Under the pieces are notes generated by a model that was not told where the DNA came from, did not search any database, and saw only the letters and a program-made list of their open reading frames with translations. From assembly GCA_014239735.1 (NCBI GenBank), contig JAAZYI010000010.1, positions 1-64,000 of the forward strand: a stretch of 64,000 bases of DNA, read 5' to 3'. Made by a program: the position numbers and the translations under genes. Origin of the DNA: Dehalococcoidia bacterium (lineage in GTDB: Bacteria > Chloroflexota > Dehalococcoidia > Lucifugimonadales > Lucifugimonadaceae). How positions within the stretch are numbered: position 1 is the stretch's first letter; every line of letters begins with the position of its first letter. Below are positions 1-64,000 of the stretch, piece after piece.

Positions 1-99
1 GATTGGTATGATCCAAATGGGGAAAACAGTGTCATAAAAGGCAAAAATATTTGGCCTCCAGATAATTGGAAATGGAGCTCAGGAAATCCTGTTAAATAA
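1..99 (+). CDS. C-terminal 32 codons of an unidentified protein
   Basis: An open frame runs from the first base to a TAA at 97-99. The visible tail is hydrophilic and aromatic-rich, with four Trp and the segments WYDPNG and WPPDNWKWSSG. There is no membrane segment or motif I recognise, so no function is offered. The start lies outside the window. Confidence 0.5.
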   Translation, partial: DWYDPNGENSVIKGKNIWPPDNWKWSSGNPVK

Positions 100-137
100 T
101 CTTAAATAGTATCAAGTGCAAGGAATATTTTTATAAA

Positions 138-174
138 GGGCTGAAGCATTATTGGCAATGCACTTCGCTAGCAG
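138..174 (+). pseudogene. Decayed copy of the 5' half of tRNA-Ala
   Basis: These 37 bases align without gaps to 647-683 of the intact tRNA-Ala, with 29 identical positions. The match includes a ten-base run (GCACTTCGCT) followed by GCAG, covering the anticodon 5' stem and loop. The similarity ends at the end of the anticodon loop, and the next base starts the stop codon of the minus-strand DUF805 gene. The 3' half is absent, so this is not functional. It is either a truncated old tRNA copy or an att-like duplication left by an integration at the anticodon loop. Confidence 0.65.
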
Positions 175-561
175 TTAAATTTCATTGGATAAAGTTCCGT
201 AATTATTTTCCACTTGATCACTTTTTTGGCAATACCAAATAAGTAAAAGAATTATCCCAATTATAGTTATATATAATAATTGCCACCAACCTGATTTATT
301 TACATCATGAAGTCTTCTAGATGCAAGTGCTAACGATGGAATAATCAAAAATAATGACCAAAGTAAATTAAACCAACCAATAGGTTCATTTGGATCAGTA
401 CTAGTTGCATCAACGCCTAAAATAGCAAAATCAAGTATGCTGAAAAAAAGTCCAGCCATAATGCCAAATAAGAAAAACCACCAGTATTGAGATCTTGATG
501 ACCTCCCACTAAAAGTTCCATATTTATTAAAAGCATCTTTAACTGAAGGTATAAATTCCAT
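175..561 (-). CDS. DUF805 family membrane protein
   Basis: This 128-residue integral membrane protein has hydrophobic segments at about residues 27-48, 62-80 and 92-110. The family hallmark RRLHD followed by SGWW is at about 82-93. DUF805 proteins (YhaH-like) are small inner-membrane proteins of unknown biochemical role. It sits alone between the tRNA-Ala remnant and the intact tRNA-Ala on the opposite strand, so it is the only cargo of that roughly 470-base interval. The family call is firm; the function is unknown. Confidence 0.85.
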   Translation of the reverse strand: MEFIPSVKDAFNKYGTFSGRSSRSQYWWFFLFGIMAGLFFSILDFAILGVDATSTDPNEPIGWFNLLWSLFLIIPSLALASRRLHDVNKSGWWQLLYITIIGIILLLIWYCQKSDQVENNYGTLSNEI

Positions 562-606
562 AAAAACTCCTTAATTGATTGTAACAATAAAGTATATTAT
601 TAAAAA

Positions 607-637
607 TTTACAATAAATCTGAAGGCATATGTACAAT
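607..637 (+). promoter_or_regulatory. Possible promoter of tRNA-Ala
   Basis: TTTACA at 607-612 and TACAAT at 632-637 resemble -35 and -10 hexamers. The 19-base spacer is long but tolerable. Transcription would begin about 7-9 bases downstream, at the first base of the tRNA. No mapping data support this. Confidence 0.35.
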
Positions 638-645
638 AATAATTT

Positions 646-721
646 GGGGCTGTAGCTCAATTGGTAGAGCACTTCGCTGGCAGCGAAGAGGTTACGAGTT
701 CGATTCTCGTCAGCTCCACCA
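646..721 (+). tRNA. tRNA-Ala (anticodon GGC)
   Basis: A complete cloverleaf is visible. The acceptor GGGGCTG pairs with CAGCTCC (711-717, one G-U), and the anticodon stem CTTCG/CGAAG encloses the loop CTGGCAG with anticodon GGC at 679-681. The T arm contains GTTCGATTC. The discriminator base is A718 and CCA is encoded at 719-721. It reads GCC and GCU alanine codons. Confidence 0.96.
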
Positions 722-952
722 GCATAAATTAAGTTACTTCTCTTCTATTTTTTCTTTTCTAAAAATAAGAAAAAGCACCAAGTTGAAAAAGCGGTCATAA
801 GATGTCAAATAGCATGAGGCTGTATCCAAGAATCGGGGTTTCAGAAAGAGTCTTTCAACAATGATAGATTGCGAGATTGATCTTAAAATTACCATAATCT
901 ACGGGAATCTTTAAACTGAAATTATGAAATTATAATTAAGCATGGAGGTTTT
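722..952. other. Intergenic stretch with no recognised feature
   Basis: Between the tRNA and the next start codon I see no open frame with a ribosome binding site, no convincing hairpin terminator and no repeat. A weak A/T-only inverted repeat (TTTTTCTT / AAGAAAAA) lies about 25-50 bases after the tRNA. A Shine-Dalgarno (GGAGG) just before 953 belongs to the next gene. Confidence 0.4.
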
Positions 953-1600
953 ATGAATTCTAAAATGACTGGGTGGCTATTTCTTATAGCTCCCTTAATT
1001 ACACTGGTGTTTTGGTTGGTTTCTGGAATGCCCACAGATGCTTCAGATTTGGGAGTAGGAGAGATAGTAGGGAAACTTGGAAAGAATCCAGACTGGCTAA
1101 AATTATCAGTATCTCTTGCATCACTTGGAGTTGTAGGAACAGCAATTGGATGGGCTAGCATGAAAGGAATGATGTCTGGTTCTAATTGGGCATATATAGG
1201 AGGATTAGCAATACTTATTAGTGTGCCTGGGCAGATTGCAGAAGCAGGGTTAATTGCAGGTACTGGCTCAGCCGGTGGATCAGCAGCAGCAGCAGGTGCA
1301 GCAGGTATGGCTGATGCAGCAGCAGCAGCAGGTGCAGTAGGTGCAGCACTATGGTCTGCAAGTCAGGCAGTAGGTGCTCTTTCGACTGCAGTGTTTTTTC
1401 TTGGGATAGCTTCTATGGGCATAGGCATGATCTTGCAAAAAAATGTTCACATAATTAGTGCTTCATCTTTTGCAATAATGGGAATATTAGGTGTAGCCGG
1501 AGCTGCTTATGACTATGGTAACGTGCTAATGGCCGTTCCTTATATTGGAATGGTTCTAACTAGCGTTGCTGTTGGTGTTCAGCTTATAAGAAGCAAATAA
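953..1600 (+). CDS. Hydrophobic membrane protein with Ala/Gly-rich loop, unknown function
   Basis: 215 residues with about six hydrophobic segments (roughly 7-25, 50-70, 80-100, 133-157, 165-186, 190-210). Between the third and fourth lies a low-complexity segment (about 103-131) made almost only of Ala and Gly, encoded by GCA/GGT-rich DNA that stands out from the AT-rich surroundings. A good ribosome binding site (GGAGG) precedes the ATG. I do not recognise the family. A long hairpin follows the stop codon, so it appears monocistronic. Confidence 0.75.
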   Translation: MNSKMTGWLFLIAPLITLVFWLVSGMPTDASDLGVGEIVGKLGKNPDWLKLSVSLASLGVVGTAIGWASMKGMMSGSNWAYIGGLAILISVPGQIAEAGLIAGTGSAGGSAAAAGAAGMADAAAAAGAVGAALWSASQAVGALSTAVFFLGIASMGIGMILQKNVHIISASSFAIMGILGVAGAAYDYGNVLMAVPYIGMVLTSVAVGVQLIRSK

Positions 1601-1612
1601 AATTCTAAATTT

Positions 1613-1663
1613 ATAACAAGGGTCTTGTATTAATTTTTTTATATAATACAATTCCCTTGTTAT
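1613..1663 (+). terminator. Long two-part stem-loop after the membrane protein gene
   Basis: ATAACAAGGG (1613-1622) pairs with CCCTTGTTAT (1654-1663). After a two-base internal mismatch, TTGTATTA (1625-1632) pairs with TAATACAA (1644-1651), leaving an 11-base loop. There is no terminal U-tract, so it may stabilise the transcript end or be only a weak terminator. The right side contains TATAAT (1642-1647), which could serve as a -10 element for the leader that follows; both readings cannot be separated by eye. Confidence 0.5.
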
Positions 1664-1682
1664 GAAATTTTACTTAACACAA

Positions 1683-1791
1683 ACTTGTTGCTGTTGCTGT
1701 TGTCAGAATGACAACGGGGTAACAAGTCGCGTCTAGTCTAAATAAATTAAGAGACATAGAATCGAAACCCCGAAAATTCGGGGTTTTTTTT
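1683..1791 (+). promoter_or_regulatory. Structured 5' leader with antiterminator/terminator arrangement upstream of peroxiredoxin
   Basis: An outer stem ACTTGTT (1683-1689) / AACAAGT (1721-1727) encloses a perfect hairpin GTTGTCA-GAA-TGACAAC (1699-1715). Directly after it, CGGGGT (1715-1720) is complementary to ACCCCG (1767-1772), the left arm of the intrinsic terminator at 1765-1791. The leader could therefore pair with the terminator arm and prevent its formation. This is the layout of a transcription attenuator or riboswitch. No known riboswitch class is recognised; the pairing logic is read from sequence, the function is inferred. Confidence 0.5.
1765..1791 (+). terminator. Intrinsic terminator just before the peroxiredoxin ribosome binding site
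   Basis: AAACCCCG (1765-1772) and CGGGGTTT (1779-1786) form a GC-cored stem with loop AAAATT, followed by a run of T to 1791. It ends only about ten bases before the AGGAG of the next gene, so it would terminate a leader transcript rather than the upstream gene, whose stop codon is 165 bases back. Confidence 0.8.
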
Positions 1792-1809
1792 ATTTCTGGA
1801 AGGAGAAAA

Positions 1810-2466
1810 ATGAGTTTACAAATAGGAGATGAAGCACCAAATTTCGTTGCTGATACAACATTAGGAGAAATTGATTTTCATCAATGGATAGAAAATAAAT
1901 GGACTGTATTGATGTCTCATCCTGCAGATTTCACACCTATATGTACTACAGAAATTGGAAGAGTTGCTAATTTAAAAGATGAATTTAATAAACGCAATGC
2001 TAAAGTTTTAGTCTTAAGTGTAGGAACAAAAGAAGGTCTTCAACCATTAGAATCTCATAATGAATGGATAAAAGACGTTAATGAAACTCAAAATGCAATA
2101 GTGGATTTTCCAATGGTTATAGACCCTAAAAAAAGTATTGCAAATTCATATGGAATGATTCACCCAAATGCAAATGACACCTTAACTGTTAGGTCAGTTT
2201 TTATAATTGGCCCTGACAAGAAAATCAAGTTGATAATCTCTTATCCTGCTTCAACAGGTAGAAATTTTCAAGAAATCTTAAGGGTTTTAGATTCTCTGCA
2301 GTTAACTGCAGAATATCAAGTTGGAACTCCTGCTGATTGGATATATGGAGATGACTGTGTAGTAGTTCCTGCTGTTCCAACAGAAGATATTCCAGAAAAA
2401 TTTCCAAAAGGCCACAAGATAATAAAAGAATATCTTCGTACCACTCCACAACCAAACGTTGATTAA
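1810..2466 (+). CDS. Peroxiredoxin, Prx6/1-Cys type (AhpC/TSA family)
   Basis: Cytosolic thiol peroxidase reducing hydrogen peroxide and organic peroxides. The catalytic motif PADFTPICTTE places the peroxidatic Cys at residue 45, preceded by the family's Pro and Thr. A C-terminal arm of about 60 residues (from TPADWIYGDDCVVVP) is the Prx6-type dimerisation domain. Length, 218 residues, is normal for this subfamily. Cys in DDCVVVP could act as a resolving residue in archaeal-type relatives. An AGGAG site precedes the ATG. The DUF4395 gene follows after 6 bases, so the two are likely cotranscribed and share the attenuator-like leader. Confidence 0.93.
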   Translation: MSLQIGDEAPNFVADTTLGEIDFHQWIENKWTVLMSHPADFTPICTTEIGRVANLKDEFNKRNAKVLVLSVGTKEGLQPLESHNEWIKDVNETQNAIVDFPMVIDPKKSIANSYGMIHPNANDTLTVRSVFIIGPDKKIKLIISYPASTGRNFQEILRVLDSLQLTAEYQVGTPADWIYGDDCVVVPAVPTEDIPEKFPKGHKIIKEYLRTTPQPNVD

Positions 2467-2472
2467 GGCAAT

Positions 2473-2979
2473 ATGATAAAACCAGCAATAAATAAATTCT
2501 TTGAGTTTCCAGAAACTGTTAATGAAGTTTCTGCCAGATTCGTAGCTGCAGGTGTTTTTACATTATCTTTTATTGCGCTAATATCCATTCAATTGAATTC
2601 TAACCTTGGCCCTATATTAAATATAATATTAATCATAGGTTTTCTAGCAAGGGTTTCTTCTGGGCCTAAATGGAGTCCTTTAGCAATATTTGTTACTAAG
2701 ATATTGGTGCCAAATTTAAAATTTAATGAAAAAATTGTACCTGGTCCTCCAAAAAGATTTGCTCAAGCAATAGGTCTTGCTGTCTCAACCCTTATATTGC
2801 TTTTCTTGGTATTAGGAATTAAAGAATTATCAATGGCATTGCTAATAATTCTTATGATTTTTGCATTCTTGGAATCTGCTCTTGGTTTCTGTTTTGGTTG
2901 CAAAATATTCGGAAGTCTTATTAAACTCGGAATTATTCCTAAAAAAGTATGTGAAAAGTGCGCTAATTATTCCTATTAA
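2473..2979 (+). CDS. DUF4395 membrane protein
   Basis: 168 residues with four hydrophobic segments (about 24-41, 45-62, 97-116, 119-138) and a Cys pair in GFCFGCKIF near residue 140, typical of DUF4395. Members are often found beside thiol-redox genes, and here the gene follows a peroxiredoxin by 6 bases, which suggests a membrane partner in thiol or peroxide metabolism. That role is inferred from context only. A second CxxC (CEKC) lies at the C-terminus. Its stop overlaps the stop of the opposing gene by 4 bases. Confidence 0.8.
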   Translation: MIKPAINKFFEFPETVNEVSARFVAAGVFTLSFIALISIQLNSNLGPILNIILIIGFLARVSSGPKWSPLAIFVTKILVPNLKFNEKIVPGPPKRFAQAIGLAVSTLILLFLVLGIKELSMALLIILMIFAFLESALGFCFGCKIFGSLIKLGIIPKKVCEKCANYSY

Positions 2980-3188
2980 TTAGTAAATATATCTAAAATA
3001 CTTTCTCCAACTCCTGCTTTAGCTCCTTTAAATAATTCTGTATAGCCACATTTTGTACATGCTATTGCTTTGAATTTATTTGCTTGCATATTTAATATTT
3101 TTGTTAATAATCCTCCAGTTGTAGAAACACGAAATTCTTCGTAATTCTCATTACTGCATTTTATACATTTATATTGAACTGTATCCAT
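2976..3188 (-). CDS. Zinc-ribbon protein, DUF2082 type
   Basis: 70 residues with two CxxC knuckles, YKCIKCSN near the N-terminus and ACTKCGYTE near residue 47, separated by a strand-rich segment. This is the pattern of small zinc-ribbon nucleic-acid-binding proteins (DUF2082). The C-terminal part continues FKGAKAG to a short amphipathic end. The target is unknown. It is convergent and overlapping with the DUF4395 gene and 26 bases downstream of another short minus-strand gene, with which it may be cotranscribed. Confidence 0.75.
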   Translation of the reverse strand: MDTVQYKCIKCSNENYEEFRVSTTGGLLTKILNMQANKFKAIACTKCGYTELFKGAKAGVGESILDIFTN

Positions 3189-3214
3189 ATCTATATTTTT
3201 TAAATACCTCTTAA

Positions 3215-3406
3215 CTATTTATCTTGATTAACTTCTTGATTGATTATTTTCTTTTTCAAATAAATACTCGCAGAAGAAACTAAGACCGCTAAAATTCCTA
3301 TGAGCGTAAACCAAATACTTAAGTTATTTATCAAAGAAAATAAGATCAGCAATATGCCAATGAAAAGATTAACGTAACTCATATATTTTGAGATCTTTAT
3401 ACCCAT
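3215..3406 (-). CDS. Small two-helix membrane protein, unknown
   Basis: 63 residues with two hydrophobic helices (about 10-27 and 31-48), a basic N-terminus (MGIKISKY) and a Lys/Gln-rich tail. It probably spans the membrane twice with both ends inside. No family is recognised. It lies upstream of and on the same strand as the zinc-ribbon gene. Its small size lowers confidence, although the clear membrane topology argues for a real gene. Confidence 0.55.
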   Translation of the reverse strand: MGIKISKYMSYVNLFIGILLILFSLINNLSIWFTLIGILAVLVSSASIYLKKKIINQEVNQDK

Positions 3407-3523
3407 TTCTTAATTATCCACAAAAAAACAATATTTAGGAAATCATTTCTAATTATATAGCCACTTTTATTAATAATATGTTAAATTAATATTATTAATA
3501 TAAACGCTATAAAGGAGGTGCAA

Positions 3524-3565
3524 TTGTATACATCAAAAACAACCGCTGGAGGCGAACTCAAGTAA
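3524..3565 (+). CDS. Candidate 13-residue peptide in the structured RNA
   Basis: A TTG start lies five bases after AGGAGG (ideal spacing), and the frame reads as Met then YTSKTTAGGELK before TAA. The 3' half of the frame overlaps the left arm of the long stem (3541-3553), so translating ribosomes would open the stem. That coupling is typical of regulatory mini-ORFs. TTG starts are used elsewhere in the window (dnaA). I do not recognise the peptide, and translation is unproven. Confidence 0.35.
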   Translation: MYTSKTTAGGELK

Positions 3566-3607
3566 CCCTCACGTTTAATATTTCATAAGCCTCTAGTGGT
3601 TTATATT

Positions 3608-3638
3608 AAAAGAGCTCCTTTTTTGGAGCTCTTTTTTT
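3608..3638 (+). terminator. Bidirectional intrinsic terminator
   Basis: AAAAGAGCTCC (3608-3618) pairs perfectly with GGAGCTCTTTT (3625-3635) around a six-T loop, with T to 3638. On the other strand the same hairpin is followed by TTTTAAT, so it can also end the convergent enolase-family transcript, whose stop codon is at 3637-3639. Confidence 0.9.
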
Positions 3639-4815
3639 AACTCTGCCTTCTAGCCTTTTTTAAATCTGAATTAGTTGATATTAGATTATCTTGTATATAA
3701 TCATGGTTAATTTTCAAACCTAAGCCAACACCTTTTGGCATATGAATAAATCCTTCGTCATCCATAGGGTCAATTATTTCATGCAAATATTCTGGCGATT
3801 TTTCATAATTAACATGAGGGTGCAGTAGTCCTCTTTCATAAAATTCTCCAGGAATTCTAATTGATCCAAGAGCGTGAAGATTCCCTTCTTTCCCACCATG
3901 AACTTCCATAGCCATGTTAAAAGATTCAGCAAGATGTGCTACTTTCATTAAAGGAGTAAGTCCTCCAAGGTCACCTGTTCCGCCTCTTAAAATGTCTACA
4001 GCATTATTTTTTACCCATTCTGCTCTTGTAGATATCTTTCCTGTCATGGTTTCTGGCCCAATTATTGGAATATCTAATTGTTCTGATAGCCAAATATAAG
4101 AAGACATGCTTGATTCATCCATAGGTTCTTCAAACCAATAAAAATTAAGCTTCTCTAATTCTCTTCCAATCCATAATGATTCCAATCTTGAATAATAATG
4201 ATAGGAATCCAGCATTAAAGGAATATCTTCTCCTACTGCTTCTCTAACAGCAGCACATGCCATTATATCTTTTTTGGGATCAGGAGCCCCTTCAATAGGA
4301 GGCATCCATCCATGAAGTTTAACTGCCCTATAGCCTTTTTCTTTTACACACCATTCTGCAAATTTTCCATAGTCATCAGGAGTAGAAAGACCACCTTTAA
4401 TGGTATCTCCGCACATTGTACTTGCATAAGCAGGAACCTTTTCTCTATACAAACCAAGAATATTATTTACCGATTGATTCATTATCACTCCGAGCAGATC
4501 CCATAGAGCAAGATCAACGGAAGACAAAATTCTTTCATCAATTGCAGTTACTATTCGCTGCATATGCATCATCTTCTCCCATATTTTTTCTCTATAAAAT
4601 GGATTCTCCCCCAATAAAATTGGGGCAATTACATTCTTAACTATTTCAGGATTTGCCCCAAAAGAATGTCCTTTATGGCCCTCGTCAGTTTCTATGGTTA
4701 TCAAACTTTGCTTTACCTTATGAGGTTCTTTTGCCGGATGACCATGACCTTCGTCATCACTTTCAACATAAGAAGTATATTGAAATAATTTGGATTCAAC
4801 TTTAATAATTTTCAT
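3637..4815 (-). CDS. Enolase-superfamily (MR/MLE) acid-sugar dehydratase or racemase
   Basis: 392 residues with an N-terminal capping domain and a (beta/alpha)7-beta barrel. The barrel carries metal ligands in series: Asp in LMLDSYH, Glu in FEEPM and Glu in GPETM. The second strand bears a Lys in AVKLHG, and EVHGG late in the barrel supplies a candidate His. Family members abstract a proton alpha to a carboxylate; the substrate, probably a sugar acid, cannot be named. The N-terminal loop contains a His-rich insert (DDEGHGHPAKEPH). It is monocistronic, ends in a shared terminator, and is divergent from a uronate-dehydrogenase-like gene, which supports sugar-acid metabolism. Confidence 0.88.
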   Translation of the reverse strand: MKIIKVESKLFQYTSYVESDDEGHGHPAKEPHKVKQSLITIETDEGHKGHSFGANPEIVKNVIAPILLGENPFYREKIWEKMMHMQRIVTAIDERILSSVDLALWDLLGVIMNQSVNNILGLYREKVPAYASTMCGDTIKGGLSTPDDYGKFAEWCVKEKGYRAVKLHGWMPPIEGAPDPKKDIMACAAVREAVGEDIPLMLDSYHYYSRLESLWIGRELEKLNFYWFEEPMDESSMSSYIWLSEQLDIPIIGPETMTGKISTRAEWVKNNAVDILRGGTGDLGGLTPLMKVAHLAESFNMAMEVHGGKEGNLHALGSIRIPGEFYERGLLHPHVNYEKSPEYLHEIIDPMDDEGFIHMPKGVGLGLKINHDYIQDNLISTNSDLKKARRQS

Positions 4816-4875
4816 AAAACCTCTCTATTTTATAAAGTATTATAGTTAAGTTAAGTTAATTCATGAGGAAATACA

Positions 4876-5661
4876 ATGAAAAAAATTTTAATAACAGGCG
4901 GAGCTGGCTTAGTAGGTAGCATACTAATTAACAGTTTAAAAAATAAGTTTGAAATAAGAACATTGGATCAAAGATCTGTTGAAGGTATTGACTCTCGAGT
5001 AGGAGATATAAGCAACTTAGAATCAATTCTTCCTGCATTTGAAAATATTGATACAGTCGTACATTTAGCAGGAGACAGAAGAGTTCATGGGGACTGGAGT
5101 TCGATTTTAAATAATAATATTACAGGAATTTATAATATTTATGAGGCATCAAGAATAAGTGGAGTTAAAAGAGTAGTTTTTGCTAGCTCACAGCATGCTA
5201 CAGGAGGATTCTATGATGTTGAACCATGGTCTTTTATTAATAATGGCGAATATGAAAAATTGCCTAACAACTACAAGCCACTCGATGAGACTTGCAGGAT
5301 AAGGCCAGATAGCTATTATGGCGCATCCAAATCCTTTGGCGAATCTTTAGGTAGTTATTATTCTGATTTTTATAACCTATCTACTATCCATATAAGAATA
5401 GGGTGGGTAATATCAGATGATGACCCAACATTTTCTCCAATATCTCTAAATCTATGGCTAAGCCATAAAGATGTATGCCAAATAATAGAATTAAGTGTTA
5501 ATGCAGGTGAAAATATTAAATATGATATTTTCTATGCAACTTCAGATAATCATTGGAAAATATGGTCAATAGATAAAGCAAAAAATATTCTTGGGTACAA
5601 ACCGGAAGATGGGGCAGGAGAAACTTATAATCTAAGAGACCCTAAAAAGGCAGACACTTAA
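4876..5661 (+). CDS. NAD-dependent epimerase/dehydratase, uronate-dehydrogenase-like (extended SDR)
   Basis: 261 residues. The Rossmann motif GGAGLVGS is at 8-15, Asp31 ends the second strand (NAD preference), VVHLAGD is at 61-67, and the catalytic dyad is Tyr148/Lys152 in YYGASK with Ser104-105 in FASSQHA. The sequence order and short length resemble uronate dehydrogenases, which oxidise hexuronates to aldarolactones. Adjacency to a divergent acid-sugar dehydratase (4815) fits that pathway. A GAGG site precedes the ATG. It ends one base short of the MgtE stop codon. The exact substrate is inferred. Confidence 0.8.
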   Translation: MKKILITGGAGLVGSILINSLKNKFEIRTLDQRSVEGIDSRVGDISNLESILPAFENIDTVVHLAGDRRVHGDWSSILNNNITGIYNIYEASRISGVKRVVFASSQHATGGFYDVEPWSFINNGEYEKLPNNYKPLDETCRIRPDSYYGASKSFGESLGSYYSDFYNLSTIHIRIGWVISDDDPTFSPISLNLWLSHKDVCQIIELSVNAGENIKYDIFYATSDNHWKIWSIDKAKNILGYKPEDGAGETYNLRDPKKADT

Positions 5662-5662
5662 T

Positions 5663-7006
5663 CTAGAGTCCAAAAATAATTAATGATGCCAACCCCATGT
5701 AAAGTAATATTCCTGCTATATCTGTAAATGTGGTTACTATTACAGCAGATGATGAGGCAGGGTCTAAATTTACAGTTTTCATAAAAATTGGGACTATAAC
5801 ACCCATCAATCCTGCAACAAATAAATTCAACAACATAGCGCCACCTACTAATGCGGCAAGATTAAAATTAGACTTCCAAGCATATATGACAATAAATAAT
5901 AAAAGAGTAACCAACAAACCTTGAATGACTGATAAAAAGAGCTCTCTATTTAATATATTCCTGGTATCTTTTGTAGTTACTTCTCCTAGAGCCAACGCCC
6001 TTACTACTAAAGTTAAGGTTTGAGTTCCTGCAATCCCTGCCTGGCCAATTATCACTGGTAAAAACACAGCTAATATTGGCATTTGCCTGACGTGATTTGT
6101 AAATAAACTAAGTATGAACCCAGCAAAAAGTACTGTTCCTAAATTAATAATTAACCAAGGCAATCTTCTTTTGAAAGAATTTTTTATTGGGCCAATTACT
6201 TTATCGTCTATACTCATTCCTACCATGTTAAACATATCTTTTGTGGCTTCTTGTTCAACTAAATGAATAACCTCTTCAATTGAAATCACCCCTTCCAAAA
6301 TGCCATCTTCATTAGTAACTGCTAAAGCCCTCAATCCGTGCTTATCCATAATATTGGCACATTCTTTTTTATCAACATCAGCAGTAACTGAAATGATATT
6401 AGGCTTCATGACTTCAGAAACTGGCTGAGTTAGATTTGCAAATATTAAGTCTGAAATATCTATTGACCCAACAAGCTTTCCTTTTGCATCCACGACAAAA
6501 AGGTTCTGCAATTTATTAGAACTGATATTTGATTTTCTTAAAACTGAAACTGTATGAGATACAGACCAAGCACTTCTAATGGCAACAAAATCATGTTTCA
6601 TGAAATCATCAGAAGGTTTCTGGTATTTATATAATTTTCCTACTCCTTCCATATCTCTTATCTTAGAAATAACTTGGCTCGCGTGATACCAATCTATTCC
6701 TCTTAATACTTCTGCAGCTAATTCAGGAGGGGCTTCATTTAGCACAGATGCCAATTGATCAACATTTATTAAACCTTTATCAGAGTCATGCTTTTTCAAA
6801 TTTAACTGACCTATTACGCTTTTAAGTTCATCAATGGTCAGGTCTTCTATCATTTGTTCAGACAAAGCTTGATTAATTTCAATATCAGAATTCTTCGAAA
6901 CTAGGTCAGGAGTCTCATCTAAACTTAATTGAAATGATATTCCTCCAGAATCTAAAGAATCTAGATCTTCTTTTTCAAATTTAGTATTTAATTCATTTAT
7001 GTCCAT
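5663..7006 (-). CDS. mgtE: MgtE magnesium transporter
   Basis: 447 residues with the MgtE layout: an N-terminal helical domain with the run ELAAEVLRG, two CBS domains at about 130-255 that sense cytoplasmic magnesium, and five membrane helices from about 285 to the end. It imports Mg2+ as a dimer. The N-terminal domain appears short, and the first 60 residues are acidic. No M-box-like leader is evident in the 112 bases upstream. It is divergent from the methyltransferase gene. Confidence 0.92.
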   Translation of the reverse strand: MDINELNTKFEKEDLDSLDSGGISFQLSLDETPDLVSKNSDIEINQALSEQMIEDLTIDELKSVIGQLNLKKHDSDKGLINVDQLASVLNEAPPELAAEVLRGIDWYHASQVISKIRDMEGVGKLYKYQKPSDDFMKHDFVAIRSAWSVSHTVSVLRKSNISSNKLQNLFVVDAKGKLVGSIDISDLIFANLTQPVSEVMKPNIISVTADVDKKECANIMDKHGLRALAVTNEDGILEGVISIEEVIHLVEQEATKDMFNMVGMSIDDKVIGPIKNSFKRRLPWLIINLGTVLFAGFILSLFTNHVRQMPILAVFLPVIIGQAGIAGTQTLTLVVRALALGEVTTKDTRNILNRELFLSVIQGLLVTLLLFIVIYAWKSNFNLAALVGGAMLLNLFVAGLMGVIVPIFMKTVNLDPASSSAVIVTTFTDIAGILLYMGLASLIIFGL

Positions 7007-7118
7007 AGGTCTAAAAAATATTCTTACATAAATTTGTATTGAACTTCATTAGTAATAGACACGGATTAAATTTATTTTGTTAATATGAAGCTAAAATAAC
7101 AATTAATAAGGCAAAGTT

Positions 7119-7760
7119 ATGGCTGGATTTTTATCAGAAGAATTAGAAAAATATATTAGTGATCACTCAGAAAAAACAGGCTCAAATGAGCAGTCGCTTA
7201 GAAATGAAACACTTGGCCTAGGCCCTTCATCGGGAATGATGTCAGGTGATTCAGTAGGAAATTTTCTAAACCTAATAATTAAAATTAATAACTGCAAAAG
7301 AATATTAGAAATTGGCACATTCACTGGCTATAGCGCTTTAATGATGGCAGCAGCACTTCCTGAAGGCGGAAAATTAATTACTTGTGATGTAAATAAAAAA
7401 ACATCAGAGATAGCAAAAAGGCATTGGGGAGCTAGTCCACATGGATCAAAAATAGAATTGCATATTGGCCCTGCAATAGAAACTATAAATAACCTGGGAG
7501 GAGAATTTGATTTAATATTTATTGATGCAGATAAAAATAATTATTCAAATTATTTTGAACTCTGCAAAAACAGACTGTCAGAAAATGGATTAATTATTGC
7601 TGACAATGTTTTATGGTCTGGAAAAGTTTTAAACCCAGAAGATGACCAAACAAAATCAATTGATTCTTTTAATAAAACAGTTAATGAGGATAATAATTTT
7701 TGGAACACAATTGTTCCTATAAGAGATGGATTAATGATTATAAAAAAGAGAGGTAAATAA
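7119..7760 (+). CDS. SAM-dependent O-methyltransferase (COMT-like)
   Basis: 213 residues matching the caffeoyl-CoA/catechol O-methyltransferase-like class I fold. SAM motif I is EIGTFTGYS (about 62-70), the acidic residue lies in ITCDVN, the metal-binding segment is FDLIFIDADKNNY (about 128-140), and ADNVLWSGKV follows at about 161-170. It needs a divalent metal; the natural substrate is unknown. An enolase-family gene starts two bases after its stop codon, so the two form one transcription unit. Confidence 0.9.
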   Translation: MAGFLSEELEKYISDHSEKTGSNEQSLRNETLGLGPSSGMMSGDSVGNFLNLIIKINNCKRILEIGTFTGYSALMMAAALPEGGKLITCDVNKKTSEIAKRHWGASPHGSKIELHIGPAIETINNLGGEFDLIFIDADKNNYSNYFELCKNRLSENGLIIADNVLWSGKVLNPEDDQTKSIDSFNKTVNEDNNFWNTIVPIRDGLMIIKKRGK

Positions 7761-7762
7761 AT

Positions 7763-8911
7763 ATGAAAATTACAGATATACGTACGGTTGTTGTTGGAAA
7801 TCCGTGGAAAAACTGGGTTTTTGTTGTAGTTGAAACATCTGATGGTATTTCAGGGCTTGGAGAGACTACAGGAGGTCTATCAACAATGCCAAATAAAGAA
7901 GCTGTAGAAGAAATAAAACATTTAGCCATCGGGAAGAACCCTTTAGAAATATCTAATATTGTTGATGAATTATATAAAGCATTATTTTTAAAAATGACAC
8001 CTGCTGTTGCTGCAATTGAAATTGCATGCTGGGACATATTAGGAAAACATTTAAAAGTACCTATTTATCAATTATTAGGCGGAAAAGTTAGGGACAAAGT
8101 CAGAGTCTATGCTAATGGATGGTATTCAGGTGAAAGATCGCCAGAAAATTTTGGAGAAAAGGCTAAATCTTTGGCTGATAAAGAGTACACTGCTCTAAAA
8201 TTTGATCCTTTTGGATCAGAATATTTAAGGCTCAATAAAGATTCTGAAACTTTCATAAAAAAAATAATTAGATCTGTTAGAGATGCTGTTGGCCCAAATG
8301 TTGAGTTAATGATAGAAGGACATAAAAGGTTTAATACTGTAGAAGCAATTAAGATTTCCAATTGGCTAAAAGAATATGATGTTACCTGGTTTGAAGACCC
8401 TATTGATAATGACGACATTGATTCGTTAATTCACGTTTCTAATAATTCACCTGTAAGAATAATTGCTGGAGAGGGATTTGATGATCACAAAGACTTTACT
8501 AGATTTGTTTCATCAAACGCAACTGACATAGTTAATCCTGAAATCATGAAAATTGGAGGAATTAGTGGGGCTGTTAAAGTCGCAGGAATTTGCTCCTCTT
8601 TTGATGTTGATCTTGCTTTTCATAATGCAGAAAGCCCATTAAAAACTATGACAAACTTACAACTTTGTGGAGCAATAAAAAATATATACATACAAGAATG
8701 TTTTGACGATTTTAATGAAGGCTGGATAGACGAATTATTTCCTAATTATACGAAAGTAGAAAATGGTTATCTGGCTATACCAGATAAGCCGGGGCTAGGC
8801 ATACAACTTAATGAAGATGTTGCTAAATTACACCCATACAATAAAAGCAACTTTCTAAGAATGTTTAAGCCAGGGTGGGAGAATAGAAAAGGCGCGAAAG
8901 ATTCAGAATAA
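7763..8911 (+). CDS. Enolase-superfamily dehydratase, galactonate-dehydratase-like subgroup
   Basis: 382 residues. The second barrel strand carries ALKFDPFG, and the metal ligands follow as Glu in LMIEGHKRF, Glu in FEDPI and Glu in AGEGF, with a late catalytic His in AFHNAESP. The KFDPF / Glu-first-ligand pattern is common in galactonate-dehydratase-like acid sugar dehydratases, but several activities share it. It is coupled to the methyltransferase upstream and overlaps tail-to-tail by 9 bases with the HAD gene. It is the second of four paralogues in the window and clearly diverged from the others. Confidence 0.88.
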   Translation: MKITDIRTVVVGNPWKNWVFVVVETSDGISGLGETTGGLSTMPNKEAVEEIKHLAIGKNPLEISNIVDELYKALFLKMTPAVAAIEIACWDILGKHLKVPIYQLLGGKVRDKVRVYANGWYSGERSPENFGEKAKSLADKEYTALKFDPFGSEYLRLNKDSETFIKKIIRSVRDAVGPNVELMIEGHKRFNTVEAIKISNWLKEYDVTWFEDPIDNDDIDSLIHVSNNSPVRIIAGEGFDDHKDFTRFVSSNATDIVNPEIMKIGGISGAVKVAGICSSFDVDLAFHNAESPLKTMTNLQLCGAIKNIYIQECFDDFNEGWIDELFPNYTKVENGYLAIPDKPGLGIQLNEDVAKLHPYNKSNFLRMFKPGWENRKGAKDSE

Positions 8912-9568
8912 ATCTAGTAATTTTTCAAGATCCGTGACATGATCTATTTCAAAGTCTGGCTTTTCATTTAAAGGGTATTGCCTGCCCATGGTGACCCAAG
9001 CGGTTTTCATTCCAGCTTTTTTAGCCCCAACTATATCTGTTTCAGCTGTGTCACCAACAAACAAAATATTTTCACATTCTAAATTTAGTTTTTCAGCAGC
9101 TGCTAAGTAAATTTCTTCACAAGGTTTGTGGCAACCAAAATCACCAGAAACCATATAAAATGGAGCCAATTCTCCAACTCCAGATTTTTTTAACTTAGTA
9201 TGCTGAAAACTATAACCATTAGTTACTACCCCCCAGGGTATTTTTAAGTCATTCAATTTTTTTAGGTGTTCATTTGCTTTTAAATCAGGATCAACTGACT
9301 CGACAACTGAGTTCCAAAAAAAATCAACATAATACTCACTATCATTTGAAAGATTTATTGATTCTCTTAATTCATCAAAAAGCAATTTTTTTTCAGTAGA
9401 CCACTTTGTTTTCTTATCTGCATTTCTAATTATTTTCAGAAATTCATCGTATGAAAAATCAGATGCATCAATAAAACTATCATAGAATTTCTTTGTGAAT
9501 CCTAGAAAGGCATTATCTCTACTAATTAAGGTGTCATCAAGATCATATAATAAGCCCTTAATGCTCAT
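8903..9568 (-). CDS. HAD-family phosphatase
   Basis: 221 residues. HAD motif I is DLDDT with nucleophile Asp9 and acid/base Asp11, motif II is VTNG, a Lys follows in GDFGCHKP, and motif IV is GDTAETDIVGAKKAG. A helical cap lies between motifs I and II (about 20-85). Such enzymes dephosphorylate small metabolites; the substrate is not predictable. It is last in a minus-strand run (ABC system, purE, hydrolase, PIG-L, HAD) with overlapping or near-overlapping junctions. Confidence 0.87.
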   Translation of the reverse strand: MSIKGLLYDLDDTLISRDNAFLGFTKKFYDSFIDASDFSYDEFLKIIRNADKKTKWSTEKKLLFDELRESINLSNDSEYYVDFFWNSVVESVDPDLKANEHLKKLNDLKIPWGVVTNGYSFQHTKLKKSGVGELAPFYMVSGDFGCHKPCEEIYLAAAEKLNLECENILFVGDTAETDIVGAKKAGMKTAWVTMGRQYPLNEKPDFEIDHVTDLEKLLDLF

Positions 9569-10284
9569 CTTAAAACAAATGTCCTAAACGACTCTGCATA
9601 TTCCATGTTATGCTTTTTTCCGTTTTCTTTTTTCCATGAAATAACTCGCTCAATTGCTTCCGGCGGAACTTGGCTCGTATGAGCAGTTAGCGCTTTCATT
9701 GCAACATTCATATCATCTTCTGAAATTTCATTATAATGATCTGCATCATCTCTGCTCATTACCCAAACCTCCCTGACTTTATGTGGCTCAAAGCCTTCTT
9801 CTAATAATTCTGGAAAAGTTAATCTATCTCTAGCTGTAGGATAAACTGAAGATAGTGTTGCTTCTCCTGCAGCTATATGGTCTGGATGAGAAGATCCATA
9901 GTTTTGCCCTAAAGTTCTAAATGGGGCAGTTGTTATTAATATGTCGGGTTGATGTTTTCTAATTTGCCTAGTTATATCTTTTCTTAATTCTAAGCTAGGG
10001 GTTAAATAAGCATCAGGGTAATTTAAATATTCAACGGCTTTCAGGCCAAGGATTTTTGCTGCATCTTCTTGCTCCTGATATCTTATTTCAGCTAATCTCT
10101 CTGGTGTCATTTCAGGGTCATCACTACCTTTGCTACCATCAGTGCATAAAACATAAACAACATCCCACCCCTCCTTGCACCATTTAGCAACTGTGCCTGA
10201 GCAACCATATTCTGCATCATCAGGATGAGCAACAACAACCATTGCTTTACTGTATTTAGGATCTGGATTTAGATCTATAGGCAT
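9565..10284 (-). CDS. PIG-L family N-acetyl-sugar deacetylase
   Basis: 239 residues with the zinc-binding motif AHPDD at 19-23 followed by GCSGT, and the third ligand region SSHPDHIAAG at about 129-138. PIG-L/LmbE enzymes deacetylate N-acetylglucosaminyl compounds, including precursors of low-molecular-weight thiols and lipids. The substrate here is unknown. Its stop overlaps the HAD start by 4 bases, suggesting translational coupling. It lies 2 bases from the alpha/beta hydrolase stop. Confidence 0.88.
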   Translation of the reverse strand: MPIDLNPDPKYSKAMVVVAHPDDAEYGCSGTVAKWCKEGWDVVYVLCTDGSKGSDDPEMTPERLAEIRYQEQEDAAKILGLKAVEYLNYPDAYLTPSLELRKDITRQIRKHQPDILITTAPFRTLGQNYGSSHPDHIAAGEATLSSVYPTARDRLTFPELLEEGFEPHKVREVWVMSRDDADHYNEISEDDMNVAMKALTAHTSQVPPEAIERVISWKKENGKKHNMEYAESFRTFVLR

Positions 10285-10286
10285 GA

Positions 10287-10991
10287 TTATCTCCCTCTTA
10301 ATATTAATTTTATATGATCAACAATTCTATTTGTTCTCCAAAAAGCCCCTATGTGCCCAAGTCCTTCTATGACTATAAATTCAGAATTTAAAAACAACTT
10401 AGATGTAGATTCAATCCAATTATAATATGGATCTTCAGATCCTGCGAAAAGAAGCACAGGCTTTGAAAAAATTTTTATTTCATCATTATCAATGCCTTCC
10501 CATTCATTTTGAGCCTGATTGCATAATTTAAGTGCGTTAGGATCAAATTTCTGTCTAACAACTGGAGTAAGATTTTCCTCTTTGTAAGTAATTATTTTTT
10601 TATGGGTTTTTGGTGGTTTAGGATGCATACCACCAACAATAATACAGTTCAATTTATCTTTATGTTTTTTTATTAAGTCAAAACAAACTCTTCCACCCAT
10701 TGAAAACCCAAAAACTGAAAAATTACTTATGCCTATTTTATTTAATAATGTGATAAGTATCTCCGAAACATTAGAAACATAATAATTCTCAATTTCTTTG
10801 GGAGATGAACTTTTTCCATGACCTGGATAATCAAGCATTATGAGCTTATTGTCTCCTTTTAATAGATCAACCCATCCTGATTTATGCCAATGAAATACAC
10901 TGCTCATATAAGGATGGATTAACACTAGCGGAGCACCATTACCAAAAATTTCGTAATAATAATTATTACCTTTAACTTCTATGAATGGCAT
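10287..10991 (-). CDS. Alpha/beta hydrolase
   Basis: 234 residues with the nucleophile elbow GFSMGG (Ser97), oxyanion region LIHPYMSS at about 24-31, a candidate acid in GSEDPYYNW and catalytic His in GLGHIGAF near the end. There is no signal peptide, so it is cytosolic. It is an esterase- or carbon-carbon-hydrolase-type protein whose substrate cannot be read from sequence. It sits between purE and PIG-L with 2-base gaps. Confidence 0.85.
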   Translation of the reverse strand: MPFIEVKGNNYYYEIFGNGAPLVLIHPYMSSVFHWHKSGWVDLLKGDNKLIMLDYPGHGKSSSPKEIENYYVSNVSEILITLLNKIGISNFSVFGFSMGGRVCFDLIKKHKDKLNCIIVGGMHPKPPKTHKKIITYKEENLTPVVRQKFDPNALKLCNQAQNEWEGIDNDEIKIFSKPVLLFAGSEDPYYNWIESTSKLFLNSEFIVIEGLGHIGAFWRTNRIVDHIKLILRGR

Positions 10992-10993
10992 TA

Positions 10994-11479
10994 TTAATCT
11001 AGTTTAGAGTTTAAAACAGACTGCGCTTTTTTCTCTCTATATTTTTTAATTCCATTCGATATAGCTTCATCATTAACTCCCAAAATTGCAGCAGCAAAAA
11101 GAGCTGCATTTGTCGACCCTGCGCTACCAATACTAAAAGTAGCAACAGGAACTCCGGAAGGCATTTGGACGGTTGATAATAAAGAGTCTAAACCTTTTAA
11201 ACTCTGACTTTCCATAGGAACACCAAGTACTGGCAAAATAGTATGAGCAGAAATAACTCCAGCTAAATGTGCTGCGCCTCCTGCTCCTGCAATAAAAACT
11301 TTTACCGAGCCTTCTTTAATCTTTTCATCAAGGTATTCAAGTAATTGTTTAGGTGTTCTATGTGCAGATAAAACTTTTACTTCATAAGATATTTCAAGAG
11401 AATCTAATATTTCGGTAGCTGGCTTTATGGCTGGCCAATCAGAAGTACTTCCCATTAGTATTGCTACTTTATTGCTCAT
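10994..11479 (-). CDS. purE: N5-carboxyaminoimidazole ribonucleotide mutase PurE
   Basis: 161 residues, the standard class I PurE length. Motifs are LMGSTSDWP (8-16), the catalytic His in LSAHRTP (about 38-44), and the glycine-rich IAGAGGAAHLAGV (about 64-76) followed by PVLGVPM. It converts N5-CAIR to CAIR in purine synthesis. No purK is in the window. Its start overlaps the stop of the ABC ATPase upstream by 4 bases, an unexpected pairing of a purine enzyme with a transporter operon. Confidence 0.95.
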   Translation of the reverse strand: MSNKVAILMGSTSDWPAIKPATEILDSLEISYEVKVLSAHRTPKQLLEYLDEKIKEGSVKVFIAGAGGAAHLAGVISAHTILPVLGVPMESQSLKGLDSLLSTVQMPSGVPVATFSIGSAGSTNAALFAAAILGVNDEAISNGIKKYREKKAQSVLNSKLD

Positions 11480-12147
11480 TTTGATGTCTCCAATTCTCCG
11501 GATCTCATATTAAATAATTTATCACCAAATTTTTTCATACTCTGATCATGCGTCGCTAAAATAACTGTTGTATTAAAAGTCTGACATATCTCCTTAATTT
11601 GTTCAAAAACAATTTCTGTATTTACTGAGTCAAGTTGAGATGTAGGTTCGTCTGCTACTAAAATTTCAGGCTTTCTTACTAAGGCCCTTGCCACTGAAAC
11701 TCTTTGCCTTTCTCCTCCAGAAAGCTCATAAGGCCTATGACTCATTCTGTATTTAAGGCCTAGAATCTCTAATATTTCTTCCGTTTTTTCTTTTCTTTCT
11801 TTCCCTTTCATTCCTAATATTCTAAGAGGCAACTCAACATTTTCATATGCAGACAAAAGTGGCATTAGCGCATGAGCCTGAAAGACCATTCCTATTGTCT
11901 TCCTTCGCAATTCATTCAATTGTCTTTTAGAAAATTTATTTGTGGGCTTTTTATTAAGCAATACTTGTCCTGAAGAAGGCAAATCTATGCCAGAAACTAT
12001 ATTTAATAAAGTAGTTTTTCCGGCACCTGACGGACCAGAAACAATTACAAATTCACCTTTTTTTATACTCAAACTGACGTTCTTTACGGCTTCTATATCT
12101 CCGCTAGCAATTTGAAATTTCCTATTTACTTTTTTTAAATTAATCAT
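11476..12147 (-). CDS. ABC transporter ATPase, LolD/MacB type
   Basis: 223 residues. Walker A is GPSGAGKTTLL (about 38-48), the Q-loop is in FQAHALMPLLSAYENVELP, the signature is LSGGERQRVSVARAL (about 142-156) and Walker B is ILVADEPTSQLD. It has the LolD/FtsE-type size that pairs with FtsX-like permeases, two of which are encoded upstream in the same run. It likely powers mechanotransmission or extraction at the membrane rather than classical transport. It is overlapped by 4 bases on both sides. Confidence 0.93.
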   Translation of the reverse strand: MINLKKVNRKFQIASGDIEAVKNVSLSIKKGEFVIVSGPSGAGKTTLLNIVSGIDLPSSGQVLLNKKPTNKFSKRQLNELRRKTIGMVFQAHALMPLLSAYENVELPLRILGMKGKERKEKTEEILEILGLKYRMSHRPYELSGGERQRVSVARALVRKPEILVADEPTSQLDSVNTEIVFEQIKEICQTFNTTVILATHDQSMKKFGDKLFNMRSGELETSK

Positions 12148-13001
12148 TTCTTATTTTTATTAATTATTTTTTCTAGACTAATTTTACTTTTTTCAGAAGT
12201 CAGGCTTGCTTTTGATTGTATTTTTGACTTAGATAAAATCTCTTGTGGAATTTGAACGCCCCCAAAAGAATCAATTACTACAAATTCTGACTTCTTTTTT
12301 TTATTCCTTAAAACTTCTTTTACAACCTTGCCGTCTCGCATTCCAATTGATCTATTAACATGATCTTCTATTTTGGGGTCATGCGTAACGATAACAACAG
12401 TAGTTCCATAATTTTCATTTACATATCTCATCTTCTCTAAAACCATGTCACTTGTTTCGTCATCAAGCTCTCCCGTAGGTTCGTCTGCTAATAGAAGCGG
12501 AGGTTGGTTAGCTAAAGCCACAGCTATTGCAGAAACTTGCTGTTCTCCTCCAGAAATGTTTTCTGGCAATCTTGATGATATTGAGTCTAAATTCAAAAAT
12601 TCGATTAAACTATCTACTCTTGCTGTTCTCTCTTTTTTAGATAAATTTGATGCCATCATAGGAAGTTCGATATTACTATAAATATCCAAATAAGGGACCA
12701 GGTTCTTTCCTGTTTGTTGCCAAACAAATCCTACCTCTGTTTTTCTATATTCAACAGCTTCTTTTTGGTTTATGCCTAATAAATCAAAATTTCCAACTTG
12801 AACGTCTCCGGCTGATGGAGACTCATATCCAGCAAGAATATTAAGTAAAGTAGACTTACCACTACCAGAAGCCCCAACAATTGAAATTAACTCTCCATAA
12901 CCTATGTCTAGATCAACGCCCCTCAAAGCCACAACCTCTAGGTCAGAAACCTTAAAGATTTTATATAATCCTGTGCAATTAATATGAAGTTTGCTAATCA
13001 C
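12144..13001 (-). CDS. ABC transporter ATPase with C-terminal extension
   Basis: 285 residues. Walker A is GASGSGKSTLLN, the signature ISGGEQQVSAIAVAL and Walker B LLLADEPTGELD. The nucleotide-binding domain ends near residue 230; the remaining 55 residues form a Lys/Ser-rich tail absent from the partner ATPase. Together with the 223-residue ATPase and two FtsX-like permeases it makes a complete four-gene system, probably a heterodimeric ATPase on a heterodimeric permease. It starts 9 bases after the first permease gene ends. Confidence 0.92.
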   Translation of the reverse strand: MISKLHINCTGLYKIFKVSDLEVVALRGVDLDIGYGELISIVGASGSGKSTLLNILAGYESPSAGDVQVGNFDLLGINQKEAVEYRKTEVGFVWQQTGKNLVPYLDIYSNIELPMMASNLSKKERTARVDSLIEFLNLDSISSRLPENISGGEQQVSAIAVALANQPPLLLADEPTGELDDETSDMVLEKMRYVNENYGTTVVIVTHDPKIEDHVNRSIGMRDGKVVKEVLRNKKKKSEFVVIDSFGGVQIPQEILSKSKIQSKASLTSEKSKISLEKIINKNKK

Positions 13002-13010
13002 ATTATCCTC

Positions 13011-16000
13011 TTACTTTAAATTTATTCTCATTGTTTCATTTATAGAAATTCTGAACACTGAAATTATAGTAAAAATAATTATTACTAGAAATAATATTCC
13101 AACTAACCCAAAAACAATACTAAAATCTAGCCATTCAACCGAATTGATCATTGGGGGAACTAACGAATTTGAAGATTCTGGGCTAATCAAGTAAGGCATT
13201 ACCGTAGACGAAAGTCTAGAGCCCAAAACAATTCCTAAGGCCACTGCAAGTCCAATAACAATAATTTGTTCTAGGGCGATTAAGACAATAATTTGAACTC
13301 TAGAAATTCCAATACTTTTTAAGGTTGCGAATTCCAAATTTCTTTTTTTAAAAGAAACTCTTGAATGTATTAAAAATCCAACAATGCTAACCAATGCAAC
13401 TGTGCCAAAAGAAATTAATAATAATGTCTGCCAGCCTGCAAAAACCAAAGGATCTATTTTTTGACCTTCTAAAGATTTTTGATTACTAAATATAGATCCG
13501 TATGGAATCCCTTGCATATTTAATTCGCTTACTACATCACCCAAAACAACATTGGAGTCCAAAAAAATTTGTTCCTGAATTTGTGTATTAGTAATCCAGA
13601 TTTCGTTTGCTTGATTATCACCTTGTTTCTTTCTTACATTTGCTCCACTTACTACATCACTTAACTCAGCAATTACAAATGGTTCGGAATCTGGATAAAG
13701 CGTAGGGAAGAAGTTAATCGAATCCATTATTTTAATTGAAAACTCACTAGCCATTATTGTTACAGTAACGACATCACCAATCTTAGCATCAATTTTTTCC
13801 ATAAAAGATTTGCTTGCCACCACTTCAATTGGTTTTTCAGAATCATATTTTGAAAAACCTCTTAGCTGCCTAGTATCACCATTGGTCCATTGATATCTTA
13901 AAAACTCTTTTTTATCTTTTGTAAAAATTAAATTATCAGATAACGATTGGGGGGTAGTATTTAATATGTGCCAATCATTATCAAAATAATACTCACTTAA
14001 AATTTCTTCTGGATTAGGAATTCCTAATGACACAGATCCTTTCATAGACATTATTTTGTGAAAATCTATTGCTCCTGGATCTAATTCTTTTGAAGGCGAA
14101 GTAATAAATAGAGAATGCAATGAAATTGGATATTCTGGTACAAAAGGAGCATTTCTTGGATCATCTTTTTTTGTTATACCAAACCATCTTCCTGTACGAA
14201 TATAAGGATTAAGTAGTTCGGGTTTTATGGGTGTTATGATATCGCACCAATAATCTTCATTGGAGTTGGCAAATTCAATATTTGCCATCATAGCTATTCC
14301 GCAATCTGTTGCATTAAAATAAGCTGTGTAAAACCTTGAGTTAGCATCAGAAAGCTTGGCAGCTATTATTAAATGAGGAGAGCCTCCAGCCCCATGATAA
14401 TTTGATACCCTAGATGGCTCAAGTATCAATCTCAACTGAATCCCTAATAAATCTGCTTCTTGATGCAATTTAATAGGCTCATAAGACAAAGGATTAATTT
14501 TGGAAGAGAGAGACTCAAGTTCAGATGAAAAATCATCTCTCCAAAAAATAGAATCATTTTTTAATTTAGATGAATCAATTGACAATAATGTAAAAGAAGG
14601 TCCCAATACAGAAGCTTTCACTCTCTCGGAAGATCTATGTGCCTCAATAACATTATTATTAAATGAAAAATTATTTACGTTTTTACTATCTCCATTCCAT
14701 GGAATTTGTAATCCGTCAATTCTAAACTCAGATCCAACTCTATAAGAAACAGTATCTTCTATGCTTTTATCTAGGGTGGCTTTAAAACTTGACGTAAACA
14801 TGCCTAATGCGGCGGCAAGTATAATCAACAATGACATTCTTGAATAAGTGTTGGAGCTTCTTCCAATATGCCAAAGGCTTAATACAATCCAAGAAGGAAT
14901 AATTCGAGAAATTATCCTTAAAGATAGCAGAGCTGATAATGCTCTTATAATCAACGGGAAAATTCTTAAGAGAACAATACCGGATCCCAATAAAATGAAG
15001 GAAGGCATTAGCAGAATTATATTAGCTATAATACTTTCTCCAATTAAATTTTGAACAAATATAGATTGTGACTGTGAGATCTGCCACATAAGCAATAATG
15101 CGATTAAAAGAGACCCCACATCTAAATAATATCTTTGGACAATGCTAGGTTCTTCTCTTTCATCAACTGATGAGATCTTTAACTTACTCCTTAAAAAGAA
15201 AAATGTGGGGATAATCACAGCAGAAAGCGACACCAGTCCTCCCAATGTAGAAAATAAAAATGCAGCTAAGGTAATGCCAACATAAACATTACTGTCTCCA
15301 AGCATATTTGAAAGCCATGGAAGAAGCGAAGCAAACTTTATTGCTCCAAAAGCAGCAAAAGGTCCAAGCAAAGAAACTAAGATAGCCATGATCATAAATT
15401 CTAAGTTAAATATTATGTATATTTGTTTAAGGCTTGCGCCTCTTGAGCTTAAAAAAGTGATCTCTTCTTTCTGATCTTCAACTATTAAACTCACCAAAGA
15501 GAAAACAAAAAATATTACAACTACTGAAATAAGTATCAATATTGTTTTCATAGGTATTGCAGCTGTTGATAAATTATTATCAAAATTATCTAATGAATCA
15601 ACAATGCTAGTATTGAATGAAAAGTTATCATATTTAGATGATAAATCTGGAGGCACATTAACTAAAATACTGTTCAAACTGTCTACTTCATTTGAGTTTA
15701 TTCTCTCTTCATCAATATCTGATTTCCAATATAAATTTGAATCCATTGATACAAATTTATCTCCAAGTTTTTCTAAATCCTCTTCACTAGAAATTATCAA
15801 ATTAGCAAATACAAAAGAGGAGTCTTTTTGCTGAAAATTTTCAATGTAAAAATTATTGAAGTTTGCATTGCTTCCAAGATCATAAAACCCCGAAATAAAC
15901 ACTGTGGTGATTGGATTAGGTTCGTCCCAATAAGCCTCAATATTAATTGAGTCGCCAATATTTACATTAAAAAAAGTTGCTACATTACGATCAAGAAAAA

Positions 16001-16535
16001 CCTCAAAATAATTTTCGTCTGTGCTTTTTAAAGATTCATTATTTCCCATATTAAAATACTTATTCAAAGAGTCTTCTCCAAAATAAGTGAAATAATATCT
16101 TTTACATATTTCAAGGACTGAATTACTTAAAACTTGTTCTTCAGAATTACATAATGATGTTGATCTAGATGTCGCTCCTTTAACCAAATCTTCACCACCC
16201 TCATTCCATTCAGTTGGCAAAAAAGTTGAGGATCTTACCCCATAAAAAGTTTGATTAGCATACCTATCTAAAGGATTAATCAACTGAGATTCTATATCTT
16301 GTTTTAAAGATAAATATTTTTCTCCCATTAATGGTCTTTCTGATGATGAAACAACAATATCCATTTCCTCAGATGAAACTTTTGCTAATTCAAAGTCCAG
16401 GGCAATATCTCTGAGTGAATCAAAGTACATCAAAGATCCAGACATAGTTGAGCTTGATAAAAGCATGCCAGCAAAAACAACAACTAAAAATTTCCACCTA
16501 TGAAAATATCTTCTTAAAATTAATCTAAATAACAT
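13011..16535 (-). CDS. Very large FtsX-like ABC permease (1174 residues)
   Basis: An N-terminal membrane helix (about 12-32) is followed by an extracytoplasmic domain to about 320. A first FtsX membrane block (about 330-580) contains the MacB/FtsX-type LSSRGASLKQ, a second large extracytoplasmic domain spans about 600-1020, and a C-terminal FtsX block (about 1030-1165) contains ATLKSIGISRVQ. This is the duplicated LolC/MacB-type permease layout, much longer than LolC (about 400). The cargo is unknown; candidates are lipoproteins or peptides in a cell-surface process. It is adjacent to an equally large paralogue, with no gap. Confidence 0.88.
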   Translation of the reverse strand: MLFRLILRRYFHRWKFLVVVFAGMLLSSSTMSGSLMYFDSLRDIALDFELAKVSSEEMDIVVSSSERPLMGEKYLSLKQDIESQLINPLDRYANQTFYGVRSSTFLPTEWNEGGEDLVKGATSRSTSLCNSEEQVLSNSVLEICKRYYFTYFGEDSLNKYFNMGNNESLKSTDENYFEVFLDRNVATFFNVNIGDSINIEAYWDEPNPITTVFISGFYDLGSNANFNNFYIENFQQKDSSFVFANLIISSEEDLEKLGDKFVSMDSNLYWKSDIDEERINSNEVDSLNSILVNVPPDLSSKYDNFSFNTSIVDSLDNFDNNLSTAAIPMKTILILISVVVIFFVFSLVSLIVEDQKEEITFLSSRGASLKQIYIIFNLEFMIMAILVSLLGPFAAFGAIKFASLLPWLSNMLGDSNVYVGITLAAFLFSTLGGLVSLSAVIIPTFFFLRSKLKISSVDEREEPSIVQRYYLDVGSLLIALLLMWQISQSQSIFVQNLIGESIIANIILLMPSFILLGSGIVLLRIFPLIIRALSALLSLRIISRIIPSWIVLSLWHIGRSSNTYSRMSLLIILAAALGMFTSSFKATLDKSIEDTVSYRVGSEFRIDGLQIPWNGDSKNVNNFSFNNNVIEAHRSSERVKASVLGPSFTLLSIDSSKLKNDSIFWRDDFSSELESLSSKINPLSYEPIKLHQEADLLGIQLRLILEPSRVSNYHGAGGSPHLIIAAKLSDANSRFYTAYFNATDCGIAMMANIEFANSNEDYWCDIITPIKPELLNPYIRTGRWFGITKKDDPRNAPFVPEYPISLHSLFITSPSKELDPGAIDFHKIMSMKGSVSLGIPNPEEILSEYYFDNDWHILNTTPQSLSDNLIFTKDKKEFLRYQWTNGDTRQLRGFSKYDSEKPIEVVASKSFMEKIDAKIGDVVTVTIMASEFSIKIMDSINFFPTLYPDSEPFVIAELSDVVSGANVRKKQGDNQANEIWITNTQIQEQIFLDSNVVLGDVVSELNMQGIPYGSIFSNQKSLEGQKIDPLVFAGWQTLLLISFGTVALVSIVGFLIHSRVSFKKRNLEFATLKSIGISRVQIIVLIALEQIIVIGLAVALGIVLGSRLSSTVMPYLISPESSNSLVPPMINSVEWLDFSIVFGLVGILFLVIIIFTIISVFRISINETMRINLK

Positions 16536-19500
16536 TTAATTTACCTTCTTTAATTCTTCGGCAATATTTGTTCTAGTAGAAATAAATGAAAATATGAAAG
16601 AACAAAAAATATAAAGCAATCCAAGTAATAATAACGCATAAAATACATAGCCCCAAGATACTATTAGTGTCTCAGGAAAATTTGTAATTGTGCTTTCATC
16701 TAATGACATTACAAGCTGATTCAAAATCCTAGAAATAATTAATCCAGATATAACGCCAGATATAACACCTAAAAGTATAACTGCTCCATATTCAAAGTAT
16801 GACATTACAAATTTACTGAAAGGAGCAAATCCTATTGCCTCATTAATAGCATTATCCAAGGAAGACTGGATTTCATTTGCAATATAAAAACCTATTAGAC
16901 CTATAAATATTAGAGACATAAATGCCCATAACCCAACAATAGAAATTCCTTTCCAGCTAATTACAGCAATAGGAGTAACTAATGATTTCTTTTCTATCAT
17001 TGATTTATCTTTAATAGTAGATAATGGGAAGTTTTCAATAACATATTCTGAAACTTTTTCTTGGTATCCATTTTGAACATCTACGACTAATTCATTAGGC
17101 CTAAAGATCTGTAACTTTGTTAATTCAAGATAATTTTTTAATACCTTTAAATCTATTAAAATAAAATTATTATTATCGGAAGTTCCAGGAAAATACTTCG
17201 CTGTCTTGATAATTTTCATAGGAATATAGCTTCCTGCAGCATAAAAAATTATTTGATCTCCAATGACTTTTCCTGACTTTGAAATAAATTGGTCGCTTGC
17301 AATTACAGGAATTCCTCCTGAATAATCACTTACATAAATTCCTCTTATGCCTTTCGTTGACCCATTTCCTAATTTAATAATTAAGCTTTCATCATTTGAT
17401 TCAATATTGGTATCAAATCCTTCAGAAGTGGGCATAGGGGCCCAATTTAAATTATCTTTAAATGAGAATTGGTTAATTATTTTAGAATTATTATCCAAGA
17501 ATGATATTGAGTCTAAATAAAGTGTAAATGGCACTGAATTATCTTCACTTGATGGTTCATAAACCTCAATACCAATTAGTCTGGCTGGAAATTTAATATT
17601 TTTTAGTTTGACCGAATTTATTGTCCATTTATCAGGCTCAACAGGACCTAAACTAACTGCAGTAATTCGGCTATCTGATCCTTTAACTATTGCCCATAAA
17701 AAAGAGTCCTCTAAGTCTTTATTCGAATAATTTTTTATATTAATAGACGAAATATTATCTTCAATTAATATTCCAGGATCATACTCATTATTTTCCCATT
17801 CTGAAAATAATTGCTCCTTACTTTCATAAAAAAAATCCTCTCTTGTCCATGCTATATCTACCAGGTTTTTATCAACTCCCAACAACTGGGCATCGACTCC
17901 TGCTCCAGTTGTTCCTGAATTTCCTGAAATTCTATTCATCCTTCCAACAACATTTATGCCTTTCTGATCTAAAAGATCAGAAATGTATTCTTCTTCTATT
18001 CCGAATGGGCTACTTTCTGAAATTCTAAAATCACTTATCGTGATAAAAGAAGATTTATCTTTCTTACTTTTTTCTAATGAACTTTGAATGCTTGAAATTA
18101 CAATGAAAGAGGTCATGCCCAAAGCAACAATTAAAAAAAGCCATAAATACCAATTAGAATTTTTAGATAATTTTTTTGAACTTAAGTAAAGTGGGGCGTA
18201 AGTCACAACACCAATTATTGATAAAATTTTTAATAATATTGGCAATATCCTTATTAGCACCATAGTTAAAAAAATCATTAAAACTGAAGACATTAAAAAG
18301 AAAGTATATTGATTAAGAATTAAATTTTCAGCAACAGAACTCAAAACTCTCATTTGTAATTCAAAGAAAATTAATATTGATCCTATTGCTATAAATACAT
18401 CCAGAAAATATTTAGTAAATATATTATTTTTTACAGAAGTTCCAATAACAAATAATCTTTTCGAATTAACAATTTGATTATTAAAAGCTAGATAAATAAT
18501 AAAGCTAAACACACAAGCTATTAATAGAAAAATAATTGAAATAATTAATGATTCTGCTTTAAAAACAAATAACCAATTTGTTCCTATTGGTTCCTGTTTT
18601 AAGTATGTAGAAATAACAAAATTTAAAACAATATTACTTAATATAGGGGCTATAATCATTATAGGAATTCCAAAAATAAGCCATTCATAAAGAAAATATT
18701 TTATAACTCCAAATTTTGAAGCGCCTCTTAAAAATAAGTAATTGATCTCTTCTTTTCTTTCTTGATTTATCAGGAAAGAAAACATTGCCAGTAAAGTTGA
18801 GCTAAAAATTACTAGTAAAGAAAATATCATTAGCACGGGGGCCCTAACAAAGTTCATTTCATTGTCTGTTTTTTCTGTAACTCTATCTAACTGAGTAAGG
18901 ACGGTCGCCTGAGGAAAAGAAATTAACATATTTTTTTCAAAGTTTTGTAAATTTTGTAAGTAATTCTTATCAATATTTTCAGTAAGTTTTTCATGAGCTA
19001 CATCAAGATACCACCAAGCTCTAACTGGCAAGCCTTTTGTTAAAGGCTGCAGAAAATCAAAATAATCATCTTGACTCATAACAAGAACCAATGGGAGCTG
19101 ACAAGTCATACACGGGGAAGGAGGCAAAAAGAGTTCGTCATAGTAACCAAATAGTTCATTATTAGCAATCTCATTGAAGTATCCTGATATTCTTAACTCT
19201 AAATCTGAGGTTAATGTTTCACTTAAATCATCATTCAAAAATTGACTTAGTTCATCTAAATTTTTAACTCCAAAGGTGGATAAGCCTTCCTTTAATTCAT
19301 CAATATCTATATTGCCAATTGTTTTATTTGATGAGCCCTTAAATATATCTTCCACTGATCCACCATCAGCCTCAATTTGAAAAATAAAATTTTTGATATT
19401 TTCCTTTGTTTCTTTTAGTCCGCTATCAACATTTCCACCTGCACCCTTTATTGAATCAGCTCTCAATATATCTCCAACTTTTAATCCAAGATCATCTAGT

Positions 19501-19958
19501 CTTTTTTTAGGAGCCAAAACATTAATATAGCTTTCTTCAATACTATTTTCATTTGTAGAATTTATGAATTTCTCGTTATTACTTAATGCAACAAAAGTTA
19601 ATAATGAGGCTGTTCTACTTTTATCTGGTTCTGGCTTACCCCAATAATATTCTGTGGATTGAAGAACTGAACTCTGATCAATAAATAAATCGTCTAAATC
19701 TGAACTGGCGAGATTTATAATTATAGAATCATTTTCTTCAAATGAATCTTTAATTAGTGGCTGATTTCCTGTCGTGATACTTATATTTTTTGTAGTTGCA
19801 GGAACCTGATTCAAGGCATCTTTATAAATCATGCCTTTGACCCACCCTAAGTATGTGGGTCCAGAAATTATAAATGTATTTGCTATCAAAAATGAAAGCC
19901 AAAGCAATGATAAAATTTTCCACTGACTTTTTGCTCTATAAAAAATATATTTGATCAT
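16536..19958 (-). CDS. Very large FtsX-like ABC permease (1140 residues)
   Basis: It has the same layout as the downstream permease: an N-terminal helix (about 13-32), an extracytoplasmic domain to about 370, an FtsX block with LFLRGASKFGVIKYF near 405, further helices to about 620, a second extracytoplasmic domain (about 635-1000), and a C-terminal membrane block including NEAIGFAPFSKFV. The first external domain carries a CxxC (PCMTCQLP), possibly a disulfide. Its stop codon directly abuts the start of the 1174-residue permease, so the two are made in tandem and probably form a heterodimer. It lies 17 bases after trpB. Confidence 0.88.
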   Translation of the reverse strand: MIKYIFYRAKSQWKILSLLWLSFLIANTFIISGPTYLGWVKGMIYKDALNQVPATTKNISITTGNQPLIKDSFEENDSIIINLASSDLDDLFIDQSSVLQSTEYYWGKPEPDKSRTASLLTFVALSNNEKFINSTNENSIEESYINVLAPKKRLDDLGLKVGDILRADSIKGAGGNVDSGLKETKENIKNFIFQIEADGGSVEDIFKGSSNKTIGNIDIDELKEGLSTFGVKNLDELSQFLNDDLSETLTSDLELRISGYFNEIANNELFGYYDELFLPPSPCMTCQLPLVLVMSQDDYFDFLQPLTKGLPVRAWWYLDVAHEKLTENIDKNYLQNLQNFEKNMLISFPQATVLTQLDRVTEKTDNEMNFVRAPVLMIFSLLVIFSSTLLAMFSFLINQERKEEINYLFLRGASKFGVIKYFLYEWLIFGIPIMIIAPILSNIVLNFVISTYLKQEPIGTNWLFVFKAESLIISIIFLLIACVFSFIIYLAFNNQIVNSKRLFVIGTSVKNNIFTKYFLDVFIAIGSILIFFELQMRVLSSVAENLILNQYTFFLMSSVLMIFLTMVLIRILPILLKILSIIGVVTYAPLYLSSKKLSKNSNWYLWLFLIVALGMTSFIVISSIQSSLEKSKKDKSSFITISDFRISESSPFGIEEEYISDLLDQKGINVVGRMNRISGNSGTTGAGVDAQLLGVDKNLVDIAWTREDFFYESKEQLFSEWENNEYDPGILIEDNISSINIKNYSNKDLEDSFLWAIVKGSDSRITAVSLGPVEPDKWTINSVKLKNIKFPARLIGIEVYEPSSEDNSVPFTLYLDSISFLDNNSKIINQFSFKDNLNWAPMPTSEGFDTNIESNDESLIIKLGNGSTKGIRGIYVSDYSGGIPVIASDQFISKSGKVIGDQIIFYAAGSYIPMKIIKTAKYFPGTSDNNNFILIDLKVLKNYLELTKLQIFRPNELVVDVQNGYQEKVSEYVIENFPLSTIKDKSMIEKKSLVTPIAVISWKGISIVGLWAFMSLIFIGLIGFYIANEIQSSLDNAINEAIGFAPFSKFVMSYFEYGAVILLGVISGVISGLIISRILNQLVMSLDESTITNFPETLIVSWGYVFYALLLLGLLYIFCSFIFSFISTRTNIAEELKKVN

Positions 19959-19975
19959 AATTTAATAAAGTCTTA

Positions 19976-21172
19976 TTAATTTCTAGCATTTATTACAGTA
20001 TCCAAATCTTTATCTCCTCTTCCACTAACCAATAAGACTAATTTTTCATTTTTGTTGGTCTTTTTCATGAACTTATCTAAAAAGCCAATTGCATGTGCTG
20101 GTTCAAGTGCAGGGATTATTCCCTCAGTAACACTAAGCAAATCAAATCCTTCTAGCGCTTCTTTGTCTGTGGCAGAAAAATATTTTGCTCTGCCGATATC
20201 CTTTAGGTGACTATGCTCCGGGCCTACTCCAGGATAATCTAATCCTGCAGAAATAGAATGGGCCTCATTAACTTGACCTTTGTCGTCTTGCAATAAATAA
20301 GAATAGGAGCCATGCAAAACACCTGGGGATCCTTTAGACATTGTTGCTGCATGCTTTCCTGAATCAATACCTTTTCCAGCTGCCTCTACCCCAATAAGTT
20401 TAACTGAATCGTCTTGAATGAAAGAAGAGAAGATGCCTATAGCATTACTCCCACCCCCAACACAAGCCATAACATAGTTTGGAAGGCCCCCAAACTGACT
20501 AATCATTTGAGATCTAGTTTCATCTCCAATAATTTTTTGAAAATACTTAACTATTGATGGATAAGGATGGGGGCCAACTGCACTTCCTATGATATATAAA
20601 GTATTCTCTACATTTGTAACCCAATCTCTTATAGCTTCATTTACAGCATCTTTTAAGGTTCTGCTGCCTGATGTTACTGGGACAACTTCAGCCCCAAGAA
20701 GTTTTATCCTATATACATTAGGCGCCTGCCTTTTTATATCTTCTTCACCCATATAAATAACACAATCTAAATCTAATAATGCGCATGCAGTGGCTGTAGC
20801 GACACCATGTTGACCTGCCCCAGTTTCAGCAATTATTCTTTTTTTTCCTAGCCTCTTTGCTATTAAGCCTTGGCCAAGCGCATTATTAATTTTATGAGCC
20901 CCTGTATGAGCTAAATCTTCTCTCTTTAAATAAATTTTTGCTCCACCAAAATGATTGGTTAGGTTCTCTGCGAAATATAATGGGGTGGGTCTTCCAACAT
21001 ATCCAGACTGGAGCAATTTTAGTTCTGTATTAAATTCTTCATCAACTATATATTTAGAAAAAGATTGCTCTAGTTCGTCTAAAGCAGGGATGAGAGTTTC
21101 AGGCACATAACTCCCTCCAAATTTTCCAAAAGATTTTGTGAGATGATTTTCCCCTTTATTTTTATTATCCAT
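19976..21172 (-). CDS. trpB: Tryptophan synthase beta chain
   Basis: 398 residues, TrpB1 class. The PLP lysine is Lys94 in [14 protein letters not shown], the phosphate-binding loop is [10 protein letters not shown], and GVEAAGKG and SGRGDKD are also present. It condenses indole with serine to give tryptophan. No trpA, trpC or trpF neighbours are seen; it stands between a secreted protease and the ABC system, so trp genes are scattered in this organism. There is no leader peptide or attenuator in the 34 bases upstream. Confidence 0.96.
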
Positions 21173-21206
21173 AAAACTATTTTATACGATCTTTAATAAA
21201 AAAAAT

Positions 21207-22193
21207 TTAATTACATGATCCTCCAGGACCATTACAAGTTTTCCAATAATCATTAACTTTTTTCATTCCAACCGCTAGTTGCTGACCTATAACTCTTTTT
21301 CCTCCAACAGTCTGAACTTGTGCATATATTACACCAACCGCATTTCCTTCATAATCAATTATTGGTCCGCCACTATCACCTGGGTCAGCACCTGTATCTA
21401 CTACTACTACTGGAAAAAGATCGTTAGAATAATTTTTATCATTTAAAATTTGGTACTTCGGAGCCGAGTTGTATTGACCTGCAGTTCCCATTTGATTAAA
21501 TGCAGATACTACTATTCCTTCTCTAACCGCAGGATAATTAGTGACTCCTGTAGAATATCCTATCTGCACTACAAACGTTCCAGCATCTTCAGAAGTTAAT
21601 TCCTTTCTTATTAATGGAATAGCTCCGTGGTTCTCTGATTTAATAAACGCAAGATCTGAATTTTCATCCCAAGACCTTACCCACCCTATTTTCTTGACCA
21701 CCTGCCCATCACTAGAAGGTATAAATATATCTACAGAATTAGCGTCGGTAATAACATGCTCATTAGTTACAATATAATCTTTATCAATAGCCCATCCAGT
21801 GCCCTCAACTCCCCCATGTTTAATTAAAACTACAGACTTTCTATATTGATCATAAAAAGCATTAATATTTACAAGGTTTGGCTGAGGAGTTGCATATGGC
21901 TCTTCTAATAAATTTCTCAAATCCTCTTCTAGTTCAATAATTGTTACCGGGGTTGGAGTTGGCACAGGAGTTGGCATTGTTACCGGGGTTGGAGTTGGCA
22001 CAGGAGTTGGCATTGTTACCGGGGTTGGAGTTGGCACAGGAGTTGGCATTGTTACCGGGGTTGGAGTAGGGAAAGAGGCCATAAGATTTTGAAATTTACT
22101 GTCAATCGTATCTTCAATTTCGGCTTGACTAGGTCCACACCCAAAAGTAAATAGAGCAAAAAATAATAACAATGTTAAAAATAATCTCACCAT
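21207..22193 (-). CDS. Secreted/lipoprotein trypsin-like serine protease with Pro/Thr repeat linker
   Basis: 328 residues from the ATG at 22193, chosen because it begins a signal sequence (MVRLFLTLLLFFALFTFGC); an upstream in-frame extension is highly basic and overlaps the next gene. Cys19 may be lipidated, although the lipobox (TFGC) is imperfect. A linker at about 42-84 consists of repeated PTPTPVTMPTPV units. The protease domain carries the triad His146 (TNEHV), Asp180 (ENSDLAF) and Ser274 (GDSGGP). There is no PDZ domain, so it is S1 but not HtrA-complete. It overlaps the end of the gamma-glutamyltransferase gene by 7 bases. Confidence 0.88.
   Translation of the reverse strand: MVRLFLTLLLFFALFTFGCGPSQAEIEDTIDSKFQNLMASFPTPTPVTMPTPVPTPTPVTMPTPVPTPTPVTMPTPVPTPTPVTIIELEEDLRNLLEEPYATPQPNLVNINAFYDQYRKSVVLIKHGGVEGTGWAIDKDYIVTNEHVITDANSVDIFIPSSDGQVVKKIGWVRSWDENSDLAFIKSENHGAIPLIRKELTSEDAGTFVVQIGYSTGVTNYPAVREGIVVSAFNQMGTAGQYNSAPKYQILNDKNYSNDLFPVVVVDTGADPGDSGGPIIDYEGNAVGVIYAQVQTVGGKRVIGQQLAVGMKKVNDYWKTCNGPGGSCN
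21940..22070. repeat. 36-bp direct repeats, 3.6 copies, inside the protease linker
   Basis: Three identical 36-base units (21940-21975, 21976-22011, 22012-22047) and a partial fourth to about 22070 encode the repeated Pro/Thr/Val/Met linker on the minus strand. The unit keeps the frame (12 codons). Exact identity at the DNA level points to recent slippage or unequal exchange, and linker length probably varies between strains. Confidence 0.95.
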
Positions 22194-23839
22194 ACTAAAG
22201 CTTGCCCATCTCTTCTTGGATCGACCGCAGCGCCAATCAATCCGCTTTCTGAAATACTTATCATTCCTTCGCTTCCACTTCCCTCCCAAGGGCCAACAAT
22301 ATTAATCTTGTGCCCCATTTTTTCAATATTTTTAACTATCTCATCACCAAATCTACTTTCTAAACTTATAAATTCTGAGGTTGAATGAGGAATAGTGGAT
22401 TCTGTAAGATTTTGGTAATGAGTCCATCTTGGCATACTAACTGCCTCACCAACCAAAAAATTATGATCAATGATTGAGGATAATACCTGCATATTTGTTT
22501 GTACTTGTGTGTCAGCTCCAGGTGTGCCATTAACGAGACATAATTTATTTTCAGAACCATTTGATTTAAAAACCATTACCGGGTTCATGGTATGTCTTAC
22601 TCTTTTTCCTGGAATTAAATAATTAATATGATTTTTATCAAGGTGCCAATATGACATTCTGTTGTTCATTAAAATTCCTGTTCCATCAATAACCATCCCT
22701 GACCCCCATTGAGTTTGAATGCTTTGTAGTTGTGACACAGAATTGCCATCCTTATCAACAACACAAAAATAAGTGGTATCTCCTACTCGGTCGGGTTTAT
22801 AGTTTATCTCCAGCTCTTTATTGCTTATTCTAGGCCCATTAATATTTATTTTATTTGATAATTCTTTGGCGTAGTTTTTATCAAGCATTAAATCAACTGG
22901 CACATCAAAAAATTTGGGATCAGCTAAATATCTTTCTCTATCATAAAAGGCTAATCTCTTTGCCTCAACCATTAAATGCATTGCAGATTTTGAGAATGGA
23001 CTCAAATCCTTTTGAGAAAAATTTTCAATGATGTTCAATTGTTGAAGTAATGTTATTCCACTAGAATTAGGTGGTGCCTCATAAACATCATAGCCTCTAT
23101 ATGAAGTACTAATAGGGTCTTGAATTTCTGATTCAAATTTGTTGAAATCATTTATTGAAAATAATCCATCATTTTCGTTTGAAATTTTTACAATTTTGTC
23201 GGCGATTTTGCCTCTGTAAAAAACATCTTCTCCTTCAATAGAAATTAATTTTAATGTTTCGGCTAAATCTTTATTAATTACTCTATCTCCAAAATTTTTT
23301 AACCCTTTTTTCTTGTCTCCCCAAATCTTCAAAGAGCTTTGAAAATTTTCGGCTTTTGAGTCCGATTTTAGTGATGTTGACTGATCTTGGCTCAAAGCAA
23401 CACCATTAGATGCAGCGTCAATTGCTGGAGCAAGACACTCCTGAAGGCTCAAAGAACCTTTTAATTTATGCATCTTTAAAACTCCACTTACTAAACCAGG
23501 AACTGATGCCGAACTAATTCCTTTTATAGGTATTTTGTCACCAACTTTATATGAAAATTCTGGGGCTGGGCCTGTAGCATTAATTACATTAACTTTATCT
23601 TTCTTTGAGTCGTACATCATAATAAAGCCATCACCTCCTATCCCAGACATTTGTGGCTCAACAACACCTAACATAAAACTAATTGCACATGCTGCGTCAA
23701 ATGCGTTTCCGCCTTTCATTAAAATATCTCTACCTATGGAAGAAGCCATCCAGTGGTTCGTTACAACAGCTGCATTAAATCCAATCATATTAGTATTAAT
23801 TGAGCCGTAATTATTGCCATGTGGTAAATTATGTTTCAT
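22187..23839 (-). CDS. Gamma-glutamyltransferase-like Ntn hydrolase without signal peptide
   Basis: 550 residues. The N-terminal half has MSGIGGDGFIMMYD (67-80), typical of the family. The autocleavage site is at Thr355-Thr356 in VGDTTYFCVVDKDG, leaving Thr355 as nucleophile of the small subunit. The usual TTHxS is TTYFC here, so the His and Ser after the nucleophile are changed. No secretion signal precedes residue 12, unlike periplasmic GGTs, so it may be a cytosolic acylase or amidohydrolase of the same family. The substrate is uncertain. The protease gene follows, overlapping by 7 bases. Confidence 0.85.
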   Translation of the reverse strand: MKHNLPHGNNYGSINTNMIGFNAAVVTNHWMASSIGRDILMKGGNAFDAACAISFMLGVVEPQMSGIGGDGFIMMYDSKKDKVNVINATGPAPEFSYKVGDKIPIKGISSASVPGLVSGVLKMHKLKGSLSLQECLAPAIDAASNGVALSQDQSTSLKSDSKAENFQSSLKIWGDKKKGLKNFGDRVINKDLAETLKLISIEGEDVFYRGKIADKIVKISNENDGLFSINDFNKFESEIQDPISTSYRGYDVYEAPPNSSGITLLQQLNIIENFSQKDLSPFSKSAMHLMVEAKRLAFYDRERYLADPKFFDVPVDLMLDKNYAKELSNKININGPRISNKELEINYKPDRVGDTTYFCVVDKDGNSVSQLQSIQTQWGSGMVIDGTGILMNNRMSYWHLDKNHINYLIPGKRVRHTMNPVMVFKSNGSENKLCLVNGTPGADTQVQTNMQVLSSIIDHNFLVGEAVSMPRWTHYQNLTESTIPHSTSEFISLESRFGDEIVKNIEKMGHKINIVGPWEGSGSEGMISISESGLIGAAVDPRRDGQALVW

Positions 23840-23904
23840 TGCATCCTTTTAAAGTATGTGGGTAATTATATACTTCATTAATTAAAAAAAGGGGGCTTGT
23901 AGTT

Positions 23905-24492
23905 ATGAAAAATAATGAAATTATAGAAAAGATAATTAAAGAAAGAAGAAATGTAAGGACATTTAGTAATAAAAAAGTTTCAAAAAAGATTACTTCAAAA
24001 ATTATTGAGATGGGAATATGGGCTCCCAATCACAGAATGACTGAACCATGGAGATTTAGAGTTATACAAAAAAATTCTGAAAAAAGATTATTAATTTCAA
24101 AAAAGATTGAAAAATATATAAAGAAAAATTCCAATAATAGTAATTCTGAAACAGTTCAAAAAATTGCAGATAAAGTTAAAACTGAATTTGAAGCATGCCC
24201 GCTGATTATTTACGTTTCCTCTTTAGTAGGAAAAAGTGAAGAAGAAACACTAGAAAACTACTCTTCAACCAGCATTGCAATTCAAAATATGTCATTATAT
24301 GCATGGTCTGTGGGAATAGGAATAGGCTGGTCTACAGGAAAACCAATAAAAGTAAAAGAATTAAAAAAAATAATAGAGGTTCCTAATTCATCAATAATTG
24401 CAGGATGTTTATATATGGGCTACATAGAAAAAAAATCTGTTATTATAAAAAAATCAAGAACAAATCACTTAAAGAAAACAATCTGGAATTAA
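23905..24492 (+). CDS. Nitroreductase-family flavoprotein
   Basis: 195 residues with the FMN-binding start of the family (RRNVRTFSNKK at about 14-24), GIWAPNHRMTEPWRF at about 35-49 and a dimer/FMN region SVGIGIGWSTGKP near 140-152. It is an NAD(P)H-dependent reductase of uncertain electron acceptor. The aldehyde dehydrogenase start follows after 1 base, and the two are probably cotranscribed with the UxuA-like gene. Confidence 0.85.
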   Translation: MKNNEIIEKIIKERRNVRTFSNKKVSKKITSKIIEMGIWAPNHRMTEPWRFRVIQKNSEKRLLISKKIEKYIKKNSNNSNSETVQKIADKVKTEFEACPLIIYVSSLVGKSEEETLENYSSTSIAIQNMSLYAWSVGIGIGWSTGKPIKVKELKKIIEVPNSSIIAGCLYMGYIEKKSVIIKKSRTNHLKKTIWN

Positions 24493-24493
24493 T

Positions 24494-25951
24494 ATGTCTG
24501 AAAAATTCAAAAATTTTATAAATAACAAATGGGTTGACCCAATAACTGAAAAATATTTCGAAAGCACTAATCCTGCTGACGAAACAGAAGTGCTTGGCAA
24601 ATTTGCTAGTTCAGGTACACAAGATGTGAATCTGGCAATTAACAGCGCATATGATAGCTTTAATTCTTGGAGCAAAATATCTCAAATACAAAGAGGTGAT
24701 TTTCTTTATAAAGCATCATCATGGCTTGAAGAAAATGTAGAAAGATATGCAGAAGCTATAACTAAAGAATGTGGTAAATCTATAGCAGAATCTCAAGGAG
24801 AAGTGGGAAGATCTGTGGCTCTTTTAAGATATTATGCTGCCCAAGGTTCTGATCCTGTCGGAAATGTTGTTCCGTCAGTTAATGCAAATATTCTATTATA
24901 TACGACAAGGGTGCCGTTGGGTGTTGTGGGGCTTATCACGCCTTGGAATTTTCCATTGGCTATTCCTATTTGGAAAATGGCTCCGGCTATAGTTTTTGGA
25001 AATACAATTGTTCATAAGCCTGCTTCTTCTACTCCTTTATTAGGGTCGATGATTGCTGCTATGTGGGAAGCTGTCGGGTTGCCAGAAGGTGTATATAACT
25101 TAGTAACTGGTTCTGGTTCAGAATTAGGTGACTCTATAATTGATCACCCTTATACAAACGCTCTTAGCTTTACTGGATCAACACATGTTGGTCAAGGTGT
25201 TGCTGTTAAATGTGCTAAAAATGGCATGAAATATCAACTTGAAATGGGTGGCAAAAATCCTGTAATAATAATGCCTGATGCAAATCTTGAACAAGCTGCA
25301 GAAACAACCCTTTCTGGGGCAATGAAATATTCTGGTCAAAAATGTACTGCAACATCAAGAGCGATTATTAGCGAGCAGGTAAAAGATGAATTCACAAAAA
25401 TATTAACAAATAAAATTGAATCAATGAAGGTGGGGGATGGGATGGATCCTAGCAATATAGTGGTTCCTGTAATTGATAAAAAATCTTTATCAAATATTAA
25501 TCAAAAAATTAATCAAGCTAAATCAGAAGGATGCAATTTAATGTTTGGTGGAAACATATTGAATGATGGAGATTTTAAAAATGGGAACTTTGTTGAACCA
25601 ACCTTATTTAGTGACGTTGACCCTAATTCTATGATAGCCACTGAAGAAATTTTTGGGCCTGTTTTGGCACTGATAAATACTCAAAGCTATGAAGATGCAA
25701 TTAAAATAGCCAACCAAACATCATATGGTTTAAGTGCAGGGATTTTTACATCCAATCTAAATTTAGCAATGGAATTTGCCAATAATATTAATGCTGGAAT
25801 TGTAAAAATAAATGGAGAAACTGCAGGCTTAGAACCCCAAGTTCCGTTTGGAGGAATGAAAGAGTCTTCTTCTGGCGCAAGAGAACAAGGAAAGGCAGCT
25901 ATAGAATTTTTTACTCAATCAAAGACCATTTATGTTGAAAGGTCTGCATAA
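24494..25951 (+). CDS. Aldehyde dehydrogenase, semialdehyde type
   Basis: 485 residues of the ALDH superfamily. Catalytic Cys284 is in GQKCTATS, the general base Glu250 in LEMGGKNP, the cofactor Lys in VHKPASSTP and the glycine motif in FTGSTHVG. Similarity in order and length is to alpha-ketoglutarate-semialdehyde or lactaldehyde-type dehydrogenases, which end pentose-acid and deoxy-sugar routes. Its stop overlaps the start of the mannonate-dehydratase-like gene by 1 base, consistent with sugar-acid catabolism. The substrate is inferred from context. Confidence 0.9.
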   Translation: MSEKFKNFINNKWVDPITEKYFESTNPADETEVLGKFASSGTQDVNLAINSAYDSFNSWSKISQIQRGDFLYKASSWLEENVERYAEAITKECGKSIAESQGEVGRSVALLRYYAAQGSDPVGNVVPSVNANILLYTTRVPLGVVGLITPWNFPLAIPIWKMAPAIVFGNTIVHKPASSTPLLGSMIAAMWEAVGLPEGVYNLVTGSGSELGDSIIDHPYTNALSFTGSTHVGQGVAVKCAKNGMKYQLEMGGKNPVIIMPDANLEQAAETTLSGAMKYSGQKCTATSRAIISEQVKDEFTKILTNKIESMKVGDGMDPSNIVVPVIDKKSLSNINQKINQAKSEGCNLMFGGNILNDGDFKNGNFVEPTLFSDVDPNSMIATEEIFGPVLALINTQSYEDAIKIANQTSYGLSAGIFTSNLNLAMEFANNINAGIVKINGETAGLEPQVPFGGMKESSSGAREQGKAAIEFFTQSKTIYVERSA

Positions 25952-26940
25952 TGTATTTAGGTACTCAATTTGGAGCAAGAACTGATGCAGATTACGAAAC
26001 TTTCAAGCAACTTGGAGTAAATCACATAAATGGTTTTCCTGAGATAGCTCATCAAAACTGGACCTCTTCAAATCTTACAGAATACAAAGAAAAAGTGGAG
26101 TCTTATGGGCTTAAATTAGACATGGTTCAGCTTCCTTTGAGTTCTGCAGATTTAGATACAAGGGCAAAAAGTGGAGAATTTTATAACATTCTAACAGGAA
26201 AAAGCCCCGAAAGAGATATTGAAATCGATCGAATATGCGAAATAATTCAAATGTGTTCAGATGCTGAAATACCAGCTGTAAAATATAACTTGAATATTAT
26301 TGGAATACCAAGGACTGATAGCGAATTTGGTAGAGGAGGCGCTAAACTTTCAACTTTCAAATGGAATAATGCTGACAAAAATTCTCCAGACACAATTGCT
26401 GGAAAGGTATCAGAAGATATTTTTTGGGAAAGAATAGAATATTTTTTGGATAAAGTTGTTCCTGTAGCTGAAGAAAATAAGGTTAGATTGGCTTGTCATC
26501 CTCATGATCCATATACACCTCCGGGCTTTAAAGGAGTAACAAGGGTTTTGGGCACCGTTGAAGGGCTAAAAAAATTTATTTCAATTAAAGAAAGTAACTT
26601 TCATGGTTTAAATTTTTGCCAAGGCACTATAACTGAAATGATGGAAACCCCAGGGGAAGAAATTTTTGATGTTATCAGATATTTTGGAGAAAGAAATAAA
26701 ATTTTCAACGTTCATTTTAGAAATATTCAAGGCAACAAATTAAACTTTACGGAAGTTTTTCCTGATGAAGGATCTATAAATATGTATGAAGTCATTAAAG
26801 TCTACAAAGAAGTAAACTATCCTTACATGTTAATGCCTGATCATGTCCCTCAAATTAATGCAAAAGACCCAAAAATGACTGCCTTTGCTTACTGTTATGG
26901 CTATATTAATGCTTTATTGCAAGCAATCAACGAACTTTAG
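25951..26940 (+). CDS. Mannonate-dehydratase (UxuA)-like TIM-barrel protein
   Basis: 329 residues resembling UxuA. RLACHPHDPYTPPGFKGV (about 173-190) carries the metal-binding His, LNFCQGTITEM (about 225-235) has the Cys ligand, FNVHFRNIQG gives another His, and MLMPDHVPQ ends the site. UxuA dehydrates D-mannonate to 2-keto-3-deoxygluconate; the relative here lacks some typical length (about 390), so the true substrate may differ. Coupling to the aldehyde dehydrogenase supports a sugar-acid role. It ends convergent with the VOC gene with a 4-base overlap. Confidence 0.8.
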   Translation: MYLGTQFGARTDADYETFKQLGVNHINGFPEIAHQNWTSSNLTEYKEKVESYGLKLDMVQLPLSSADLDTRAKSGEFYNILTGKSPERDIEIDRICEIIQMCSDAEIPAVKYNLNIIGIPRTDSEFGRGGAKLSTFKWNNADKNSPDTIAGKVSEDIFWERIEYFLDKVVPVAEENKVRLACHPHDPYTPPGFKGVTRVLGTVEGLKKFISIKESNFHGLNFCQGTITEMMETPGEEIFDVIRYFGERNKIFNVHFRNIQGNKLNFTEVFPDEGSINMYEVIKVYKEVNYPYMLMPDHVPQINAKDPKMTAFAYCYGYINALLQAINEL

Positions 26941-27326
26941 TCTGGCCACTGAATTAGTTCAAGTCTTACATTTCCAGGAGTTTTAATAAAAGCTATTTGC
27001 ATTCCGTTTGGCATATCAATAGGGCCTTCAGCTAATGTTGCGCCCATGCCTTCTAATCTAGATATATCAGCATTGATATCGGAGGAATCAAATCCAAAAT
27101 GCTCAAGTCCATAATGTGGATCAGCATCGCTAGGTCCTAGCTTTTCATTTGTTCTTTCACCAGAAATATTTACACGCAAACCATCTTCACTTTCGCATGA
27201 AATAAATCGATCTCCAACTGCACGAACTTCATTGCTTGTTATCTTAAAATTAAATGCTTTCACAAACCAATTAGCATCAGTTTCAGGGTCATTGCTTTTA
27301 AGGTGTATATGATTAATTTTATACAT
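26937..27326 (-). CDS. VOC-superfamily (glyoxalase/dioxygenase-like) protein
   Basis: 129 residues, two beta-alpha-beta-beta-beta units. The metal ligands are probably His7 or His9 in INHIHLKS, His in LEHFGF and Glu in RLELIQW. This is glyoxalase/bleomycin-resistance/extradiol dioxygenase fold; the reaction cannot be assigned. It heads a short gap before the degenerate IMPase-like gene on the same strand. Confidence 0.82.
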   Translation of the reverse strand: MYKINHIHLKSNDPETDANWFVKAFNFKITSNEVRAVGDRFISCESEDGLRVNISGERTNEKLGPSDADPHYGLEHFGFDSSDINADISRLEGMGATLAEGPIDMPNGMQIAFIKTPGNVRLELIQWPD

Positions 27327-27349
27327 TTTTTTCCTCTCTTCTAATTTTT

Positions 27350-28171
27350 TTATTGCTTAATTTTATACATTAATTTGTCATGGGCATCAGGCCATCCATA
27401 TATAAACCATTCAGGCGTATTGTTTTTAAAATCATTCACATTAAGTTCATTCCCTTTGATGTCAGTAGATTTAATTCCTAATTTATTTCCTATTAATATT
27501 AATGCCCCGACATGTTCTAGAGAAATTTTATAAATAGCCATAATTGGTAAATTTCCTTTAATTATCTGAGACCCAGGATAAACCGCTGAGGCAAAAGAAT
27601 TCACATATGAAAAATTTTTTATCCAATTTAGTTTGTTTTTGAATAAATCCACCCAATTTCTACCAGACTCTATTTCTAAGCATATCGTCATATCATCTAT
27701 TTCTGGAAAATTATTTTTTGGGATTAAAATAACTCCATCTTTATAAACATTTTTTTCATCACAATAAATAATTTCATTTGATGAAGGGCACATTATAGCT
27801 CCAACTGAAGAATTATTAGAAGAAAAGAAGGAGACAGTTAGGCCCCAAGTTTGCATAGAATTGCTAAATGGCACTGTTCCACATAGAGGGTCTACGGCCC
27901 AAAATTTTTCATTGTCAGCAAAAGAAAACTGTTCTGTAGATTCTTCTGAAAGTATAGGAAATGAAGATTTAGACTTGATTGTTTCAATTATAATTTTTTC
28001 TGAAATTAAGTCTGCCTCAGTTACTAGGCCGGCTTTATGTTTGTTCCATTTTTTCATATCAGAGATAACATTTTTCTCTTGAAAATTTTTCAATTTTTTT
28101 CCAGCTTTTTCAACTGCTTCTATACAAATTTTTAATTCTAAGCTGATAATATTTCCTTTACCTTTAAACAA
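27350..28171 (-). CDS. Inositol-monophosphatase-fold protein with degenerate metal site
   Basis: 273 residues from a TTG at 28171, overlapping the AcoX-like gene by 34 bases; a start nearer 28150 is possible. The fold is shown by LVTEADLISEK (about 49-59), ILSEES (Glu, about 73-78) and WAVDPLCGT (91-99). The canonical DPxDGT reads DPLCGT, so the second Asp ligand is Cys96, and the late WD motif is replaced by SLEHVGA. Two metal ligands are therefore lost or replaced, and phosphatase activity is doubtful. It may be a regulatory or repurposed protein linked to the dehydrogenase cluster. Confidence 0.7.
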   Translation of the reverse strand: MFKGKGNIISLELKICIEAVEKAGKKLKNFQEKNVISDMKKWNKHKAGLVTEADLISEKIIIETIKSKSSFPILSEESTEQFSFADNEKFWAVDPLCGTVPFSNSMQTWGLTVSFFSSNNSSVGAIMCPSSNEIIYCDEKNVYKDGVILIPKNNFPEIDDMTICLEIESGRNWVDLFKNKLNWIKNFSYVNSFASAVYPGSQIIKGNLPIMAIYKISLEHVGALILIGNKLGIKSTDIKGNELNVNDFKNNTPEWFIYGWPDAHDKLMYKIKQ

Positions 28172-29136
28172 TAAGGTCCATCTATATTTAATTTAACACT
28201 TATTTTTTGAGAAGAATTAAACTCAATTGTTCTCTCGCCATCTAATGCTACCGTCCCAGAAGATAATTTAACACTTATATTCTTATTATTATCAAATTCT
28301 TCCCATCCTAGGATTTCAATTTCTTCAATTTTTCCTGGAGCTATAGCTGACATTATTTTTTGGGGATTACTATAATCATTCTGACCTAGAGAAATGTGAA
28401 TGCCTTGATTAAAACTTAAATCTTTTTTTATTAAAGAGTATCCAATTGATGAAAAACCTATTCCTTCATAACTAACTTTAGATATAAAAATTTCATCAAC
28501 ATTTTTTATATCCCAAATTGCTCTAGATCCAATATAGGGAGTTCTAGAAATAACAACATCTACTAAAGAAGAGTCGGTTAATTTATTATTTTCATAAATT
28601 TCTAATTTTTTTTCCCTTTTTGAGTATTTTTCTATATTTTTTAATAAACAAAATTTAGCTGCAGCAATTCCGACAACAGTTCCTTCCAAATTTAAAGGAA
28701 ATAAATTGTTGGTTCCAGTAGAAACTGGCAGAATAGGAGTTTCTTTTATGTGTTTAGATACTAATCTACATGTTCCATCGCCACCAAAAACAATAATGCA
28801 CCCTACTTTATTCGCTTCCATTTCTTTCGCAGCTTGAATTGTTGTTTCTTCTGAGTCTAATATATTTGTATTTATTAAAATTGTTTCGATTTTTTCTGAA
28901 TACTGTTCTCTTGCTCTCCTAGATATATCGCTATAATCAGGCATTACATAAACTTTTTTAATGCCATAAGCAACTAGACCAGCATATAATTTTAAAATCT
29001 CATTAGACTTCATATGAGTTGATACTACAGAAGCATTTGCAACTAATCTTCTTATGTCTTTTCCTGATAAAGGATTTGCAATAATTCCAACAGATGAAAA
29101 ATCTCTATTTTTATCCATCAATGATTGAAGGTTCAT
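28138..29136 (-). CDS. AcoX-like ATP-NAD-kinase-family protein
   Basis: 332 residues with a kinase-fold signature FGGDGTCRLVSKH (about 117-129) and PVSTGTNNLFP (about 135-145), the GGDGT plus nucleotide-binding pattern of NAD/diacylglycerol kinases. The second domain contains VALDGERTIEF. AcoX proteins accompany acetoin dehydrogenase genes without a settled biochemical role. Here it directly precedes an E2, with a 26-base overlap, and two E1 genes, giving the aco-type order. Confidence 0.82.
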   Translation of the reverse strand: MNLQSLMDKNRDFSSVGIIANPLSGKDIRRLVANASVVSTHMKSNEILKLYAGLVAYGIKKVYVMPDYSDISRRAREQYSEKIETILINTNILDSEETTIQAAKEMEANKVGCIIVFGGDGTCRLVSKHIKETPILPVSTGTNNLFPLNLEGTVVGIAAAKFCLLKNIEKYSKREKKLEIYENNKLTDSSLVDVVISRTPYIGSRAIWDIKNVDEIFISKVSYEGIGFSSIGYSLIKKDLSFNQGIHISLGQNDYSNPQKIMSAIAPGKIEEIEILGWEEFDNNKNISVKLSSGTVALDGERTIEFNSSQKISVKLNIDGPYCLKVKEILSA

Positions 29137-30268
29137 TAATATTTTTAATTATTTCTTCTAAGAACTTTGCAGCAGGAAAGCCATCTACAACCCTATGATC
29201 AAAAGTGAGGCTAATATACGCTGCTTTTCTATCTTTCAATTCTCCTTGATCAATAAAAGGTTCGCTTAAAGTTCTTCCAATTCCTAAAATTCCTACTTGG
29301 GGAGGATTAATTAAAGGGTCAAAATAATCAACCACTGTTGATGAAAGATTTGTGATTGAAAAAGTTCCATCGCTAAAATGCTCTGGTTTAAAACCTGTTT
29401 TTTCAATTTTTGAATATTCCCTAATAATTTTCGCTATTTCAATTATTGATTTTTTTTCAGTATTTTTTATTACAGGAACCACTAAGCCTTGTTTTGCAGC
29501 AAAAGCATATCCTATATTGATATCATCAAAAGTTTTTATTTCATTATGCAAAAAATGAGAATTAAATATTGGATATTTTTTAATTGCATTACTTAAACAC
29601 TTTATTAACAAATCTTGAGAGGTTGGTCTTATTTTTTCTTGCCTCCATTCAGAAATTAATATTTTTTGATAATCATTAAATTTATCTAGTGCGACTTTTG
29701 ATACCAATGTAACAGCAGGAATCTCATTACTTTGTGACATTCTTTTAGCAATTACTTTTCTTATTCCTGAAATATTTTCAGATATCTCTGAAGATTTAGG
29801 ATTATCTGAATTAAAACTTTTTACATCATCATCTAGTATTCTGCCATTTGGCCCAGTACCTTTAATCAAAGATATGTCTACATTTAATTCTTTCGCTAAC
29901 TTTCTTGCTCTTGGAGTTATTTGAACAGATTCTTTTATTTTTTTTATTGCACTTTGTAATTTAATTTTAGAACTGTCTTCACTGTCTTCACTACTAGTTT
30001 CAGAATTATTTACTTCAGGCAAAGACTCATCATCACCAAGAATAATTGCTAGGATTTCTCCAACTTTTGCTACTTGGCCTTCTTCGTATAAGATTTTGCC
30101 AATTTTTCCAGATTCTGGGCTTTCTATCTCTGCATTAACCTTTGATGATTCTACTTCTACTAATTGATCTCCCTTTTTAACCAAATCACCTTCTTTTTTT
30201 AACCACTTTATGATTGTTGCATCATTCATACCCATGCCCCACTGAGGAAGATATACATTAGTAGCCAT
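29111..30268 (-). CDS. Dihydrolipoamide acyltransferase (E2) of a 2-oxoacid/acetoin dehydrogenase
   Basis: 385 residues. An N-terminal lipoyl domain has Lys43 in VESSKVNAEI, an acidic Ser/Glu-rich linker spans about 80-110, and the peripheral-subunit-binding domain is TPRARKLAKELNVD plus GTGPNGRI (about 117-150). The catalytic domain ends with TFDHRVVDG (His near 358). It transfers the acyl group from E1 to CoA. One lipoyl domain only. It is encoded in a row after E1-alpha and E1-beta; the E3 is probably LpdA at 48918-50324. Confidence 0.92.
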   Translation of the reverse strand: MATNVYLPQWGMGMNDATIIKWLKKEGDLVKKGDQLVEVESSKVNAEIESPESGKIGKILYEEGQVAKVGEILAIILGDDESLPEVNNSETSSEDSEDSSKIKLQSAIKKIKESVQITPRARKLAKELNVDISLIKGTGPNGRILDDDVKSFNSDNPKSSEISENISGIRKVIAKRMSQSNEIPAVTLVSKVALDKFNDYQKILISEWRQEKIRPTSQDLLIKCLSNAIKKYPIFNSHFLHNEIKTFDDINIGYAFAAKQGLVVPVIKNTEKKSIIEIAKIIREYSKIEKTGFKPEHFSDGTFSITNLSSTVVDYFDPLINPPQVGILGIGRTLSEPFIDQGELKDRKAAYISLTFDHRVVDGFPAAKFLEEIIKNINEPSIIDG

Positions 30269-30276
30269 AATTAACT

Positions 30277-31251
30277 CTATTCAAGTGTGCCTTTCACAGC
30301 ATTCATTATTTTTTCTTCTGTTGGAAATATAAGTGACTCCAAGGCTTGAGTAAAAGGTACATGAACTTGTTCTGCTGCAACTTTAGCTGGCGGAGCTTGT
30401 AAATTCCAGAAGCCTTGTTCGCTCACAATTGAAATTATTTCACTTGCGGCGCTACACACTTTATGAGCTGGGTCTACAACGACTAATCTTCCGGTTTTTT
30501 CAACAGATTCTAAAATTATTTTTTTATCTAAAGGGACAAGAGTTCTTGGGTCTATTACTTCAACAGATATCCCATCCTTTTCAAGCTTTTCTGCTGCATT
30601 CAATGCATGAATATTTCCTCCTGCTATTCCTACAACCGTACAATCTGTTCCTTCTCTCAATAATTTACCTTTTCCAAAGGGGATTAAAAGTTCTTTATCC
30701 TTATTATCTGGAACATCTCCTTTAATTCCCCCAAGATTCCCATCCTCAAAAATAATACAAGGATCGTTATCTCTAACAGCAGTTTTCATTAGTCCTTTTG
30801 CATCTTCAGGGAAAGTGGGAACAATTATCTTTATTCCAGGCATATTCATAAACATTGGATAGTTTCTGTCAGAATGATGGGCGGCGGCGGCATTATTATA
30901 GTACATTACTGCCCTTATTGTGACAGGCAATGATGCTTGGCCACCGAACATATATTTCATCTTTGCAAGCTGACTAATTAGTTGGTCCATGGCAACCCAC
31001 ATAAAACTAGTTAAAGTTTCAACAATTGGTCTCATACCAACAAGACTAGAGCCAACTGCTGCACCAATAAATCCATTTTCTGAAAGAGGAGTATCTAGAA
31101 CTCTGTTTTCTCCGTATGCTTCAAAAAGGCCTTTTGAAGCTCCATAAATTGAGGCTCTTACATCTTCGCCCATATAGTAAACTGAATCATCTCTTTCCAT
31201 TTCTTCAAAAATGGCTTGATTAAGAGCTTCTACATACATAATATTTTTCAA
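30277..31251 (-). CDS. E1 beta subunit, 2-oxoacid/acetoin dehydrogenase
   Basis: 324 residues of the transketolase-like E1-beta family: YVEALNQAIFEEMERDD at the N-terminus, MGEDVR, the TPP-pyrimidine-binding Glu region DTPLSENGFIGAAVG, and the C-terminal domain from about 200 with VEVIDPRTLVPLD. It forms the alpha2-beta2 E1 with the next gene. Near-identical family members serve pyruvate, acetoin or branched-chain acids; AcoX nearby favours acetoin. It lies 8 bases before the E2 gene and 14 after E1-alpha. Confidence 0.92.
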   Translation of the reverse strand: MKNIMYVEALNQAIFEEMERDDSVYYMGEDVRASIYGASKGLFEAYGENRVLDTPLSENGFIGAAVGSSLVGMRPIVETLTSFMWVAMDQLISQLAKMKYMFGGQASLPVTIRAVMYYNNAAAAHHSDRNYPMFMNMPGIKIIVPTFPEDAKGLMKTAVRDNDPCIIFEDGNLGGIKGDVPDNKDKELLIPFGKGKLLREGTDCTVVGIAGGNIHALNAAEKLEKDGISVEVIDPRTLVPLDKKIILESVEKTGRLVVVDPAHKVCSAASEIISIVSEQGFWNLQAPPAKVAAEQVHVPFTQALESLIFPTEEKIMNAVKGTLE

Positions 31252-31265
31252 TTTATTTTCTCCAT

Positions 31266-32255
31266 TTATGCATATTCTATTGGGTCTGTGAAAAGATCAT
31301 CATACAATTCTTCAGGGGCAGGGAAAGGGCTTTTTCTTGCAAAATCAACTGCTTTTTCTACTGCAATTTTTTCTTTTTCTTCAATTTGGTCAAACTCTTT
31401 TTGTGTGATTATTTCTTGTTTTATCATATTGCTCTTCAGCACTTCAATAGGGTCTCTTTTTTTCCATTTTTCAACTTCCTCATCGCTTCGATATGACTGA
31501 TCCCTACGAACTGAAGCTAAGCCTAAAGAATGGTCCTCATACCTATAAGTTAATCCTTCAATAAGAGTTGGGCCCTCACCACTACGCGCCCTATCTACTG
31601 CTTCGCTTGTAGCTTCATACATAGCCAAAGCATCTTGACCATCTACTAGTACACCTGGAATTCCGTATGCAGAAGCTCTATCAGATATATGATCTACTGA
31701 AACAGAATCTTTATATGAAGTGGTGACAGCAAATTGATTATTTTCACAAACAAATATTACTGGAAGCTTCCATAAAGCGGCTAGATTCATTGATTCATGG
31801 CAGGCGCCTTGATTTGAAGCTCCATCTCCAAAAAAAACTAATGATATAAATTCTTCATTTTTTAATTTTGAGGCCAAGGCTGCCCCTGTTGCGACTGGAA
31901 CAGATGAAGCAACTATTCCAGATTCTCCAAGAATTCCTATAGAAAAATCTGCTAAATGCATTGAGCCCCCTTTTCCTTTGCAATAGCCATCTCGCTTACC
32001 AAATATTTCTGCCATCGCTTTATTAATATCTCCGCCTTTAGCTATAGGGTGTCCATGAGAACGATGGTTTCCAGCTATATAATCATCATCATTCAGCGCT
32101 ACACAAGAACCAACTGCCACTGCTTCTTCTCCAATATAAGTATGGAGGCTACCAACTATTTCTCCAGACTTCTGGCACTCTATTAAAGCAGACTCAAACA
32201 AACGGATTCTTATCATGCGGGTTAACATTAAGAATTGCTTTTCTTTGCTTATCAT
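31266..32255 (-). CDS. E1 alpha subunit, 2-oxoacid/acetoin dehydrogenase
   Basis: 329 residues with the thiamine-diphosphate motif GDGASNQGACHESMN ending in a downstream CENNQFAVTT, and the start ARMIRIRLFE-like ltrmirirlfES. HRSHGHPIAKG carries the loop histidines near the active site. It decarboxylates the substrate on ThDP and loads the lipoyl arm of E2. It is the first gene of the four- or five-gene aco-type run and divergent from gyrB across 109 bases. Confidence 0.92.
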   Translation of the reverse strand: MISKEKQFLMLTRMIRIRLFESALIECQKSGEIVGSLHTYIGEEAVAVGSCVALNDDDYIAGNHRSHGHPIAKGGDINKAMAEIFGKRDGYCKGKGGSMHLADFSIGILGESGIVASSVPVATGAALASKLKNEEFISLVFFGDGASNQGACHESMNLAALWKLPVIFVCENNQFAVTTSYKDSVSVDHISDRASAYGIPGVLVDGQDALAMYEATSEAVDRARSGEGPTLIEGLTYRYEDHSLGLASVRRDQSYRSDEEVEKWKKRDPIEVLKSNMIKQEIITQKEFDQIEEKEKIAVEKAVDFARKSPFPAPEELYDDLFTDPIEYA

Positions 32256-32355
32256 TTTGTATTATTTAGCATTCAATATTTAAGGATTTGTAGTTGGGAT
32301 AATTATATAATAAATAATGAACATTTAACTAATTTGGCCTAACTTAAACTAGTAA

Positions 32356-35162
<2,807 letters not shown>

Positions 35163-35192
35163 GTAAAATACCCCTTAAACAAATTTTTATCT

Positions 35193-35516
35193 ATGAATGA
35201 ATTAAATTCTAAAAGACTTGAAAATTACATACAAGAGGCAAAAGAAGTGTTGCTGGAAACTGAAATGCTATCTTATTCAATTAAAAATGGTTCTATAAAA
35301 TCAAAACTATCTGAAATTGTAATACCCAATTTAATTAATTTTATAACTTATTTAGAAGTTAAAAGGTTTGATAGAAAAGAAATAAATTTTTACATTAGGA
35401 AATGTCTTGAGGAGCTTAATGAAATAGCTGAATACAATAAACAAATGATGCTACTCACCTCAAAGTATAAAATAATTAAAGAAGATGCTAATTTGATAGT
35501 CGATTTGAAGCAATGA
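35193..35516 (+). CDS. Hypothetical helical protein upstream of ybeY
   Basis: 107 residues, mostly charged amphipathic helices (Glu/Lys/Ile/Asn rich) with no Cys and no membrane segment. I do not recognise the family. Its stop overlaps the ybeY start by 4 bases (ATGA), so it is translationally coupled to the rRNA-maturation gene and starts the ybeY-dnaX-ybaB-recR-recO-uvrA run. It is divergent from rhaM by 30 bases. Confidence 0.65.
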   Translation: MNELNSKRLENYIQEAKEVLLETEMLSYSIKNGSIKSKLSEIVIPNLINFITYLEVKRFDRKEINFYIRKCLEELNEIAEYNKQMMLLTSKYKIIKEDANLIVDLKQ

Positions 35517-36031
35517 ATAAAATTTTAATTTCCATAGATCAGGACTTTAAAAAAAGCATAAATAAAAAAAATATAAGAAATTGCATCATGTCTTCTATTA
35601 ACCATGGAGCTTTAGATAATTATGATGAATCAGTCTCTTTATCGATAACTTCCAATGAAAAATTAGAAGAACTCAATGATAATTTCTTAGGCAAAAAAGA
35701 GCCGACTGATGTTCTAGCATTCCCTTTTAATAATAATTGGAAGGAAGGAAAGGTCACTAACAAGAATATTGCTGATTATGAAAATTTTAAATATTTAGGA
35801 GATATATTTATCTCTTTTCCTAAAATAAAAGAACAAGCAAAAACACATAAAACTGGGATTGAATTAGAATTAAATATTATTCTTGCTCATGGAGTGCTGC
35901 ATCTCCTAGGTTATGACCATAAGAACAAAATAATGAAACAAAAAATGATAATAAAGACAGTTGAAATAATGAAACACTTAAAATTAGATCACATAAAGGC
36001 TAAACTATCATTAGAAAGCAGAAATGGATAA
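35513..36031 (+). CDS. ybeY: Endoribonuclease YbeY (rRNA maturation factor)
   Basis: 172 residues with the zinc motif HGVLHLLGYDH (His-x3-His-x5-His, about 123-133), preceded by LNDNFLGKKEPTDVLAFPF, the family's other conserved segment. It takes part in 16S rRNA 3'-end processing and ribosome quality control. The start overlaps the upstream hypothetical gene and the end overlaps dnaX by 8 bases. Confidence 0.93.
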   Translation: MNKILISIDQDFKKSINKKNIRNCIMSSINHGALDNYDESVSLSITSNEKLEELNDNFLGKKEPTDVLAFPFNNNWKEGKVTNKNIADYENFKYLGDIFISFPKIKEQAKTHKTGIELELNIILAHGVLHLLGYDHKNKIMKQKMIIKTVEIMKHLKLDHIKAKLSLESRNG

Positions 36032-37601
36032 TAGAGTTTTATATCAAAAATGGAGACCACTAACATTTAATGAGATTGTTGGGCAAGAACATATAACGCA
36101 GACCCTTAAAAATGCTATTAATCAATCTAGTACAAGCCACTCTTATCTTTTTTCAGGCCCCAGAGGGGTTGGCAAAACTACAACTGCAAGAATATTAGCA
36201 AAAGCATTAAATTGCACCAATTCTTCTAACTGTAATATGCAAGAAGTCGGAACAAGAAAATTTTGTGAAATTTGTACATCAATGAATGCCGGATCTATGA
36301 TTGATTTAATTGAAATAGATGCAGCATCAAACAGAAGCATTGACGACATAAGAGGTATTAAAGAAAAAGCGCTATTTGCTCCAAATATTGGTTCTAAAAA
36401 AATTTATATTATTGATGAAGCCCATGGGTTGACAGGCCCCGCACAGCAAGCCTTTTTAAAGCTTTTAGAAGAGCCTCCAGAAAATGTAGTTATTATACTT
36501 GCAACAACAGAAGTTGACGCATTGCCACTAACGATAATTTCTAGGTGCCAAAGATTTGATTTTAAAAGAATAGGCCACAAAGAAATCTCGAATCACCTAT
36601 CTATTATTGCTAAAGAAGAAGAAATTTTAATTGATGGTCCTGCGCTAGATCTGATATCTGTTAATTCCTCAGGGAGTCTAAGAGATGCCGAAAACCTCTT
36701 ACAACAAATTTCGTCAATTGGAGAAGAGACTATAAACGAAGAACATCTTCTTAAGTTTTTGGGTATTGGAACTTTTTCTTCTTCCTTAGAAATTCTTTCT
36801 TTAATTTTGGATAAAGAGCCTGATAAAGTTTTAGCTCTTATTCAAAATGAGGTTAATAATGGCACTGATCCTAAAATGATAAAAGACAGGTTGCTAAAAA
36901 ATTTAAGAGGTTTGATATACACAAAAAACAACCTTGCTAATCTTTTAGAAGAAACGGAACATACAATAGTAAAATATGCAGAATTATCCAAAAAATATTC
37001 TTTGGGAGATCTTAGTTCAGTAACTTCTATTATTTTAAATGCTAATGTCCCCTCTAACGAACACCCCCCTATAAGCTTAGAGGTTGCTATCATAGATGCA
37101 TGTTTCCATGGAAAGCCCGTCCAAGAGGTTGTGCAAGAAAATATAGAAGTTAAAAAACCTGCGCCCGTCCAAGAGGTTGTGCAAGAAAATATAGAAGTTA
37201 AAAAACCTGCGCCCGTCCAAGAGGTTGTGCAAGAAAATATAGAAGTTAAAAAACCTGCTTTTAAAGAAGAGTGGGATGAGGTTTGCTCCGCACTCAGAAG
37301 AGAAAAAGGAGATAAATATTTCCTGGGCGGCTTATTAAAATCAGTCTTGCCAGAAATTAAAGAAACCACAATTTCTCTCACTTTTAAAAGCAATACTATG
37401 AAGCAAAATTTCATAGACGAAATATCAAATGGCAAGGTTAGAGAAAAAGTTCAAGACACTATAAATAATTTCTTTAAAAAAAATCTTGAAATTTTAATTG
37501 AAGATACTGTTAATGGTGATAAAAAAGAACAGAACCCTCTAATAAAAACACCTATTGTTCAACATGCCATTTCAATGGGTGCAAAAATAAAAGATAAGTA
37601 A
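36024..37601 (+). CDS. dnaX: DNA polymerase III gamma/tau subunit
   Basis: 525 residues. Walker A is FSGPRGVGKTTTARILAKALNC, the zinc-binding Cys cluster includes CTNSSNC and FCEIC, Walker B is IYIIDEAHGLT, the sensor 1 region holds LATTE and the arginine finger lies in SRCQRFDFK. Domain III follows to about 360. Three exact 16-residue repeats (365-412, unit PVQEVVQENIEVKKPA) form a linker before a short domain (about 413-500). It loads the sliding clamp. No separate gamma-form frameshift signal is obvious. It lies within the dnaX-ybaB-recR-recO-uvrA operon. Confidence 0.95.
   Translation: MDNRVLYQKWRPLTFNEIVGQEHITQTLKNAINQSSTSHSYLFSGPRGVGKTTTARILAKALNCTNSSNCNMQEVGTRKFCEICTSMNAGSMIDLIEIDAASNRSIDDIRGIKEKALFAPNIGSKKIYIIDEAHGLTGPAQQAFLKLLEEPPENVVIILATTEVDALPLTIISRCQRFDFKRIGHKEISNHLSIIAKEEEILIDGPALDLISVNSSGSLRDAENLLQQISSIGEETINEEHLLKFLGIGTFSSSLEILSLILDKEPDKVLALIQNEVNNGTDPKMIKDRLLKNLRGLIYTKNNLANLLEETEHTIVKYAELSKKYSLGDLSSVTSIILNANVPSNEHPPISLEVAIIDACFHGKPVQEVVQENIEVKKPAPVQEVVQENIEVKKPAPVQEVVQENIEVKKPAFKEEWDEVCSALRREKGDKYFLGGLLKSVLPEIKETTISLTFKSNTMKQNFIDEISNGKVREKVQDTINNFFKKNLEILIEDTVNGDKKEQNPLIKTPIVQHAISMGAKIKDK
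37116..37259. repeat. 48-bp tandem repeat, three exact copies, inside dnaX
   Basis: Units at 37116-37163, 37164-37211 and 37212-37259 are identical apart from the last base or two of the third and encode PVQEVVQENIEVKKPA three times. The 48-base period keeps the frame. The repeat lies in the linker between the clamp-loader core and the C-terminal domain. Confidence 0.95.
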
Positions 37602-37614
37602 TAAGGAAGGCAAA

Positions 37615-37917
37615 ATGTTTAATAATGCAATGATGAAACAAGCAAAAAAGATGCAAGAAAAAATGAAAGAGGCGCAAGAAGAGATCGCTAAAATGGAAAC
37701 TGAAGGATCATCCGGAGGAATATCAATTAAAATGGTTGGGGGCAAAACTATTGAAGAAGTAACAGTTTCGGAGAAGATTTTTGAACAAAAAGATAAATCT
37801 TTGTTAGAGAAATTTATCAAGGATGCTGTGAATGATGCTACAAATAAAGCTGACAAGGCCGCCCAAAAAAAAATGAAGAAGGTTACTGGCGGAATAAAAA
37901 TCCCTGGCTTATTTTAA
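37615..37917 (+). CDS. YbaB/EbfC nucleoid-associated protein
   Basis: 100 residues: an N-terminal coiled helix rich in Met/Lys/Gln (MMKQAKKMQEKMKEAQEEIAKME), a central beta part (GGISIKMVGGKTIEEVTVSE) and a C-terminal helix ending KKVTGGIKIPGLF, as in YbaB family proteins. It binds DNA as a dimer; the gene almost always lies between dnaX and recR, as here. AAGGAAGG precedes the ATG. Confidence 0.93.
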   Translation: MFNNAMMKQAKKMQEKMKEAQEEIAKMETEGSSGGISIKMVGGKTIEEVTVSEKIFEQKDKSLLEKFIKDAVNDATNKADKAAQKKMKKVTGGIKIPGLF

Positions 37918-37920
37918 AAA

Positions 37921-38553
37921 ATGACTTCTGGCAATAACTCTCTTCCAGTAGAAGTACAAAAATTAATAATTGCTTTTTCTACGCTACCAGGCATAGGGCC
38001 CAAGACTGCTCAAAGATTATCGTATTTTGTCTTGTCTCAAAATAAAGAAGAAACATTAAAATTATCTGAAGCCTTAATAGAAGTAAAAGAAAACCTTAGT
38101 TTCTGCAAAACTTGTTGTTTTATTACAAGTGACAAAAATTCTGAAAGTTGCAGCTACTGCTACGAAAAAGATTCTGCTCAGATCTGTGTTGTAGAAAATG
38201 TGATAGACGCAATCACTATAGAAATGTCAGGGATTCATAAAGGCTCATTCCATGTTCTGCATGGCGCAATATCTCCCATAAACGGAATTGGCCCTGAAAA
38301 ATTAAAAATTGAGGAACTTATGAAAAGAATAAATAGAGGAGAAACCAAAGAAATAATTTTGGCAACAAATCCTACTTTAGAAGGAGAGGCAACTGGGATG
38401 TACTTAAATAAAATTATTTCTGAAAATTATAATAATATTAAACTTACTAAGCTTGCTAGAGGGTTGGCATCTGGAACAGATCTTGAATATTCTGACTTTA
38501 ATACTCTTTCTAATGCCTTTCAAAACAGAACATCTATTGATGAAACCAACTAG
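37921..38553 (+). CDS. recR: Recombination mediator RecR
   Basis: 210 residues. The helix-hairpin-helix is LPGIGPKTAQRLSYF (about 21-35), the zinc finger CKTCCFITSDKNSESCSYC (about 62-80), and the TOPRIM domain runs from ICVVENVIDAITIE through HVLHGAISPINGIGPE to ATNPTLEGEATGMYL. It works with RecO in loading RecA at gaps. Its start follows ybaB by 3 bases and its end overlaps recO by 14. Confidence 0.95.
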   Translation: MTSGNNSLPVEVQKLIIAFSTLPGIGPKTAQRLSYFVLSQNKEETLKLSEALIEVKENLSFCKTCCFITSDKNSESCSYCYEKDSAQICVVENVIDAITIEMSGIHKGSFHVLHGAISPINGIGPEKLKIEELMKRINRGETKEIILATNPTLEGEATGMYLNKIISENYNNIKLTKLARGLASGTDLEYSDFNTLSNAFQNRTSIDETN

Positions 38554-39289
38554 TAATCACATAAAAGGCATTATAACCAGGTGTACAAATTATAAAGAAG
38601 CTGACCGTATTTTTACTTTAATATCAGACAACGGAATTATGAAATTCATTGCTAGAGGAGCAAAAAAACCTAGCTCAAGATTGTCTGGACACATAGAGCC
38701 TTTGAATTATGTCACACTTTATTATAGGCCCAGCAAATCATTAAATTCTGTTTCTCAGGTGGAATCAATCAACGCATTCTTAGAAATAAAAAAAGAATAT
38801 AATTTAATATTAAGGGCCCAATATATGATGGAGCTATCGGAGTCTTTATCATCTGAAAATGAAGACAGCTCTTATATTTTAAGCTTATTAATTAGCACTC
38901 TATCAAATATTCATAATTCAAAAATACCGGACTTAGATATTTTAATTTTTGAATTCGAAATATTAAAACATCAAGGCTTTGGAATTAGGCTTTTTGATTG
39001 CACAAACTGCAATAAAGAACTGGAAAGATCAGATCACTACTTCTCTTCAAAAGTTGGAGGTTTTTATTGCGGAGGTTGTTTTGAATCTAAAGAAATTCAT
39101 CACGAGAGTATTAAAGTCACTATAGAGCAACAGCTTCTTCTTAGAACAATAAGTAGAAAAAAATATAAGGACCTAATAAATTTAAATTTGGGAGAAAAAG
39201 AAATAAATAATTGCAGAAAATTAATTCAGAAATCAGTTGAAGACATAATAGGTGTACAATTAAAAACAGTTAAATTTAGTGACTTATAA
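38540..39289 (+). CDS. recO: DNA repair protein RecO
   Basis: 249 residues from the ATG at 38540, chosen because the family's N-terminal OB fold begins at once (KGIITRCTNYKEADRIFTL); a longer in-frame extension to 38453 lies inside recR and lacks homology character. A zinc-finger-like CTNCNKEL ... GGFYCGGCF is present at about 153-183. It anneals SSB-coated DNA and partners RecR. It overlaps recR by 14 bases and is followed 4 bases later by uvrA. Confidence 0.9.
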   Translation: MKPTSNHIKGIITRCTNYKEADRIFTLISDNGIMKFIARGAKKPSSRLSGHIEPLNYVTLYYRPSKSLNSVSQVESINAFLEIKKEYNLILRAQYMMELSESLSSENEDSSYILSLLISTLSNIHNSKIPDLDILIFEFEILKHQGFGIRLFDCTNCNKELERSDHYFSSKVGGFYCGGCFESKEIHHESIKVTIEQQLLLRTISRKKYKDLINLNLGEKEINNCRKLIQKSVEDIIGVQLKTVKFSDL

Positions 39290-39293
39290 TGTA

Positions 39294-42200
39294 ATGCCAG
39301 TTTCAAAAAAAATTAAAGTTAGAGGCGCTAGGGAAAACAACCTAAATAATATAAACGTAGATATCCCTAGAGATAAATTTGTTGTTATAACTGGGGTTTC
39401 AGGCTCGGGTAAAAGCTCCTTAGCTTTCAATACAATATTCGCAGAAGGACAAAGAAGATATATGGAATCTTTGTCTGCGTATGCTCGACAGTTTTTAGGG
39501 AGAATGGAAAAGCCTGATGTCGACTCAATTGAAGGTCTTAGCCCAGCCATTTCAATAGACCAAAAAGGGGCCTCTAAAAACCCTAGGTCTACAGTGGGCA
39601 CTGTAACGGAAATTTATGATTATTTAAGGCTTCTTTTTTCAAGAATAGGGAGGCCTCATTGTCCATCATGCGGGAAAATAGTTGCCAAACAATCCATTGA
39701 AGAAATTACAGAAAGGATACTCAAATTAGAAGAAAATAAAAGAATTATGCTATTGGCACCAATAATTAAACACATGAAAGGCGAACATAAGAATATTATT
39801 TTAAAAATAAAAAGAGACGGCTATGTTAGAGCAAGAATAGATGAAAATATTTTTGAATTAGAAGAGGAAATTAACTTAAACAAAAATAAGTGGCACAACA
39901 TCGAAGTTGTTGTGGACAGGCTAATTATAAAAAAGGATATGGACAGGTCAAGATTAAATGAGTCTGTAGAAGCGTGCTTGTCTCTTGGGGACGGCAGGCT
40001 AATTATAGCCAGCACTTTGGAAGAGGATATCATGGTTTCAGAAAATTTATCTTGTGCTAAATGTGATATAAGCATAGAAGAGTTAGAGCCCAGAAACTTC
40101 TCGTTCAACACACCTTACGGGGCTTGCAAGTCTTGTTCTGGGCTGGGCTACAAATTGCAAATTGAGCCTGAGTTAATTATTCCAGACCCTAATAAAAAAT
40201 TAATAGACGGAGCTATTGTTCCCTGGACACTAAAAAATGGCGCCTTAGCCTGGGAATACAATTTCATTAGAACGCTTTCAGAGGTTCATGGGTTTTCTGT
40301 AGAAGATAAAATCAAAAATTTGGATCCAGATATTTTGAAATTAATTTTATACGGATCTAAAAATGATGTTTACCCTGTGAGATACTCTTCAAAAAGAGGG
40401 AGGGAAAAAATTTGGAGAACAAAATTTACAGGAATAGTTAACATACTTGAAAAAAGATTTCACTCTTCTGAGTCTTCTTCTGTGAGAGATTCCTTGCAGT
40501 CATTCATGACTCAAAAAAGATGCTCAGAGTGCAAAGGCCAAAGACTCAAAAAAGATGCCTTGTCAGTTAAAATACTAAATGAAAATATTTTTAAGATATC
40601 TGATCTTTCTGTTAAAGATTGTTACAAATGGGTAGAAGGGTTGCAAGAAGAGAAATCAACACGATACGAATCTTTAAATAAGTCGGAGTTAAAAATTGGA
40701 TCACAAATATTTAAAGAAATTTCTTCTAGGCTTAAGTTTTTGGATAAGGTTGGTCTTGGATATATTTCAATAAACAGACCCACCTCAACTTTAAGCGGGG
40801 GAGAAAGCCAAAGAATACGGCTCGCATCTCAAATTGGCTCTGGGCTTACAGGGGTTATGTATGTATGCGACGAGCCCTCTATAGGCCTGCATCCAGTAGA
40901 TAATAACAGGCTAATTAATACCTTGATTGAGTTAAGAAATTTAGGAAACACCATCTTGGTTGTCGAGCATGATGAGTCTATAATGCGTGCCGCCGACCAT
41001 ATAATTGATCTTGGTCCTAGGGCAGGAAACTTAGGGGGAAATATAACCGCACAAGGATCAATAGAAAAAATTATTAAATCTAACAATTCTTTAACAGGCG
41101 AATATCTATCAGGCAAAAAAAATATCGAGATTCCTAAAAAAAGAAGGTCTAAGCTAAAAGGCAAGAATATACAAATCCTAGGGGCCGAAGAAAATAATCT
41201 CAAAAACCTAGACGTCTCCATACCGCTGCAGCTATTGGTGTGTGTTACTGGCGCTTCTGGGTCCGGAAAAAGCACCCTAATAAATGAAATATTATATAAA
41301 TCTCTGTACAAACATTTCCATAGCTCGAGAGAAATGCCTGGGAAACATAAAGGTGTTTCAGGTCTTTCAGAATTAGACAAAGTCATCAACATTGATCAAA
41401 GCCCTATAGGAAGAACTCCAAGATCAAATCCTGCTACATATACAGGGCTTTTTGGTTCGATTAGAGATCTTTTTGCTTCAGTCCCAGAATCAAGAGCTAA
41501 AGGATATAAGGCTGGGCGATTTTCTTTTAACGTAAAAGGCGGGAGGTGTGAGAACTGTGAAGGGGCTGGGTACAATGAGATACAAATGCAATTTCTTCCA
41601 GACGTAAGCGTTCCTTGTGAAGACTGCAAAGGAAAGCGATATAACCAAGAAGCCTTAAATATAAAATTTAAAGGCCTTTCAATTTCTGAAACACTAGACT
41701 TAACAGTGTCTGAAGCACTCAAGGTGTTTTCGCCTTATCAATCCATTTATAAAAAGCTTGAAACACTAAACGATGTGGGGCTGGGCTACATAAAATTAGG
41801 ACAACCTGCAACCACTTTAAGTGGCGGCGAAGCCCAAAGGGTTAAACTTTCAACATATCTTTCTAAGAGGGCAACAGGAAAGACGCTATTTATTTTAGAT
41901 GAGCCTACTACAGGGCTTTCCTTTGAAGACTGTAACGCGCTTATAAAAATATTGCACAGGCTGGTAGATGCTGGAAATAGTGTTGTGCTAATAGAACATC
42001 ATTTAGATGTGATTAAAAACGCAGACTGGATAATTGATCTTGGTCCTGGGGCAGGCGAAAGTGGCGGCGAATTAATTGCTGAAGGCTCTCCTGAAAATAT
42101 AGCCGCAGTAAATGCTTCTTTTACTGGGCAATATTTGAATAAAGAATCAAAAATAAAACCTAAAGTTAGAGGGGCTGAGCCTAAAAAAATTACAGCCAAT

Positions 42201-42326
42201 AAGCCTAAAAAAATGAAAAACAATTTAATGTTTAGCTTTCCCAAAAGAGATCAAGAGAGCATTGGCCAGATAAACCCCCCCAAAAAAAAATTTAGAGGAC
42301 GGAGAAGGTCTAAGTCAATTATTTAA
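39294..42326 (+). CDS. uvrA: Excinuclease ABC subunit A
   Basis: 1010 residues from ATG 39294 (a GTG at 39279 in frame overlaps recO and is less likely). Walker A sites are TGVSGSGKSSL and TGASGSGKSTL; the signatures are LSGGESQRIRLASQIGSGL and LSGGEAQRVKLSTYL; zinc modules include CPSC, CAKC..CKSC and CENC..CEDC. It recognises DNA lesions in nucleotide excision repair. A basic tail of about 55 residues (rich in KPKK and RGRRRSK) extends beyond the usual end near 940-950 residues. It is last in the operon and overlaps the enolase gene tail by 8 bases. Confidence 0.95.
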   Translation: MPVSKKIKVRGARENNLNNINVDIPRDKFVVITGVSGSGKSSLAFNTIFAEGQRRYMESLSAYARQFLGRMEKPDVDSIEGLSPAISIDQKGASKNPRSTVGTVTEIYDYLRLLFSRIGRPHCPSCGKIVAKQSIEEITERILKLEENKRIMLLAPIIKHMKGEHKNIILKIKRDGYVRARIDENIFELEEEINLNKNKWHNIEVVVDRLIIKKDMDRSRLNESVEACLSLGDGRLIIASTLEEDIMVSENLSCAKCDISIEELEPRNFSFNTPYGACKSCSGLGYKLQIEPELIIPDPNKKLIDGAIVPWTLKNGALAWEYNFIRTLSEVHGFSVEDKIKNLDPDILKLILYGSKNDVYPVRYSSKRGREKIWRTKFTGIVNILEKRFHSSESSSVRDSLQSFMTQKRCSECKGQRLKKDALSVKILNENIFKISDLSVKDCYKWVEGLQEEKSTRYESLNKSELKIGSQIFKEISSRLKFLDKVGLGYISINRPTSTLSGGESQRIRLASQIGSGLTGVMYVCDEPSIGLHPVDNNRLINTLIELRNLGNTILVVEHDESIMRAADHIIDLGPRAGNLGGNITAQGSIEKIIKSNNSLTGEYLSGKKNIEIPKKRRSKLKGKNIQILGAEENNLKNLDVSIPLQLLVCVTGASGSGKSTLINEILYKSLYKHFHSSREMPGKHKGVSGLSELDKVINIDQSPIGRTPRSNPATYTGLFGSIRDLFASVPESRAKGYKAGRFSFNVKGGRCENCEGAGYNEIQMQFLPDVSVPCEDCKGKRYNQEALNIKFKGLSISETLDLTVSEALKVFSPYQSIYKKLETLNDVGLGYIKLGQPATTLSGGEAQRVKLSTYLSKRATGKTLFILDEPTTGLSFEDCNALIKILHRLVDAGNSVVLIEHHLDVIKNADWIIDLGPGAGESGGELIAEGSPENIAAVNASFTGQYLNKESKIKPKVRGAEPKKITANKPKKMKNNLMFSFPKRDQESIGQINPPKKKFRGRRRSKSII

Positions 42327-43515
42327 TTATTGTTTCTGACTCTATTTTTGAATCGTCAATTTCCATGCCTAAGCCTGACTCTTTAGGTATGGCTATCATT
42401 CCTTTTTCTGGGTTAATTGGGGTTTTTAAGAAAAATTGATGAATGGCATTCCATTTAACTAGAAACTCTTGGTAAGGGGTATGGATTGGAGATTGGGTAA
42501 TTGAGAAATTTATTCCTGCTCTTGAGGAATGCCCATGAGGTATTGTTATTAAATCATGAACGGTAGCATAGTTTGCTATTTTTAATGTTTCGCTCAATCC
42601 TCCTGCCCAATAAATGTCGGGCTGCAATATATCTAGCGCCTCCTGGTCTACAAATCTTTTGAATCCCCAGCGTGTATACTCATGCTCAGCCCCAGACAAA
42701 GGTATTGAGGTTCTTTCTCTTAGCTGCCTATAAGTGTCAATTCTATCTGGCATAGCAACTTCTTCAAGCCATCTGGGCTCATATTCTTCAATATAAGAAA
42801 CCATCTTTACTGCATAATTCAGATCCCAGCTTTGCCAACAATCAAGCATAATATCATCGTCTTCTCCCAAAGTTTCTCTTAATGTTTTTACTAAAGCCAC
42901 ATTTTTCTTAAATCCTTCAGGGCCACTCATCGGGCCATGTCTAAAAAACCACTTTTGGGCAGCATACCCCATCTCCTTAAATTGTTGAGCTCTCTCTTTT
43001 ACCAACCCAAGGTCTTCAACGGAGAATCCTAACATGCTAGCATATACTGGCATTTCTTCTCGAGTTGGTCCTCCAAGCAATTTATATACCGGCTCTTTAT
43101 AATATTTTCCTTTTAGATCCCACAAAGCACAATCAATGGCGCTTAAGGCTATCATAGGGGTTCCTTGTCTTCCATGGACTTGAAATCTATGCATTTGATC
43201 CCAAATTAATTCTATAGCGAGAGGATTTTTTCCTATAAGCAGGTCGACTAGTTGCTCTTTTATTATATACGCCTGAACCTTATCAATTGGCCCTCCTATT
43301 CCGGTGACACCATCGTCTGTTTTAATCTCAACAAATACTGCGGAAATAGGATATTCGTGCTCCTCTTGAACGCTACCAAATTTAGTTTCATTAAATTCTT
43401 CAGCCCTATAGTCAGGATAAATATCTATTGGTCTTGCCAGCCTCTCTTCCCAAAAAATATCTTCTGTTTTTAAAGTTCCTTTTAATTCCCTTAGTTCAAC
43501 TTTTTCTATTTTCAT
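42319..43515 (-). CDS. Enolase-superfamily dehydratase, L-rhamnonate-dehydratase-like
   Basis: 398 residues. AQKWFFRHGPMSGPEGFKKN after the second strand is characteristic of rhamnonate-dehydratase-like proteins. Metal ligands are Asp in IMLDCWQSW, Glu in WLEEVAMPD and Glu in SGAEHEYTRWG; the catalytic His is in TIPHGHSSRAG. RhmD-type enzymes dehydrate L-rhamnonate to 2-keto-3-deoxy-L-rhamnonate. RhaM and an HpcH/HpaI aldolase elsewhere in the window fit that route. The 398-residue length is normal. The assignment to subgroup is moderate. Confidence 0.85.
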   Translation of the reverse strand: MKIEKVELRELKGTLKTEDIFWEERLARPIDIYPDYRAEEFNETKFGSVQEEHEYPISAVFVEIKTDDGVTGIGGPIDKVQAYIIKEQLVDLLIGKNPLAIELIWDQMHRFQVHGRQGTPMIALSAIDCALWDLKGKYYKEPVYKLLGGPTREEMPVYASMLGFSVEDLGLVKERAQQFKEMGYAAQKWFFRHGPMSGPEGFKKNVALVKTLRETLGEDDDIMLDCWQSWDLNYAVKMVSYIEEYEPRWLEEVAMPDRIDTYRQLRERTSIPLSGAEHEYTRWGFKRFVDQEALDILQPDIYWAGGLSETLKIANYATVHDLITIPHGHSSRAGINFSITQSPIHTPYQEFLVKWNAIHQFFLKTPINPEKGMIAIPKESGLGMEIDDSKIESETIIK

Positions 43516-43589
43516 GTTGCCTTCTGTTTCCTGTTCTTTTATGTAAAGATATTTACTATAATTACAGAAAATACAGTAAAGGTAAATCT

Positions 43590-43883
43590 ATGGTTGGACA
43601 ATTAAGAATATACACAATTAACAAGGGAATGGCTGAAAGCTGGCTGAAGCTATTTCATGAAATGATAGCCCCTAAAACACTTGAGTTTGGAATGGGAATA
43701 CAATCCGCATGGATGGATGAAGAAAAAGAGAGATTTATATGGATAAGAACATATGAAAGTCTTGATGATATTAAAGCAAAAGAAGATGCATTTTATGGTA
43801 GCGACTGGTGGAAAGAAAATATGCCAACAATCAGAGGGCATTTGGCAAGAAGAGACATAACAATCATAGAGCCTTCAGCCTAG
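43590..43883 (+). CDS. NIPSNAP-domain protein
   Basis: 97 residues from ATG 43590; an upstream extension (to 43428) lies antisense to the enolase gene and is not protein-like. The ferredoxin-like fold is suggested by QLRIYTINKGMAESWLKLF (strand-helix), a long helix IAPKTLEFGMG, FIWIRTYESLDDIKAKED and a final helix. NIPSNAP proteins are small and of unclear function, often near catabolic genes. It overlaps fmt tail-to-tail by 9 bases. Confidence 0.75.
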   Translation: MVGQLRIYTINKGMAESWLKLFHEMIAPKTLEFGMGIQSAWMDEEKERFIWIRTYESLDDIKAKEDAFYGSDWWKENMPTIRGHLARRDITIIEPSA

Positions 43884-44840
43884 CAACTTAAAAGTATTCC
43901 GCTCATCTTTGTTTTCATAAAAAGTGTATCCGTTAATAAATTCGGCGCCGGAGATTTTTGATTTCCCTTCTACTTGAAGTTGACGGATTATTACTATTCC
44001 GTCTTTGACTGTTACTATTAACTGTTCGCGAGAGTGTATGCCAAGCATTCCTGAAGGACGGTCGCTTCTATTCCCTAAAAGGCAATGACAGGAAGAGGCA
44101 CAATCATCCATAAAAACGGCACTAAAAAAATTTATTCTTTTTCCGTCTAAAAAAGAACAAGCGGCATTATTATTATCAAACGCTCTTATGTGGTTTATTA
44201 CTTTTTCTCCGGGTTGACTCCAGTCAATATATCGATCTTCTTTTAATATTTTTTTTGTCATGGTAGAAAAGGAGTGGTCTTGTTCCTTTGCTTCGTTAAT
44301 TTTTGAAGGGTCGCCTAATATTTTTAGGATAATGTTAGAGCCTTTTGCAAAGAGATTTTCAGTAAGCGTCTTTAGGTTGTCAATCTTTTCTATGGCGTGG
44401 GTTTCCTGTTCAACAATTGGGCCAGCATCAAGTTCTTCTGAAAGAACTATTATAGACACGCCAGTAATATGGTCGCCATTTTTAATAGCTGTATGAACAG
44501 GGGAGGGCCCTCTATATTTTGGTAGAAGCGAGGGATGTAAATTTAAGGAGCCATATTTAGGCAAACTGATAATTTCATCGGGAATTATTCTTCCGTAGGA
44601 GGCGACCACAATTACGTCTGGGCTCAGATTATTTAAGTCGCTGATTTCTGGTATTTGCTCGACGCAGCTGATTTTGTTCTCAGCACAATACTCCTTAACA
44701 GGGACAGGAGATTTTTTAGTTCCTCTGGACCTTACTTTGTCTGGAACTGTAACGGCCAGCACAACATTGTGCGAAGAGAGCTGCAGATCCTTTAAAACTA
44801 ATTTTGCATTTTCATCTGTTCCAAAAAAAATGATTTTCAT
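43875..44840 (-). CDS. fmt: Methionyl-tRNA formyltransferase
   Basis: 321 residues. The N-terminal formyltransferase domain has FFGTDENAKLVL at the start, NLHPSLLPKYRGPSPVHTAI (catalytic Asn/His; about 105-124) and ELDAGPIVEQE (Asp). The C-terminal OB-like domain spans about 205-310. It formylates initiator Met-tRNA. It usually neighbours def; here it lies alone, divergent from dnaA across 285 bases, with a GAAC-N4-GTTC palindrome 24 bases upstream of its start codon. Confidence 0.94.
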   Translation of the reverse strand: MKIIFFGTDENAKLVLKDLQLSSHNVVLAVTVPDKVRSRGTKKSPVPVKEYCAENKISCVEQIPEISDLNNLSPDVIVVASYGRIIPDEIISLPKYGSLNLHPSLLPKYRGPSPVHTAIKNGDHITGVSIIVLSEELDAGPIVEQETHAIEKIDNLKTLTENLFAKGSNIILKILGDPSKINEAKEQDHSFSTMTKKILKEDRYIDWSQPGEKVINHIRAFDNNNAACSFLDGKRINFFSAVFMDDCASSCHCLLGNRSDRPSGMLGIHSREQLIVTVKDGIVIIRQLQVEGKSKISGAEFINGYTFYENKDERNTFKLLG

Positions 44841-44863
44841 AATTTTTATATTACAACATTAAA

Positions 44864-44875
44864 GAACAAATGTTC
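44864..44875. promoter_or_regulatory. LexA-box-like palindrome between fmt and dnaA
   Basis: GAACAAATGTTC matches the Gram-positive-type SOS operator GAAC-N4-GTTC, and the symmetry extends to AAAGAACA / TGTTCTTT (44861-44878). It lies 24 bases before fmt and about 250 before dnaA. No lexA gene is in the window, so this is a motif match only. Confidence 0.35.
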
Positions 44876-44888
44876 TTTTAAACTAGCC

Positions 44889-44945
44889 TGTGAAAAAAAG
44901 AACAGCTTTTCATGATATTTCCCAGAATTTTGGGGAAATTTCACA
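44889..44945. repeat. Nested inverted repeats upstream of dnaA
   Basis: TGTGAAA (44889-44895) and TTTCACA (44939-44945) enclose ATTTCCC (44917-44923) and GGGAAAT (44933-44939). They may form a leader hairpin or a binding region for a dimeric protein. The rest of the 285-base gap shows only weak, AT-rich sequence; a 64-codon frame in it looks spurious. Confidence 0.4.
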
Positions 44946-45125
44946 AAGAAAGGTATTGCCATATATGCCTTACTATATGTTATGTTTGTTTAATCAATTG
45001 TATAAATATTTTATTACTATTTTTGCAACAACGGCTTTATAATTTTGGGCCTCTGAATTTTGAAATCAAATACTTACATCCGAGGTGTCTTTTTGTCAAT
45101 TTTTAGAGATATGAGGAAAAAATAA

Positions 45126-46412
45126 TTGGATATAAAAAGTTTATGGGCAAGGTCTTTAGAGATCCTTAAAGAAGAGATAAACTCAATAAATTTTAATATG
45201 TGGATATCCCCTATTGAGCCCACCTCTTATAAAGACAATTCTTTAACCTTAAGCGTTGAAGGGCCCTTTGCTTTGGAAATGCTACAGGCAAGATTAATGC
45301 CTAATTTAAAAAGAGCTGTTGAGGAATCCTGTGGAGTGGCAACAGAAATTTTAATAGTTAATAAAAAATCCGCAAAAACTGAAATTCACCTGCCATCAAA
45401 GTCAAACAGCAACAAATATACTTTTGATTCTTTTATTGTGGGCCCTTCAAATGAACTGGCTTTCGCAGCCTGTAAACAGTTTGCGGATTTTTCGGAAACG
45501 GATTTCAACCCTTTATATGTCTATTCAAATGTAGGTCTTGGTAAAACTCATCTACTTCTGTCAATTCACGGTTCCCTTATAAAGCAAGGCTTAAAAGTAA
45601 AATATATTACTTCGGAAAGATTCACGAATGAATACATTAAGGCAATTAAGGAAAAGAAAACGGAGTCATTTCGATCTGAGCATAGATCTTGCGATGCCCT
45701 AATTGTTGATGATATTCAATTTTTAAGTGGGAAAACACAAACTCAGGAAGGCTTCTTTCACACATTTAATGATCTTTATTTAAATAACAAAAAAATTATT
45801 CTGGCTGGGGACGACCCTTCAAAATTAATAGAATTCGAGGCAAGGCTAACAAGTCGTTTTCAGTCTGGGTTGGTGGTTGATATTCAGCCTCCTGACTATG
45901 AAACAAAAGTGGCAATCATTGAATATAAGGCTGAAAAGTTAAGTCTCAATATTAATAGCGAAATTATAGATCATGTCGCACAGCTGTGCCAGGTAAATAT
46001 CAGACAAATTGAGTCTATTTTAAATAGGCTGAAAGCAATGTCGCAACTAAGGGAAGAGCCGATTGATATTGATGGAGCTAAGTCTATGATAATAGGATTT
46101 GATGATATTAAAATTAATAATAAGCCAGGGCCTTCTGAGGTTCTGAATAAAGTGGCAACACATCTAGGAGTGTCTGAAGAAGAGATTAAAAGTAATAGCA
46201 GAGGTGCTCAAATTGTTTATGCTCGAAGAATTTCTAGTTTTATTTTAAATAAGGACCTTAATCTGACATTGTCAGCCTCTGGCGCCCTATTAGGCAATAA
46301 AAACCATGCAACTGTGCTTAATGCTGTAAGATTTGTAGAAAACTCAATGGAGTCTGATTTTGATATGCGCTACAACTTGCAAAAAATTAGAAACTCTCTA
46401 AGAATTTTCTAA
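45126..46412 (+). CDS. dnaA: Chromosomal replication initiator DnaA
   Basis: 428 residues from a TTG start (GAGG site ten or so bases before). The N-terminal domain is followed by an AAA+ core with Walker A NVGLGKTHLL (about 137-146) and Walker B ALIVDDIQFLSGK. The C-terminal DNA-binding domain ends SASGALLGNKNHATVLNAV. The usual RDHTTV signature is KNHATV: the Asp and first Thr that contact the DnaA box in E. coli (D433, T435) are Asn and Ala, while His is kept. Linker domain II is short. It opens the replication origin; the AT-rich gap after its stop is a candidate oriC. Confidence 0.94.
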   Translation: MDIKSLWARSLEILKEEINSINFNMWISPIEPTSYKDNSLTLSVEGPFALEMLQARLMPNLKRAVEESCGVATEILIVNKKSAKTEIHLPSKSNSNKYTFDSFIVGPSNELAFAACKQFADFSETDFNPLYVYSNVGLGKTHLLLSIHGSLIKQGLKVKYITSERFTNEYIKAIKEKKTESFRSEHRSCDALIVDDIQFLSGKTQTQEGFFHTFNDLYLNNKKIILAGDDPSKLIEFEARLTSRFQSGLVVDIQPPDYETKVAIIEYKAEKLSLNINSEIIDHVAQLCQVNIRQIESILNRLKAMSQLREEPIDIDGAKSMIIGFDDIKINNKPGPSEVLNKVATHLGVSEEEIKSNSRGAQIVYARRISSFILNKDLNLTLSASGALLGNKNHATVLNAVRFVENSMESDFDMRYNLQKIRNSLRIF

Positions 46413-46593
46413 CATTTTTATTGTTATCTATTGTTATTTGCTTGTTAAATCTAATTAAAAATTAAGAAAAGCATTTCTTTTATTATTATTATTTACAAAT
46501 TAAAAAATAATTGTGAATAATTAAAAAATTTTTTAATTACAAATAACACAGTTAACATAAATAACAAGCTTATTATTTTTATTATAAAATTAA
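46413..46593. other. Candidate replication origin (AT-rich gap with TTGTTA repeats)
   Basis: This 181-base gap between dnaA and obg is extremely AT-rich. It holds TTGTTATCT (46421-46429), TTGTTATTT (46431-46439), TTGTTAAAT (46442-46450), inverted AAATAACA (46541-46548) and AAATAACAA (46559-46567), plus one DnaA-box match TGTGAATAA (46512-46520, reverse complement TTATTCACA). GCTTGTTA/TAACAAGC flank the region. Location beside dnaA, AT content and clustered repeats fit oriC; only one recognisable DnaA box is present. Confidence 0.4.
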
Positions 46594-47796
46594 ATGAAAT
46601 CAAAAATTAAATTAATACTAATATCAGGGAATGGTGGTGATGGTTGGGTTTCTTTTAGGAAAGAAAAATTTGTTCCTAGAGGAGGACCTGATGGTGGTGA
46701 TGGTGGTGATGGTGGTGATGTAATACTTAAACCAAGCGCAGATATTTGGGACTTAAGGAATTTTGAAGAAAATCAAATATTAGTAGGTGGTGATGGTGGT
46801 GATGGTGGAAAAAGAAAAAAAAATGGAAAAAAGGGAGAAAATTTAATTATAAATATTCCTTGTAATACAGAAGTAATTTTTTCTAATCAAAAAAAAGTAA
46901 TAACAAATAGTAATTTTTTATTATTAAGAGGTGGTGATGGTGGAAGAGGAAATAGAACTTTTAAAAACTCCATTAACCAGGAGCCGCTTTTAGCTGAGGC
47001 CGGAGATGAAGGACAAGAAATAAGCATAGAACTAAGAATAAAAGATTTGCCGAAGGCAGTAATTTTTGGGCTATCAAATTCAGGAAAAACTTATATCTTA
47101 AATAAAATAACAAATGCGGCCGCAAAAGAAGCAGACTACCCATTCACAACCACAACCCCAGTTATAGCTGAAATCAAAAATGACATTGAAAGTATCAAAG
47201 TCGCAGAGATTCCCGATTTTATTAATTATAAGAAAGCGTCAGAATATTCATCACTTTTAAATGAAGCAAGGGTTGTGATAATAACTATAAATCATGATGA
47301 TAAGGCTACTGAAACATACAGGGCTATTAATAAGATAGTTGATAATAAAACAGGTAATTTTTGTGAAAAAATTCTGATATTAAATAAATCAGAAGAAACA
47401 CTAAAAGGTAGGTTTAGCGCAGATATAGACCCAAATAATATTTTTTATGTAACAAATAATAATATTGATATTGAGCGCCTAAAAAATTTGGTGATTAGTT
47501 TAGGCAAGGTAAATTTTAAGAAAGACGAGCCCCCAAAAGAAGAAGTCTTTATTCATGAGCCCCCAATAATGAAAGATTCCAACAAACAAAAATTTTCTTT
47601 TTCGGAAAAAATAGTGCAAGTATTTGATAAAAAACTGGTAAGGGTGGCTAAAGGGAGCAATTTAAGCAAGCCGGAAGCGCAGCTTCAGTTTCATAACTTA
47701 TTGAACAAAAGAGGCTACCTAAAAGCCTTTAAAGCTGCTGGTGTTTCAAAAGGGGCGACAATAAAATTTGATGATATTGAAATGGAATTTAAGTGA
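46594..47796 (+). CDS. obgE: Obg/CgtA-family protein with degenerate GTPase motifs
   Basis: 400 residues. The N-terminal Obg fold (1-150) has its glycine-rich arms (GGPDGGDGGDGGDVIL, GGDGGDGGKRKKNGKKGE). The G domain has a P-loop GLSNSGKT (159-166) and a switch-like ADYPFTTTTP, but G3, normally DxPG, is EIPDF (205-209) and G4, normally NKxD, is NKSE (264-267). The C-terminal OCT domain is intact (RVAKGSNLSKPEAQLQF). Obg assists 50S assembly and stress control; nucleotide specificity or hydrolysis here is likely altered. Its TGA overlaps the nadD GTG. Confidence 0.85.
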   Translation: MKSKIKLILISGNGGDGWVSFRKEKFVPRGGPDGGDGGDGGDVILKPSADIWDLRNFEENQILVGGDGGDGGKRKKNGKKGENLIINIPCNTEVIFSNQKKVITNSNFLLLRGGDGGRGNRTFKNSINQEPLLAEAGDEGQEISIELRIKDLPKAVIFGLSNSGKTYILNKITNAAAKEADYPFTTTTPVIAEIKNDIESIKVAEIPDFINYKKASEYSSLLNEARVVIITINHDDKATETYRAINKIVDNKTGNFCEKILILNKSEETLKGRFSADIDPNNIFYVTNNNIDIERLKNLVISLGKVNFKKDEPPKEEVFIHEPPIMKDSNKQKFSFSEKIVQVFDKKLVRVAKGSNLSKPEAQLQFHNLLNKRGYLKAFKAAGVSKGATIKFDDIEMEFK

Positions 47797-48362
47797 GAAT
47801 AGGGGTATTTGGGGGTAGCTTTGACCCCATTCATTTAGGGCATATAAAAATAGCCATAGAGGCCCATAGTCAGTATTCTTTAGACAAGGTGATTTTTTCA
47901 CCTTTAAGTTCAACCTGGGAACAAAAATCGGCGCCTATAGCCGATCCTGAACAAAGAGCAAAAATGTGTGAGCTGGCCCTTAATAAATATGATTTTTTTG
48001 AAGTTTCGTATGCCGATATTAAAAGAGGAGGAGTGACTCGCTCTATAAATACAGTGAGTGACATAATTAGAGAGACCAAAAACAAACACCTAATATATTT
48101 AATTATCGGCGAAGATAGCGCTTACCAAATAAATAAATGGGAGCAAAGCAAAGAGCTTTTGGCAAAAACCGAGATTATTGTGGCTCCAAGAAATTTGGCA
48201 GAAAAAGGCGAGATAGACAAAGACTTTAATTTTATCAATATTGATAAAATCGATGTTTCAAGTTCTACTATAAGGGAGAATATTAAAATGGAAAAAAAGT
48301 GGGATCACCTTGTAGCCCCCAATATTTTTAAATATATTGTAGAAAACAAAGTTTATAAATGA
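47793..48362 (+). CDS. nadD: Nicotinate-nucleotide adenylyltransferase
   Basis: 189 residues from a GTG that overlaps the obg stop codon (GTGA). GGSFDPIHLGHIKIA (6-20) is the nucleotidyltransferase HxGH motif, and VSSSTIREN near 163 is the second. It adenylates NaMN in NAD synthesis. The order obg-nadD is common; rsfS, which usually follows, is replaced by pyrE, whose start overlaps the stop (ATGA). Confidence 0.94.
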   Translation: MRIGVFGGSFDPIHLGHIKIAIEAHSQYSLDKVIFSPLSSTWEQKSAPIADPEQRAKMCELALNKYDFFEVSYADIKRGGVTRSINTVSDIIRETKNKHLIYLIIGEDSAYQINKWEQSKELLAKTEIIVAPRNLAEKGEIDKDFNFINIDKIDVSSSTIRENIKMEKKWDHLVAPNIFKYIVENKVYK

Positions 48363-48913
48363 GCGACTTAAAAGAAGGCCTTATAGAAAGAATAGAAAAA
48401 CTGAAGGTTTTTAAAACTGGAGATTTTACTTTAGCATCTGGAGCTAAAAGCAATTTTTATATTGATGGCAGAGTAATTACTTTAGACCCTGTTGGTTCAG
48501 AGATAATATCAAAAATAATTGTTAATAATTTAGATAAAGATATAACTGCAATTGGGGGCCCAGCTACCGCCGCAATCCCAATTATTTCATCATTAGTTCT
48601 TGTTTCTAATATGTTGTTTAGTAGGCAATTAAAAGGGTTTTATGTTAGGTCTTCTATAAAAGAACATGGGCTTTCAAATTCCATAGAGGGGTCTGTTGGC
48701 CGAGAAGATAAAGTTGCCATTGTTGATGATACTATCACCAGCGGGAATAGCTTAATCAATTCAATTAAGGAAGTTGAAAAGCTTGGCTGCGAAGTGATCC
48801 AGACTTTTGTGATTTTTGATAGAAGCGAAGGAGGAATAGAAAAGCTAGAAGGCGCTGGCTATAAAAACCATTCTATTTTTAAGTACGACCCTGAAGAAAA
48901 CAAGTTAATTTAG
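48359..48913 (+). CDS. pyrE: Orotate phosphoribosyltransferase
   Basis: 184 residues. The PRPP loop is VAIVDDTITSGNSLI (about 120-134), and the N-terminal segment GDFTLASGAKSNFYIDGR is specific for OPRTs. The flexible loop KEHGLSNSIEG follows the catalytic Lys/Arg region. It makes OMP from orotate. It is last in the dnaA-obg-nadD-pyrE run and ends 4 bases from the lpdA stop. Confidence 0.94.
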   Translation: MSDLKEGLIERIEKLKVFKTGDFTLASGAKSNFYIDGRVITLDPVGSEIISKIIVNNLDKDITAIGGPATAAIPIISSLVLVSNMLFSRQLKGFYVRSSIKEHGLSNSIEGSVGREDKVAIVDDTITSGNSLINSIKEVEKLGCEVIQTFVIFDRSEGGIEKLEGAGYKNHSIFKYDPEENKLI

Positions 48914-48917
48914 CTCG

Positions 48918-50324
48918 CTACATATGAATGGCTCCGTTGTTTAATGACAATGCTGCCTCTTTAACTGCCTCTGATAATGTTGGGTGTGCGTGAGTAAGCT
49001 CAGCAATCTCTATGTCTGTGCCTTCTAAATACTTTAAGAGGCCTACCTCAGCTATTATTTCTGTTACTTCTGGCCCAATCATATGGGCTCCTAGCAACTC
49101 ACCGCTATCCTGATCGGCTATCATTTTCACAAATCCTTCAGAATCACCAACAGCTATTGCCTTCCCAACAGCCTTAAAAGGGAATTGGGACACTTTTATG
49201 TTAAAACCTTCTTCTTTTGCCTGTATTTCTGTCAGGCCTATGCTTGCTATTTGAGGCTGACAGTATGTACATTTTGGCATATCGGCATAATTTATGGGGG
49301 CACATTCCAACCCAGATATTGTTTCTGCAGCTATTATTCCTTGAGTAAAAGCCACATGCGCCAACATCAGCTTCCCAGTTACATCTCCGACGGCAAAAAT
49401 GTTAGGAGAAGATGTTTGCATAGAATTATTTATTTTCACAAATCCTCTGTCTAGTTCTATTCCAACTTTTTCAAGGCCTAGGTTGTCAGCGTTTGCCTGA
49501 ACTCCAACCGCTACTAATATTTTTTCTGCTGAATAATTTTTTTGTTCTCCGTTGGCTTCGTATTCTATTTCCATTTCACCTTCGCTCCCCCCTGTCTTTA
49601 ATACCTTCGCTCCCAACTCAAATTTTATCCCTTGCGCCTTAAAAGCCTTTTCAAGTTCTTCTGAAATTGACTCGTCTTCATTTGGGACCAAATGGCTTTG
49701 AATCTCAAAAATTGTAACCTCTACTCCATAGGCATTAAACAGATAAGCAAACTCTACTCCTATTGCTCCAGCGCCAATAATTCCTATTGCCTTTGGAAGC
49801 GTTTTTAGCTCTAGAGCCTCTCTGCTTGTTATGATTCCTTTTCTGTCTATTTCGAGATTTGGTAAACTTCTAGGTCTTGCGCCAGTTGCCAAAATAATAT
49901 TTTTAGAAGAGATTTTATCGCCGCTTGATTTAAGCGATATTTCAGTGGAGCTTTCAAGCAAGCCCTCATCTTTAAATAATTGTATTTTGTTTTTTTTGAT
50001 CAGGTACTCAATTCCTTGGGTTAATTGTTTTGAGACATCCCTGCTTCTTGCGATAGCTTTTGAAAAATCAAATGTTACATTATCAAATGATATTCCCCAT
50101 TTTTCTGAATCTTTAATTTGGTTAACTAGTTCCGCATTTTTTAATAAAGATTTGCTTGGGATACATCCCCAATTTAAACAAACTCCCCCCAATCCAGCTA
50201 TTCCAGACCCGTCATCTTTTTCTATTAATGCTGTTTTAAGTCCAAGCTGAGCTGATCTAATTGCGGCATGATAGCCTCCAGGCCCACCCCCCAAAACTGT
50301 TATATCAAAATTATTTTCAGACAT
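48918..50324 (-). CDS. lpdA: Dihydrolipoyl dehydrogenase (E3)
   Basis: 468 residues. The FAD site is GGGPGGYHAA (12-21), the redox disulfide Cys49/Cys54 lies in GGVCLNWGCIPSKS, the NAD site is GIIGAGAIGVEF, and the dimer domain carries the catalytic His-Glu pair in HAHPTLSEAVKEA. It reoxidises the lipoyl arm of E2 complexes. The E1/E2 cluster at 29111-32255 has no own E3, so LpdA probably serves it. A 71-residue membrane protein gene precedes it by 12 bases. Confidence 0.95.
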   Translation of the reverse strand: MSENNFDITVLGGGPGGYHAAIRSAQLGLKTALIEKDDGSGIAGLGGVCLNWGCIPSKSLLKNAELVNQIKDSEKWGISFDNVTFDFSKAIARSRDVSKQLTQGIEYLIKKNKIQLFKDEGLLESSTEISLKSSGDKISSKNIILATGARPRSLPNLEIDRKGIITSREALELKTLPKAIGIIGAGAIGVEFAYLFNAYGVEVTIFEIQSHLVPNEDESISEELEKAFKAQGIKFELGAKVLKTGGSEGEMEIEYEANGEQKNYSAEKILVAVGVQANADNLGLEKVGIELDRGFVKINNSMQTSSPNIFAVGDVTGKLMLAHVAFTQGIIAAETISGLECAPINYADMPKCTYCQPQIASIGLTEIQAKEEGFNIKVSQFPFKAVGKAIAVGDSEGFVKMIADQDSGELLGAHMIGPEVTEIIAEVGLLKYLEGTDIEIAELTHAHPTLSEAVKEAALSLNNGAIHM

Positions 50325-50336
50325 TTTTCTCCCAAC

Positions 50337-50552
50337 TCAGACTTTAGTTATATTGTATAAATATCTAACCGCAGCTGATATCAACAAAGTTATTAAAACC
50401 ACAAATGCGGTGATAACCGCTGATCCGATAATATAGCTTTTCCAATCAATTGAACAAGTGAGGACAAATCTACATATTATTGTAGAGGATCCAGAATACA
50501 TTATTGAAAATAATATTCCAAAATAGAAGCTGTTTTTTATTATTTTTTTCAA
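50337..50552 (-). CDS. Small two-helix membrane protein, unknown
   Basis: 71 residues with hydrophobic helices at about 9-30 and 40-63 and basic ends (MKKIIKNS, RYLYNITKV). No family recognised. It sits 2 bases after the ParB-like gene and 12 before lpdA, all on the minus strand, so it may be cotranscribed with either. Confidence 0.55.
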   Translation of the reverse strand: MKKIIKNSFYFGILFSIMYSGSSTIICRFVLTCSIDWKSYIIGSAVITAFVVLITLLISAAVRYLYNITKV

Positions 50553-50554
50553 GG

Positions 50555-51448
50555 CTATCTTTTAATGCCCCTGCTCAGCAACTTAAAGCTCCCTGCTTTT
50601 GTATTCAATGAGGTAAGCGCAAGCTGAGTTCTGCTTTGCAAAATTCTTAATGAACTTATTAATTTAAGCCTTTTAAATTCCGGGATTTCCTCGGATTGGA
50701 TTAAGTCTATCTCAGTGGACAAATCCAGGATTCTGGATTCAATTGTATCGAAATCTATAGAATTTGCTTCTATTTCATTGCCTTCTTTTTCCACCTCAGA
50801 CATTTTTTCAACAATAGGCTTTCCCTTGGTAACGCTTTCAATAATTATCTTCACCTCAACCTTGGGGTGCTTCTTCGCCAAAGATACAATCTTTTCAACG
50901 TGAACAGAACTTAATATTCCTTCTAAAAAGGGTTTTGCAAGTTCAAATTGTTTTTCATGATCCTCTATGTCAGCTATGCTCCTCGCTTCCTTAAAAGTTA
51001 AATTTTTCTCCTTAACATGTTCCTTTAAAGAGGGGGCAAGCGTTTTTATTAGACTCTCATAGTGATGTATAGTTCCAGGAGTTATTCCTGTTTTTTTTGC
51101 AAGCTCTTGTTGAGTTACAGAAAATTTTTCTCTAAATGAAAGAAATTCCTCTCCTAGGTTAATAGGGCATATATCAGAACTTTGGTATAAAAGCCTGAGG
51201 TCTAGCGCTCCCTTTTGTTCGAAATCAAGCTCGCTTGTTAGATTGCATTCGACTGAGTCTTCTCCTTTCTCATTAGCAAGGTGAATTTTTTCTGCGCCCG
51301 AAACAAGTTTGTATTTTTTATTAGAAACTTTATCAACAACAGGGACAAATTGATTAGAAAACTTAGACCACCGTTTAGTTTCTTTCCTTGACTCAAGTTT
51401 TGCTGTAGATTCCGCATCAAACTCAATGTTAGCTATATTTATTTTCAA
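50555..51448 (-). CDS. ParB-like DNA-binding protein with degenerate CTPase motif
   Basis: 297 residues from TTG 51448, chosen because GGGAGG lies exactly five bases upstream; a longer frame to 51511 lacks a ribosome site. Layout follows ParB: an N-terminal domain with KYKLVSGAEKIHLANE where ParBs have GERRxRA, then LYQSSDICPINLGEEFLSF in place of the ENLQRxDLxPxEEA box, then a helix-turn-helix (VTQQELAKKTGITPGTIHHYESL), a linker helix and a C-terminal dimerisation-like region. CTP-binding residues are changed. No parA is adjacent. It is divergent from a DUF5343 gene across a palindromic region. Confidence 0.75.
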   Translation of the reverse strand: MKINIANIEFDAESTAKLESRKETKRWSKFSNQFVPVVDKVSNKKYKLVSGAEKIHLANEKGEDSVECNLTSELDFEQKGALDLRLLYQSSDICPINLGEEFLSFREKFSVTQQELAKKTGITPGTIHHYESLIKTLAPSLKEHVKEKNLTFKEARSIADIEDHEKQFELAKPFLEGILSSVHVEKIVSLAKKHPKVEVKIIIESVTKGKPIVEKMSEVEKEGNEIEANSIDFDTIESRILDLSTEIDLIQSEEIPEFKRLKLISSLRILQSRTQLALTSLNTKAGSFKLLSRGIKR

Positions 51449-51489
51449 TGTGACCTCCCATAGGTTCTGATTTATATTCATAATTATGA

Positions 51490-51501
51490 ACATTCCGAAA
51501 A
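51490..51501 (+). promoter_or_regulatory. ACATTCCGAAAA site, copy 1
   Basis: ACATTCCGAAAA lies 42 bases before the TTG of the ParB-like gene. It matches the half-site core of the palindrome at 51534-51567 (ACATTCYRAAA). Probably one operator copy of a cluster of four, including both palindrome arms. Confidence 0.4.
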
Positions 51502-51533
51502 GCAGTTTCAAATATTGTCCTAGTGGGAAATTT

Positions 51534-51567
51534 ACACATTCTAAAAATGATTATTTTTGGAATGTGT
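51534..51567. promoter_or_regulatory. 34-bp near-perfect palindrome between parB-like and DUF5343 genes
   Basis: ACACATTCTAAAAAT (51534-51548) and ATTTTTGGAATGTGT (51553-51567) are inverted copies with one mismatch, separated by GATT. Symmetric 15-base arms in the middle of a divergent intergenic region are typical of an operator or a ParB-type centromere site. No run of T follows, so it is not a terminator. A promoter-like TATATA (about 51575-51580) lies just after it. Confidence 0.6.
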
Positions 51568-51609
51568 GGTAGAATATATAAAGATATTTAACAAGGATTT
51601 ATATTTAAA

Positions 51610-52275
51610 ATGCAAAGAAAATTAGGCAAAGTCGGTCTTCCATATGTTTCATATAGAACATTCCGAAATTTTTTAGAACTACTGAACGAAGGTATGCCCG
51701 CCAGGATAGATAGAAGTGTTTGGGGCCCAAGATACTCTGGAACCTCTGGCCAGCAACTCATGACTGCCCTAAAAAACCTTGACCTTATTGATGATGTGGG
51801 CGTTCCGCTAAGAGCACTTGAAGAGCTTGTGGTATCTGTGGGAGCTGAAAGAAGGAATTATCTTAAGATAATTTTAAAGGATAAATACAAGCCAATATTT
51901 GAAATTGATTTACTAAGAGCCACGCGATCTCAATTTAATGAAGCATTTAGATACTTTGGAATCAATGAGGGTGTTTTAAGTAAGTGCCAGCTTTTTTTTA
52001 TACAGGCTTGTCAAGATGCGGGAATAGAGCTTTCCGCATATATACTTGCAAGAAGGCATGGATTATCTAGTAGAAAAAAATCTGAAAAAGCTATGGCTTC
52101 TAGGCAGAGTGCGCCTCAAAAGTCTGATAAATTAGAAATAAATGAAGCTGTTATTTCAAAGATTCTAGAAAAATATCCTGATTTTGACCCATCTTGGGAT
52201 CCTGAAGTACAAAAAGCATGGATGGATGGAATGGTCAAGTTATACGAAGGATTGAAAAGCGAAGACAAAAAATAA
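51610..52275 (+). CDS. DUF5343 family protein
   Basis: 221 residues. LPYVSYRTFRNFLELLNEGMPARIDRSVW at the start and the spacing to QQLMTALKNLDLIDDVGVPLRALEELV fit DUF5343, a winged-helix-like domain of unknown function. A helical C-terminal part with RKKSEKAMASRQ and an acidic end follows. It may bind nucleic acid; this is inferred from the fold-like pattern. Another ACATTCCGAAA site lies within its first codons (51658-51669). It ends in a bidirectional terminator shared with groEL. Confidence 0.8.
   Translation: MQRKLGKVGLPYVSYRTFRNFLELLNEGMPARIDRSVWGPRYSGTSGQQLMTALKNLDLIDDVGVPLRALEELVVSVGAERRNYLKIILKDKYKPIFEIDLLRATRSQFNEAFRYFGINEGVLSKCQLFFIQACQDAGIELSAYILARRHGLSSRKKSEKAMASRQSAPQKSDKLEINEAVISKILEKYPDFDPSWDPEVQKAWMDGMVKLYEGLKSEDKK
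51658..51669 (+). promoter_or_regulatory. ACATTCCGAAAT site, copy 4
   Basis: ACATTCCGAAAT within codons 17-20 of the DUF5343 gene repeats the half-site of the upstream palindrome in the same orientation as copy 1. Location inside the coding start would allow roadblock repression or spreading by a ParB-like protein. It could also be a chance match inside coding sequence. Confidence 0.3.
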
Positions 52276-52304
52276 AAAGGGCAGGAGTAATGCCCGCCCT
52301 TTTT
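52274..52304. terminator. Bidirectional terminator between DUF5343 gene and groEL
   Basis: AAAAAGGGC (52274-52282) pairs with GCCCTTTTT (52296-52304) around a 13-base loop that itself can form GGGC/GCCC alternatives. A/T tracts on both ends allow use in either direction. It lies between two convergent stop codons. Confidence 0.85.
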
Positions 52305-52320
52305 AAAGATCAATCTATTT

Positions 52321-53973
<1,653 letters not shown>

Positions 53974-54267
53974 CTAAACTATTGCCAGAATATCTGACTC
54001 TTTAACTATTAAGTATTCCGTTCCATTTTCACTGTATTCCGTTCCAGCATACTTTGAGTAAACAACAACATCCCCAACTTTAACTGGCATATCCAGCACT
54101 TTTCCATCGTCATTAGCTCTTCCTGGTCCAACAGCAACAACTTTACCTTTTTGTGGCTTTTCTTTAGCTGTGTCTGGAATATAAATCCCACCAGCACTTT
54201 TTTCAGCGTCATCCTCTGAGGGTTCTATCACAACCCTGTCTCCAAGTGGCTTCATTTTTACTGCCAT
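53974..54267 (-). CDS. groES: Co-chaperonin GroES
   Basis: 97 residues from ATG 54267, which lies seven bases after AGGAGG; an ATG six bases earlier is too close to that site. [12 protein letters not shown], the mobile-loop region [20 protein letters not shown], and VGPGR are conserved. It caps GroEL. groEL follows after 12 bases. No CIRCE element is complete upstream; only a TTAGCAC half-site is seen. Confidence 0.95.
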
Positions 54268-54356
54268 TTTCATGCCTCCTAAAGCAAGTTTTTATATGTA
54301 AATTTTTCAAAGTTGATTTTAGCACAAATCTTGCTTAAAAATGAATATTTTCTTAA

Positions 54357-55238
54357 TTAAATATTTTTTGTATTTTTTCTTACCAAAAATGAACCTAAAA
54401 TAACTAAGAATGAACCAAAAACAACTACCCACCCAATAGATTCGTTCAGAACTACCCATCCAATTATAATTCCGAATATAGGCTGAGATAAATGTATTAC
54501 TGTAACTTGTGAGGGTTTATAGTTTTTTAATAACCAAATGTTAGCTATAAAATTAAAACCCGCAACAACAGCTCCTTGATAAATTATTGACCAAAACAAG
54601 ATCATTGAAAATTTATAAGGGTCTGTCTCAATTAACAGGCTAAGCCCCAAAAAAACAATAGTTCCAAATACGGCTTGGGCCATTAACAGCTTCATGGGGG
54701 CTATAGAATCACTATTTTTTGCTAGATATATTGTCCTTACTCCTAATAAAAAACCTGATATAAGACAAAATGAGTTCCCCAGAAGATATGCGCTGTTATC
54801 TAAAGAATCAAAATATGTAACGATTATTCCGCAATAAGCAATAATAATTCCTATAAATTTTAAAAAAGTAAACTTATCACTTTTTATGAATATGGGGCCT
54901 AAAACAATTACCCAAATAGGGTAGGTGCTGTTTAAGATAACACTAGAAGCGACGGTCGTCTTGCTTATTCCGTAGTTTAAAAAAAGCAATTGAATACTAA
55001 ACAACATTCCGAGCTTGAATAAAGGAAGCACTTCAGACTTTTCCACCTTTAAAGAGATATTGTTATATCTGGACCAAATAATAATAATAATGCCACTTAA
55101 TAAAAATCGCATCCAACCTTGGCGTATTGGAGGCGCATAAGGCAAGCCGACTTTTAAGGCGGCAGGATGTCCTCCCCAAAATATTGAAAGCAAGATATCT
55201 AAAGCAGCAGCGCGTGAAGTTAAATTTTTTCTGTCACT
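54357..55238 (-). CDS. EamA/DMT-family transporter
   Basis: 293 residues from GTG 55238; a shorter start at 55193 would cut the first helix (LDILLSIFWGGHPAALKVGL). About ten hydrophobic helices in two EamA repeats; the second includes LSQPIFGIIIGWVVLNE, the hallmark of the repeat end. It is a drug/metabolite exporter of unknown cargo. It is followed on the same strand by groES and groEL at some distance, and its start lies 24 bases after the aminotransferase stop. Confidence 0.87.
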   Translation of the reverse strand, partial: SDRKNLTSRAAALDILLSIFWGGHPAALKVGLPYAPPIRQGWMRFLLSGIIIIIWSRYNNISLKVEKSEVLPLFKLGMLFSIQLLFLNYGISKTTVASSVILNSTYPIWVIVLGPIFIKSDKFTFLKFIGIIIAYCGIIVTYFDSLDNSAYLLGNSFCLISGFLLGVRTIYLAKNSDSIAPMKLLMAQAVFGTIVFLGLSLLIETDPYKFSMILFWSIIYQGAVVAGFNFIANIWLLKNYKPSQVTVIHLSQPIFGIIIGWVVLNESIGWVVVFGSFLVILGSFLVRKNTKNI

Positions 55239-55262
55239 AGGTTCTTTAATGTTGGTCCTTCG

Positions 55263-56183
55263 CTAATCCAATTGCAACAAATATTGATTAACAAAGTCGT
55301 AAGAAACAAGGTCTTTATATGATTCAATTAATTTTTTTGTAACTGGTCCATATGTTACTTTTCCAATTTTCTTGCCATTAAAGTAAGTCACTGGACATAT
55401 GCAAAGGCTTGTGGAAGTTAAAAATATCTCATCAGAATTTATTGCTTCATAAACCTCAATGTCCTTTTCCACAACATCTATATTTATTTTTTTTGCTTGT
55501 TCAATTACTGTTTCTCTACTAATTCCTCCTAAGACATGTTGTGATTTAGGTGTATAAACAGTTTCATCAACAATAGTAAAAATATTGCTTCCCATTCCTT
55601 CAGTTATGTTTCCATTTATATCTAACAGAATAGCCCAAGCATCTTTGTCAATTCTTTTAACTTCATTGTCTCCCAAAATCAAATTAATATAATTATGAGT
55701 TTTTGCTCTTGGGCTCATGCTTTGAAAAGGCGTTCTTCTTGTAGAGGGAGTCCAAACTTTTATGCCGGTTTCATATAGAGATGCTCTTGGTTTCAATGGA
55801 AGAGGGGCACACTCAACAATAACTGTTGGCCCGCCGTCGAGGTCCCATTGTTCTCCGCCAACTTTATCTACCCCCCTTGAAATTCTTTGCCCTATCCAAT
55901 AGTCATCGTTAGGACCTAGTAAATGAAGATTTTTTTCTAAAATTGTTTTTGATATATTAACCATTTCTTTTTTCGAAACATTAATCTCAATGTCCATGTA
56001 ATTTAATGATTTATATAGCCTCTCTACATGTTCTTCAATTTTAAATATTTTGTGGCCAAAAGTTCTTGTCATATCAAAAACGCCGTCACCATATTTAAAA
56101 CTTCGGTCCCTAAAATGCACCCTTACTTCGCTTTCGGGAACATAATTTCCATTAAAATATATTATTCGCTCTAAATTGCCCAT
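55263..56183 (-). CDS. Class IV aminotransferase (branched-chain / D-amino acid type)
   Basis: 306 residues. RFRDRSFKYGDGVFDMTR-like start (RDRSFKYGDGVF), the PLP Lys in SPRAKTHNYINLILG (about 161-175), a glycine loop EGMGSNIF and GISRETVIEQ. Fold type IV PLP enzymes include IlvE, D-alanine transaminase and aminodeoxychorismate lyase; the sequence favours a transaminase. The acceptor is unknown. It follows the Vms1-like gene by 6 bases on the same strand. Confidence 0.87.
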   Translation of the reverse strand: MGNLERIIYFNGNYVPESEVRVHFRDRSFKYGDGVFDMTRTFGHKIFKIEEHVERLYKSLNYMDIEINVSKKEMVNISKTILEKNLHLLGPNDDYWIGQRISRGVDKVGGEQWDLDGGPTVIVECAPLPLKPRASLYETGIKVWTPSTRRTPFQSMSPRAKTHNYINLILGDNEVKRIDKDAWAILLDINGNITEGMGSNIFTIVDETVYTPKSQHVLGGISRETVIEQAKKINIDVVEKDIEVYEAINSDEIFLTSTSLCICPVTYFNGKKIGKVTYGPVTKKLIESYKDLVSYDFVNQYLLQLD

Positions 56184-56189
56184 AACTAA

Positions 56190-56903
56190 TTATATTTTTT
56201 CTACTATAGCATTTTTATTGTCCAAATATATTTTTGATGACCATAAATTTGATGAAGCTTTCAAAATTGTTTTTGAATTATAGTTTTTTAAGCTAGATTT
56301 TCTATAGATAATTTTTTGCCCAAATGCTTTTTCTAAGTCTGTGGTTTTAACAAATTCATTTAAGCTATTTTCCTCTCCCAGAAGAATAAAATAATCGAGA
56401 TTATTTTGTTCCGGAGATATATATTTTTTTATATCCTCATGGGCTTTTTTGTTTAACCCCTCAATCCATTTCTCTCTATTTCTTTCAAATCTTCTTTGAG
56501 ATTGCCCTCCTGCCTTATGCCTGCTTTTGACGTATCGAGAACCTCTTTTCGAGAATAAAACTTTTTTGTATTTTATGATCCCTGAAACCCATGATCCCAA
56601 TTCAAAAAATAAAACTCCAATAGCAATATCATTGCTTAAAATACTAATTATCTCTGCACAGGATCTTGGCTTTATTTTATTAAATGGAAAAGGAAGGCCA
56701 ATAAATAAAGAGTGTTCTTTTGACACTATTACAATAATTTGTTGATTTATGTTCCTGAAAGAATCAAGCTCTTTAATTCCGCTTAGCTTTTTAGAATCAA
56801 TGACTTCTATTGAGATGATATTTTGGTTTAGCTGATCATCATTAAGTAAATCAGTTAATTTAGTTCTGCTTATCCACCTAGTTTTATTTTTTTCTAAAAT
56901 CAT
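56190..56903 (-). CDS. Vms1-like (VLRF1) peptidyl-tRNA hydrolase / release factor
   Basis: 237 residues. The loop KSRHKAGGQSQRRFERNREK (127-146) carries Gly-Gly-Gln at 132-134 in the context typical of the VLRF1 domain of eukaryotic Vms1/ANKZF1, which cleaves peptidyl-tRNA on stalled large subunits. The region before it (about 57-120) has the eRF1-like strand-helix pattern. Bacterial VLRF1 proteins are known from comparative studies, but their role is little characterised. The start overlaps the enolase gene stop by 4 bases. No RqcH gene is in the window. Confidence 0.75.
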   Translation of the reverse strand: MILEKNKTRWISRTKLTDLLNDDQLNQNIISIEVIDSKKLSGIKELDSFRNINQQIIVIVSKEHSLFIGLPFPFNKIKPRSCAEIISILSNDIAIGVLFFELGSWVSGIIKYKKVLFSKRGSRYVKSRHKAGGQSQRRFERNREKWIEGLNKKAHEDIKKYISPEQNNLDYFILLGEENSLNEFVKTTDLEKAFGQKIIYRKSSLKNYNSKTILKASSNLWSSKIYLDNKNAIVEKI

Positions 56904-58060
56904 AAGCCTATTTCCATAATAATTTTATGATTATTATTAAAGTTTGGCTCTGCACCCAACCCGTATCCTTTTGGAAAAAAGAATTTGCCTTTCATAATTT
57001 TTTCTTTGGGATAAAGATAATTAGATCTATCTGTAATTTCATAAACTGCATGCTCTAAGGGCAACTCAGAATTTAGTGCGGCTGTGACATGAGCGCTGCC
57101 CAATAGTGATATTGGGCCAGAAGGGCAATGAATTGAGAAAGTACCTTTTGAAATTTTGGCTAAATTTGTCCCAATCTTTATGGACTCTTCTATGCCTCCA
57201 CAGTATTTTATGTCAGGCATTAATATGTCCAATGTTCCTGATTTTAATAATTCTAAAAATTTTTTTACTCCATAAAATTCTTCTCCTCCAACAAGATCTC
57301 CTTTAATTCTTTTTTTTATCTCCTTTAATTCTTTAGAAGATGTTTTTGGGTTCATAGGCTCTTCGAACCAATTGACGCCCAATTCGAATAGTTTTTTCTC
57401 AACTGATATAGCGCTTTGTTGATCAAATTTTGAATGGCAATCAACTAATAATTTTTTATCTGTAGTTAATAACTTTGCTATTTCTCTTACTCTTGCCAAC
57501 CCTTCTTGAATAAACTTATTATCCTTATAATAATTATTAGGGTAGCCATCAAAAGGTGCGCATTTAATATACGAAAATCCATCATCAAGTGCCTTTTTTG
57601 CCATTTTTGAAAATGATTCCGGACTCCTATCTGTAGGGCCATTGTCATCAGGCAAAAGTGACCTATTAATGTTGGCATAAAGATTAACAAAATTTGATGG
57701 GGTGCCAGACAATAAATATTTAGACTTTAAATATTCATTCATAGGCTTTGAGGCTTCTTTTGCAAATATATCTGAGCATGCAGACCTTATTCCGCTCCTA
57801 GAAGTTGCAGCTACGAGATCATAATTTTCATCAGAATTGCTTAACAATTTATTAATTTGATCGTCATCTTTCAAATCTTCACTTTGGATTTTCTTTAGTA
57901 AGCCACTTAATGAATTTTGAAGATTATTTTTTAGAGAATAGTTTGACATTGTAAGTTCTGAAAATCCATCAAAATTGGAATCTGAAGAAATTTTAAGAAT
58001 TATCCATTCAGCTCCTCCTCTAACAGGAAAAGAATATAATTTAGCTGATTTTATTTTCAT
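56900..58060 (-). CDS. Enolase-superfamily dehydratase (MR/MLE)
   Basis: 386 residues. The second strand has YIKCAPFDG; the metal ligands follow as Asp in LLVDCHSKF, Glu in WFEEPM and Glu in VGGEEFYG; the late His is in SIHCPSGP. The KxAPFD pattern is like the KFDPF motif of the paralogue at 7763, so these two are closer to each other than to the others. It begins the block of Gfo/Idh oxidoreductase, kinase and aldolase, so it probably makes a 2-keto-3-deoxy sugar acid. The release-factor gene overlaps its end. Confidence 0.87.
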   Translation of the reverse strand: MKIKSAKLYSFPVRGGAEWIILKISSDSNFDGFSELTMSNYSLKNNLQNSLSGLLKKIQSEDLKDDDQINKLLSNSDENYDLVAATSRSGIRSACSDIFAKEASKPMNEYLKSKYLLSGTPSNFVNLYANINRSLLPDDNGPTDRSPESFSKMAKKALDDGFSYIKCAPFDGYPNNYYKDNKFIQEGLARVREIAKLLTTDKKLLVDCHSKFDQQSAISVEKKLFELGVNWFEEPMNPKTSSKELKEIKKRIKGDLVGGEEFYGVKKFLELLKSGTLDILMPDIKYCGGIEESIKIGTNLAKISKGTFSIHCPSGPISLLGSAHVTAALNSELPLEHAVYEITDRSNYLYPKEKIMKGKFFFPKGYGLGAEPNFNNNHKIIMEIGL

Positions 58061-58066
58061 TTTTAA

Positions 58067-59263
58067 TTATTTAGATTTCGTTCTAAATTTTGAAAATTTA
58101 GAAGATGTTTCAAATTCAGAAATATCAATTTTTTGCCCACCAATAGAAGAAGAAACATTTGCTGCTAACACAGCTGATAAAGAATTTATAGAACTTTTAA
58201 ATGAATTTTTTCTTAGTTCTGGTTTATTCAATACTATTGATTTTATAAAATTTTCAGAAATTAGTTTCGTGTTATGTTGCCCCATTGCATCTTGTTGAGG
58301 TCCCTTAGCCAAAACTTTGATCGTTTCATTTTCTTTATAAACATCTTTTGTTTTAAAATGTTCTCTTCCTTTTTCAATTGAGTATTTGTCTTCTTCAACA
58401 CCATACGCAATTAAGTCACCCTCGAATTTAATCATTGATTTTGAAGTTAAGATGTAATCATATCTTTCTGTATAAAATACTCCTGCAGGTTTTGTTAGAA
58501 TTAAGGTTCCTGTCCCTCCTTTTTTAAATCCATAATTTACGTGATAGGCGATAGGGTTATCGCCCTCTTCTTGAATTGCTTTTGATGCTCTTTCTACATA
58601 TGAAGATTGCACCCAACTTATTTCATCATTTGACCAATATCTCATTAAATCAGTCTGATGTATCCCTGCCTCAACCATGGAGGTTCCAGACCACTTTCTA
58701 TCAGCGGCCCATATCCTATTTTCAGGACCCTGATCTTTACCAATTATTGTATGCTTTACACCATGAGTCTCAACAGCCCCACAATTAATCATTGCCATGG
58801 AAGCTACCCATTTATCATTAAGGTAATCTCTTATTTTTGTATACCAGGAATCATACTCCATTTGAAATCCACAAATTGAAGGAACAGCATACTTTTCTAT
58901 AGCATCAGACATCGGAAAAATTTCGTCTAAGAATAAGCTTTGAGGTTTTTCAGCGAAGATTGCAATTCCTTTTTGAGCTGCTCTTTCTATTTGATTTGTG
59001 TGCTGATTTGGTGGAATTACAAACCATATTCCATCAACTTCACATTCATCCAAGAACTTATCATAATCAGTGAATAATTTTATGTCAGAATCATTATATT
59101 TTGGAACATACTTGCTAATTTTTTCAGTGGATAAATTTTCACTGAATGGGTCTACAAGGGCCTCTATTCTTATCAGCTCTTCTTCCTGTAAATCGCATAA
59201 AGCCTCAAGGTGCTGAAGTCCTCTTTGTCCTACTCCTACTAAAGCAACTTTGAATCCTGACAT
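58067..59263 (-). CDS. Gfo/Idh/MocA-family oxidoreductase
   Basis: 398 residues. The N-terminal Rossmann motif is VGVGQRGLQHLEAL (9-22), the family's EKP motif is AIFAEKPQS (about 107-115), and a C-terminal beta-sheet domain includes MVEAGIHQTDLMRYW, with the catalytic His-Asp region. It oxidises sugars with NAD(P). It is placed between a dehydratase (56900, 6 bases away) and the KDG kinase/aldolase genes, so it probably performs the first oxidation of that route; the sugar is unknown. Confidence 0.88.
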   Translation of the reverse strand: MSGFKVALVGVGQRGLQHLEALCDLQEEELIRIEALVDPFSENLSTEKISKYVPKYNDSDIKLFTDYDKFLDECEVDGIWFVIPPNQHTNQIERAAQKGIAIFAEKPQSLFLDEIFPMSDAIEKYAVPSICGFQMEYDSWYTKIRDYLNDKWVASMAMINCGAVETHGVKHTIIGKDQGPENRIWAADRKWSGTSMVEAGIHQTDLMRYWSNDEISWVQSSYVERASKAIQEEGDNPIAYHVNYGFKKGGTGTLILTKPAGVFYTERYDYILTSKSMIKFEGDLIAYGVEEDKYSIEKGREHFKTKDVYKENETIKVLAKGPQQDAMGQHNTKLISENFIKSIVLNKPELRKNSFKSSINSLSAVLAANVSSSIGGQKIDISEFETSSKFSKFRTKSK

Positions 59264-59291
59264 AATTCCTCCCTAATCTTATTTCAAGTTA

Positions 59292-59810
59292 TTAGAATAT
59301 AACTTTTCTAAAAATATACAACGGAGCTAAAAATATAATTAAAAAAATCACTGCAAATAAATAAAAAGATGATGAAAAAGGACTGGTTTCCCTATTTCTG
59401 TCTTCAATATAAATAGAAAATTCAATATTTTCCTCATTATTATCACTAGATATGTTTGTTTTAAAAATCCACTCACCACTCTTTTCTAAGTCAAATACGC
59501 ATTTATACACATTGGGATTTGTAGAATTATTTAGCGCAAAGGTTTTAAATTTTTCTTCTCCTTTTTCTGCAATTACTGATATTTTATAATTATTTTTTTG
59601 GATTTTAGATCCTTTTTCAGTAACTTGAAAATTCAAATCTACATATCCAACTTTTGGATTTACTGTGTGTTCAATTTGGAGGATGTATTTATTTCCAGAT
59701 ATATTTATATGGTTGCTATTTGGGCTTGATTTGTCCGCATATATTATTCCATAGAATGAAAAAAATAAGCAGAAACCAAGGGCAACATTTATTAGATAAT
59801 TTTTTTTTAT
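59292..59810 (-). CDS. Secreted membrane-anchored protein with Ig-like domain; non-standard start
   Basis: 172 residues if started at ATA 59810. The frame is open with a clear signal segment (IKKNYLINVALGFCLFFSFY then GIIYA/DKS), a beta-rich domain (about 35-130) resembling YtkA/FixH-type sandwiches and a C-terminal helix (about 148-168). No ATG, GTG or TTG precedes the signal; the first internal start (59636) would remove it. ATA may be a rare start, or an ATG mutated or misread next to a nine-A run. SD-like GGGAG lies upstream, overlapping the kinase gene end. Function unknown. Confidence 0.55.
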   Translation of the reverse strand: MKKNYLINVALGFCLFFSFYGIIYADKSSPNSNHINISGNKYILQIEHTVNPKVGYVDLNFQVTEKGSKIQKNNYKISVIAEKGEEKFKTFALNNSTNPNVYKCVFDLEKSGEWIFKTNISSDNNEENIEFSIYIEDRNRETSPFSSSFYLFAVIFLIIFLAPLYIFRKVIF

Positions 59811-60829
59811 CTCTGAACTCTCCCGCTTGTATCACCTTCTGCTACTGCGTTAACTTCAGCTAGTGAAACTAAATTCAGATCCCCATGAATTGTATGTGCT
59901 AAAGCCGATGAAGCAACGGCAAATTTAAGGGTTGCTTCTGCAGACATTTCTTGAATATTCCCATATATAATACCAGCGGAGAAAGCATCTCCTCCTCCCA
60001 CTCTGTCAACCATATGTACGGAGTATTTTTGCCCCACATGCATTTTGTCTCCTTCAGAATAAACCGCAGACCAATTATTATCGCTTGCTGATAAACTTTC
60101 TCTAAGGGTTATCCCAATCTTTTTAAATTGAAACTCAGAAAAAAGCTTACTCAGAACATCTTTGTAGGCATCTGGGTTTAATTCTCCGGAAGTCACATCT
60201 TGATTTTCAGCGGAAACTCCTAAACATTTTTCGGCATCTTCTTCATTTCCTATTGCTATATCTACATAATTCATTAAGGGCTTCATTACTTTCTGAGCTT
60301 CTTCTGGAGACCATAAATTTTTTCTGTAATTCATGTCTGCGCTTACTGTTAACCCCATAGCTTTTGCAGCTTTTGCAGCTTCCAATGTAACATCTGCTGC
60401 TTTTTTTGACAGAGCGGGAGTTATCCCAGTGAAATGAAACCAGTCTGTTCCTTTAAAAATTTCTGTCCAATTGAAATCTCCTAACTCTACTTCACTTATA
60501 GAACTTCTAGCTCTGTCATAAACCACTTTGGAAGGCCTCATCGCAGCTCCATGTTCTAAATAATAAAGACCAATTCTAGAGCCCTGCCTAATTATATTTG
60601 AAGAATCAATTCCATAGCTTCTTATCCTGTTTATTGCAACATCTCCAATAGGATTATCAGGCAGAGCAGTAATAAATTTTGTTGGCACGCCAAATTGGGC
60701 TAGTGACACAGCAACATTATATTCTCCTACCCCATAATCAATATCAAAATTATTTGATTGTACGAATCTCTCTTTTTTTGGAGTAGCAAGTCTTACAAGT
60801 ATCTCTCCTAATGTTGCCACATTTTTCAT
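59807..60829 (-). CDS. PfkB-family sugar kinase, probably 2-keto-3-deoxygluconate kinase
   Basis: 340 residues. The N-terminal GEILVRLATP and central NxxYN-like NIAIGNEEDAEKCLG fit PfkB kinases, and VGGGDAFSAGIIYG (about 286-299) carries the catalytic Asp. It lies 9 bases after the KDPG aldolase gene, which makes KDG its probable substrate. The product, KDPG, is the aldolase substrate. It ends overlapping the start region of the secreted protein. Confidence 0.88.
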   Translation of the reverse strand: MKNVATLGEILVRLATPKKERFVQSNNFDIDYGVGEYNVAVSLAQFGVPTKFITALPDNPIGDVAINRIRSYGIDSSNIIRQGSRIGLYYLEHGAAMRPSKVVYDRARSSISEVELGDFNWTEIFKGTDWFHFTGITPALSKKAADVTLEAAKAAKAMGLTVSADMNYRKNLWSPEEAQKVMKPLMNYVDIAIGNEEDAEKCLGVSAENQDVTSGELNPDAYKDVLSKLFSEFQFKKIGITLRESLSASDNNWSAVYSEGDKMHVGQKYSVHMVDRVGGGDAFSAGIIYGNIQEMSAEATLKFAVASSALAHTIHGDLNLVSLAEVNAVAEGDTSGRVQR

Positions 60830-60838
60830 AAACTGCTC

Positions 60839-61507
60839 CTAGCTAATATCCTTTAATATTTTACTTAATTTTTTACATTGTTTTTCAAGGAGGCCCCAAT
60901 CTTTGTTTTGCATTATCTCGTTTGTAAAAAGCTTTGACCCCATACCAACAGAGAATACTCCAGAATCAAACCATTTTTTTAATCCGTCTGGGTTCATATC
61001 AACTCCACCTGTTGGCATTATCCAAGACCATGGCATTGGAGCTAAAATAGATTTAACAAATGATGGTCCGCCTAAAGAGTCAGCTGGAAAAACCTTAACC
61101 ACATCACAACCCAATTCTTCAGCCCTTGATATTTCCGTAGGTGTTAAGCACCCTGGCATGTAGGGCACCTTTTTTCTATTACAAGAGGTCGCCACATTTT
61201 CATTTGTTAAAGGCCCAACAATAAAATTTGCGCCCATAGAAATATACATATCAGCCATTGTCGAGTCAGAAATTGAGCCTGCTCCTAAAACCATTTCAGG
61301 AAATTTTTCTTTGCAATATTTTTCTAGATCCTTAAACACTTCCCATGCAAAATCTCCCCTGTTCGTGAATTCTAAAATTTTTATTCCACCTCTATAGCAG
61401 GCCGAGGCAACTTCTATGGTCACTTCCACGCTGGGATCATAAAAAACAGGCACAACTTTTGTTTTTTTAATATGATTTAGTGTTTCTAGTTTGTTAAATC
61501 TTCCCAT
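60839..61507 (-). CDS. 2-keto-3-deoxy-6-phosphogluconate (KDPG/KHG) aldolase
   Basis: 222 residues. The Schiff-base Lys138 is in DVVKVFPA, the Glu46/Arg50 pair in LEFTNR and the phosphate site in MPTGGV. It cleaves KDPG to pyruvate and glyceraldehyde 3-phosphate, ending an Entner-Doudoroff-type route. The kinase gene follows after 9 bases. It is divergent from the HpcH/HpaI aldolase across 91 bases. Confidence 0.93.
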   Translation of the reverse strand: MGRFNKLETLNHIKKTKVVPVFYDPSVEVTIEVASACYRGGIKILEFTNRGDFAWEVFKDLEKYCKEKFPEMVLGAGSISDSTMADMYISMGANFIVGPLTNENVATSCNRKKVPYMPGCLTPTEISRAEELGCDVVKVFPADSLGGPSFVKSILAPMPWSWIMPTGGVDMNPDGLKKWFDSGVFSVGMGSKLFTNEIMQNKDWGLLEKQCKKLSKILKDIS

Positions 61508-61598
61508 AGGTTCCTTAAAGTTAATTGTTAGAGTATTCTATTGTTTTCTTTTCTAAACTTGATACATAATACAACTAATAACAAAAATAATTAAAAAA

Positions 61599-62396
61599 AT
61601 GAAAAAAAATATTGCAAAAGCAAAAATAAAAAAAGGAATTCCTTCTATAGGCACATGGGTTTCAAGTGGAAATCCTTTAGTGTGTGAAACTCTGGCATCT
61701 ACTGGCGTAGATTGGATAAATATTGAATGTGAGCATAGCTCGATTGATTTGGGAGACCTGGTTCATTGTTTCAGAGCAGTTGAGCATACTGAAATACCCG
61801 TATTTGTGAGAGTAGCAGGTAGTGATCCTTTAATTATTAAAAGAGTTGTGGATTCTGGAGCTTTAGGAGTTGTGGTTCCTGATGTTAAGAATGCTGAAGA
61901 AGCAAAAAGGGCAGTAGATGCATGCAGATATCCTCCTGTTGGCACAAGAGGGATTGGAGCCACAAGGCCAAATGCAATTTATCCTGATTACATGAAGCAT
62001 GCCAATGAGGAAATTTGCGTTGTGATAATTATTGAAGATATAGAGGCAGTAAATAAAATAGACAGCATTATGGAGGTTCCAGGAGTTGATGTTATTTTTA
62101 TAGGACCAAATGATTTAGCTGCTACATTAGGCGTCCCTTTAGGCATGGACAATCAGCATCCGAAACATGTTGCAGCAGTAAACAAAGTTTTAGAGGCAGG
62201 AAAAAAACATGGAATTCCTACAGGAATCCACTGTGGCACCCCTGAAGAAATTGAGCGAAGAATTAGCCAAGGATTTCTATGGATGCCTATAGCTTCAGAC
62301 GTTGCATTAATGAAATCAGCTTTTACTACATCAATTAAAAAAATTACTGATTCCTCGTCTATGTCGGAAGTCATTTCAGACGGAAAGTTCTATTGA
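61599..62396 (+). CDS. HpcH/HpaI-family 2-keto-3-deoxy-sugar-acid aldolase
   Basis: 265 residues. STGVDWINIECEHSSID (about 29-45), the metal-binding Glu in VVIIIEDIEAV and IFIGPNDLAATLG are conserved; a divalent metal activates pyruvate. Family activities include deoxyglucarate, hydroxy-oxoheptanedioate and 2-keto-3-deoxy-L-rhamnonate cleavage (YfaU/RhmA). The rhamnonate-dehydratase-like enolase and RhaM in the window favour the last, but this is inference. It overlaps tail-to-tail with the MidA-like gene. Confidence 0.88.
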   Translation: MKKNIAKAKIKKGIPSIGTWVSSGNPLVCETLASTGVDWINIECEHSSIDLGDLVHCFRAVEHTEIPVFVRVAGSDPLIIKRVVDSGALGVVVPDVKNAEEAKRAVDACRYPPVGTRGIGATRPNAIYPDYMKHANEEICVVIIIEDIEAVNKIDSIMEVPGVDVIFIGPNDLAATLGVPLGMDNQHPKHVAAVNKVLEAGKKHGIPTGIHCGTPEEIERRISQGFLWMPIASDVALMKSAFTTSIKKITDSSSMSEVISDGKFY

Positions 62397-63448
62397 TTTA
62401 AACCTTGAGGCCAGAAGCCTTCTGAGGAAAATTGATGAAAATATACTTTGAATCCTCCTAGTCCATTTGGGTTCATTAGTGACACTATTTGTTGTTTCTC
62501 AATCGGATCTTTTATTGAATTAAAATAATTTGCTATTCCCATATTTTGAAGAAATTTTTCTTGTAAACAAAATCCTAATTTTTTAAATCCAGTATCTTCT
62601 AAAAAATAATTCAGGAAGTAAAAATTAACATCACAGGTAATGTCCTTATTGCCAATATTACTCAAAATATCTTTATCCATATTATGACCTGAAAAGCACC
62701 TAATGTGACCATTCGGATTGTTTATTAAAAGTTTTTCTAGGTCTTCAAATCCATAATCTATTGTTAGCATAATGCAATGATCTAGAAATGAGGATATTTT
62801 ATTACAAATCTCTTTTAAGTTATTTGTGAGTTCTATTCTTGAATTTTCCGGAATTTTTGAAATAAAATTATTATCAAATATATTAATTTTCTCGCTATCT
62901 TTTAATACTTCTACAAGATTATTCTCGCTATCTTTTTTTATAAATATTTCTTTTAAGGCTTTGTTCTTTTTTTGGAACCTATCAAAAGGCAAGGCATCAA
63001 AAAACTCATTTGAAATAATGCATCCATACTTTGAGTTAAAATTTACGTCCAAAAGAGAATCATTGTTTGCTTCGTCTATATTTAAGTAGACAAGGCTACG
63101 ATAAATTTTTTTATTATGTTTCTTCATATATGAAATAATGGCCTCTTTTAGTTTTCCTGAGCTCCCCCCAAGTTCAATTATTGAAAAATATTTTGGATTT
63201 TTATAATAATCCCATATCTGGATTATTTGCTTAGCTATCATTATTCCAAAACTTTTATGAGTAAGCGGACTAGTTATAAAATCTGCCAAAAGCATTCTTT
63301 TTTTGTTGGAGTAAAAGCCGAAGCCTCTGTCATACAGGGCAAAATTAATAAAAGTAGAGTGGCTTATTTCTAAAGAATTTTCAAATATTTTATTTAAAAT
63401 ATTTTTATTTTCTTTCTTCGATTGGAATATATTTTTGTTGATGCTCAC
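62390..63448 (-). CDS. MidA/NDUFAF7-family SAM-dependent methyltransferase
   Basis: 352 residues from GTG 63448, overlapping the citrate synthase end by 44 bases; no better start is seen. ALYDRGFGFYSNKKRMLLADFITSP at about 38-62 is the family's N-terminal signature, IIELGGSSGKLKEAI is SAM motif I, and ISNEFFDALPFDRFQ the acidic motif. The mitochondrial homologue methylates an Arg of complex I; bacterial roles are unsettled. It may act on the same respiratory target here. Confidence 0.82.
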   Translation of the reverse strand: MSINKNIFQSKKENKNILNKIFENSLEISHSTFINFALYDRGFGFYSNKKRMLLADFITSPLTHKSFGIMIAKQIIQIWDYYKNPKYFSIIELGGSSGKLKEAIISYMKKHNKKIYRSLVYLNIDEANNDSLLDVNFNSKYGCIISNEFFDALPFDRFQKKNKALKEIFIKKDSENNLVEVLKDSEKINIFDNNFISKIPENSRIELTNNLKEICNKISSFLDHCIMLTIDYGFEDLEKLLINNPNGHIRCFSGHNMDKDILSNIGNKDITCDVNFYFLNYFLEDTGFKKLGFCLQEKFLQNMGIANYFNSIKDPIEKQQIVSLMNPNGLGGFKVYFHQFSSEGFWPQGLNQ

Positions 63449-64000
63449 CTGTATATTCTAGCAAAGGTCTTAATAATATATTATGTTCATATTGTTCTAA
63501 AACTTGAATAGTCCAGCCTGGTATTCTTCCAACAGCAAAAATAGGTACAAATAAATCTGTTGGAATTCCAAGGAGGTGATAAATTACGCCTGCAAAAAAA
63601 TCTACATTTACATTAATTCCTCTTCTTTGGTAAGGCTTCATTGCATCCATAACTGCAACTAATATTTCATACCATTCAGGCTCGCCTTTTTCATGACTAA
63701 GCTTTTCCACTCCTTCTCTTAAGTGGCCAGCTCGTGGGTCTTGAGATTTATATACTCTGTGCCCAAACCCCATTATTCGCTGCTTACTTTTTAAAAGATT
63801 AGTGACATAATCTTTTGCTTTATCAGGAGACCCAACTTCCTTAACCATTTTCATTACATTTTCAGCTGCTCCGCCATGAGATGGGCCAGATAGAACAGCA
63901 ATTCCAGTGGTTATTGCGCTATGCAAATCTGCCTGAGTGCTGGCGCATACTCTTGCTGCAAAAGCAGACGCGTTAGAGCCATGATCAGCATGTACTATAA
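63405..64000 (-). CDS. gltA: Citrate synthase, C-terminal part
   Basis: The frame continues off the right edge, giving about 198 residues. VHADHGSNASAF, GPSHGGAAENV (His), GFGHRVYKSQDPRAG (His) and NVDFFAGVIY (Asp) are the active-site segments of type I/II citrate synthase. It condenses oxaloacetate and acetyl-CoA. The end is normal and overlaps the methyltransferase gene start by 44 bases. The N-terminal part is outside the window. Confidence 0.95.
   Translation of the reverse strand, partial: IVHADHGSNASAFAARVCASTQADLHSAITTGIAVLSGPSHGGAAENVMKMVKEVGSPDKAKDYVTNLLKSKQRIMGFGHRVYKSQDPRAGHLREGVEKLSHEKGEPEWYEILVAVMDAMKPYQRRGINVNVDFFAGVIYHLLGIPTDLFVPIFAVGRIPGWTIQVLEQYEHNILLRPLLEYTGEHQQKYIPIEERK

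Follow-up and report, generated by a model that had tools for sequence, protein, structure and literature searches.

The locus described here raises the question of which protein reads the palindromic sites that lie between a ParB-like gene and a divergent DUF5343-like gene. The analysed stretch (hereafter the window, 64,000 nt) comes from a draft genome of 1.29 Mb that belongs to the oceanic SAR202 bacteria within the Chloroflexota, in the same family as Ca. Lucifugimonas marina. Between lpd (48918–50324, minus strand) and groEL (ending at 53961, minus strand) we found a small ORF, the ParB-like gene (50555–51448, minus strand, 297 aa) and the DUF5343-like gene (51610–52275, plus strand, 221 aa), with a terminator-like hairpin (52273–52305, minus strand) where the DUF5343 and groEL genes converge. 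A long version of the ParB-like gene that starts with TTG at 51511 is probably wrong; the family alignment and a GGGAGG ribosome-binding site directly upstream favour the TTG at 51446–51448, and with this start the site at 51490 is intergenic and falls in the ParB-like promoter. The same gene pair is present in named SAR202/Dehalococcoidia genomes, including the complete Ca. Lucifugimonas marina JH1073 (CP046147.1), and the Lucifugimonas paper does not mention ParB. Elsewhere in the window, groEL (52321–53961) is read as two ORFs of one frame with an in-frame stop near 53431, for which an assembly error, a strain variant or a pseudogene are candidates. Downstream of dnaA, a possible origin region (46412–46594) holds a DnaA-box-like TTATTCACA at 46512 together with a pair of imperfect palindromes whose centres are at 46528 and 46568.

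The ParB-like protein comprises a degenerate ParB_N fold, a ParB/Noc HTH domain and C-terminal helices. Its HTH_ParB domain (PF17762) scored 44 bits, above the cut-off, and among 43 relatives HTH_ParB was detected in all and ParB_N in 22. The predicted structure (pLDDT 78) confirmed the ParB fold: ParB and Noc led the Foldseek results (E about 1e-8), KorB was matched as well, and the Noc/ParB DNA-binding domain aligned over 116 residues at 2.4 Å with a Z of 15.9. The CTP boxes are altered, as originally predicted, with GAEK in place of the canonical GERR and LLYQSS in place of ENLQR. However, the loss of GERR holds for the window and not for the whole family. Across the 43 sequences the HTH was nearly invariant while the CTP boxes varied: two genera, both early-branching, retain GERRWR, a third has GERLW, and GAEK, GHNT, GEKI and others occur elsewhere; the final R of ENxQR was found in none of the 43. 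With Noc, Spo0J and one distant homologue as the root, the GERR-keeping genera came out at the base of the tree, which suggests that the boxes decayed within the Lucifugimonas family. Given its long root branch and an alignment that included the boxes themselves, however, the tree is no independent proof of this decay. At the positions that set ParB or Noc specificity, the alignment gave P, Y, K or T (an alignment gap falls at this third position) and K, which match neither the RTAG of ParB nor the QKKR of Noc (PMC7383237).

Such a protein could be the remnant of a partition or nucleoid-occlusion system that marks the origin region without ParABS, with this locus as its sole centromere-like site, and several observations are in line with this reading. 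In the 16 genomes where the ParB-like gene and dnaA share a contig, the two are 4–75 kb apart in 15, and two of the three complete genomes have the gene close to dnaA. The complete family genomes encode no other HTH_ParB protein above threshold and no further ParB_N match over the cut-off, and the nearest curated family is Noc, although the match (TIGR04285, E 1e-9) is far below that family's cut-off. On the other hand, a distance of 0.5 Mb separates the two in the third complete genome (G036), and the proximity seen elsewhere may be inherited synteny. The absence of ParA stood up to closer inspection: no ParA neighbour was found beside the ParB-like genes, the ParA-binding motif was present in none of 55 ParB-like sequences, the AAA_31 profile had no match in the window's own draft genome, and a standard ParA/ParB chromosome-partition pair was not found in the Lucifugimonas family. 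The loss of the CTP boxes in most genera makes clamp spreading doubtful. In the window, no NBS site was found with up to three mismatches allowed, and the single parS-like match, with three mismatches, is not significant (0.26 expected). PADLOC matches were weak. We consider a degenerate partition system improbable, also in view of the single palindrome per genome described below.

The ParB-like gene was found in 71 of 76 family genomes, those that lack it being mostly incomplete, and gave three weak matches among the other genomes of the order that were searched. It is adjacent to and divergent from the DUF5343 gene in all 55 relatives, as expected of a self-contained divergent unit. Contigs labelled Woeseia (L149) and Ca. 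Wildermuthbacteria (L181) carry the family's ParB-like gene as well, with 84% and 48% identity to the query, respectively; at least the former is probably a binning error.

The sites themselves are beyond doubt. Exact ACATTCYRAAA occurs in the 64-kb window only at 51490, 51536 and 51658 on the plus strand and at 51555 on the minus strand, that is, four times inside 180 bp, two of the copies being the arms of a palindrome. A first-order Markov model gave 0.52 expected copies per 64 kb and never more than 3 in any of 100 runs, which rules out chance clustering. Both the copies and the 34-base palindrome are at the positions originally given. In the whole draft genome the motif had nine matches, four of them at this locus, against five for the reversed control pattern. 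The palindrome (51534–51567; arms ATTCYRAA-N10-TTTGGAAT) surrounds the DUF5343 promoter, pairs at 15 of 17 positions, and is the best zero-gap palindrome with 17-bp arms in the window. An ATTCC...GGAAT palindrome lies over the DUF5343 promoter in most of the 55 family genomes, at the same place in most genera, so the expectation that palindromic sites would be conserved upstream of orthologues was borne out. In relatives the pattern occurs about once per genome, and once in the complete 3.09-Mb genome G020. It is thus not a dispersed set of the parS or NBS type, and the partition-like role proposed for the unit is unlikely from the DNA side.

On the other divergent side, the half-site ACATTCCGAAA (51490–51500, plus strand) lies between the -35 and -10 of the predicted ParB-like promoter (TTGAAA-17-CATAAT, 51483–51511, minus strand; 10 of 12 positions match), whose register is kept in relatives; half-sites overlap promoter hexamers in both directions. 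Because sigma-70 promoter-like matches in the region were no commoner than in shuffled sequence, the predicted promoters rest on their conservation across genera. The -35 is contained in the reverse complement of a conserved TTCAAATATTGTCC element (51507–51520, plus strand) that occurs at most a few times per genome, and the intergenic region keeps the half-site together with this TTCAAA..TGTCC element in the 55 family genomes. A GGGAAA element (51525–51530, plus strand) follows.

The sites had been placed between and just inside the two genes. They are in fact intergenic, except for the copy at 51658, which lies within DUF5343 (ACATTCCGAAATTTTTTAGAAC, 51658–51679, plus strand; codons for T-F-R-N-F-L-E). 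Synonymous conservation along the gene peaked at codons 17–23 (excess over expectation 0.42, mean 0.05), and the Phe codon in the site was TTC in all 55 family genes as compared with 9 of 17 genes from ParB-like-free loci. Mere coding conservation was ruled out by this synonymous-codon test and its ParB-like-free control. Since the synonymous positions of these codons are by far the most conserved, the codon comparison identifies the 51658 copy as a real DNA site that overlies coding sequence and is peculiar to the ParB-carrying family.

The partner gene proved to be divergent as predicted, but its protein scored only 19.5 bits (E 0.0013) against DUF5343 (PF17278), below the curated threshold of 27 bits, so that DUF5343-like is the safe name; a Dehalococcoidia relative reached 25.3 bits against the same threshold. 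The structural model was mostly helical (pLDDT 81). Foldseek returned no match below E 0.001, and the top VIA-align matches were FokI, BrxA, a Magnetospirillum protein and PaqCI, over 127–150 residues with Z scores of 5.1–6.0, which are low by the tool's own guide. BrxA is a phage-defence protein and is taken to bind DNA; counting it, three of the four matches are DNA-recognition proteins, and the model thus weakly resembles the DNA-recognition domains of FokI, BrxA and PaqCI. In the literature searched, we found no mention of DUF5343.

In order to relate the sites to one protein or the other, DUF5343 loci without the ParB-like gene are informative. Three other families of the order have such loci, and DUF5343 is also present in many Dehalococcoidia, where it usually lies opposite a small ORF and FtsA. 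In the latter (L233–L251) the facing gene is mostly a conserved 69-aa ORF (MGxAIEYQKLMTEIV...), for which no Pfam match was found, followed by ftsA and ftsZ, and some of these loci hold several TTTGTCC copies in the intergenic region. In two other families of the order (L126, L127) DUF5343 faces gyrA, and a TGCCA-type palindrome lies near its promoter. The C-terminal KYPDFDPxW tail of the window protein is common to the ftsA-facing DUF5343 proteins and absent from the gyrA-facing ones.

The original prediction treated ACATTCYRAAA as a new recognition sequence of the ParB-like protein itself, which would bind the palindromes and autoregulate both genes. In favour of this reading, the palindrome extends over the divergent promoters, the protein contains a ParB/Noc DNA-binding domain, and both the ATTCC version of the half-site and the intragenic copy coincide with the ParB-like gene. 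However, half-sites in the same register, some of them TTCCA-type, also lie upstream of DUF5343 genes that face ftsA or gyrA. A CCR core precedes GTCC by exactly 22 nt in 16 of 19 anchored ParB-like-free loci (a count that includes L245, whose anchor is doubtful) and in 35 of 55 family loci; by eye, several ParB-like-free loci have another half-site roughly 45 nt beyond the first. Their half-sites are mostly TGCCA, with the TTCCA type in L233, L235, L243 and L252, and TGTCC is present in 16 of 22 of these loci and in 55 of 55 family loci. The shared register indicates that the sites are probably part of an older DUF5343 promoter region, and that the promoter layout is probably older than the ParB-like gene and associated with DUF5343. 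GGGAAA follows the ParB-like gene more cleanly: it was found in 54 of 55 family loci (9.8 expected) and in 2 of 22 ParB-like-free loci (3.8 expected), a contrast that rests on 12 genera, since related genomes are not independent samples. It is accordingly a better candidate than the ATTCC sites for the predicted ParB-like target. GGGAAA is similar to one half of the Noc site, TATTTCCC-GGGAAATA (PMC7383237), but as a single half-site whose position varies between genera this likeness is only a lead. Judged from these sequence comparisons, the assignment of the ATTCC sites to the ParB-like protein is not supported and is probably incorrect, and the reading as a whole appears doubtful.

We favour, with about even confidence, a divergent autoregulated pair of putative DNA-binding proteins, in which the half-sites belong to DUF5343 and the orphan ParB acts as a local regulator. 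The DUF5343-like protein would be the older partner, which in sister lineages faces ftsA (with ftsZ behind) or gyrA; its most likely targets are the half-sites, (A/G)T(T/G)CCRAA, in both divergent promoters, and it would repress its own gene and the facing one. The facing position would have been taken, in the Lucifugimonas family, by an orphan member of the ParB family. With its HTH near-invariant, its CTP switch being lost and ParA absent, it is most likely a local transcription factor, perhaps acting through the family-specific GGGAAA. As a counterpoint, both the ATTCC consensus (mostly TGCCA elsewhere) and the intragenic copy are confined to the ParB-carrying family, and the ParB-like protein could thus have acquired the sites for itself. 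It is also conceivable that an unlinked third regulator binds the half-sites, both linked genes being merely its targets; an ancient promoter register by itself names no binder, and TGTCC elements are repeated in Dehalococcoidia loci. Yet one site lies inside the DUF5343 gene and the sites are nearly unique to the locus in the genome, which a dedicated local autoregulator fits better, and we regard an outside regulator as quite unlikely.

Among known systems, orphan ParB proteins including Noc (PMC12704722, PNAS 2025) are the nearest in kind: they likewise combine a ParB fold with the ParB/Noc HTH, lie outside a parAB operon and lack the ParA-binding motif, and a clear similarity to ParB, the ParB-CTPase fold included, is found here too. 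Unlike them, the present protein has degraded CTP boxes in most genera, P/Y/(K or T)/K instead of RTAG or QKKR, a constant DUF5343-like partner and only local sites. The family's orphan ParB is hence of a familiar type, with novel details. KorB of plasmid RK2 and VirB are ParB-family gene regulators (PMC11790492, PMC10770331), and regulation is probable here, where a KorB fold match was also obtained; however, KorB and VirB use CTP, whereas this locus is chromosomal, without KorA, with a DUF5343 partner and with degraded CTP boxes. Compared with chromosomal ParABS, the ParB N-terminal and HTH fold is present, but the ParA partner and, in the window, the GERR/ENxQR boxes are absent. The ftsA-facing DUF5343 proteins (PF17278) of Dehalococcoidia look orthologous, with a KFPxFDPxW tail and a homologous divergent promoter layout; the differences are that a ParB-like gene here replaces the small ORF and ftsA, that the half-site is ATTCC where theirs is mostly TGCCA, and that GGGAAA and the intragenic site are added.

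A bolder and rather unlikely extension is that, in a family without ParABS, an orphan ParB entered a regulatory region which in sister lineages lies opposite ftsA. It would have given up CTP switching step by step and would now serve, close to dnaA, as a fixed regulator through which genes of the replication origin or of division are coupled to the DUF5343 protein. In summary, the ParB proteins of one family form a natural series that runs from those with GERRWR to those devoid of CTP boxes, always beside the same partner gene and control region, so that the change from a CTP clamp to an ordinary regulator could be tested. Our results further suggest that members of the uncharacterised DUF5343 family are DNA-binding regulators with a link to ftsA in Dehalococcoidia.
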